Virus record (IMG/VR): IMGVR_UViG_3300009152_000144
Coordinates: 1 to 30,100 of that record
Length of the DNA: 30,100 nt
Source: a virus
Strand: one strand, 5' to 3'
The stretch's first letter is position 1, and each line of letters starts with the position of its first letter. Shown piece after piece: positions 1-30,100 of this stretch. The notes beneath the pieces are model-generated. The model was not told where the DNA came from and made no database searches. It worked only from the letters and a program-made list of their open reading frames with translations. The position numbers and the translations under genes were made by a program.

Positions 1-546
1 ACCAACAACACAGAACGGATGCGTATCGACTCCAGCGGTAACTTGCTGGTGGGTGGTACGAGTGCCGCAAATGTAAATGCAAATGGTGGTTTTTATGTAA
101 ATCCAAACAGCCTCAACACATTTACAGTTACAAGCCATTTAAGTGGCGCAAGCAGCGGAAGTCCCTATGCTTATTTCTATTATGCAAATGCGGATATTGG
201 CTCTATTACACAGACAGGAACAACAGGCGTTTTGTATAACGTAACCTCCGACTACCGCCTAAAAACTGTTGTTGGTGTTGTGACAGGTCAAGGCGCACGA
301 ATTGATGCCCTTCAGCCTGTTGAGTACACATGGAACAGCAACGGTTCAAGCACTCGCGGATTCTTGGCGCACCAATTCCAAGAGGTCTATGCAAGCAGCG
401 TAAGCGGCACTAAAGACGCTGTGGACGCTGATGGTAAGCCCGTGTACCAAGCCATGCAAGCAAGCACCTCTGAGGTCATTGCCGACCTTGTAGCCGAACT
501 CCAATCACTACGCGCCCGTGTCGCTCAACTTGAAAGCAAAACATGA
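1..546 (+). CDS. Tail fibre C-terminus with S74 intramolecular chaperone domain (5' partial)
   Basis: The reading frame is open from base 1, so the gene begins upstream; the ATG at 19 is internal. The first residues (ERMRIDSSGNLLVGG) are the motif that usually precedes the terminal domain of phage fibres. From about base 244 the SDYRLK motif appears; its Ser and Lys are the self-cleavage dyad of Peptidase_S74 domains. It is followed by the family's PVEYTWNSNG and GFLAHQFQEV segments and a C-terminal coiled coil (SEVIADLVAELQSLRARVAQ). Such domains trimerise the fibre and are then released. Fibre identity is firm; receptor specificity cannot be read because the N-terminus is missing. The stop overlaps the ATG of the broken gene at 543. 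Confidence 0.9.
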   Translation, partial: TNNTERMRIDSSGNLLVGGTSAANVNANGGFYVNPNSLNTFTVTSHLSGASSGSPYAYFYYANADIGSITQTGTTGVLYNVTSDYRLKTVVGVVTGQGARIDALQPVEYTWNSNGSSTRGFLAHQFQEVYASSVSGTKDAVDADGKPVYQAMQASTSEVIADLVAELQSLRARVAQLESKT

Positions 547-605
547 ACATAAACTGGACAATCACCCAAACCGACTATCAAACCGCCAACGGTTTCATTA
601 CCTAA
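543..605 (+). pseudogene. 20-codon remnant of a DUF7936-like gene
   Basis: An ATG overlapping the fibre stop opens a 20-codon frame, [20 protein letters not shown], that ends at TAA. It matches the start of the intact gene at 1316 ([20 protein letters not shown]), sharing the W-x-IT-x-T-x-YQT pattern, but stops where the conserved HW segment should follow. The endonuclease gene begins 4 bases later. This reads as the 5' stump of a gene cut off by arrival of the endonuclease, with a complete copy now lying after it. Confidence 0.7.
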
Positions 606-609
606 ATTT

Positions 610-1332
610 ATGGTAGCAAGGTTAACAACAGCAGAATTTATTGCCAAAGCCTCTAAGGTTCATGGCAATAGATACACCTATGATAAAGTGGTTTATGAAA
701 ATAAGTTGTCAAAGATTGTTGTTACTTGCCCAAAACATGGTGACTATGAGGTGTCTGCAACTATTCACATCCAAGGGCATATTGGACGATGCTGTGCACA
801 TGAGGCTAAAAAAGGCATACGCACGAGAAAAGACACGCCAGAATACCTTGTTCGAAAAGCTGCTTTAGCCCAAAAAACTATGTTTTTTGAAGGCGTGTCA
901 TGTCAAATTTGCGGAAACAAAACGCGATATTCTTGCAATAACTCTTGTTCAAAGTGCGCTGTTAAGTCAAGACAAAAATCAAACGCAAAAAAAGACAGCA
1001 AAGGTAAAAGAGAATTTTACAAAAGAAATATTTTTGAAAATGACCCAATAATTCAAAATTGGATACATGGCATTTATGTGTTTAAAAAGAAAATGCAAAA
1101 AGACTTTGGGGTTAAACTTCATGTAGACCATATTGTTCCGTTGCAAGGAAAAAATGTATGCGGTCTTCATGTGCCTTGGAATATGATGATTACATCGGCA
1201 AGATTTAATTGTTCAAAACAAGCAAAAATTGGAACCGAAGAAGGTTCTAAGTCGGTAGGCGGCGTATCGGTGCATTCATCTGCACAGCCTTGGAATTTAA
1301 AAAAGGAAGCACAAAATGTCAATCTCTTATAA
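610..1332 (+). CDS. HNH homing-type endonuclease
   Basis: The protein has 240 residues. Residues 10-60 ([18 protein letters not shown], then CPKHGDYEV) match the DUF723-like DNA-binding repeat seen on phage homing endonucleases. A Cys cluster follows (C98, C101, C109, C113, C116), probably a zinc ribbon. The HNH core is HVDHIVPL at 171-178, then GLHVPWN and N200, as in free-standing phage HNH enzymes. Base use is AT-rich (many AAA, ATT and TTT codons), unlike the genes on either side, which fits recent transfer. It has no visible partner and is probably selfish DNA. Its last 17 bases overlap the intact gene at 1316. The start is the ATG at 610, and no strong ribosome site is seen. Confidence 0.88.
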
Positions 1333-1621
1333 ATGGGTAATTACTGAAACAAACTATCAGACTTCTGACAAGTTTATTTTTTGTGCCCACTGGACTGCCA
1401 CAGCAGTAGACGAGGGCTACACCGCATCCATCTGGTCAACCTGTTCATGGGCTGATGGCACACCGACTATCCCCTATTCCGAGGTAACAATGTCGGAAGT
1501 CTTGCAGTGGGTATGGGACAGCGGAGTTTCAAAAGACGCTACCGAGGCAGCACTGGCACAGCAGATTGAGTTGCAGAAGAACCCCGTAACCGCCACCGGA
1601 ACTCCGTGGAGCCAAGCATGA
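1316..1621 (+). CDS. DUF7936-like small phage protein
   Basis: The protein has 101 residues. It starts [16 protein letters not shown], then [17 protein letters not shown], and ends with a short helix ([19 protein letters not shown]). This pattern is typical of a small protein family (recalled as DUF7936) often found just after tail-fibre genes. A GGAAG ribosome site lies inside the end of the endonuclease gene. The function is unknown; its place next to the fibre hints at a tail-related or chaperone role, but that is inference. A broken second copy of its start lies at 543-605. Confidence 0.75.
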
Positions 1622-1764
1622 ACCTAGAACTCGACGTAAACGAAATCAACTTCGTCCTGCAAACGCTTGGCGAGTTGCCCAGCAAGTCAGGCGTGTGGCC
1701 TCTGATTGTCAAAATCAAAGAGCAGGCCGAGACGCAAGTTCAGAAAGCCAAAGATGAGCCTTGA
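1618..1764 (+). CDS. 48-residue conserved phage protein, unknown function
   Basis: The ATG overlaps the preceding stop (ATGA). The 48-residue product begins [20 protein letters not shown] and continues PSKSGVWPLIVKIKEQAETQ, with a charged tail. The pattern (acidic start, VLQxLGxLP, WPLxxKIKxQAE) is one I recognise as a frequent short phage protein beside the DUF7936-like gene, which supports coding despite its length. It probably forms two short helices. No function is known. Confidence 0.7.
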   Translation: MNLELDVNEINFVLQTLGELPSKSGVWPLIVKIKEQAETQVQKAKDEP

Positions 1765-1921
1765 AACACAATTCTCAGCACACGAACAGGTCTGCGCCGA
1801 ACGGTACGCGCAAATCAACGCACGGCTCAAGCGACTGGAGGGCATCCTCATCAAGACCGCCGGGGTGCTCATCTTTTCCATGTCTGCAATCGTCTATGCC
1901 AGCTTGACGCTGCATCGGTAA
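1754..1921 (+). CDS. Small coiled-coil plus single-TM protein, possible lysis accessory
   Basis: I chose the ATG at 1754, overlapping the stop of the gene before; an upstream in-frame ATG at 1706 would add a basic stretch lying inside that gene. The 55-residue product has a soluble helical N-terminus (MSLETQFSAHEQVCAERYAQ, then NARLKRLEGIL) and a C-terminal membrane segment (about residues 33-52, GVLIFSMSAIVYASL). This layout resembles XhlA-type holin accessory proteins. It stands just upstream of the holin-like and endolysin genes, so a lysis role is plausible but unproven. Confidence 0.65.
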   Translation: MSLETQFSAHEQVCAERYAQINARLKRLEGILIKTAGVLIFSMSAIVYASLTLHR

Positions 1922-1923
1922 AA

Positions 1924-2379
1924 ATGATTGACCTCACCAAAGCCATTGGAGCAGTCGCAGCCAGCATTGCAGCCATCGGCGGCGGTTACACGCTTGCCGA
2001 CAAGTTTGGTTGGTTTGACCGAGCCATCCTTGAGTGGTCACCAGAGCATTTTAAAATTGTGGCAGATGCTGGACAGCCCATCAACGTCACAGTGGCCCGA
2101 ATCAAAAAGCGGGACGACTGCTCTGTTGAGAGTTTTACCCCAAGCATCCGTGATGCCGCAGGTATGGTGCATGAGGCGACCACCACCGCAAGCAAGTTCA
2201 GCGGCCCAGCGGGGCCACAGATTGATACTTTTTCATACCAGTTGACGATGGTGCGAAAAGAAAAGATTGCACTTGGCACAGCTACGTTGCTGGCAACCAT
2301 CAAATACAAATGCCCCGAGGGTGAGCGTGTCGTTCAATACCCTCGCCATGCAAATTTAAGTTTTGACCTTAAAGGGTGA
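1924..2379 (+). CDS. Membrane-anchored protein of unknown function in the lysis cassette
   Basis: The protein has 151 residues. The N-terminus holds one hydrophobic segment (about residues 7-25, IGAVAASIAAIGGGYTLA), followed by a soluble beta-rich part with two cysteines (C50 in DDCS, and another in KYKCPEG) that could pair. It could be an inner-membrane anchor with a periplasmic domain. Its place between a TM protein and the holin-like gene suggests a lysis or spanin-like job, but I recognise no spanin signature. The start at 1924 follows the previous stop closely. Confidence 0.65.
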   Translation: MIDLTKAIGAVAASIAAIGGGYTLADKFGWFDRAILEWSPEHFKIVADAGQPINVTVARIKKRDDCSVESFTPSIRDAAGMVHEATTTASKFSGPAGPQIDTFSYQLTMVRKEKIALGTATLLATIKYKCPEGERVVQYPRHANLSFDLKG

Positions 2380-2381
2380 CC

Positions 2382-2894
2382 ATGATTCCAATTGTTGCAT
2401 CCCTCCTCGGTACATTGGCTCAGAACGGTCTGGGCCTCTTGTCATCTGCGCTTCAGGCCAAGGGCAAAGAAGTTGTTGAAAACGCACTGGGCGTGAAGAT
2501 TTCCGACAACCCCAGCCCTGAAGAGGTCAGCAAACTGCGCCAGTTGCAATACGACCACGAAGAGCGGTTGATTGAACTTGGGATTATGAAAGCCCAAGCT
2601 GAGTTGGAGGAACTCAAGGTATTTGCTCTGGCCTCTCAGAACGAGGATAACAACGTCACAGACCGCTGGAAGGCGGACATGGGTAGTGACTCATGGCTGT
2701 CCAAAAATATTCGCCCTATGAGCCTTGTAGCCATCTTCGTGGGGTACTTCATCTTCGCCATGATGTCTGCATTCGGCCTGAACGCCAATGAGTCCTATGT
2801 CCAGTTGCTAGGGCAATGGGGGATGCTGATTATGGGTGCTTACTTTGGCGGACGGACAATCGAAAAGCTGGCGGACATGAGGAGTCGAAAATGA
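2382..2894 (+). CDS. Holin-like protein, GTA_holin_3TM type
   Basis: I chose the ATG at 2382 over the GTG at 2376, because AAAGGG at 2371-2376 sits at ribosome-site distance from the ATG. The product is 170 residues. Residues 1-30 are hydrophobic, followed by a charged helix (EEVSKLRQLQYDHEERLIEL). Then comes the segment TDRWKADMGSDSWLSKNIRP, typical of the 3TM holin family of gene transfer agents and phages, and two more membrane helices (LVAIFVGYFIFAMMS and LLGQWGMLIMGAYFGG). It would permeabilise the inner membrane for endolysin release. It overlaps the endolysin gene by 4 bases. Confidence 0.8.
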   Translation: MIPIVASLLGTLAQNGLGLLSSALQAKGKEVVENALGVKISDNPSPEEVSKLRQLQYDHEERLIELGIMKAQAELEELKVFALASQNEDNNVTDRWKADMGSDSWLSKNIRPMSLVAIFVGYFIFAMMSAFGLNANESYVQLLGQWGMLIMGAYFGGRTIEKLADMRSRK

Positions 2895-3232
2895 GCCTCA
2901 GTCAAGAGCAGGCCGCTTTCCTGCTGGATGTCTGCAAACTTATCCAGCACGCCACTGAGCAGGGTTTTATGGTCACTGGTGGGGAGTTGGCCCGCACACC
3001 CGAACAGCAAGCCATTTATTTCAAAACAGGTCGCTCGAAGACCATGAACTCCATCCACCTCAAGAGGTGTGCCATCGACTTGAACTTCTTCAAGGATGGG
3101 AAGATAATCTGGGACAAGGGCATCATTGCTCCGCTGGGCGCTTACTGGGAGTCTTTGCACCCCAAAAATTTGTGGGGCGGGTCATTTAAATCGCTGGTGG
3201 ACTGTCCGCATTTTGAACGAAACGTGGGGTAA
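2891..3232 (+). CDS. Endolysin: M15 family L,D-endopeptidase / D-Ala-D-Ala carboxypeptidase
   Basis: The start is the ATG overlapping the holin stop. The 113-residue protein carries the zinc site of peptidase M15: H56 and D63 in SIHLKRCAIDLNFF, and H107 in VDCPHFE, with D104 as the likely catalytic acid, as in T5-type endolysins. It would cut the peptide part of murein. No signal peptide is seen, which fits release by the adjacent holin. The length is normal for a single-domain phage M15 lysin. Confidence 0.9.
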   Translation: MSLSQEQAAFLLDVCKLIQHATEQGFMVTGGELARTPEQQAIYFKTGRSKTMNSIHLKRCAIDLNFFKDGKIIWDKGIIAPLGAYWESLHPKNLWGGSFKSLVDCPHFERNVG

Positions 3233-3234
3233 AC

Positions 3235-3870
3235 ATGGCAACCGCTTCGGTAATGACCTACGATTCTTTGGTCGAAAACATCCAGTCTTACCTAGACCGT
3301 ACTGATGCGGACACTATTGCCAAAATTCCTCTGTTCATCATGCTGGCAGAGCAAATCATTGCCAGCCAAATCAAGTTTCTTGGCAACCTGACAGTGCAGA
3401 CCTCGACCATGACAATTGGTCAACCCATCCTTGATAAACCTGCTCGTTGGCACAAAACAGTCTCCTTCAACGTCACCGTAGACGGACAGAAACAGCCCGT
3501 GTTGCTTCGTAAGTACGAATACTTGCGTGAGTACACCCCAGACGCCACAACGACTGGTGCGCCAGAGTATTACGGGGACTACGACTACACCCACTGGTTG
3601 GTCGCTCCCTCGCCTGATGTTGCGTATGATTTTGAGGTGTTGTACTACGAACGACTTCAACCGCTTGATTCTTCCAATCAAACCAATTGGTTCACCATTT
3701 ACGCCCCACAGGCTTTACTGTACGGGTCTTTGTTGCAGGCCATGCCCTACGTCAAGAACGACGAGCGGATGCCCATGTGGCAACAGAATTACGACCTCAT
3801 CATTCAGACCCTGAAGTCTGAGGACGTACAGCGCATTGGCGACCGCCAAGCAACCGTTTTGGATACTTAA
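3235..3870 (+). CDS. Head-tail adaptor (SU10 / P22 gp4-like)
   Basis: The protein has 211 residues. The N-terminal helical part (YDSLVENIQSYLDRTDADTI, then IPLFIMLAEQIIASQIKFLG), the middle beta part (PARWHKTVSFNVT, LLRKYEYLREYTPD), the YDYTHWLVAPSP motif and the closing helices (APQALLYGSLLQAMPYVKND) are the pattern of adaptor proteins that join portal to tail in SU10- and P22-like phages. I rely on pattern memory, not a search. It starts 2 bases after the endolysin and heads the tail module, so the lysis genes sit inside the structural cluster. Confidence 0.8.
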   Translation: MATASVMTYDSLVENIQSYLDRTDADTIAKIPLFIMLAEQIIASQIKFLGNLTVQTSTMTIGQPILDKPARWHKTVSFNVTVDGQKQPVLLRKYEYLREYTPDATTTGAPEYYGDYDYTHWLVAPSPDVAYDFEVLYYERLQPLDSSNQTNWFTIYAPQALLYGSLLQAMPYVKNDERMPMWQQNYDLIIQTLKSEDVQRIGDRQATVLDT

Positions 3871-3872
3871 TC

Positions 3873-5105
3873 ATGCCGTCATTTAACTCCCCCTTCACAG
3901 GCAACGTCATTCAACCAACAGACGTTTCGTATCGCAATATTTCTATAGCGAACACAAATCTTCAGTTGGAGTGGCCCATCAACGGAACCACAACTGATGA
4001 TGCCGCCGCTCGTATTATGGAGGTCACTACAACTGGAGTTTCTGAGTTGTGGATGCCTCCTGCCAATCAGGCTTCGGTAGGGCAGGATGCATTGATTCGT
4101 AATATTGGTGGGGAAGACTTCACCGTCATGGATTATGCGGGAATCAACACGATTGTGACCGTGTTGGTAGGCGAGGCCCAGTACATCTACATTACCGACA
4201 ACAGCACTGAGGAAGGTGTTTGGGGCATTATTGCTTTTGGTATTGGCTCCTCTGGTCAAGATGCGGCAACCCTTGCCGGGTACGGCCTGCTGGCGATTGG
4301 TCAGACGCTGAACCAGAGTCAGCCAGTCACGACTTTTTCTTCCAACTACACGGCGTTGACGACAGACCGCTCAAGCACTTATGTGTGGACTGGCGGTGCT
4401 GGAACGCTGACCCTGTCACTGGCATCAACTCTTGGCGATAACTGGTTCATGTTCTTGCGCAACAGCGGGACAGGGGCTTTGACTGTCACTGGAACCAGTG
4501 GCGACTTGGTCAACGGTTCTGCGTCAATTGCTCTGCAACCGACAGACTCTTGCATCATTGTTTGCAGTGGTTCACAGTTTTATACAGTCGGCTTGGGTCG
4601 GAATACACAGTTTGCTTTTACTCAGTTGAGCAAGGCTGTGACGACTGGCTCTTACACCTTGACGGCTTCTGAAGCCTCAAACGTGATTCAAAAATACACC
4701 GGGACTTTGACAGGCAACGTCACAATTGTTGTTCCGTCAACAGTTCAGGTTTATTACATTCTCAACGAGACATCGGGTGCTTACACCGTCACAATCACAA
4801 CGGGTTCTGGCGGCACTGCTGTTTTGACCGCAGGCAGTCAAGCCACGTTGGTTTGCGATTCTGTGAACCTATACAACGCCAACACAGTTCTTGCTGGCGC
4901 TTCAGTTGTGAGTTTGAATAACGGCTCCGTTGGCGCACCGTCGTTGAACTTTGCGTCAGAAACAACAACAGGTGTTTATCGCGCCGCTTCTGGTGAATTC
5001 AACATTGCAATTCTTGGTGTATTGCGCTCAACAGTGTCTGCTTCTGGTTTGGCAATTGTTGGGACTGGTAACTTCACAGGTGGTGTTTCTGGCGGGACGT
5101 ACTGA
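3873..5105 (+). CDS. Fibre-like structural protein, beta-rich
   Basis: The protein has 410 residues and is Thr/Ser/Gly/Val-rich, with repeated short beta patterns (TLTLSLASTLGDNWF, ALTVTGTSGDLVNGS, NVTIVVPSTVQVYYI). The C-terminal 60 residues read PSLNFASETTTGVYRAASGE, the unit that normally precedes a chaperone domain in phage tail fibres, yet the protein ends 35 residues later with no S74 domain. It is probably a tail- or head-attached fibre, or the adaptor for one. It sits between the adaptor and nozzle-like genes. The stop overlaps the next ATG (TGATG). Confidence 0.65.
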   Translation: MPSFNSPFTGNVIQPTDVSYRNISIANTNLQLEWPINGTTTDDAAARIMEVTTTGVSELWMPPANQASVGQDALIRNIGGEDFTVMDYAGINTIVTVLVGEAQYIYITDNSTEEGVWGIIAFGIGSSGQDAATLAGYGLLAIGQTLNQSQPVTTFSSNYTALTTDRSSTYVWTGGAGTLTLSLASTLGDNWFMFLRNSGTGALTVTGTSGDLVNGSASIALQPTDSCIIVCSGSQFYTVGLGRNTQFAFTQLSKAVTTGSYTLTASEASNVIQKYTGTLTGNVTIVVPSTVQVYYILNETSGAYTVTITTGSGGTAVLTAGSQATLVCDSVNLYNANTVLAGASVVSLNNGSVGAPSLNFASETTTGVYRAASGEFNIAILGVLRSTVSASGLAIVGTGNFTGGVSGGTY

Positions 5106-7360
5106 TGGTCAAGAAGGTCTTTACCATTGATACGCTACCGGGCGTCCAGCGCGACGGCACTATCTTTGACATGAACTTTTACACGGACGCTCGTTGGGTT
5201 CGCTTCCAGCGCGGTCGTCCAAGAAAAGTTGGTGGCTATCGCGCAATTGTCAGTAACGCACTTGGGTACTCTCGCGGCATTTATGTCAACTCGGTTGATG
5301 GTGTCAACTCAGTTTTTAACGGGTACAACAACGGCCTTGAGGTTGTCAACATCAACAACCTTGGCATCGGTGCTGGCGTAACTGAATTTACTTTCACAGG
5401 CTTGATTCTGACCCTCAACACCTTGGTTGGCGGGACTACCTATGTCAATGGCACATACACAAATGTGACGCTCACAGGCGGTTCTGGTTCTGGTGCAAAG
5501 GCAACTATTGTGGTTGCTGGTACGGTAGTGACCACAGTCACGCTGACAACGGCTGGCAACGGGTATGTGGTTGGCAACACGTTGAGCGCAACCGCCGCAA
5601 GCATTGGCGGCACGGGCAGCGGTTTCTCCATCAATGTGGCAACAATCAATGACGGCTTCACGGAAAGCGATTTGAACCTGTGGCAGTTTGACTCTACGTT
5701 TGACGCTCAGGGTTCTGGAAACCAGTTGCTGTTGGCGCATCCCGGTCGGAACTTAGCCCAGATTGACCAGACAACTGTGACCCCGGTTTTGGCTGGGGAC
5801 ATCAATGGCACAGTCCTGTCTCCGCTTACGGACACTACTGGAACAACCCCAACAGGCGATGTCATTGAAGTTGCTGGCGGTGTAGTTGTTTTGCACCCCT
5901 ACGTTTTTGTGTATGGCGACAACGGCCTCATCAAGAATTGTGTGGCTGGAGACCCATTTGATTGGAACGGGCCAGACTCCAACGAGGTCAACGTGGCCTC
6001 CACAAAGATTGTCAAGGGCTTGCCAGTGCGAGGTGGCTCTAACGCGCCCTCTGGGCTGTTCTGGGCGCTTGATTCACTGATTCGTGTGTCCTACAGCCCC
6101 ACCACGATTACGGTCGCCTCAGTCCCCCAAACCTTCTACTGGCGCTATGACATCATCTCCAGTCAGTCTTCTATTCTCTCCAGCCAATGTGTCATCGAAT
6201 ATGACGGCATCTACTATTGGATTGGCGTTGACCGATTCTTGTTGTACAACGGCGTGGTCAAGGAAATCAAGAACACTTTTAACCAGAACTACTTTTTTGA
6301 CAACCTGAACTACGAGCAACAGCAAAAAGTCTTTGTGAACAAGGTTCCGCGCTTTGGTGAAATTTGGTGGTTCTTTCCCTCTGGCAACTCAGAGGAGTGC
6401 AATGATTGCATCATCTACAACGTGCGAGAAGACTGCTGGTACGACGCTGGCGAGGCTTTGGGCGCTCGTCGCACTGCTGGCTACTTCTCACAAGTGTTTC
6501 ATTACCCCATCAACGCTGGCGCAACATTGAGTGAGCAAGAGGTAATTTTTACGGCGTCAATTTCAACAACGAATGCAAGTGCCGTCATCACAATTGCGCC
6601 CAATAATTTGGTTGCTGTTGGACAGCAGGTTGTGTCTGCCAGCGTTCCATCTGGCGCATTGGTGTCTTTGATTACGCCCAATGCGGCATCACCCACAGCG
6701 ACTGGAACTTCTGGGGCAAGCACCATTGTGGTCAGCAGCGCAACTGGGGTTGTGTTGAACCAATCCGTTGTAGGAACTGGCGTTGGTGTGGGCGCTGTTG
6801 TGACCATCATCGCGGGGACGACTATCACGCTGTCCGTGGTCAACAGCGGGGCTGTATCGGGAGCCATGTCGTTCGCTGGTTTGAGTTTGACCTTGTCTGC
6901 AAACGCAACGGCAACATTGATTGAGACCGCAAATTTTGAGACTGTGGCTGGTCAAGTTATTTTGTGGCAACACGAAATTGGAACGGATGAGGTCATCAAC
7001 GAAGAGGCCAACGCCATTGAAAGTTTCTTCCAAACAAGTGATTTGGGTTTTGTGGCTGGTGGGCCTGCTCAGACATCTCCCGTGGGCGACAACTTCTGGT
7101 TGAACTTGGAGCGGGTGGAGCCTGACTTCATCCAGCAAGAAGAGATGACGTTCCAAGTCACGGGTCGACCTTACGCTCAGTCTGCTGATGTAACGTCTGA
7201 CCCTTATGTGTTTGCCCCGGACACAGGCAAGATTGATATGCGCCAGCAACGGCGAGAAATACGGTTGATTTTTAAGAGCAACGTACAGGGTGGTAATTAC
7301 CAAATGGGTAAGGTTTTGCTCACGGTCACTTTGGGCGACTCCAGACCATACGGAAGCTAA
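5105..7360 (+). CDS. Putative tail nozzle / DNA-stabilisation protein with inserted beta modules
   Basis: The protein has 751 residues. The start (LPGVQRDGTIFDMNFYTDAR, then WVRFQRGRPRKVGGYRAI) and later segments (RFLLYNGVVKEIKNTF, FGEIWWFFPSG, DCIIYNVREDCWYD) resemble P22 gp10 / SU10 nozzle-type beta-propeller proteins of short tails. Two stretches look inserted: residues about 95-182 (a GGTGSGFSINV module rich in Gly/Thr) and about 475-605 (two units of the GASTIVVSSATG / GTTITLS kind). Both are known as mobile beta modules on phage tail proteins. The function is inferred from pattern and from position after the adaptor. Confidence 0.6.
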   Translation: MVKKVFTIDTLPGVQRDGTIFDMNFYTDARWVRFQRGRPRKVGGYRAIVSNALGYSRGIYVNSVDGVNSVFNGYNNGLEVVNINNLGIGAGVTEFTFTGLILTLNTLVGGTTYVNGTYTNVTLTGGSGSGAKATIVVAGTVVTTVTLTTAGNGYVVGNTLSATAASIGGTGSGFSINVATINDGFTESDLNLWQFDSTFDAQGSGNQLLLAHPGRNLAQIDQTTVTPVLAGDINGTVLSPLTDTTGTTPTGDVIEVAGGVVVLHPYVFVYGDNGLIKNCVAGDPFDWNGPDSNEVNVASTKIVKGLPVRGGSNAPSGLFWALDSLIRVSYSPTTITVASVPQTFYWRYDIISSQSSILSSQCVIEYDGIYYWIGVDRFLLYNGVVKEIKNTFNQNYFFDNLNYEQQQKVFVNKVPRFGEIWWFFPSGNSEECNDCIIYNVREDCWYDAGEALGARRTAGYFSQVFHYPINAGATLSEQEVIFTASISTTNASAVITIAPNNLVAVGQQVVSASVPSGALVSLITPNAASPTATGTSGASTIVVSSATGVVLNQSVVGTGVGVGAVVTIIAGTTITLSVVNSGAVSGAMSFAGLSLTLSANATATLIETANFETVAGQVILWQHEIGTDEVINEEANAIESFFQTSDLGFVAGGPAQTSPVGDNFWLNLERVEPDFIQQEEMTFQVTGRPYAQSADVTSDPYVFAPDTGKIDMRQQRREIRLIFKSNVQGGNYQMGKVLLTVTLGDSRPYGS

Positions 7361-7361
7361 C

Positions 7362-7619
7362 ATGGCGCTTGCTCTCGTATACGACCCCCGCTATCATACG
7401 TGGGACTCGTGGTCGAGCCTTATGTGCGAGGCATATGCGGCGCAGCAGCTATCAATGAACACCTCTGAAGAGGGTTGGAAAGAATGGGCGGCGGGTTTAA
7501 AAGCAATCGACATTTTTGTAAACGAGGGCATCCCCGGCCCGTATATATTTGAAAACTGGCAAGATTGGGCAACAGCTTTAGTTGGCGCTGTTAACCAGCC
7601 AACGGATGCACCTTCTTGA
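7362..7619 (+). CDS. 85-residue conserved phage protein, unknown function
   Basis: The ATG at 7362 follows the previous stop by one base; an upstream in-frame ATG at 7290 lies inside that gene. The product (MALALVYDPRYHTWDSWSSL, later CEAYAAQQLSM and PYIFENWQDWATALVGAVN) is acidic and Trp/Tyr-rich, and its pattern recurs between tail and ejection genes of similar phages. It may be a virion accessory. It lacks membrane segments and known motifs. Confidence 0.75.
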   Translation: MALALVYDPRYHTWDSWSSLMCEAYAAQQLSMNTSEEGWKEWAAGLKAIDIFVNEGIPGPYIFENWQDWATALVGAVNQPTDAPS

Positions 7620-7668
7620 TAACTTTGCCTAGTATTATTTATCTCACATTCAAAACAAAGACCGCAAA

Positions 7669-10365
7669 ATGAATATTTCAGAATATCGTCGCAAGGCTTT
7701 GGGGTATGTGTATCGTGCGGATGGTGATTACGATTACAGCACCCCTTCGGCAAACGAAGCAATACGGCAGATGTACATACAGAACGTCGGCAGAGAGCCT
7801 GACGCTGGTGGACTGGCGTACTTTGCCGACCGTTTTGGTACGGATGTCAGTGCCAAAGAACTTGAAACCTTCAGAGAGATGGCGGCTGCGGAAGTTGCCG
7901 CTGTTGAATCCCAACGCGCTGCTGCTGCTGCTCCTGCCAGTTCGGGGGTTTTTTCCAGCCTTCCTGCTGCCTTAACCAACGCTTTCGCAGCAGGTCAAGG
8001 ACAGGGTATTTTCACCTCTGCTGCCCCTACGCCTGCTCCCGCCCCTACCCCTGCCCCTACCCCTGCCCCTGCATCTGAGCCTACCCCTGCCCCTGCTGCC
8101 CCTGTGACGGGCACGCATCGAGAACTACGAGAGAACCAAGAGGGCACTTACTACGTTGAAGTGCCAAACACCCAAGCGTATCTTGACACTCAAAATCAAA
8201 AATCGGCGGCTGCAACAGCTTTGGCAACCCAAAAACAAGCGGATACAAGTCTTCAAGATAAATCCGCGTCATTTGCCAAAACTTTTGGTGCTACACCCAT
8301 TTACACCGGGGGAGATGTTGCAGCTAGGTTATATCAAGGCGAGGAAGTTGAAGCCGCATCGTACTCACCGCTTGCCCTAGCAGGATATTTTGCGCCAACG
8401 GGAACCAAAGGATATTCACATACCTATGACGCTCAAGGCAATTACACCGGGATAATAAACACCAGCCCCAGTGGGTTTATCAACGAATTATCTAACTCAC
8501 TGGCACAATTAGATTCTGATTTAGGGTTATCTAAAAACGCCCCGCTTATAGTGGCGTTAGCCATCAATGTATTGGCCCCCGGTGCAGGGGCCGCTATTGG
8601 GCAATCTTTAGTCAGTTCTGGTTTAGTCACTAGCGCCTCCGCAGCATCAGCGGCGGCTTTGGCGGGTGGTGCTACCGCAGCGGGAGCAGCGGCTGCGGGG
8701 GCAGCAGCAACCGCTTTTGCAACCACGGTTGGCAGCACGATATTGAATACTGGTATTCAACTGGCAACAGGTGTGCCCGTTGAAAAGGCATTTACCAATG
8801 CGGTGCTAAGTGTTGCTGGAGCCTCTTTTACTCCCGGAATTAGCAACGTAGTACAAGAAGTTGTTGGAAATGAAACGGCAACAAGAATTATTACAAACGC
8901 TGTTGTGTCGGCTGGCAAAGCCGTCGCAACGGGTGACAATATTGGCGATGCTTTTGTTGGCTCTCTAGCAAGCGGCGTTGCAAATGTTGGCGCAGATAAA
9001 ATTATTTCTGGCTTGTCTATAGATGAATTACCTAAAGAAGCCGTCGGTGTCATAAAGGCAGGTATTGTTAGCACAATTCTAACTGGTGATGGAACTACAG
9101 CCATGACCAACGCCGCAATCAATGCAGGCGTAACGGCGGCAATGGATGGGTTCAGTAATGGCGCTATCAATTTGACTGAGGGCGCTTTTGACTCGCTAAA
9201 CAATATTGTGACAAGTACCGATGCAACAACTGTAGACACAGACGCCATAAACTTGCAGACGGCAACCAACGCTGGGTTTTCTGATTTTGCAACGTACATG
9301 CAGTACGGTGGTGATTTGCAAGCCTACAACGCAGCACAAGCAGGCACAACAGGTTCAACAAGTTCAACAGGTTCAACCAGTGGAACAAGTGGAATTAGTG
9401 GAATTAGTGGAACAAGTGGAACAAGTGGAGCAAGTGGAACAGACACAGCGAGTACAGCGGGTACGGCAGGGACAGCAGCTACAGCAGACACCACAGCGGG
9501 TACATTGGATGGAACGAGTACAGCAGGTACAACGATTGCATCAAGTACAGCAGACACTGGGGGCACAACGGCGGGTACAACAAGTGCAGCAGACACAATA
9601 GTTTCTGAAGTGCCGACTGGACAAACCACTTCTGATTTCAAAGATTTAATCGCCGCAACAGGCGCAACTACTGGCGATGCTGTGGTGGCCGATACGGCAA
9701 CAAATATTCCAAAAGAAGTTGTAGATATTGCAGAAGCGTTCCCAGACTACGCAGTCACAAGTAGCGCACCAACTGGTGCATTGGCCGCAGTTTCTGAAAA
9801 TATTGATTTCAATGATGCATCAGAAACTCCTTCAGAAGTAGCGTCTGTAAGCACAACTAGCCCGTTGGCTTCCGTGTCGGAAACTTTTCAGCCTATAAAT
9901 TTACCTGACACTCAAAGTCAAGAAGGTGCAGTTATTTCTGAAGCGGAAGTTCCTGATGTTGTCAAGACTTTGGCAAAAGACGAAACAGAAGAACAACCTA
10001 TTGGTGGATTGAATGCGGTTCTAACGGAAGCACCTCAAGAAAAAATAGCTTCGTCATCAGGAATAAAAGCCATTGACATTGCAAAACCTGTGATTTCCAC
10101 TATTGGTAGCTTAATCAAGTCATCCTTGAACAGGAGACCGACAGCGGCTAGACCTGTTGGCGGCTTGCGGTCGGCAAGCATCAGGCCAGCGGCTGTCAAG
10201 CCCCCGGCAAGGATGGATGTGGCTAAATTGATACCGATTCAAAAAGCGGTTCCAATCAAAAAACCAACAGCGGTTGGCCCAGCTAAAACTTTGGCAAGCA
10301 CCGCAAAACTAAGCCCTGTGAGCAATATTGCAGGCTTGACCTCACTGGTTAAAAAGGCAGGATAA
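7669..10365 (+). CDS. Ejection-type virion protein 1 with DUF4214-like N-terminus
   Basis: The protein has 898 residues. Residues about 30-65 (MYIQNVGREPDAGGLAYFAD) match DUF4214. An Ala/Pro/Thr linker covers about 95-145. An Ala/Gly-rich stretch of about 280-370, with hydrophobic runs such as TAAGAAAAGAAATAF, could insert in membranes. A Ser/Gly/Thr repeat covers about 560-645, and the tail is basic (KPVISTIGSLIKSSLNRRP). Size, low complexity, a membrane-prone core and place at the head of five similar genes suggest an ejected internal protein that helps form the DNA channel. Direct homologues were not checked. Confidence 0.65.
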   Translation: MNISEYRRKALGYVYRADGDYDYSTPSANEAIRQMYIQNVGREPDAGGLAYFADRFGTDVSAKELETFREMAAAEVAAVESQRAAAAAPASSGVFSSLPAALTNAFAAGQGQGIFTSAAPTPAPAPTPAPTPAPASEPTPAPAAPVTGTHRELRENQEGTYYVEVPNTQAYLDTQNQKSAAATALATQKQADTSLQDKSASFAKTFGATPIYTGGDVAARLYQGEEVEAASYSPLALAGYFAPTGTKGYSHTYDAQGNYTGIINTSPSGFINELSNSLAQLDSDLGLSKNAPLIVALAINVLAPGAGAAIGQSLVSSGLVTSASAASAAALAGGATAAGAAAAGAAATAFATTVGSTILNTGIQLATGVPVEKAFTNAVLSVAGASFTPGISNVVQEVVGNETATRIITNAVVSAGKAVATGDNIGDAFVGSLASGVANVGADKIISGLSIDELPKEAVGVIKAGIVSTILTGDGTTAMTNAAINAGVTAAMDGFSNGAINLTEGAFDSLNNIVTSTDATTVDTDAINLQTATNAGFSDFATYMQYGGDLQAYNAAQAGTTGSTSSTGSTSGTSGISGISGTSGTSGASGTDTASTAGTAGTAATADTTAGTLDGTSTAGTTIASSTADTGGTTAGTTSAADTIVSEVPTGQTTSDFKDLIAATGATTGDAVVADTATNIPKEVVDIAEAFPDYAVTSSAPTGALAAVSENIDFNDASETPSEVASVSTTSPLASVSETFQPINLPDTQSQEGAVISEAEVPDVVKTLAKDETEEQPIGGLNAVLTEAPQEKIASSSGIKAIDIAKPVISTIGSLIKSSLNRRPTAARPVGGLRSASIRPAAVKPPARMDVAKLIPIQKAVPIKKPTAVGPAKTLASTAKLSPVSNIAGLTSLVKKAG
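8023..8103 (+). repeat. Pro/Ala/Thr-coding tandem repeat
   Basis: Units of the CCTGCCCCTAC type repeat in frame and encode alternating PAPT steps inside ejection protein 1. It acts as a flexible linker between the DUF4214-like part and the rest. The repeat is prone to length change. Confidence 0.8.
9379..9441 (+). repeat. Seven tandem 9-bp units encoding Ser-Gly-Thr/Ile/Ala
   Basis: Seven in-frame copies of a 9-base unit, AGTGGAACA or one- to two-base variants, lie in a row and encode SGT/SGI/SGA. They begin a longer Thr/Ala/Gly tract that runs to about 9600. This is probably a flexible linker whose copy number can vary by slippage. Confidence 0.85.
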
Positions 10366-10367
10366 AA

Positions 10368-13121
10368 ATGGCGATTTTGAAAAAACGCACATCAACCAAG
10401 CAACTTCCAGAGGCTAAAGATTTTGACGTTGCGCCACTGAAAAGCGTCATCAGCAATTTGAACGACCGTCCTTCATTGACTGGTCGCACTTCTGGCTCAA
10501 TGACTTCTGAAGGCTCTGGTACTCGTTCAAGCCTAAACACTGGTACAACCCCTATGGGTGGCGGCGCAAGTCCTCCTCCAGTCACCTCGACGGTTACAAG
10601 CCCAACAAACAAGCTAACTTTGCCGCCAGCACAAAAAGCAACTTTACCTACAAAGCCGCCTGCATCTTTGACCACAAAGACTAGCATGGTTCCAAGGACT
10701 ACGCTTGCCCCAAAGACTCTTTTGCCGACCAAGTCTACGCTGACATCCAAGACCACTACGCCGACAACAAAGACCACTACGCCCAAGGTAACAACCCCAG
10801 CGGTCAAGCCAACTGTTACGACCAAGCCTGTCGTCACAACAAAACCTGTAACTACAACAAAGCCTGTAATTACGACAAAGACGACTCCCACTTCTGTAGT
10901 CAAGCCTGTCGTTACAAAGCCAAGTACGGCCACAAACACACTAGTCAACTCGCTCACGGGCGCGGCGATTGGTGCTGGAACAAAGCTAATCATCGACAAG
11001 ATTACTGGCAAGCCAACGGTGGTTAAAACTGGCCCTACACCTGCTGGTGGTACAAAAACACCTATTGGCGGAACCAAGACCCCTGTGGGGGGTACAAAGA
11101 CTCCTGCGGGCGGAACAAAACCAATCACTAGCACGGTATTGACTGAAGAACAAATTCAAGCAGAACTTGACCGAGCAAAAGCATTAGAAGGGACAGGTGC
11201 GCCTCCAGAGGGCGCTGTAGACAATGGCAACGGAACTTATTCTGTTTTTGAAGACGGCATGATTACAACCTATGACTCCAGCGGGGTTATTACGGGCATG
11301 GTGGCCGATACAAATGTAAACCCAGCGGAAGTTGAATCAATTTATGATGAAGCCAATCAAGATGCCGCAAGCGGCGGTGGAGATGGCGAAACAATTGATA
11401 CAACCAGCGGCGACGGAGTCAGTGAAGGTTCTGAGGGTACTCAATACTTCCAAGACGGCGAGGGAAACTACTACACCATGAATGATGATGGTGGGTATGA
11501 CTTGGCGTACTACGCTGACGGCTCCATTCCAGAAGATGCTGTGGAGGCGGAAGAACCAGAATTTACCTCCTACACAGACCCAGACACTGGCGCTGAATGG
11601 ACACTGGGCGGTGACGGCGAGTGGACTACAGACTTTAACTACGACGACTACACCAATTATCCAGACGGCACTGATTACGTAGATAACGCGGATTATGCGG
11701 TCAGCGATGATTACGTAGACAATGGCGGCTACACAGACTACAACGACTACACGGATTATTCTGGTGAAGAGTACGCAAAACGCGGAGGCTTGATGACTAT
11801 GATGAACAAAGGCGGAGTAGCAGGCTACGCACCCGGTGGAGATGTATTTCGTAGCGATGTCCAGTACACCGATAACGGCGACAATTCCTACACCTATTAC
11901 GATGAAAATCGAGGTTATGTGACCGTAGATTATAACGGGAATGAAATATCTAGCACTCTTGAAGACCCGTATCCCGTTGCATCCTCTGGCACATACGATA
12001 CAGCAATTGATGATGTGACCGTCCGCAAGTCTGTTGACAACAAAGATGGAACCTACACTCAATATTACAGCGATGGCACATACTACACTTTTGACGACCC
12101 AGAATACGGCACGGTCTATGACCCTAACGTCACCACCAAAGCCGTGGCGACCAGTGGCAATCCTTTTTCCTTCGACAATATAGGAAATACCGTATCGAAA
12201 GGCTTCCAAAATTTAACTGGCGCAAGCGACGAAACGGTTGCAAAAATAATTGGCGCACTTCCAGCGGCTGGCGCTGGCGCTTTGGTTGCTTCTTTGCTTG
12301 GCAATGATTCTGGCGGTGGTGAGCAATATCAAGGTTTTGATATGTCGAAGGTCGGCGCTATCAACCCACGCACCACTGACTTTGGAATTGGCCCGACCAA
12401 CTTTGTTGGCTACGAAGACTACGGCACAAGTGGCGACGACTACACGCCAAACGAGGAGTTGTTGCGGAACCTGAACGCCCCCGGCTACAACCCGGTGAAC
12501 GAAGGCGACTACGGCTACGAAGAGGTTGCCGCCGACGAAGAGGTTGCCGCCGAGGGGATGGCCTCTGGCGGTCTGTCTTCTATGGCGACTCCTGTGTCCT
12601 CGTACTACACCTTTGGGCAACCTGCGGACATCTTGGCAAACTTGGGAATGCGCCCACAGCCCCCTATGAACCCCCCAGAGATGATGACTCAAGTGGGGCA
12701 GCAACAACCTGCACAACAAGCCCAACAACAAAGGTTGCCACAGCAGGCTCCGCCAATGGCTCCACAACAAATGTCGCCCATGATGCCTCAGCAGGGGATG
12801 CCTCCCCAAATGCGCAGGGGTGGGTTGTCTCACGTTTCCAACGTGCCAATGACTCAGGGCCGCATGGACTTCCGTCAAGGTTCCGCTGTACATGGAGAAG
12901 GCGACGGCCAGTCTGACGACATCCCGGCAATGCTTGCGGATGGCGAATACGTGTTTGATTCTGAAATTGTTGCGCAGATTGGCAATGGCTCGACCAAGGC
13001 AGGCGCACAGGCTTTGGACAGGTTCCGCGAGAACATCCGCGCCCACAAGCGGTCAGCACCCATCAATAAAATACCGCCCAAGACAAAAGTGCTAACCTCG
13101 TATCTCAAAGGAGCAAGATAA
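10368..13121 (+). CDS. Ejection-type virion protein 2, Thr/Lys and Tyr/Asp repeats
   Basis: The protein has 917 residues. Residues about 85-180 are Thr/Lys/Pro-rich (TTKPVVTTKPVTTTKP), about 222-248 hold four GGTKTP-type units, and about 360-470 are very acidic and Tyr-rich (DYTNYPDGTDYVDN). A Gly motif KRGGLMTMMNKGGVAGYAPG follows. A Gln/Pro/Met tract lies near 770-810. The end is conserved-looking: RRGGLSHV, then GQSDDIPAMLADGEYVFDSE and a helix (ALDRFRENIRAHK), seen in other phage internal proteins. The strong shift from basic to acidic repeats suggests an extended ejected protein. The role is inferred from context. The stop overlaps the next ATG. Confidence 0.65.
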   Translation: MAILKKRTSTKQLPEAKDFDVAPLKSVISNLNDRPSLTGRTSGSMTSEGSGTRSSLNTGTTPMGGGASPPPVTSTVTSPTNKLTLPPAQKATLPTKPPASLTTKTSMVPRTTLAPKTLLPTKSTLTSKTTTPTTKTTTPKVTTPAVKPTVTTKPVVTTKPVTTTKPVITTKTTPTSVVKPVVTKPSTATNTLVNSLTGAAIGAGTKLIIDKITGKPTVVKTGPTPAGGTKTPIGGTKTPVGGTKTPAGGTKPITSTVLTEEQIQAELDRAKALEGTGAPPEGAVDNGNGTYSVFEDGMITTYDSSGVITGMVADTNVNPAEVESIYDEANQDAASGGGDGETIDTTSGDGVSEGSEGTQYFQDGEGNYYTMNDDGGYDLAYYADGSIPEDAVEAEEPEFTSYTDPDTGAEWTLGGDGEWTTDFNYDDYTNYPDGTDYVDNADYAVSDDYVDNGGYTDYNDYTDYSGEEYAKRGGLMTMMNKGGVAGYAPGGDVFRSDVQYTDNGDNSYTYYDENRGYVTVDYNGNEISSTLEDPYPVASSGTYDTAIDDVTVRKSVDNKDGTYTQYYSDGTYYTFDDPEYGTVYDPNVTTKAVATSGNPFSFDNIGNTVSKGFQNLTGASDETVAKIIGALPAAGAGALVASLLGNDSGGGEQYQGFDMSKVGAINPRTTDFGIGPTNFVGYEDYGTSGDDYTPNEELLRNLNAPGYNPVNEGDYGYEEVAADEEVAAEGMASGGLSSMATPVSSYYTFGQPADILANLGMRPQPPMNPPEMMTQVGQQQPAQQAQQQRLPQQAPPMAPQQMSPMMPQQGMPPQMRRGGLSHVSNVPMTQGRMDFRQGSAVHGEGDGQSDDIPAMLADGEYVFDSEIVAQIGNGSTKAGAQALDRFRENIRAHKRSAPINKIPPKTKVLTSYLKGAR
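10740..11124 (+). repeat. Two in-frame coding repeat tracts (TTKP and GGTKTP)
   Basis: From about 10740 to 10920 the DNA repeats ACAACAAAGCCTGT-like units coding TTKPV. From 11044 to 11124 an 18-base unit coding GGTKTP is present four times with synonymous drift between copies. The drift means the repeat is kept as protein sequence and is not newly expanded. Confidence 0.75.
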
Positions 13122-14155
13122 TGGCTGGCTTATTTCAGGGTGACCCACTGCCCCCGATTACCAAGACGACGGAAGACCAACAGTCGGCTCCAGAGTTTTA
13201 CACGAACTACCTGCAAGACATTGCCAATTTAGGCCAGAACGCTGTCCAGCAGGGCGGTATTGCTGGCTTCAGCCCTTTGCAGCAGCAAGCCTTCCAGATG
13301 GCCCCAGACGTTGCGTTTGCTGGCGCGGGGTCTATGGGTGCAGCGTCCCAATTGCTGGGCGAGGCGGGCGCTACAACGGTTCCTGATGTCATTGCTGACT
13401 ACATGAACCCCTACACCTCAAGTGTGGTGGATGAGATGGGTCGCCTGACTGAGCGCAATGTCCAAGAAAACATCCTGCCCAACCTTGGCGCGGCGGCTAT
13501 TGGCTCTGGTCAGTTTGGTTCTCGTCGTCAGTCTCAGATTACTGGAAACTCTTTGCGCGACATCCAAGCTGACTTGCTGGGCAAGCAGATGCAGGCGCTT
13601 CAGCAAGGCTACACAACCGCAGGAAGTCAGGCTCAGGCAGACCTGACTCGCGCCCTACAGGCTGGGCAGGGGTTTGAGAACTTGGGCCAAGCCCAGCAGG
13701 GTTTAGGGCTGGCTGGTCTGAAGACCATGTCCGACTACGGCTCTCAACAACAGGCGCAAGGCCAGAAGCTGCTCGACTACCCAATGGCACAAACCCAGCA
13801 GTTTGCCAAGTTGCTCCAAGGCTACCAAATGCCTATGGGCAGGACTACGCAGACGACTGGCACAGAAACTGGCACAGCATATTCAGGCAGTCCGTTGTCA
13901 CAGATTGCTGGCTTGGGTACTATGTTTGCTTCGTTGTTCCCCAACACTGCTAAAACGGATGCTGAAACCGAGTATTACAAGGCATTAACAGAAAACGCCA
14001 AGAAGTCAGGAACACCAGCTACTCCAGTAAAAACAAGCACTTTTAAATCGGGTGGCGGTGTACGTCTTGCCGATGGCGGCATGGCTCCTTCTGGCTCAGA
14101 ATATCACGACGGCAACGGAAATTTTTACGATGTCGATGGCTACTTAGTGGGGTAA
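13121..14155 (+). CDS. Ejection-type virion protein 3
   Basis: The protein has 344 residues. Residues about 85-140 hold the conserved segment YMNPYTSSVVDEMGRLTERN, then LGAAAIGSGQFGSRRQ, a hallmark of an internal virion / DNA-transfer protein widespread in podoviruses. The middle is Gln/Ala/Gly-rich and helical. The end carries a Gly motif (FKSGGGVRLADGGMAPSG) like the one in the preceding protein. It probably forms part of the ejected complex. It overlaps the gene before it by one base. Confidence 0.75.
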   Translation: MAGLFQGDPLPPITKTTEDQQSAPEFYTNYLQDIANLGQNAVQQGGIAGFSPLQQQAFQMAPDVAFAGAGSMGAASQLLGEAGATTVPDVIADYMNPYTSSVVDEMGRLTERNVQENILPNLGAAAIGSGQFGSRRQSQITGNSLRDIQADLLGKQMQALQQGYTTAGSQAQADLTRALQAGQGFENLGQAQQGLGLAGLKTMSDYGSQQQAQGQKLLDYPMAQTQQFAKLLQGYQMPMGRTTQTTGTETGTAYSGSPLSQIAGLGTMFASLFPNTAKTDAETEYYKALTENAKKSGTPATPVKTSTFKSGGGVRLADGGMAPSGSEYHDGNGNFYDVDGYLVG

Positions 14156-14158
14156 AAA

Positions 14159-16354
14159 ATGGCAATTCCAGCACAGGGCGCATTAAGCCAAATGAAACCT
14201 CAGCAAGTTGGGGGTAAATTTGACGCAGGTGAAAAACAAGCTGAAAACATTGAAGAGATAACCAAGTCAACTGGGTTAAAAGAGTCGGTTACTGACGACC
14301 TAAGCGACCAGCGCGAGGCGATGAACAATATTCTCTTGCGTCTTCGCGCAGGATTGGACGACCGCAAGAACAGGATGTTTGACCCTGTCTTGATGCAGAC
14401 CGCCGCAGGCTTCTTAAAACCCACCAAGACGGGTTCGTTTGGCGAGTCCTTGGGGTATGCCGCAGAAAACGCTGGAGTAGAGGCAGAGAAGGAAATGCTC
14501 CGCCAGAGAGAGAACCAAAAATTGGAGATGGAACTGGCGGGCAAAGAGATGGAATTACGCCAGCAGTTGGGTGGTGATGCCTTTGTCAACAAGCTGATGG
14601 GCAGAACCGCTCCCGCTGGTGTTCCTGCTCCTATCACGCAGGCTCCCGGCGAGGCTGGTCGCACAATGCCGCCTATGGTCGCTCCTACTGCTGCTGTTCC
14701 TGCTGGTCAGAACCCCCAGCAAGTGTTGAATGCAGCCGTTCAAGGGCGCATAAAAGTTACCGATGAAGTGTTGCTGATGGCTCGCTCTTACCCCAAAATA
14801 CTTCCTTTCTTGCAAGAAATGCGTAGGTCTCAAGAAGCCGATGAGAAAAACCTCATCGACCGCGAGAGGCTTGGTTTTGAACGAGAAAAATTAGGCCAAG
14901 ATAAACGCGATGTCGTCCCTCGCGGTCTTACCACTAAGCGTTCAATGGACGTAGCAGAGTACGCTGAGTACCAAGCCAAGTTAAAAGAATATAACAAAAC
15001 TGGCAACGAAAAAGCGTTACTTCAATATTTTGATGACAAGGGTTGGTTAGAGCAAGAGCAGGTTCGCAACTTGGCTGGAAAAGATGGAACAAGAAAAAAC
15101 ATTTCCGACGTAGATTACAACAACTTGATTGCAAAAACCGCCCAAGAATTGGTAACAGACCAAAAAGTTGCGGAGCAATTGGCGCTTGCGCCGGGTGAAA
15201 TAACCCAAGCGCAAAAACTGTCAGATATGAAAGTAGCAGCAGAAATTGCTGCTGCCACTGGCAAAGCCGCAGTTGAGGTGCAAAGAGATATAGACATTGC
15301 ACGAGGCAAATTGCCTATTGCCGTTCAACAAGCCGGGGACGAAGAAACAGCCAAATTAAGGTCAAAAGGTGCTGAGGAAAAAGCTATCAAGCTGGCAACG
15401 CAGGCGGAGTTGGCATTTGGAAACATCACCGCTTCAAACGACATAATTGCTTACGCAAAAGGCAACCCAAGAATTACACAGGCAATGAACCAACCCGGAG
15501 TATTTGGCGCTCTTACACGCGCCGCGCAAGAGGGCATCAGTTTTGGCAACTTTAGCGTCAATCTGCCTGCCAAAACTCTTGCTGAAGCAAATCTGACCAA
15601 GGACGATTTGACTGCTTTGCAAATGCTTGCGCAAAAACTTGCGGAATTGCAAGTTCGCGGTCGTCAGTTGAACAGGACGCCAAGCGAAGGTTCAATGTCC
15701 GATTACGAAACAAAACTTCTTGGAGCCATTTACGCTTTGCCAACAGACAGCCAACGTGCATTGATTCTGAAGTCAGAAGCACTCAAGCTGCAAAGCATGT
15801 TTGACGAAGACCGCTTCAAATTGTGGAGTCAAAAAAGCAAGAAGCCCGGTTATACCTACAACGACTTCATGGTTGACGATGACTACAAGTCCCTCAAGTC
15901 AGACTACAGGGAAACGCTTGACCGGGTGCGTGCAGACAACGTGGATTTGTTGTCTCAGAAGAAACCCCCAGCGGCATCTGCGGCCCCACCTCCTGCTCCA
16001 GCGGCTTCCGCTCCTGCGGCTCCAGCGGCTTCCGCACCACCTGCGGCCCCTGCGGCCTCTGCGCCTCCTGCGGCCCCTCCAAGGCCTGCTCCGCAACCTG
16101 CTCCCCCTGCTCCGCAACCTGCACCTGCGGCCACTTCAAGGCCAGCACCTGCGGCCCCTGTCGCCGCCCCTGACAAATCTTCGGTAATAGCAGAAAGCGA
16201 AAGGATTGCAGCCTTACAGAGAGCAGAACAAGAAGCCGCCGCTGTTTCTCCAAGGCCAGCCGCTCCTGTTGTGAAGCCAACCGAAATTATTACTGAAAAG
16301 AAAGAAACCTATTCAGAAAAATTAAGGCGTCTGCAAAAAGCACGTGGAGGTTAA
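14159..16354 (+). CDS. Ejection-type virion protein 4, coiled-coil
   Basis: The protein has 731 residues. The N-terminal 130 residues include LLRLRAGLDDRKNRMFDPVL and a charged helix (EKEMLRQRENQKLEMELAGK). A long Ala/Glu/Lys helical body follows to about 595. Residues about 605-665 are an Ala/Pro tract, and the end is basic (KLRRLQKARGG). No enzyme motif is seen. It lies between the conserved internal protein and the transglycosylase protein, 3 bases from each, so co-translation and a shared ejection role are likely. Confidence 0.65.
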   Translation: MAIPAQGALSQMKPQQVGGKFDAGEKQAENIEEITKSTGLKESVTDDLSDQREAMNNILLRLRAGLDDRKNRMFDPVLMQTAAGFLKPTKTGSFGESLGYAAENAGVEAEKEMLRQRENQKLEMELAGKEMELRQQLGGDAFVNKLMGRTAPAGVPAPITQAPGEAGRTMPPMVAPTAAVPAGQNPQQVLNAAVQGRIKVTDEVLLMARSYPKILPFLQEMRRSQEADEKNLIDRERLGFEREKLGQDKRDVVPRGLTTKRSMDVAEYAEYQAKLKEYNKTGNEKALLQYFDDKGWLEQEQVRNLAGKDGTRKNISDVDYNNLIAKTAQELVTDQKVAEQLALAPGEITQAQKLSDMKVAAEIAAATGKAAVEVQRDIDIARGKLPIAVQQAGDEETAKLRSKGAEEKAIKLATQAELAFGNITASNDIIAYAKGNPRITQAMNQPGVFGALTRAAQEGISFGNFSVNLPAKTLAEANLTKDDLTALQMLAQKLAELQVRGRQLNRTPSEGSMSDYETKLLGAIYALPTDSQRALILKSEALKLQSMFDEDRFKLWSQKSKKPGYTYNDFMVDDDYKSLKSDYRETLDRVRADNVDLLSQKKPPAASAAPPPAPAASAPAAPAASAPPAAPAASAPPAAPPRPAPQPAPPAPQPAPAATSRPAPAAPVAAPDKSSVIAESERIAALQRAEQEAAAVSPRPAAPVVKPTEIITEKKETYSEKLRRLQKARGG
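15967..16172 (+). repeat. Ala/Pro-coding repeat tract
   Basis: GCGGCCCCTG/CTCCTGCGGCC-type units encode repeated AAPAAS and PAPQPAP steps near the C-terminus of ejection protein 4. GC content is clearly above that of the surroundings. It is a probable extended linker. Confidence 0.75.
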
Positions 16355-16357
16355 AGC

Positions 16358-18196
16358 ATGGACGAGAAAAAATTTACCGCACTGTCAAAACCTCAGCAAG
16401 ATGTGGTGATTAAGATTGCCGTAGAGGCAGAGCGCCAAGGCGTGAATCCAGCGTTTGCTGTTGCAATTGCGGAGGCGGAGACCGCTGGAAAGTTCAATCA
16501 CTTCAGCGGTGACAAAGTTACAACCTCCCCTGCTGGAGCGCGTGGTCTTATGCAAATAATGCCTGACACCGCTCGTTTGTACAACAAGAATTTAAATGCA
16601 GACATTGACCTTGATGATGAAGACAGCAACATCAAAGGCGGCGTCTTCATTCTGAAAGACTTGTTGACCAAATACAAAAGTCCGCGCATTGCCGTGGCGA
16701 TGTATAACGCCAGCCCAAAAGCAAACGCTGAATTCATCAAGCAATACGACACCAATCCAGACGAAGCAATCATGTCTTTGCGTCCAGAAACGCGCAAATA
16801 CGCTTTGCGTGTTTCTCAAAATTTTGATTTGGATGATGACGCAGAGACTGGCCTGATTGGCGCTACAAAACAACCAAGTCGTTTTGCAAATTACGAGTCA
16901 GAAGCAGCCAAACTTAAAAAAGAACAAGAGGCAGAGGCTCTACGCCAAGCGGAAGCGGATAAGAACAAGCCTCCTCCACCGCCCAAAACCTTGCTTGAGC
17001 GGGCAAAGGATTTTGCCAACGATATTCAACCAGCAGAAGCAGCTTATATGGGTGCGGCCATCAATTTGGCTGGCCCCATGTTTGCCAAGCCAATCCTCTC
17101 TTCAGCAGAAGAGGCAAATCTTTCTGCGCAAGATAAATTGGAATTGGCACGCCGCAATTTAGAGAATGCCAGCGCCCACCGCCCCGGCGACCTTGAGGAT
17201 GCTTACAGGGAAAGTCAAGATGTACTTGAGCGCCTCAAAAACGAACAGCGTCTGGCTCAAGAGCGTTTGAGGGGAGTGCCAAGGGCCGCTCCAGTGATTG
17301 AGCCGCCTGCACCATCGTCGCCATTTCCGCAAGTAATCCGAGAGGGCAGGGCGAGTGGCCCAAAAGTTGAGGGTGATTCGGGCACAAGAAACTGGATGAT
17401 TCAAGAGGCTGGGCAAAAACATCAGTTGCCTGAAGCCGTTCTTGATGTGGCTACGGGGAAATCAAAAGACAGCCCAACTGGTGGCAAGGCTTTAATTGAC
17501 CAAGACCTTGCAAACATAGAAAAAATCAAACGGCTTGGTGCTGGTGATTTTGGGTTGGTAACGACCGAGGGCGGCGTGCAACTTCAACTGCCCCCCACCA
17601 CAGTAGCAGAACGTCAAGCTGACATAGACCGTCAAGCCCAAGCAAGCCAAGCTGAGTTGCAAAATAGAACCGAACAGGGACGCATCCAGCAAGAGGCTCA
17701 AGCCCAGCAACTCGAACAGCAACGGCTTTCCTACGAGGCTGATTTGGAACGTATACGGCAAGAGCGTGCGCAAGCTGGGCAACAGCACAACGTCCTTGCT
17801 GAACAAAGAAGGACAACGGCTCCACTGCAACGTGCAGTGACCCAAGCACAAACAAACGCCGAATTGGCTCAACGAAAACTGCGTCGTGCGCCAGAACCGA
17901 CAACCCCTGCTGGCAAATTCACCGCAAACACTGGAAGAATTGTTGGCCGTGCAGGCTTGGGCGCTTTAGCTGGCGCGGTTGGCGTCATGAGTTACCAAGA
18001 GGCGATGGAGCGGTTCAAGGCTGGAGACACCAGCGAAGGCGTCTTAAAGGTTCTACAGGCTGGTTCTGCGGGTGCGATGCTAGTACCCCCAGTGGGCAAG
18101 CCGTTGCGGGCTGCACGCAAGGCTGGCTTGGCTGGACTTATCGGTTTGGGTGGGCGTGATATTTACAATCGTCTTACCAAAGAACCAGTAGAATAA
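16358..18196 (+). CDS. Ejection-type virion protein 5 with SLT lytic transglycosylase domain
   Basis: The protein has 612 residues. Residues about 15-150 form an SLT/goose-lysozyme-like domain: AIAEAETAGKF carries the likely catalytic E41 (ET in place of the usual ES), then SPAGARGLMQIMPDTARLY and AVAMYNASPKA. A long Gln/Glu/Arg coiled coil lies at about 400-510, and hydrophobic Gly/Ala stretches near the end (VGRAGLGALAGAVGVMSY) could enter membranes. Like T7 gp16 or P22 ejection proteins, it would open the cell wall during DNA entry. It is the last gene before the terminator. Confidence 0.85.
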   Translation: MDEKKFTALSKPQQDVVIKIAVEAERQGVNPAFAVAIAEAETAGKFNHFSGDKVTTSPAGARGLMQIMPDTARLYNKNLNADIDLDDEDSNIKGGVFILKDLLTKYKSPRIAVAMYNASPKANAEFIKQYDTNPDEAIMSLRPETRKYALRVSQNFDLDDDAETGLIGATKQPSRFANYESEAAKLKKEQEAEALRQAEADKNKPPPPPKTLLERAKDFANDIQPAEAAYMGAAINLAGPMFAKPILSSAEEANLSAQDKLELARRNLENASAHRPGDLEDAYRESQDVLERLKNEQRLAQERLRGVPRAAPVIEPPAPSSPFPQVIREGRASGPKVEGDSGTRNWMIQEAGQKHQLPEAVLDVATGKSKDSPTGGKALIDQDLANIEKIKRLGAGDFGLVTTEGGVQLQLPPTTVAERQADIDRQAQASQAELQNRTEQGRIQQEAQAQQLEQQRLSYEADLERIRQERAQAGQQHNVLAEQRRTTAPLQRAVTQAQTNAELAQRKLRRAPEPTTPAGKFTANTGRIVGRAGLGALAGAVGVMSYQEAMERFKAGDTSEGVLKVLQAGSAGAMLVPPVGKPLRAARKAGLAGLIGLGGRDIYNRLTKEPVE

Positions 18197-18226
18197 TTTG
18201 TAGGAGCAGTTGCCACTCTCCTTTTC

Positions 18227-18253
18227 GCCCCCCTTGAATCGGGGGGCTTTTTT
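18227..18253 (+). terminator. Intrinsic terminator of the late operon
   Basis: A perfect 7-bp stem, GCCCCCC / GGGGGGC, with loop TTGAATC is followed by six T. It lies 30 bases after the last late gene. On the other strand there is no T-run, so it acts rightward only. Its T-run overlaps the stop codon of the convergent gene that ends at 18252. Confidence 0.92.
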
Positions 18254-18434
18254 ATGCGTGTCCAGCGGTACACATCAAGAGCATATGAGTTTGCGCCATC
18301 TGCTTTTCTCCCTGCTCTACGCCCTCATCAAACCCTTGTTGGTAGGCTTCCATGCAAGCAAAAGCCAAAACCGCCTCTGGGTCTCGACTTCCCTCTTCGT
18401 ATTGTTTTGCCAAGTGAACGATGAGGCTGTCCAT
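18252..18434 (-). CDS. 60-residue protein, unknown function
   Basis: Last gene of the leftward block. MDSLIVHLAKQYEEGSRDPE is followed by a helical part (FACMEAYQQGFDEGVEQGEK). It starts 2 bases after the neighbour's stop, with GGGG upstream of the ATG. It is acidic and helical with no known motif. The stop codon lies inside the late terminator's T-run. Confidence 0.6.
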   Translation of the reverse strand: MDSLIVHLAKQYEEGSRDPEAVLAFACMEAYQQGFDEGVEQGEKQMAQTHMLLMCTAGHA

Positions 18435-18436
18435 GA

Positions 18437-18658
18437 TTACCCCGGTTTCTGGTTCTCTAAAGCCTCACCAACTGCGCAATTCATGTGTTTGACAATCTCA
18501 ACGCAACGGGCGTGTTCCCTTCTGGCAAATGCCACCTCTACAAACAACTCAATGTTGTGAGCAAATTGAATGATGTCTACCTCATCCGCAATCAGGGGGT
18601 CTTTGCGGGGACGGTCGCTCTGAAAGAAGATTTGCTTGATGGTTTCTTCGCTCAACAT
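18437..18658 (-). CDS. 73-residue helical protein, unknown function
   Basis: MLSEETIKQIFFQSDRPRKD leads to a helical region with charged residues (DIIQFAHNIELFVEVAFARR, then EHARCVEIVKHMN). AGGA precedes the ATG. The pattern is common among small early phage proteins. The opposite-strand frame 18485-18826 is a shadow of this gene and the next. Confidence 0.65.
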   Translation of the reverse strand: MLSEETIKQIFFQSDRPRKDPLIADEVDIIQFAHNIELFVEVAFARREHARCVEIVKHMNCAVGEALENQKPG

Positions 18659-18667
18659 TTTCAGTCC

Positions 18668-19438
18668 TTATTTGTGAGAGTTTTTAAGTTGCCAAAATTG
18701 CAGGAGATGCACGAACATCTCCCAACCACGGTCAAGGTCTTCAAGACTCCACTCGCGCACCACAACAAGGTCAGGAACGCTACGAGAGACAAAGACGTTA
18801 GCACAGCGTGCCTTGGGAATGCCTAGGCCAACTCGGTAGGCTGAGAGTTGCATGAGATGCTCGTCGTAGCCATCGACCTTTGTGGGGTCGGTGAACTCTT
18901 TGGTTTTGATGTCAGCCACAAATCCTCCGTCAGATTCACAATAGAGGTCGCACTTTCCCCCAAAGCCTGCCTCGTGAGCGAAGGCTCGTTCGCTGACCCA
19001 TGTTCGTAGTCCGACCCAACTGTCGATTGCGTATGTGCAGGCGCGGACACTCTCTTGGTGTTTGCCTGTGCTTCTTCCTTCATAGTATCCTTGAATGCTT
19101 GCATGAATGTCCGTTCCAGCATCCGCCGCCGACCGACCTTGCTCTTTCGAGTCGTTGATGATTCGGTCGACGTACTCCTTTTCAGGCTCGTCTGTTCGAC
19201 GCGGGAGCGTGAGGGCAGCAAGCAAGACCTGTTGTTGAAGCCAAGCTGTCAACGCGGGTTTTGCCGCAACACTCAAAATTGTAGTGACACTTGGAACCAA
19301 GTTCATGGTTCGTGCATCACGCAAGGTAGTGTTGCGCTGTCCGCCCTTCTTGGCCTCCACGGTGTACTGTGGCACGCCGTCACGGGTGTACCAATGATTG
19401 GATTCACTGGCTCGTATTGCCGGGATTGTGATAGTCAT
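18668..19438 (-). CDS. PD-(D/E)XK exonuclease (RecB/Cas4-like)
   Basis: The protein has 256 residues. Motifs appear in order: GTDIHASIQGYY (108-119, with H112), GGKCDLYCES (D164), VADIKTK (D176 and K178) and QLSAYRVGL (197-205). These are the four RecB-type nuclease motifs. With the ssDNA-binding-like gene upstream in the same block it would form a phage recombination or DNA-repair pair. Strong GAGGGAA ribosome site; the ATG overlaps the stop of the gene before by 4 bases. Confidence 0.82.
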   Translation of the reverse strand: MTITIPAIRASESNHWYTRDGVPQYTVEAKKGGQRNTTLRDARTMNLVPSVTTILSVAAKPALTAWLQQQVLLAALTLPRRTDEPEKEYVDRIINDSKEQGRSAADAGTDIHASIQGYYEGRSTGKHQESVRACTYAIDSWVGLRTWVSERAFAHEAGFGGKCDLYCESDGGFVADIKTKEFTDPTKVDGYDEHLMQLSAYRVGLGIPKARCANVFVSRSVPDLVVVREWSLEDLDRGWEMFVHLLQFWQLKNSHK

Positions 19439-19656
19439 GATTCCCTCGCGTTCAGCATGGCGTCTGCCATGTGGTAAGCCGCATTAGCAATAGTTTCTGG
19501 TGAACTGTAACGAGCATCAAGAAAATCACCATCGCTGGAAATAATTTCTTGCATCGCCTTGGCCGCAAAATAATCCCGCAGGGTCATGCCAAGTTGGGGC
19601 TTGATTGTGCTGTCATCAGACGGCGAAAATGGAAACGCTGGGCCTCCTGTGTTCAT
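19435..19656 (-). CDS. 73-residue conserved phage protein (GMTLRDYFAAKAM family)
   Basis: It has the signature GMTLRDYFAAKAMQEII, followed by AYHMADAMLNARES. This is a very common small phage protein of unknown function. GGAG lies upstream of the ATG, and both ends overlap neighbours by 4 bases. Coding is secure; the role is not known. Confidence 0.85.
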   Translation of the reverse strand: MNTGGPAFPFSPSDDSTIKPQLGMTLRDYFAAKAMQEIISSDGDFLDARYSSPETIANAAYHMADAMLNARES

Positions 19657-19859
19657 ACCATTTCTCCCAATTCCATTTGGTCTTTGTAGTTCTCCACGGT
19701 TACGCCTTCGCTGACGGCGGTGACCAGTTCATCTTGCGTTGGTACACGAACGGTGAACTGCGAGTGCGCAGCATGACTGATGGCCTGATGGGGCGTGGCT
19801 GCGCGAACAAGGCGCGTAGTGCCATCCAAAGAGCCGACGATATAAATCCTAGTTGCCAT
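19653..19859 (-). CDS. 68-residue conserved phage protein
   Basis: I chose the ATG at 19859 (MATRIYIVGSLDGTTRLVRA); a longer in-frame start at 19904 would run back into the upstream gene. The pattern, a short beta hairpin, then AATPHQAISHAAHSQFTVR and PTQDELVTAVSEGV, recurs in small phage proteins next to the previous family. The function is unknown. Confidence 0.75.
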   Translation of the reverse strand: MATRIYIVGSLDGTTRLVRAATPHQAISHAAHSQFTVRVPTQDELVTAVSEGVTVENYKDQMELGEMV

Positions 19860-19867
19860 GATTTTTC

Positions 19868-20245
19868 CTATTGAAATTCTTGGGCATTTGCCCAGTTGTA
19901 CCACCGCGTAACAAATTTTTTGAGGTCATCAAAAGACTTCCCACGCAACCTAAAAACCCCGTCTACGCAGAGTTGCTCAAACTTCTCCACCACCGTCTCA
20001 CCGTCCGTGTTGCCTTGGATGATGACTACGGTGAACTGGGGTTGCCTTGCCAAATTGCGCAGCAGCAACCCCTGTCCTTGACTGATGCTTTCACCCTCCC
20101 GCTTCCACTCACCAACAAAGAATTTGCACTTGCGCTCAAACACCATGTCAATGTCGCAAGGCGTCGCCTTGGGATTGGTCTCAATCAGTCCCTTGAACTG
20201 AAAGAAATCAATGTGCGCCGCGTTTTGGTTACGCATCAACCTCAT
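19868..20245 (-). CDS. Small PD-(D/E)XK-like nuclease
   Basis: I chose the ATG at 20245 (125 residues); a TTG at 20251 or an ATG at 20236 is also possible, and no clear ribosome site decides it. The core has ATPCDIDMVFERK (D31/D33), FFVGEWKREGE (E46, K48) and SISQGQGLLLRNLA, the D...ExK...Q order of small VRR-NUC-like or restriction-type folds. It may be a second nuclease of the recombination cassette. The assignment is by motif only. Confidence 0.6.
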   Translation of the reverse strand: MRLMRNQNAAHIDFFQFKGLIETNPKATPCDIDMVFERKCKFFVGEWKREGESISQGQGLLLRNLARQPQFTVVIIQGNTDGETVVEKFEQLCVDGVFRLRGKSFDDLKKFVTRWYNWANAQEFQ

Positions 20246-20247
20246 AG

Positions 20248-20901
20248 TCAAAAGGGAATTGAATCGTCCATGTCATCAAAGCCACTAGAAGGGGCTTTAA
20301 CGGGCGCTGGGGCGTTTGAATTACCCCGTGCCTGCCACTCTGGCGACTTTTGGATTTTCTCCTTCAGGGTGTTGCTGAAGGTGCTGAACAACTCCATGTC
20401 AGGCTCATCAATTGAGAACTCCTTCAAATTGTTGTGACCTTGGGGCATACCACCCCTTTTGATTGCGGGGGGCACGGGCATGATGGCCGAAATGTTGGTG
20501 TACTCATTGCCGTCATTGCCCATTGCTTTGATGACCGAAATCATTGCCCACACGCCCAACACGTTCTTGAGTTGAAAGCCATTGAGTTCTGTCCCCGTGA
20601 ACGCCCTCCCCCGCCAAGTCTCCAAATCCTTGCGGAGTGTGGCCTTTTCGGCCAGCGAGAGGCTAAAGTTCTTTGAGATAGACATTGGCTCACCCTTGTC
20701 CGTGACAAGGGGATTGCCTGCATCGTCCTCACTATGCACCTCAAATTGAAACATCAACTTTGGCTTTTTTGTAACCACTCCTTGGAAGGTTGAGTTTTGA
20801 GTTCCCAAGTCGATGACTCGGTAGCATCGTGCAAGATGCATCCCCGGTGGGACGGGGGTAAATCCACCACCGCCGCCGCTACTTTTCGCTATTAGTCCCA
20901 T
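20248..20901 (-). CDS. Putative phage ssDNA-binding protein
   Basis: I chose the ATG at 20901, with a strong AGGAG site 7 bases upstream; the frame extends to 20961 but that part overlaps the gene before. The product has 217 residues with a Gly-rich start (MGLIAKSSGGGGGF), HLARCYRVIDLGTQ, then LSLAEKATLRKDLETWRGRA. It ends in the acidic tail FDDMDDSIPF, the kind that SSB proteins use to bind partners. The family is frequent beside phage exonucleases. It probably coats ssDNA in recombination or replication. Confidence 0.75.
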   Translation of the reverse strand: MGLIAKSSGGGGGFTPVPPGMHLARCYRVIDLGTQNSTFQGVVTKKPKLMFQFEVHSEDDAGNPLVTDKGEPMSISKNFSLSLAEKATLRKDLETWRGRAFTGTELNGFQLKNVLGVWAMISVIKAMGNDGNEYTNISAIMPVPPAIKRGGMPQGHNNLKEFSIDEPDMELFSTFSNTLKEKIQKSPEWQARGNSNAPAPVKAPSSGFDDMDDSIPF

Positions 20902-21077
20902 GATTCGCTCCTGATTGATACAGTTTCTAAAGTCACAATTGGCCGCTTGGACACCCCGCATTCACTGCGGATGATGTCCCAGTCGTCCCCACTAGCAGTG
21001 CCTGCCTCAGCCCTTTGTAGAGCCTCTTCAAGCATTTGCATTCGTTCCAGCATGAGTTCGTGCATTTCGTTGTGCAT
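20892..21077 (-). CDS. 61-residue helical protein, first gene of the leftward block
   Basis: MHNEMHELMLERMQMLEEAL is helical, then QRAEAGTASGDDWDIIRSEC. The WDIIRSECG segment is one seen in small phage proteins. It overlaps the next gene by 10 bases. Later in-frame ATGs (21065, 21053, 21044) are possible starts, and a leftward promoter at 21085-21106 would leave almost no leader for the first ATG. The function is unknown. Confidence 0.6.
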   Translation of the reverse strand: MHNEMHELMLERMQMLEEALQRAEAGTASGDDWDIIRSECGVSKRPIVTLETVSIRSESWD

Positions 21078-21084
21078 AGGTTCA

Positions 21085-21106
21085 CTTTGGGATTAAACTG
21101 GCTCAA
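21085..21106 (-). promoter_or_regulatory. Candidate leftward promoter
   Basis: Read on the minus strand, TTGAGC (21101-21106) is followed by CAGTTTAAT, matching the TTGA-n4-GTTTAAT layout of the site at 26034. The -10 position (TGAACC) is poor, and it sits very close to the first start codon, so another start or promoter is possible. Confidence 0.35.
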
Positions 21107-21128
21107 GTGTACCACGTTTAATTTTGTC

Positions 21129-21157
21129 TTGCACAACTATTTTTTTGGGTGTAATAT
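21129..21157 (+). promoter_or_regulatory. Rightward early promoter
   Basis: TTGCAC (21129-21134), a 17-base spacer and TAATAT (21152-21157) precede the Cro-like gene; GGAACC before its ATG is a moderate ribosome site. The -35 overlaps one arm of an 8-bp inverted repeat (GTTGTGCA 21069-21076 / TGCACAAC 21130-21137) that spans the divergent region and may be an operator pair. Confidence 0.55.
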
Positions 21158-21180
21158 GCGCTTAACCACAAAGGAACCCA

Positions 21181-21393
21181 ATGACGCTTCAAGAATTTTT
21201 TAAGGACAAGCCAAGGGGGTCGATGATTGCAATGGCCCGCAAGCTGGGCATCAGCAAGACTTGGTTCTCGCTGGTGGTGACCGGGAGACAACTGCCTAGC
21301 CCAGAACTGGCCCGAGACATTGAAGTGCAGACTGGCAGGAAAGTAAAGAGGGCTGAACTTCGGCCCGACATCTTTGGAAAGACAGCGAAATGA
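21181..21393 (+). CDS. YdaS/Cro-like helix-turn-helix regulator
   Basis: The protein has 70 residues: MTLQEFFKDKPRGSMIAMAR, then KLGISKTWFSLVVTGRQLPS, the HTH of Cro/YdaS proteins, and LRPDIFG near the end, a YdaS-type signature. It is the first gene of the rightward early block and lies across from the leftward block, as lambda Cro does. It probably binds the divergent control region. No CI-type repressor is seen in the window. Confidence 0.82.
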   Translation: MTLQEFFKDKPRGSMIAMARKLGISKTWFSLVVTGRQLPSPELARDIEVQTGRKVKRAELRPDIFGKTAK

Positions 21394-21710
21394 TTTGGTA
21401 CAAATTTTATCTGGGCGAATACCTTACCCACACCACGCACCTGTCGGATGCCGAGGACTTGGCCTACCGCAGACTGTTGGATTTGTACTACATCAGCGAA
21501 AAGCCAATCCCTTTGGATACCGAAGCGGTTGCCAGAAAAATCAAACTTGACTTGGACATCACCGAGATTGTCTTGGAAGAATTCTTCGTCAAGGGCGTTG
21601 ACGGCTATCGCAATGGCCGCTGTGACGCAGAAATTGCCCGGTACACCAAACAGGTGGCCGTCAACAAAGAGTTAGGCAAACTTGGCGGCAGGCCCAAAAA
21701 AGCACTATGA
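21390..21710 (+). CDS. Short DUF1376 protein
   Basis: The protein has 106 residues and starts by ATGA overlap. It carries the DUF1376 pattern: WYKFYLGEYLTHTTHLSDAE, then DLAYRRLLDLYYISEKPIPL and a basic end (GKLGGRPKKAL). DUF1376 is the N-terminal part of phage replication proteins. This copy has only that domain and stops, whereas the next gene has it plus a C-terminal part. It is probably a paralogue that keeps only the DNA-binding half. Confidence 0.8.
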   Translation: MIWYKFYLGEYLTHTTHLSDAEDLAYRRLLDLYYISEKPIPLDTEAVARKIKLDLDITEIVLEEFFVKGVDGYRNGRCDAEIARYTKQVAVNKELGKLGGRPKKAL

Positions 21711-21721
21711 TAGAATTGGGC

Positions 21722-21784
21722 ATGGCTACCCTTAGCGGGGGAAAAGGCGATTCGTTACCGCCCTGCCAGACCCACCCACAGTAA
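21722..21784 (+). other. 101-bp gap between DUF1376 genes with a 20-codon frame and inverted repeats
   Basis: The space 21711-21811 holds a 20-codon frame (MATLSGGKGDSLPPCQTHPQ) with no ribosome site, a GGCG/CGCC hairpin (21746-21762) and a CGTTAC/GTAACG inverted repeat (21753-21758 / 21781-21786). It could be a translated peptide, a structured leader or part of a replication-control site. I cannot choose between these. Confidence 0.3.
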
Positions 21785-21811
21785 CGGCTGACCTAGAACG
21801 TAAGGTTGTCA

Positions 21812-22579
21812 ATGCACTACTACCAGTTTAATATCGGTGACTATGTCAGTCACACTCGGCATCTGTCGCCCATCGAAGACATTGCCTATCGAAGACTGCT
21901 TGATGCCTACTATTTGAGTGAACGCCCGTTGAACAGCGGTGTAACGTCCGTTGCACGCCAGATAGGTTTGCGGGAACATGAGCAGGAGGTGGGCATGGTT
22001 CTCCAAGAGTTCTTCGTGCTTGGCGAAGAGGGCTGGACAAGCAATCGCGCCGACAAAGAAATTGCACACTACAGGTCAAAGGTTGACCAAGCATCGCGTG
22101 CTGGCAAGGCTTCTGCTGAACGAAGGTCTAACGCCCGTCCAACGGACGTTCAAACGGACGTTCAACTAACCAATAACCAAGAACCAATAACCAGTAACCA
22201 AGAACCATCTTTAATACAAGAAGGTAAACCTTCTTTGTCCACAGCAAAGCTGATGGCCTGTCCGCAGGATGTGATTCTCAAACTTTGGTCAAAGCATCTA
22301 CCCCACCTTGCCCAGCCAAGAATCTGGGAGGGGAATCGCAGGGCAAATCTGAGGCAGAGGTGGAACCAAGCCAGCAAACCAAGCCAGTACAGCCCAGAGG
22401 GCTACGAGACGCAGGGAGCAGGCGTCCAATGGTGGGACAGCTTTTTTGGCTACATTGCAAACGACACGACCCTGTCAACCGGGTTTGAGTCGCAAGGCAG
22501 AACGTGGCGACCAGATTTGGAATGGGTCGTTAATGCAACAAATTTCCAAAAAATCATAGATGGAAAATATTCAAAATGA
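21812..22579 (+). CDS. DUF1376 replication initiation protein / helicase-loader-like
   Basis: I chose the ATG at 21812, 6 bases after AAGG; an in-frame TTG lies at 21806. The product has 255 residues. Residues 1-90 are DUF1376 (YYQFNIGDYVSHTRHLSPIE, then AYRRLLDAYYLSERPL). Residues about 105-140 are a low-complexity hinge coded by DNA repeats. Residues about 145-255 contain MACPQDVILKLWSKHLPHL and a Trp-rich end (GVQWWDSFFGYIA). The layout matches phage initiators that bind an origin inside their own gene. The next gene overlaps by 4 bases. Confidence 0.8.
   Translation: MHYYQFNIGDYVSHTRHLSPIEDIAYRRLLDAYYLSERPLNSGVTSVARQIGLREHEQEVGMVLQEFFVLGEEGWTSNRADKEIAHYRSKVDQASRAGKASAERRSNARPTDVQTDVQLTNNQEPITSNQEPSLIQEGKPSLSTAKLMACPQDVILKLWSKHLPHLAQPRIWEGNRRANLRQRWNQASKPSQYSPEGYETQGAGVQWWDSFFGYIANDTTLSTGFESQGRTWRPDLEWVVNATNFQKIIDGKYSK
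22130..22235 (+). repeat. Candidate replication origin inside the initiator gene (iterons, AT step, hairpin)
   Basis: Four parts lie in a row. AACGCCCGTC (22130-22139) is a near-copy of the box AACGGACGTT, which occurs at 22141-22150 and 22153-22162. Six tandem 7-base units of the form AACCAAT/AACCAAG run from 22168 to 22209. An AT-rich step follows, then a perfect 8-bp inverted repeat AAGAAGGT/ACCTTCTT (22218-22235) with a 2-base spacer. AACGNNCGTT also occurs at 21921-21930 and 21943-21952. A 7-base period in coding DNA points to selection on the DNA itself. Confidence 0.55.
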
Positions 22580-22812
22580 GTTTTGCTAAACCTGAACCAA
22601 AAGACCGTGATGACGGCCCAAGCCTGCTTTGCAGCGTGCCGGGGTGCGCCTCCCGCTGGAGCGTGAAGCTGGAAGGGCAGATGCCCAAATGCAGCTTTCA
22701 CCAGTGGCAGCGCCCCGAGTATGGTGCTACGAAGACCTACAAGGAATATTTGGCAGACAAAAACAATCCAGCCAAAACGGTTGCCTCGTGGTTGCCCAAG
22801 GAGCCGTGGTGA
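22576..22812 (+). CDS. Small zinc-finger protein
   Basis: The protein has 78 residues. C19 and C24 (LCSVPGCASRW) with C39 and H42 (PKCSFHQW) make a CCCH-type zinc site; the rest is basic and polar. Proteins of this kind often follow DUF1376 genes in phages, which suggests a helper in replication. It overlaps both neighbours by 4 bases. Confidence 0.7.
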   Translation: MSFAKPEPKDRDDGPSLLCSVPGCASRWSVKLEGQMPKCSFHQWQRPEYGATKTYKEYLADKNNPAKTVASWLPKEPW

Positions 22813-23750
22813 ACAAAATTGAATTTGGCGATTGCCGAGAAACCATGCGCCGCTGGAAAGAGCAGGGCATCAAAGCGCAGACTTGCGTGACCAGCCCACC
22901 CTACTACGGTCTGAGAGACTACGGACATGAGGGGCAGCTTGGCCTTGAGGAAACACCAGAGCAGTACATCACGGCAATGGTCGAAGTGTTCCGCTGCGTG
23001 TGGGATGTGCTGGAGGACGATGGGACGCTGTGGCTGAACATCGGAGATAGTTACAACGGGTCAGGCGGTCAAGGCACAAAACCTAACATCATGTCAAAAG
23101 AAGCGGCAGAAGGGCGTGGCGGCAAGGCAATAAAAATTGACGGCATAAAACCCAAAGACCTAATTGGCATCCCGTGGATGATGGCCTTTGCACTACGTGC
23201 TGATGGTTGGTATCTGCGCCAAGACATCATCTGGCACAAGCCCAACCCCATGCCTGAGTCGGTGCAAGACCGATGCACTAAGGCGCATGAGTACATCTTC
23301 CTGATGAGCAAGTCGCAGAAGTATTACTACGATGCGGATGCGATAAAAGAAGAAGCAAACGAAGATTCTGGATTTGCTAAACAAAGAGCAAAAGGAATTG
23401 ATACATGGAAATACAACAATACGTCAGAAAGAATTGCTCAAACAGGTCAAACAATTGAGGCATCAACTTTTGGTGAAATTGGCAAAAGAAACAAACGCAG
23501 CGTCTGGACAGTGACTACCAAGCCTTACGCTGGCGCTCACTTTGCCGTTTTTCCGTCTCATCTGATTGAACCCTGTATCCTGGCTGGCGCACCAGTGGGA
23601 GGCATTGTCCTTGACCCATTTATGGGCAGCGGCACAACTGCACAGGTAGCGCAGAACCTTGGGCGGCAATACATTGGATGTGAATTGAATCCAGACTATT
23701 GCCAACTGCAAAACATTCGCACTGCACAACAATCACTGGACTTTATATGA
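22809..23750 (+). CDS. DNA methyltransferase, beta-class (N4-C or N6-A)
   Basis: I chose the GTG at 22809, overlapping the previous stop; the frame is open further upstream but overlaps that gene. The product has 313 residues. Motif IV is TSPPYYGLRDYG (28-39) and the SAM-binding motif I, VLDPFMGSGTT, is near the end (267-277), so catalytic before binding motif: the beta order. SPPY is found in both N4-cytosine and N6-adenine enzymes, so the base is open. No restriction partner is present. A protective or regulatory role on phage DNA is likely. Confidence 0.88.
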   Translation: MNKIEFGDCRETMRRWKEQGIKAQTCVTSPPYYGLRDYGHEGQLGLEETPEQYITAMVEVFRCVWDVLEDDGTLWLNIGDSYNGSGGQGTKPNIMSKEAAEGRGGKAIKIDGIKPKDLIGIPWMMAFALRADGWYLRQDIIWHKPNPMPESVQDRCTKAHEYIFLMSKSQKYYYDADAIKEEANEDSGFAKQRAKGIDTWKYNNTSERIAQTGQTIEASTFGEIGKRNKRSVWTVTTKPYAGAHFAVFPSHLIEPCILAGAPVGGIVLDPFMGSGTTAQVAQNLGRQYIGCELNPDYCQLQNIRTAQQSLDFI

Positions 23751-23935
23751 ACTACTTTCAAGCCCATAAACTTTTAGACGAGGTACGCGATGGACACAAT
23801 CACACCTACGCCGACATCACAGTCGCACTCGGACTGGTTGGAGACCTTGACCCAGACTTATGCGGAACTGGCCTTGGCGGGTGGAGAACAAGCCCTCAAG
23901 GATGGCAGGAGAGATTACTTGATACACCGCTTTAA
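23747..23935 (+). CDS. 62-residue protein overlapping the next gene in another frame
   Basis: The ATG overlaps the methyltransferase stop. MNYFQAHKLLDEVRDGHNHT, then ITVALGLVGDLD, resembles a short phage protein pattern, but from 23790 the DNA also codes the next gene in another frame. The residues after 40 (GTGLGGWRTSPQGWQ) look less protein-like. It is either a true overlapping gene or a gene start overrun by its neighbour. Confidence 0.45.
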   Translation: MNYFQAHKLLDEVRDGHNHTYADITVALGLVGDLDPDLCGTGLGGWRTSPQGWQERLLDTPL

Positions 23936-24002
23936 AGAACTTGAGACCCCATTCCCCGGCATCACGCTGATGATTCACAGAAAAATTAGGGCAATGAAAT
24001 GA
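23790..24002 (+). CDS. 70-residue protein, unknown function
   Basis: GAGG lies 7 bases upstream of the ATG, inside the previous frame. Residues SDWLETLTQTYAELALAGGE, then RDYLIHRFKELETPFPGI, form a clear helical phage protein. It is more convincing than the frame it overlaps. It overlaps the next gene by 4 bases. The function is unknown. Confidence 0.7.
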   Translation: MDTITPTPTSQSHSDWLETLTQTYAELALAGGEQALKDGRRDYLIHRFKELETPFPGITLMIHRKIRAMK

Positions 24003-24208
24003 ACATTTTTGAACAGGGCAAGACCCTTTACACGCAGAACGAATTCAATGACGCCTTGGCTAAAGCCAAAGCGGAAATCATGGCGACTGCAATTCAGGCC
24101 ACCAAACACGCTCTTGAAATAGAGCGCCATGCCTACGCTGACATTGCAATGGCTTTTGGTCAACATGAATTGGCTGAGGGCATCCGCAATCACCAGAGTA
24201 AAAAATGA
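23999..24208 (+). CDS. 69-residue helical protein, unknown function
   Basis: ATGA start. MNIFEQGKTLYTQNEFNDAL, then KAKAEIMATAIQATKHALEI, and an end with HAYADIAMAFGQHEL. All helix, no membrane segment, no known motif. It sits directly before the resolvase gene and overlaps it by 4 bases, so the two are probably translated together. Confidence 0.65.
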   Translation: MNIFEQGKTLYTQNEFNDALAKAKAEIMATAIQATKHALEIERHAYADIAMAFGQHELAEGIRNHQSKK

Positions 24209-24552
24209 TTGAACTCACACTCCCTTGGCCTCCCACAGTCAACACCTACTGGCGCAGTTTCAACGGGCGCGTCCTCATCAGTGCAAAGGGGCGCGAGTAC
24301 CGCAAGGCGGTTGCTGACCAAGTGCTGATACAACGTGCCGCAAAGCACATCGACTACGCAGTCAAGGTAGAAATCAAAGCGTATCGCCCAGACCGCCGCC
24401 GTCGTGACTTGGACAACCTCTTGAAGGCATTGCTGGACTCCATGACGCACGCTGGTGTGATGCAGGACGACGCCTTGATTGAAGACTTGCGCGTGTACTG
24501 GGCAGATGAAATTGGCGGCATGGTCAAAATAAAAATTGAGGGAATTGAATGA
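24205..24552 (+). CDS. rusA: RusA-like Holliday junction resolvase
   Basis: The protein has 115 residues, near the usual RusA length of 120. The start ELTLPWPPTVNTYWRSFNGR and the core DRRRRDLDNLLKALLDSM, with D68, D70 and D88/D89, match the catalytic aspartates of RusA. It would cut four-way junctions made during phage recombination or replication. It shares the phage with the leftward exonuclease/SSB-like cassette although on the other strand. Confidence 0.88.
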   Translation: MIELTLPWPPTVNTYWRSFNGRVLISAKGREYRKAVADQVLIQRAAKHIDYAVKVEIKAYRPDRRRRDLDNLLKALLDSMTHAGVMQDDALIEDLRVYWADEIGGMVKIKIEGIE

Positions 24553-24725
24553 ACACAGAACCAGAACTGATTGACCTCTATGCCATGTTTGCGCTGATGA
24601 TGCAAAAGCCCGTCAAGGGCAAGTCAAAGATTGATGTGGCCTACGAGGCGTTTGAACAGGCTTACGCAATGATTGAAATCCGCGAAGATTTTGTAGAGAA
24701 GAGGAAAAAAAAGGAGAAAGAATGA
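24549..24725 (+). CDS. 58-residue charged protein, unknown function
   Basis: ATGA start after the resolvase. MNTEPELIDLYAMFALMMQK, then IDVAYEAFEQAYAMIEIR, and a Lys/Glu tail (VEKRKKKEKE). Acidic-to-basic gradient, helical. It overlaps the next ATG. The overlaps at both ends support coding. Confidence 0.6.
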   Translation: MNTEPELIDLYAMFALMMQKPVKGKSKIDVAYEAFEQAYAMIEIREDFVEKRKKKEKE

Positions 24726-25054
24726 GTGAAGAGCGAGACCCCCACAGGGCTGTGGACTACATCCTGAAAAACGCGGCTTTGTTTGCAAAGGCAAAGGCAG
24801 AACGCACCTACATCGAACAGTACCGCAAAAGCCTCAAGGCTATCCTGATGAAGCGCAGCATGGAGACCGCCCTCGGTGCGCAGGAGCGCGAAGCCTACGC
24901 CCATCCAGAGATGCTGGAGATGATTAAAGGCTTGCAAGCGGCGGTGGAGATTGAAGAGAAGCTGAAGTGGGACATCACCGCCGCCGAGATGCGAGTGGAA
25001 ATCTGGCGGACAGAGCAAGCAAACAACAGAGCAGAAGGAAAGGCAACGATATGA
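24722..25054 (+). CDS. 110-residue helical protein, unknown function
   Basis: MSEERDPHRAVDYILKNAAL starts a long helical protein (RTYIEQYRKSLKAILMKRSM, then EREAYAHPEMLEMIKGLQAA). AAGGAGAAAG is a strong ribosome site before the ATG. This pattern is frequent in early phage operons. No catalytic motif is seen. Confidence 0.75.
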   Translation: MSEERDPHRAVDYILKNAALFAKAKAERTYIEQYRKSLKAILMKRSMETALGAQEREAYAHPEMLEMIKGLQAAVEIEEKLKWDITAAEMRVEIWRTEQANNRAEGKATI

Positions 25055-25269
25055 AGACACCAGAAGACGAAGCGTTTGAACAGTTGGAAGCAGATATCAA
25101 GCGTCGAACAGTGAATGATGATGCCCAAATTTACGCATCACCGTGGAAAGGGTTGACTGAGTACGAGTTTGCGGCAATTTACAACCGCTGGACTGACGCC
25201 AATGGCTCAACAGCGTGGGGTCTGTACCGCTCAATTGAGAAGGCATTGAAGGGAAAGAACAATGGCTAA
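25051..25269 (+). CDS. 72-residue protein, unknown function
   Basis: I chose the ATG at 25051, overlapping the gene before by 4 bases; an earlier in-frame ATG lies inside that gene. MKTPEDEAFEQLEADIKRRT is followed by SPWKGLTEYEFAAIYNRW and GSTAWGLYRSIEKALKGK. It overlaps the next gene by 8 bases. Small and compact; no function known. Confidence 0.65.
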   Translation: MKTPEDEAFEQLEADIKRRTVNDDAQIYASPWKGLTEYEFAAIYNRWTDANGSTAWGLYRSIEKALKGKNNG

Positions 25270-25486
25270 ATTACCCTACACCTACACCATTTGCCCGACG
25301 CAAGAAGCACCGAAACGCTTTACAGCAAGTTGCAAGGAGATGGGAATACTGCTCAGTCAAAGCCCCGATGGCGACCTGACCATTGATGACCGCCGCAACG
25401 GGCTGTGGGAGTCTTGGGAAGGCAAAGGGGTTGTAGAACCCATCGAAGACAGACTGCACAACCTCATCAGGAGCGGCAAGAAATGA
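25262..25486 (+). CDS. 74-residue protein, unknown function
   Basis: MAKLPYTYTICPTQEAPKRF, then PDGDLTIDDRRNGLWESW and a helical end. A beta-start and helix-end small domain. It overlaps its neighbours by 8 and 4 bases. Nothing in it points to a role. Confidence 0.6.
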   Translation: MAKLPYTYTICPTQEAPKRFTASCKEMGILLSQSPDGDLTIDDRRNGLWESWEGKGVVEPIEDRLHNLIRSGKK

Positions 25487-25704
25487 CGCCACTCCAAAAC
25501 AGAATTCGTGATGCCCTCCACAAGCACGAAGACGGCATGACCGTCAGTCAACTGGTGCTAACAGTCCGTGGCAGTCCCGAGGCTATCCGCAAAGCATTGT
25601 CCAGAATGGGCGACAGCTACATCGACCGCTGGGTCAAAGAAGGCTGGAACTTTGCTGCTGTGCATTGCCTCGTCGCCGTCCCTGAAGATTGCCCCCGACC
25701 ATGA
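25483..25704 (+). CDS. 73-residue winged-helix-like protein
   Basis: I chose the ATG at 25483 (ATGA). MTPLQNRIRDALHKHEDGMT, then VSQLVLTVRGSPEAIRKALS, looks like a winged-helix: a helix, VSQLV, a recognition helix (EAIRKALSRMG), then a short wing (YIDRWVKEGW). It may be a DNA-binding regulator of the early block, or a structural fold only. Confidence 0.6.
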   Translation: MTPLQNRIRDALHKHEDGMTVSQLVLTVRGSPEAIRKALSRMGDSYIDRWVKEGWNFAAVHCLVAVPEDCPRP

Positions 25705-25991
25705 CTACTCTCAAAGAAAAGAAACACATGAGCCGGGTGGCGGAACTAGGTTGTGCCGTTTGCAGAAGGCTAGGGCATGAAGGAACCCCGGCTGAGTTGC
25801 ACCATCCAAGGGCTGGAATGGGGGCTGGGAGACGCGCAAGCCACATGAACGTATTGCCACTCTGCCCAGCCCATCACAGAGGCTCTGACGGCGTCCACGG
25901 CCTTGGCACGAAGGGTTTCCCGGCTCACTGGGGCTTCACTGAGCAGGACTTGCTGGACGACACCCTCAAACTGCTTGGTGTTGTCAAATAA
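25701..25991 (+). CDS. HNH-type nuclease, Ref-like
   Basis: I chose the ATG at 25701. The product has 96 residues: RVAELGCAVCRRLGHEG (C18, C21), ELHHPRAGMG (H34, H35), then VLPLCPAHHRGSDGVHGLGT (C55, H58, H59, H66) and GFPAHWGF. This zinc-HNH layout matches the Ref recombination-enhancement family of phage P1 and NinG-like neighbours in lambdoid phages. It would act with RusA in recombination. It is the last gene before a promoter. Confidence 0.78.
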   Translation: MTTLKEKKHMSRVAELGCAVCRRLGHEGTPAELHHPRAGMGAGRRASHMNVLPLCPAHHRGSDGVHGLGTKGFPAHWGFTEQDLLDDTLKLLGVVK

Positions 25992-26033
25992 CAACATTAG
26001 GGTTTTCCTTAGAAAAATATTTTAAGAAAGTTG

Positions 26034-26061
26034 TTGACGAGGTTTAATTTGGCCTTAAACT
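26034..26061 (+). promoter_or_regulatory. Internal promoter A with GTTTAATTT core
   Basis: TTGACG (26034-26039), 16 bases, TAAACT (26056-26061). The spacer holds GTTTAATTTGG and the start region reads CTACACGCACTG. The site lies in the 123-bp gap 25992-26114 before the gene at 26115. Near-identical layout at 27494. No terminator hairpin is seen ahead of it. Confidence 0.55.
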
Positions 26062-26114
26062 ACACGCACTGACCAAGCAATCCCGCAAGGCAGAACCAGC
26101 GAAAGAACAGCGAA

Positions 26115-26399
26115 ATGAACAACGACCTCAACCTCAACAACATCGACACACTCGGCTCTTTGTTGGCTCAAATCAAAGACCTGACTGCACAGGCAGATGC
26201 CATCAAAGACGGCATCAAAGAGTCTGCATCCGCAGGCGGTGCAACGGTCGTCGAAGGTGTCTTGTTCAAGGCTACCTACAGCGAGTCCAACAAGTCAATA
26301 TTCGACAAGGAAGCCTTTATCAAAGTGCATGGCGCAACGGCCTACGCTACCTTCACCAAGGTGTCTGCTGTGTTCAGCGTCAAGGTCACCAGCCGCTAA
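26115..26399 (+). CDS. 94-residue conserved phage protein
   Basis: Helical N-terminus (LGSLLAQIKDLTAQADAIKD), then a beta part (FKATYSESNKSIFDKEAF) and an end KVSAVFSVKVTSR. The pattern of a helix pair then Y-S-E-S-N and a VTSR end is one I know as a common phage protein of unknown role. Start with CAGCGAA before the ATG, as at 27562. A strong hairpin lies just after its stop. Confidence 0.8.
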   Translation: MNNDLNLNNIDTLGSLLAQIKDLTAQADAIKDGIKESASAGGATVVEGVLFKATYSESNKSIFDKEAFIKVHGATAYATFTKVSAVFSVKVTSR

Positions 26400-26406
26400 A
26401 ACCAAC

Positions 26407-26420
26407 GGGGCTTCGGCCCC
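26407..26420 (+). promoter_or_regulatory. UUCG-capped hairpin after a short gene
   Basis: A perfect GGGGC-TTCG-GCCCC stem-loop with the extra-stable UUCG tetraloop lies 7 bases after the stop at 26399. No T-run follows, so it is unlikely to be a normal terminator. It may protect or process the mRNA, or partly slow transcription. Confidence 0.6.
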
Positions 26421-26454
26421 AACAACCAACCCCAACCACAAACGAAAGAGAATC

Positions 26455-26760
26455 ATGAAAATCAAAACCACAATCCACGTTCACTATCAAAAACATTCTT
26501 GGGAAAAGGAGGGAGCTTTTAAAGTTTTTTATTGCCAACTTGACGATTCTGAGTACCGTACTTACGTTGGCCCGCAGGAAATTGAGATTGATGTCCCTGA
26601 AGACTACGACCCCCGCGCACAGCAGGTGGCGGCGCTGGAGGCGCTGAAACAGAAGGTCATGGCCGACTATCAGAAGTCTGTCACCGATATCAACGACCGC
26701 ATCAGCAAGCTGATGGCACTGGAGTACGAAGCAACAGTAGCGGAAGAAAGCAAATCATGA
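26455..26760 (+). CDS. 101-residue protein with C-terminal module shared with next gene
   Basis: I chose the ATG at 26455 with AAAGAGA upstream. The N-terminus (MKIKTTIHVHYQKHSWEKEG) is beta-like. Residues about 55-95 read QQVAALEALKQKVMADYQKS, then VTDINDRISKLMALEYEA, a coiled coil almost repeated in the next gene. The function is unknown; the shared part suggests self- or cross-pairing. Confidence 0.7.
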   Translation: MKIKTTIHVHYQKHSWEKEGAFKVFYCQLDDSEYRTYVGPQEIEIDVPEDYDPRAQQVAALEALKQKVMADYQKSVTDINDRISKLMALEYEATVAEESKS

Positions 26761-26969
26761 AATTTCAAAACACTTTTTGCAGCCAGTGCGGCGGCGAGTT
26801 TGGCCCCGGTGATAACGGCTACAGCCACTGCCGCAACCATCACCCAAAGGCACAACAAATTGCAGCGTTGAAAGCCCAGAAACAAAAAGTCGTGGCCGAC
26901 TATCAGAAGTCGGTCACAGACATCAACAGCCAAATCAGCAAACTTCAGGCACTGGAGTACACAGCATGA
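26757..26969 (+). CDS. 70-residue zinc-finger plus coiled-coil protein
   Basis: Starts by ATGA overlap. Residues 1-29 carry CSQCGGEF and SHCRNHHPK, likely a Zn finger (C8, C11, C25, H28/H29). The rest (QQIAALKAQKQKVVADYQKS, then VTDINSQISKLQALEYTA) is the same module as in the gene before. A duplication joined to a different N-terminal domain explains both genes. Confidence 0.7.
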   Translation: MKFQNTFCSQCGGEFGPGDNGYSHCRNHHPKAQQIAALKAQKQKVVADYQKSVTDINSQISKLQALEYTA

Positions 26970-27181
26970 CCGCAATGACCAAGCAAGAATTTAAGGCCCG
27001 ATGGGAGGGTGACGACAAAGGTGGCGGCATCAACTTCGAAGACATTGCAAACTGCGCTGTGGCTTGGGGCATCTCGCGTACCCCAAAGACGCGCCGCATT
27101 GATGTCATCCGCTACCAAGTGCTGGTGGCGGCAGGCACAGTTGACGCAGAAGAATTTAAACCTGAAGAGGAGCAAGCATGA
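26966..27181 (+). CDS. 71-residue conserved phage protein
   Basis: ATG at 26966 (4-base overlap), or 26975. MTKQEFKARWEGDDKGGGIN, then FEDIANCAVAWGISRTPKTR and RYQVLVAAG. This TKQEFKARWE pattern is a recurring early phage protein of unknown role. Acidic end with four Glu. It overlaps the next gene by 4 bases. Confidence 0.72.
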   Translation: MTAMTKQEFKARWEGDDKGGGINFEDIANCAVAWGISRTPKTRRIDVIRYQVLVAAGTVDAEEFKPEEEQA

Positions 27182-27483
27182 ACACCGACCACATCATCCA
27201 CAACACCAATCAGCGGATGGAGTGCCAGCACTGTGGCTTCAGCGAGGCTATCAAGATGCCTGCGCCCATCGATGCCATCCTAGGCAAGATGGATGCCTTC
27301 ACGCAGGCCCACAAGGGCTGTAAACGCTCTGACTACGTCAAAGGCTTTGACGCTGGCTGGGACTGTGCCTTGAATGAAATGGAGCAGTGGATAAAGCGCG
27401 AGGCGCACGACCCCCAACGAAATGCCCCCGTGTTGGCCTTGCTGGCGCACCTCAAAATGCAACATGGTAGGGAAAACACTTAG
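27178..27483 (+). CDS. 101-residue Zn-ribbon-like protein
   Basis: CQHCGFSEAIKMPAP and later THKGC-like AHKGCKRSD give a Cys pair plus His/Cys further on, probably a zinc site. Then VKGFDAGWDCALNEMEQWIK and a helical end. Last gene before promoter B, from which it is separated by 10 bases. Confidence 0.65.
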   Translation: MNTDHIIHNTNQRMECQHCGFSEAIKMPAPIDAILGKMDAFTQAHKGCKRSDYVKGFDAGWDCALNEMEQWIKREAHDPQRNAPVLALLAHLKMQHGRENT

Positions 27484-27493
27484 AAGAAAAGTG

Positions 27494-27520
27494 TTGCATC
27501 GTTTAATTTTGGGTTATACT
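27494..27520 (+). promoter_or_regulatory. Internal promoter B with GTTTAATTTT core
   Basis: TTGCAT (27494-27499), 15 bases, TATACT (27515-27520, five of six consensus). The spacer holds GTTTAATTTTGG and the start region CTAACCTCACTG, matching promoter A. It lies in the gap 27484-27561. The leader ends CAGCGAAGGAAAGCGAA before the ATG, again like A. Confidence 0.6.
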
Positions 27521-27561
27521 AACCTCACTGCAACAAGCAGGTAACAGCGAAGGAAAGCGAA

Positions 27562-27807
27562 ATGACACACTACATTGCCGAGATTGAGACCACAGTGGCA
27601 GGCATCCCCTGCATCGTGGGCGTGACGGAGTACAGCAACGTGGCTGGCGACTGCGGGGCGGACAGCGACTGGGATTACGAGGGCGGCAGTGAGTGCCTGT
27701 TTGACGTACTTGACCGCCGGGGCCGCCCTGCCCCTTGGCTGGCACGCAAGCTAACTGACGCAGACGACTCCCGCATTCAAGATGAAATCGCTGACTACCT
27801 CAACTAA
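27562..27807 (+). CDS. 81-residue conserved phage protein
   Basis: First gene after promoter B, with a strong GAAGGAAA site. MTHYIAEIETTVAGIPCIVG, then SECLFDVLDRRGRPAPWLAR and a helical end. Acidic, with Asp/Trp-rich middle (DCGADSDWDYEGG). Family often seen in freshwater phages; function unknown. Confidence 0.75.
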   Translation: MTHYIAEIETTVAGIPCIVGVTEYSNVAGDCGADSDWDYEGGSECLFDVLDRRGRPAPWLARKLTDADDSRIQDEIADYLN

Positions 27808-27817
27808 GGAGATTCTC

Positions 27818-28000
27818 ATGGAAAAAGAAATCATCATCAGCACCGAGAGCGGTGTCAAAGTGTCCATCTCTGAGTGGGATGACGGTGGGGCTTGGCTGCA
27901 TTTGCAACTGCGGGGTGGCAGTGCCCATACCGTGCTGACCAAAGACGAAGCCCAGAGGCTCCTAGAGGGCTTACAGGCCATCCTGAAGGTGGCGGCATGA
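27818..28000 (+). CDS. 60-residue protein, unknown function
   Basis: AAGGAG 8 bases before the ATG. MEKEIIISTESGVKVSISEW, then LQLRGGSAHTVLTKDEAQRL and a helix. A beta sheet plus one helix. It overlaps the next gene by 4 bases. No role can be read. Confidence 0.7.
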   Translation: MEKEIIISTESGVKVSISEWDDGGAWLHLQLRGGSAHTVLTKDEAQRLLEGLQAILKVAA

Positions 28001-28164
28001 GCGGCTTCGACAGCAAGCGCGAAGCCGCGCAGGACAGGCAGGTAGACGACGGAGACTACGGGTGCATCGACGAAATGATGCATTGGGTGACCATCGGCAT
28101 TTTGTTTTTGATGACCATCGTGTTCCTCGCTGGGCTGGCGGGGTTTGTCTGGGCCATGATATGA
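27997..28164 (+). CDS. 55-residue single-TM protein
   Basis: ATGA start. A charged N-terminus (MSGFDSKREAAQDRQVDDGD) and a membrane helix at about residues 30-54 (WVTIGILFLMTIVFLAGLAG). Probably an inner-membrane protein with the N-terminus in the cytoplasm. A role in superinfection exclusion would fit but is not shown. Confidence 0.65.
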   Translation: MSGFDSKREAAQDRQVDDGDYGCIDEMMHWVTIGILFLMTIVFLAGLAGFVWAMI

Positions 28165-28427
28165 CCAAAAACGACATCAATCGCATGGCGCGGGAGGCTG
28201 GGTTAATTATCGACGGCAATAATTCGGGCGATGATGACCTCCTCGCCTTTGCCAACCTCATCGCCGCCCACAAGGCAGAAGTCATTACTGCCGAGGCTTA
28301 TCGCTGTGGCTACAAAGACGGTATGAAAGCAAGTGCGGTCATCTGCGAGAACCTTGCTGTTCAGCAAGACAAAGATGTGCGTGACGAATGCGCTGCCGCT
28401 ATTCGAGCAAGAGGAGAGCAAACATGA
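28161..28427 (+). CDS. 88-residue conserved phage protein
   Basis: MTKNDINRMAREAGLIIDGN, then LLAFANLIAAHKAEVITAEA and YKDGMKASAVICENLA. The NRMAREAG and DGMKASAVICE blocks are a well-repeated phage pattern. Helical and acidic. Both ends overlap neighbours by 4 bases. The function is not known. Confidence 0.75.
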   Translation: MTKNDINRMAREAGLIIDGNNSGDDDLLAFANLIAAHKAEVITAEAYRCGYKDGMKASAVICENLAVQQDKDVRDECAAAIRARGEQT

Positions 28428-28768
28428 GCCGCTTACTTTTTGCTGTTGCCCGTGGGGCAAGGATTCAGTACAGGTCGCCCATAGACCGAGACTGGAAGGA
28501 GAGTGCATTTCGCCTATGGCCCAGTCTGCATGATTGCAAAACCGCCGATAGTCTCTACCGCATCCACCCGGATGACGTGCACTTGCAGTACGGCCCCATC
28601 AGCACGGCGCTGCGGGAAGTAGCACTGACCGACGATTGTGATGGCGCTGATATACCGTACATTGAAGTCACCTTGCTAAGAGAAGAGGGTCATTTCAGCA
28701 GTAGCGAAGAGCAACGCTGTGTTTTTCTTTTAATCGTGGCCGAGGCACTGGCCGATGAGGGGATGTGA
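28424..28768 (+). CDS. 114-residue protein, unknown function
   Basis: I chose the ATG at 28424, with GAGGAGAG upstream. MSRLLFAVARGARIQYRSPI, then SLHDCKTADSLYRIHPDDVH and a helix near the end (CVFLLIVAEALADEGM). One mildly hydrophobic helix. It overlaps the next ATG by one base. No known family. Confidence 0.65.
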   Translation: MSRLLFAVARGARIQYRSPIDRDWKESAFRLWPSLHDCKTADSLYRIHPDDVHLQYGPISTALREVALTDDCDGADIPYIEVTLLREEGHFSSSEEQRCVFLLIVAEALADEGM

Positions 28769-29328
28769 TGAACAAAATATTAATTGACTTAGCAACAGTG
28801 CAACAGGCGCTGGTGACGTTGGAGAATGTAAATCCATCGCTTGTATGTGAGATGGCACATCATCCTAAAAAAGACCAACACGGGGTTGGTCAAAAATGTC
28901 CTTTAGAAATAAGGCACTTGGAAACCATCGCCGCCATCAAAGAAGCCTTGGCACAACCAGTGCAGCCAGAGCAGGAGCCGACTCCGTGGCGAGACATGGT
29001 AGTGGTTAGCCTAGTCCGCGAGGGCATCGACAAGCACAAAGCGCGGGAACTTGCTGACCACTTTGTCAACTTCACTTTGCCGCCACCCCTACCAGTGCAG
29101 GAGCCGGTGGCGTGTCGCTTTTGTCACAGCAAAAAAGGTTGCTATACATGGCTGTGCTATAGCTGCGGAGAGATTGACGATGTTCAACAGCCATCCCCAC
29201 TTGCAGCACAGCGCCCGTGGGTAGGGCTGACGGATGAGGATTGGGCCAAAATTGAAGATATGCCCGACACGTTTGACCAAGGCGTAGCATGGGCGCAGGC
29301 AAGACTGAAGGAGCGCAATCATGGATGA
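28768..29328 (+). CDS. 186-residue modular accessory protein with a Cys4 site
   Basis: I chose the ATG at 28768 (GAGGGG upstream); a GTG lies at 28765. Residues about 1-65 form a helical module (IDLATVQQALVTLENVNPSL, then ETIAAIKEALAQP), followed by Pro/Gln linkers. A zinc ribbon follows (CRFCHSKKGCYTW, then CYSCGE), and the end is WVGLTDEDWAKIEDMPDTFD. This linker-joined mosaic, including the WVGLTDE module, is a known design of variable phage early proteins. The function is unknown. Confidence 0.7.
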   Translation: MNKILIDLATVQQALVTLENVNPSLVCEMAHHPKKDQHGVGQKCPLEIRHLETIAAIKEALAQPVQPEQEPTPWRDMVVVSLVREGIDKHKARELADHFVNFTLPPPLPVQEPVACRFCHSKKGCYTWLCYSCGEIDDVQQPSPLAAQRPWVGLTDEDWAKIEDMPDTFDQGVAWAQARLKERNHG

Positions 29329-29497
29329 AACATATCTGGGCGATGGGGTCTACGTTAGCCACGATGGCTATCAAGTCTGGCTTGCGGTCAATCACCACGA
29401 AAACAAAGTAGTGGCAATGGAGCCAGCAGTGCTTGCCCGGTTGCTGGATTATGTGAACAAGTTTGAAACAAAAAGAAAGGGCAAGACCAATGACTGA
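29321..29497 (+). CDS. 58-residue conserved phage protein (YLGDGVYVSHDGYQVWL family)
   Basis: Starts inside the end of the gene before (8-base overlap). MDETYLGDGVYVSHDGYQVW, then VAMEPAVLARLLDYV and a basic tail. The YLGDGVY...DGYQ pattern is very common in phages but has no known role. It overlaps the next gene by 8 bases. Confidence 0.78.
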   Translation: MDETYLGDGVYVSHDGYQVWLAVNHHENKVVAMEPAVLARLLDYVNKFETKRKGKTND

Positions 29498-29672
29498 ATA
29501 CAAGTCGATAAAAATGCCAGAGTATTCGAAGTGGAAGTGCTACATGTTTGGCTGTGGCCCTGACGGCCACGGCTTGGTGTATCGCCCGCAACTAGGCAAA
29601 GAGCCGAATGCATTTGTCAGGTGGATGATGCGAATTTGTTTTGGCTGCACATGGGTTAAGACCAATGAATAA
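29490..29672 (+). CDS. 60-residue Cys-containing protein
   Basis: I chose the ATG at 29490. MTEYKSIKMPEYSKWKCYMF, then GCGPDGHGLVYRPQLGKEPN and MMRICFGCTW. Four cysteines (two pairs) may bind a metal. It overlaps both neighbours by 8 bases. Nothing more can be said. Confidence 0.6.
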   Translation: MTEYKSIKMPEYSKWKCYMFGCGPDGHGLVYRPQLGKEPNAFVRWMMRICFGCTWVKTNE

Positions 29673-29760
29673 CTGGCCCTTCCCCACCAAACTACCCCCG
29701 GCTTTGCCAAGCAAGCCAATCCCGTTCAATCCAAACAATCATGAGGAGTCGCCGTGGTGA
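29665..29760 (+). CDS. 31-residue Pro/Asn-rich small frame
   Basis: The ATG overlaps the previous gene by 8 bases and its stop overlaps the GTG of the next. MNNWPFPTKLPPALPSKPIP, then FNPNNHEESPW. The overlap chain supports translation; composition (eight Pro) is odd. It may act mainly as a translational link to the next gene. Confidence 0.45.
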   Translation: MNNWPFPTKLPPALPSKPIPFNPNNHEESPW

Positions 29761-29921
29761 AGGAAACATTGCTTGACAAGGTGATTATTGGTACAATGTT
29801 CATTGCCTTTACAGCGTTTTGGGTTTGGGTTCCAAACTTTCTTTTGACCGAAGAAGAGTGCAAGCAACAGACCCCGCAAGCCTTCACAAGTGGCTTGTGT
29901 AACGAACCGAAAGCGAAGTAA
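29757..29921 (+). CDS. 54-residue single-TM protein (GTG start)
   Basis: The GTG overlaps the stop before (GTGA). MKETLLDKVIIGTMFIAF is followed by TAFWVWVPNFLL, one membrane helix at about residues 8-28, then a short outer part with two cysteines (EEECKQQ, SGLCNEP). GAGGAG lies upstream at 29742-29747. It is the last protein gene; the structured RNA region starts 9 bases later. Confidence 0.6.
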   Translation: MKETLLDKVIIGTMFIAFTAFWVWVPNFLLTEEECKQQTPQAFTSGLCNEPKAK

Positions 29922-29930
29922 AACACAATG

Positions 29931-30100
29931 GGTTCCCGGCGAAAGCCGAGAGCCAACACGCATGGGGATTGATGAGAGTGCCAGCAAAGTTCGGTGAGGC
30001 TGGTCGGACGGGCGAGTAACAAGCCCTATACGCCGGGGGGTGGGGATTAAGCCCTGCCACAGTGGTTCGAATCCACCTATCAATGTCCAGCCGTGTTGGT
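29931..30100 (+). ncRNA. Candidate structured RNA with nested long-range stems and a tRNA T-arm-like hairpin
   Basis: No ORF. By eye: hairpin 29931-29954 with CGGC-GAAA-GCCG (GNRA loop) and five more pairs; outer stem CCAACACG (29953-29960) / CGTGTTGG (30092-30099); inner stem ATTGATG (29968-29974) / TATCAAT (30078-30084) extended by GG/CC pairs. Inside lie GCCAGC/GCTGGT (29980-30004), GGGC/GCCC (30010-30026), GGTGGGG/CCCTGCC (30039-30058) and GTGG-TTCGAAT-CCAC (30062-30076), which equals a tRNA T-arm. The inner length, 117 bases, and a lack of a T33 anticodon loop argue against a standard tRNA. It may continue past the window. Confidence 0.55.

Follow-up and report, generated by a model that had tools for sequence, protein, structure and literature searches.

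The 30,100-bp virus record analysed here (the window, at its full length) ends with 179 noncoding bases, preceded by a 55-aa open reading frame with its stop codon at 29919–29921. What kind of element do these bases form? An earlier note on the same DNA had described positions 29931–30100 as a structured RNA built around a mimic of the tRNA T-arm, and had considered a decayed tRNA and a fragment of a larger phage RNA as other possibilities. The seven helices named in that note are all present (Table 1). The RNA is not confined to this stretch, however, as the element runs past position 30100 into a further domain.

Table 1. Features of the noncoding block and a second RNA of the window
Feature	Position	Strand	Remark
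int-alpA RNA (RF02996, 36.4 bits), between two early ORFs	21719..21787	+	Rfam
Noncoding block from the last early ORF to terS	29922..30100	+	runs on beyond the contig end
Hairpin CGGC-GAAA-GCCG, GAAA-capped, before the first domain	29937..29948	+	
Outer 8-bp stem, CCAACACG with CGTGTTGG	29953..29960 with 30092..30099	+	
Left half of the A frame, ACGCATGGGGATTG, docking stem 5′ strand	29958..29971	+	
Inner stem, TGGGGATTG with CAATGTCCA	29963..29971 with 30081..30089	+	one mismatch
A insert, exchangeable domain	29972..30080	+	109 nt
Internal hairpin 1, CCAGC...GCTGG	29980..30003	+	
Internal hairpin 2, GGGC-GAGTAACAA-GCCC	30010..30026	+	without anticodon-loop pattern
Internal hairpin 3, GGTGGGG-ATTAAG-CCCTGCC	30039..30058	+	
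tRNA T-arm-like hairpin, GTGG-TTCGAAT-CCAC	30062..30076	+	stem end 12 nt before the frame end
Right half of the A frame, CAATGTCCAGCCGTGTTGG (consensus CAGTCCCCAGCCGTGTTGG)	30081..30099	+	
Start of domain B, GTTGGT, family b3	30095..30100	+	remainder outside the window, in L003/L004

The noncoding end of the window

A 22-mer from the 3′ side of the feature led to two further contigs of the same phage, which match the window up to its last base, with 99.99% identity across 11,188 bp and 100% across 6,512 bp. In the longer contigs a second noncoding domain follows and then the gene of the terminase small subunit (terS; PF20901, E 6.6e-33), with its ATG 174 nt past position 30100 (L003/L004). Of the two domains, A lies in the window as a whole and B with its first 6 nt, where the contig end truncates the feature; the B domain of this phage comprises 119 nt in all and has CCAAC at its end (L003/L004). 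The two same-phage contigs diverge from base 30101, which may explain why the assembly stopped there.

Folded as a single sequence the feature is modestly above chance, with a minimum free energy (MFE) of −69.8 (z −1.97) that was equalled in 10 of 200 shuffles, and the T-arm hairpin is absent from both its MFE and its centroid fold. ARAGORN found 0 tRNA or tmRNA genes in the window copy and neither RF00005 nor the tmRNA models of Rfam matched it, in agreement with the earlier statement that this is neither an ordinary tRNA nor a tmRNA. The TCCA at 30086–30089, to which the earlier note had pointed in its comparison with a tRNA end, is the 3′ strand of the inner helix and not a CCA tail. By eye, the loop of internal hairpin 1, AAAGTTCGGTGAG, has the look of a tRNA D-loop. 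Weak Rfam matches, to MIR815 on the minus strand of the window and to MS2 and SNORD49 in L003, were taken as chance.

A coding frame through the region was also considered. Minus-strand ORFs at 29739–30083 and 29726–30022 do cross the RNA, but in relatives the entire block is shortened, missing or replaced by another while its flanks stay, and a coding role is therefore rejected. A GAAA-type hairpin similar to that before the first domain is retained in a relative without the element (L070), and hairpins upstream of first A domains (58/142) are exactly as frequent as in the control 60 nt further up (58/142).

Two side observations concern the early block of the window: a DNA methyltransferase ORF lies at 22629–23750 on the + strand (phrog_67, 5.6e-72), and two stretches of 117 bp (26617–26733 and 26850–26966), which are 78% alike and were seen as off-diagonal blastn matches, sit inside the neighbouring early ORFs 26197–26760 and 26757–26969.

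A conserved frame with exchangeable inserts

When relatives were fetched via TerS (the best 80 of 254 loci), the outer sequences of the element were found to recur upstream of terS and the middle was replaced. The 17-mer GTCCCCAGCCGTGTTGG occurs in at least 120 viral stretches, and 118 of the 120 among the matches listed parse with the frame ACGCATGGGGATTG...CAGTCCCCAGCCGTGTTGG; the two without the frame are L084 and L098, and in L098 the match starts at base 62, so that the left half may be lost. Cellular genomes, searched with the exact 17-mer only, gave 9 matches, none of which (0/9) has the left frame half within 160 nt. The order of the repeat is ACGCATGGGGATTG, insert A, CAGTCCCCAGCCGTGTTGGTG, insert B, CACCAACAACC(TAC), followed by ACGCATGGGGATTG and the next insert A, and so on. 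The A docking helix is TGGGGATTG/CAGTCCCCA with the flanks ACG/CGT, the B docking helix is GTTGG(TG)/(CA)CCAAC, and the frame sequence is nearly palindromic. In other copies the part of the outer-stem 5′ strand before ACG is variable (CCAAG, CCATC, TCAAC).

The comparison of homologues bears out the inner stem proposed earlier, as this helix covaries. In 61 copies with this stem unfixed by the search pattern, a set in which the window phage is counted twice and the first 5′ base was fixed by the search in part of the loci, 409 of 427 cells are paired, whereas 2000 partner shuffles gave a mean of 362 and a maximum of 377. In register 403 of 420 cells (96%) pair, as compared to 30–58% when the strands are slid by 1–3, and all seven pairs show two-sided changes in some copy. 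G·U pairs are frequent in this stem (45/61 at one pair), which speaks for RNA rather than single-stranded DNA. The parse by which copies were counted demanded at least 7 of 9 pairs and limited consensus mismatches; because it filtered on pairing it was not used for covariation, and the covariation sets were taken with outside anchors and no pairing filter. Within the inserts, alignments of six module families including b3 contain 3–7 pairs each with two-sided changes, counts which lean towards the predicted structures since these were derived from the same alignments. The inner folding energies are barely under those of shuffles (mean z −0.8 for 80 A and −0.45 for 80 B domains), so that the term compact fold rests on covariation in few families.

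The frame has no match to an Rfam family, and no tandem repeats were called at 29931–30100. A CRISPR-like or simple tandem array was rejected, as the repeats are two alternating stem halves and the inserts recur across loci. Isolated phages and plasmids gave no useful match, with few short matches at E ∼0.5 or worse, and the nearest annotated TerS relative (MW202545, L238) has no array in the 6.5 kb covered.

In total, 214 frame copies were parsed in 162 loci, 195 of them distinct with their flanks. They hold 181 distinct A inserts (24–111 nt) and 146 distinct B inserts, grouped into ∼104 A families (63 singletons) and ∼71 B families (44 singletons), numbers which hinge on the blastn cut-off. 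The version of the A insert seen in the window occurs in this phage only (window, L002, L003/L004). The 146 pairs of neighbouring A and B inserts represent 137 different pairings, with two or more B partner families for 33 A families and two or more A partner families for 25 B families, and the same domain is found in both A and B slots; the cross-slot rows A10/B95 and A22 and A23/B71 were discarded as parsing overlaps, not exchange. Most arrays are short (120 single, 39 double, 4 triple and 1 quadruple, n = 164), and a 13-mer of the frame (at most 1 mismatch) occurs 1–3 times in 17 of 20 long viral records and in none of three records chosen by TerS. Nested slots were observed in L166, L170, L167, L173 (family b1) and L172, where another variable insert, in part of the copies once more with a T-arm, is placed inside B frames such as GAATGCGCAGGCTGATGCGC...GCCGGAGATCAGCACCGGC.

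From these data we conclude that the window feature is one copy of a modular RNA which is found in many phages and in which independently folding domains are chained via the conserved docking helices A and B. The RNA is not built around the T-arm, as this hairpin belongs to one interchangeable insert and most frame copies are devoid of it.

GOLLD is a large structured phage RNA found near tRNAs, and the T-arm together with the near-tRNA geometry at the 3′ side would agree with a fragment of such a known RNA or with a single decayed tRNA. Nevertheless, no tRNA, tmRNA or GOLLD match was obtained, the latter neither in the window nor in L002/L003 or 19 array loci. A conserved, covarying frame with exchangeable contents in the said 118 of 120 listed stretches does not fit a single relic, and the contents of the arrays, in contrast to GOLLD, are hypervariable and modular. 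We regard this explanation as extremely improbable. The manA and wcaG motifs are structured RNAs of cyanophages, manA being located in potential 5′ UTRs (PMC2864571). They differ from the arrays in that each is one conserved motif, and the portion of the report used here describes no domain exchange (PMC2864571). No description of arrays such as these was found in the result listings of literature searches over open-licence papers, which is not proof of absence.

Domains on unrelated helices and turnover of the arrays

Two domains could be followed beyond the frame. Domain a0 is found in both slots, A and B, and no fewer than two other helices carry it as well, GAAGCTG/CAGCTTC and TACGGGAGTTG/CAGCTTCCGTG. 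Its closing helix has at least 9 bp in 22 of 47 contexts versus 2.2 when shuffled; at a threshold of at least 5 bp the count (45/47) is at chance level (42.5 with re-dealt partners, 36.0 shuffled). Domain b0 consists of two hairpins whose loops appear to kiss. In the 34 copies near the frame the central loop–loop pair is A–T in 24, G–C in 9 and another combination in 1, a count that carries less weight because of shared ancestry, and seven further copies are distributed over the A slot (two) and other helices (five).

A scan for b0 alone returned at least 120 stretches with 118 distinct contexts among the matches listed, related phages each being counted. The closing helix reaches at least 9 bp in 92 of these 118 contexts, as compared to 2.5 (max 5) after shuffling of the 3′ flank and to 14.5 for re-dealt partners. 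By a rough rule the helices are B-type in 59 contexts, of another type in 49, A-frame-like in 8 and missing in 2, and the 49 non-B-type helices form 16 groups which share no 6-mer. This grouping replaces a figure of 78 distinct helices, which was dropped because it counts sequence variants of one helix. Two b0 leaders fold far below their shuffles (z −3.5 and −4.7).

The domains thus move from locus to locus, switch between A and B slots and are also placed on unrelated closing helices. We consider it likely that phages share a freely recombining library of probably far more than 100 autonomous RNA domains on standard docking helices, that is, RNA domain shuffling, from which untranslated regions and arrays resembling tRNA operons are built as a noncoding counterpart of protein domain shuffling. 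The exchange would come about by phage recombination across the conserved stems of ∼15–20 nt.

The presence of the arrays also turns over rapidly. The frame is found in 18 of 51 distinct regions upstream of terS. On the TerS tree its presence changes 13 times, with at least 11 changes forced by supported branches, which is barely under the value for shuffled labels (15.0; 76 of 500 as low). Near-identical phages can differ in whether the element is present upstream of terS, and the pairs L071/L070, L075/L076 and L057/L058, the last with more diverged flanks, represent filled and empty sites with matching flanks; one such site has 9-bp direct repeats.

Could the inserts be passive cargo of DNA-level cassettes, with the conserved stems acting as recombination sites in the manner of integron attC sites? 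According to the part of the source used here, integron gene cassettes and attC sites occur in phages and form arrays of inserts separated by imperfect inverted repeats (PMC9892861). Conserved inverted repeats that alternate with variable inserts, copies in tandem and the filled and empty sites, including the one with direct repeats, would all be in agreement with cassettes of this kind. The attC core boxes fail, however (GTTRRRY in 8 of 195, RYYYAAC in 4 of 146), and the covariation is of the RNA type. The G·U pairs, the kissing-loop covariation and the placement of domains at a predicted +1 (see below) also speak for RNA, and since domains sit on unrelated helices as well, the stems are not an obligatory recombination site. 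A cassette mechanism is therefore improbable in our view.

The gene neighbourhood suggests a further possibility, namely a packaging-related RNA or DNA of the pac/cos or pRNA type, given the place before terminase genes. The arrays lie in front of genes that include terS of the Sf6 type and terL with three different best PHROG matches, and also in front of tRNA genes. Against such a function, the frame is missing upstream of terS in 33 of the 51 regions from close relatives, L058 is without it despite a TerS identical to that of the frame-bearing L057, and arrays or b0 also precede DUF5856, DUF6496, primase and regulator genes. A role in packaging is hence very unlikely.

At the same terS-upstream site another recurrent, structured-looking block was noticed, GAGACAAGG...CCTTGATTGGTAT(A/T)CCTATGCCC. 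It occupies or shares the site in L005, L007, L010, L044, L050 and L066, stands behind the array in L043, and is possibly another domain of the library.

tRNA-like domains, transcript position and possible roles

The position of b0 relative to predicted transcription and translation signals might give a hint as to how the domains act. TATAAT (at most 1 mismatch) ends 5–7 nt before the closing helix of b0 in 35 contexts, and a TATAAT-like box is located 3–10 nt before the helix in 39 of 115 (shuffled mean 9.7, max 17). When the −35 and −10 boxes are scored jointly, at most 3 of 12 positions are mismatched in 24 of 114 contexts, 8 of them perfect (shuffled mean 2.4, max 6). Downstream, a Shine-Dalgarno-like motif and a start codon follow within 45 nt in 50 of 115. 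As a sequence pattern, the start of b0 coincides with the +1 expected for a sigma-70-like promoter in roughly one of three contexts, a fraction which is diluted because the filter for copies behind an A domain caught 1 context and many more are visible, and the end of b0 often lies directly before a start codon. Genes that follow b0 leaders (51 listed, 10 examined) encode, among others, Mu-Gam/Pam3 gp33-like proteins (weak Pfam scores; phrog_13900), phrog_1123 proteins and Cro/YdaS-type regulators. Arrays starting with a first A domain have a weak promoter signal, with a TATAAT-like box at −16/−15 in 10 of 142. In mechanical tests, the downstream ORF is on the opposite strand for 42 of 163 arrays and absent for 18, and 18 arrays lie within an ORF of at least 450 nt on either strand. 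In the window phage a promoter-like TACACT box is seen by eye between the array and terS; with this box the early transcript would have the array at its 3′ end, and the array would not be a terS leader.

The best reading, to which we assign a probability of about 0.5, is that the elements are autonomous RNA domains in phage untranslated regions which serve as cis-acting stabilisers or insulators of mRNA. The domains would act as compact folds that shield transcript ends and junctions from host RNases or insulate neighbouring coding regions, and for such a role any sufficiently compact fold could replace another.

On the contrary, ordinary tRNAs in the same arrays point to excised products which act in trans. 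In this case the array would be a precursor similar to a tRNA operon, and the domains would be cut out, would inhibit RNA-binding or defence proteins of the host or serve as decoys or sponges for them, and would become diverse through an arms race. Among the 161 loci scanned with ARAGORN, in which near-identical contigs are each counted, 26 of 27 tRNA calls are within 600 nt of an array, and 16 tRNAs start 7–10 nt behind a CCAAC-like B end. Some closeness is expected as the loci are centred on arrays, and one of the 26 calls (L132, type unassigned) overlaps an A frame. About eight arrays clearly end in an intrinsic terminator (13 program matches in 151, the other five being inside a domain), as would suit a precursor. 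The extreme diversity and the turnover in presence and absence would fit an arms race.

The tRNA-like features of the domains themselves also argue for the trans-acting products. A strict T-arm (TTC[AG][AT]NN loop, 4-bp stem) is present in 11 of 184 A and 10 of 146 B domains (∼6–7%), whereas shuffle controls of 200 rounds had means of 0.7 (A) and 0.8 (B) and maxima of 5 and 4; the description as a structured noncoding phage RNA with a tRNA-type T-arm thus holds beyond the window. In five B copies exactly 7 nt, as many as an acceptor stem has, lie between the T-arm and the domain end, and in 6 of the 11 A copies (three sequence types, window included) it ends 12 nt before the frame end. Five B domains, from the 22 loci scanned, pass the Rfam gathering score for tRNA (L175, L167, L109, L150, L166). 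They have the acceptor stem GUUGGUG/CACCAAC or nearly so, a D-arm and a T-arm, and differ from a tRNA in that the anticodon arm or D-loop is enlarged or replaced (14–83 nt): the anticodon arm is replaced by 42 (L175), 83 (L167) and 53 nt (L109), the region of the anticodon loop is enlarged to 14 nt in L150, and L166 carries a 48-nt insert in the D-loop. Some of the domains are therefore partly descended from tRNA or mimic it.

Most domains, however, are without any feature of a tRNA, and the best-studied one, b0, is often placed like a cis element at predicted transcript starts before start codons. We thus treat excision and action in trans as a possible but tentative alternative, and retain the cis-acting role in untranslated regions as the preferred reading.

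As side observations, the tRNA that most commonly follows directly on an array has the anticodon CAT and was called tRNA-Met, although it could be tRNA-Ile2 (L089, L107, L112, L142, L149, L155, L160, L179, L181, L189, L227), and the T-arm of an A domain at L102:2870–2887 on the minus strand gave an 18-bit fragment match to the tail of tmRNA (threshold 47).

The T4 band RNAs C and D are reportedly stable RNAs of unknown function in phage tRNA clusters. Compared by description only, they resemble the arrays as structured non-tRNA RNAs which adjoin phage tRNA genes, and they differ in that the array domains replace one another on conserved docking stems and are used again in 5′ leaders. If the library of domains is real, the untranslated regions of phages contain a wealth of new RNA folds, whose compatibility at a common stem has already been tested by evolution, so that the folds are separable and can be studied singly. 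It could then be asked whether hypervariable structured phage RNAs protect mRNA, mimic tRNA or block host defence, and natural phages with different or no domains at the same site offer ready-made swap experiments.

The int-alpA RNA of the window phage is likewise a small structured phage RNA with a TATAAT-like box upstream (TATGAT at 21706–21711, TAGAAT at 21711–21716). It belongs to a single fixed family whose model the array domains do not match, and RF02996 has no match within the window array, the copy in Table 1 being the only one in the window. Seven of nine pattern matches are true int-alpA copies and have a TATAAT-like box at a fixed upstream distance; the core matches in L164 and L353 are not int-alpA. 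This RNA may be one more leader-type RNA, though the box is closer than that of b0, such that the predicted +1 falls a few nucleotides inside the RNA. Finally, a second recurrent noncoding stretch was noticed by eye at L003:200–545 on the minus strand, GTTGC(T/C)GTGGAAAG...AGCCGTTACTCATGC...GAGGGCAGTAGTAACGGCTTTTTTG, which has the look of a structured leader with a terminator-like end and of which similar text is present in L188, L094, L023, L099, L194 and L095.
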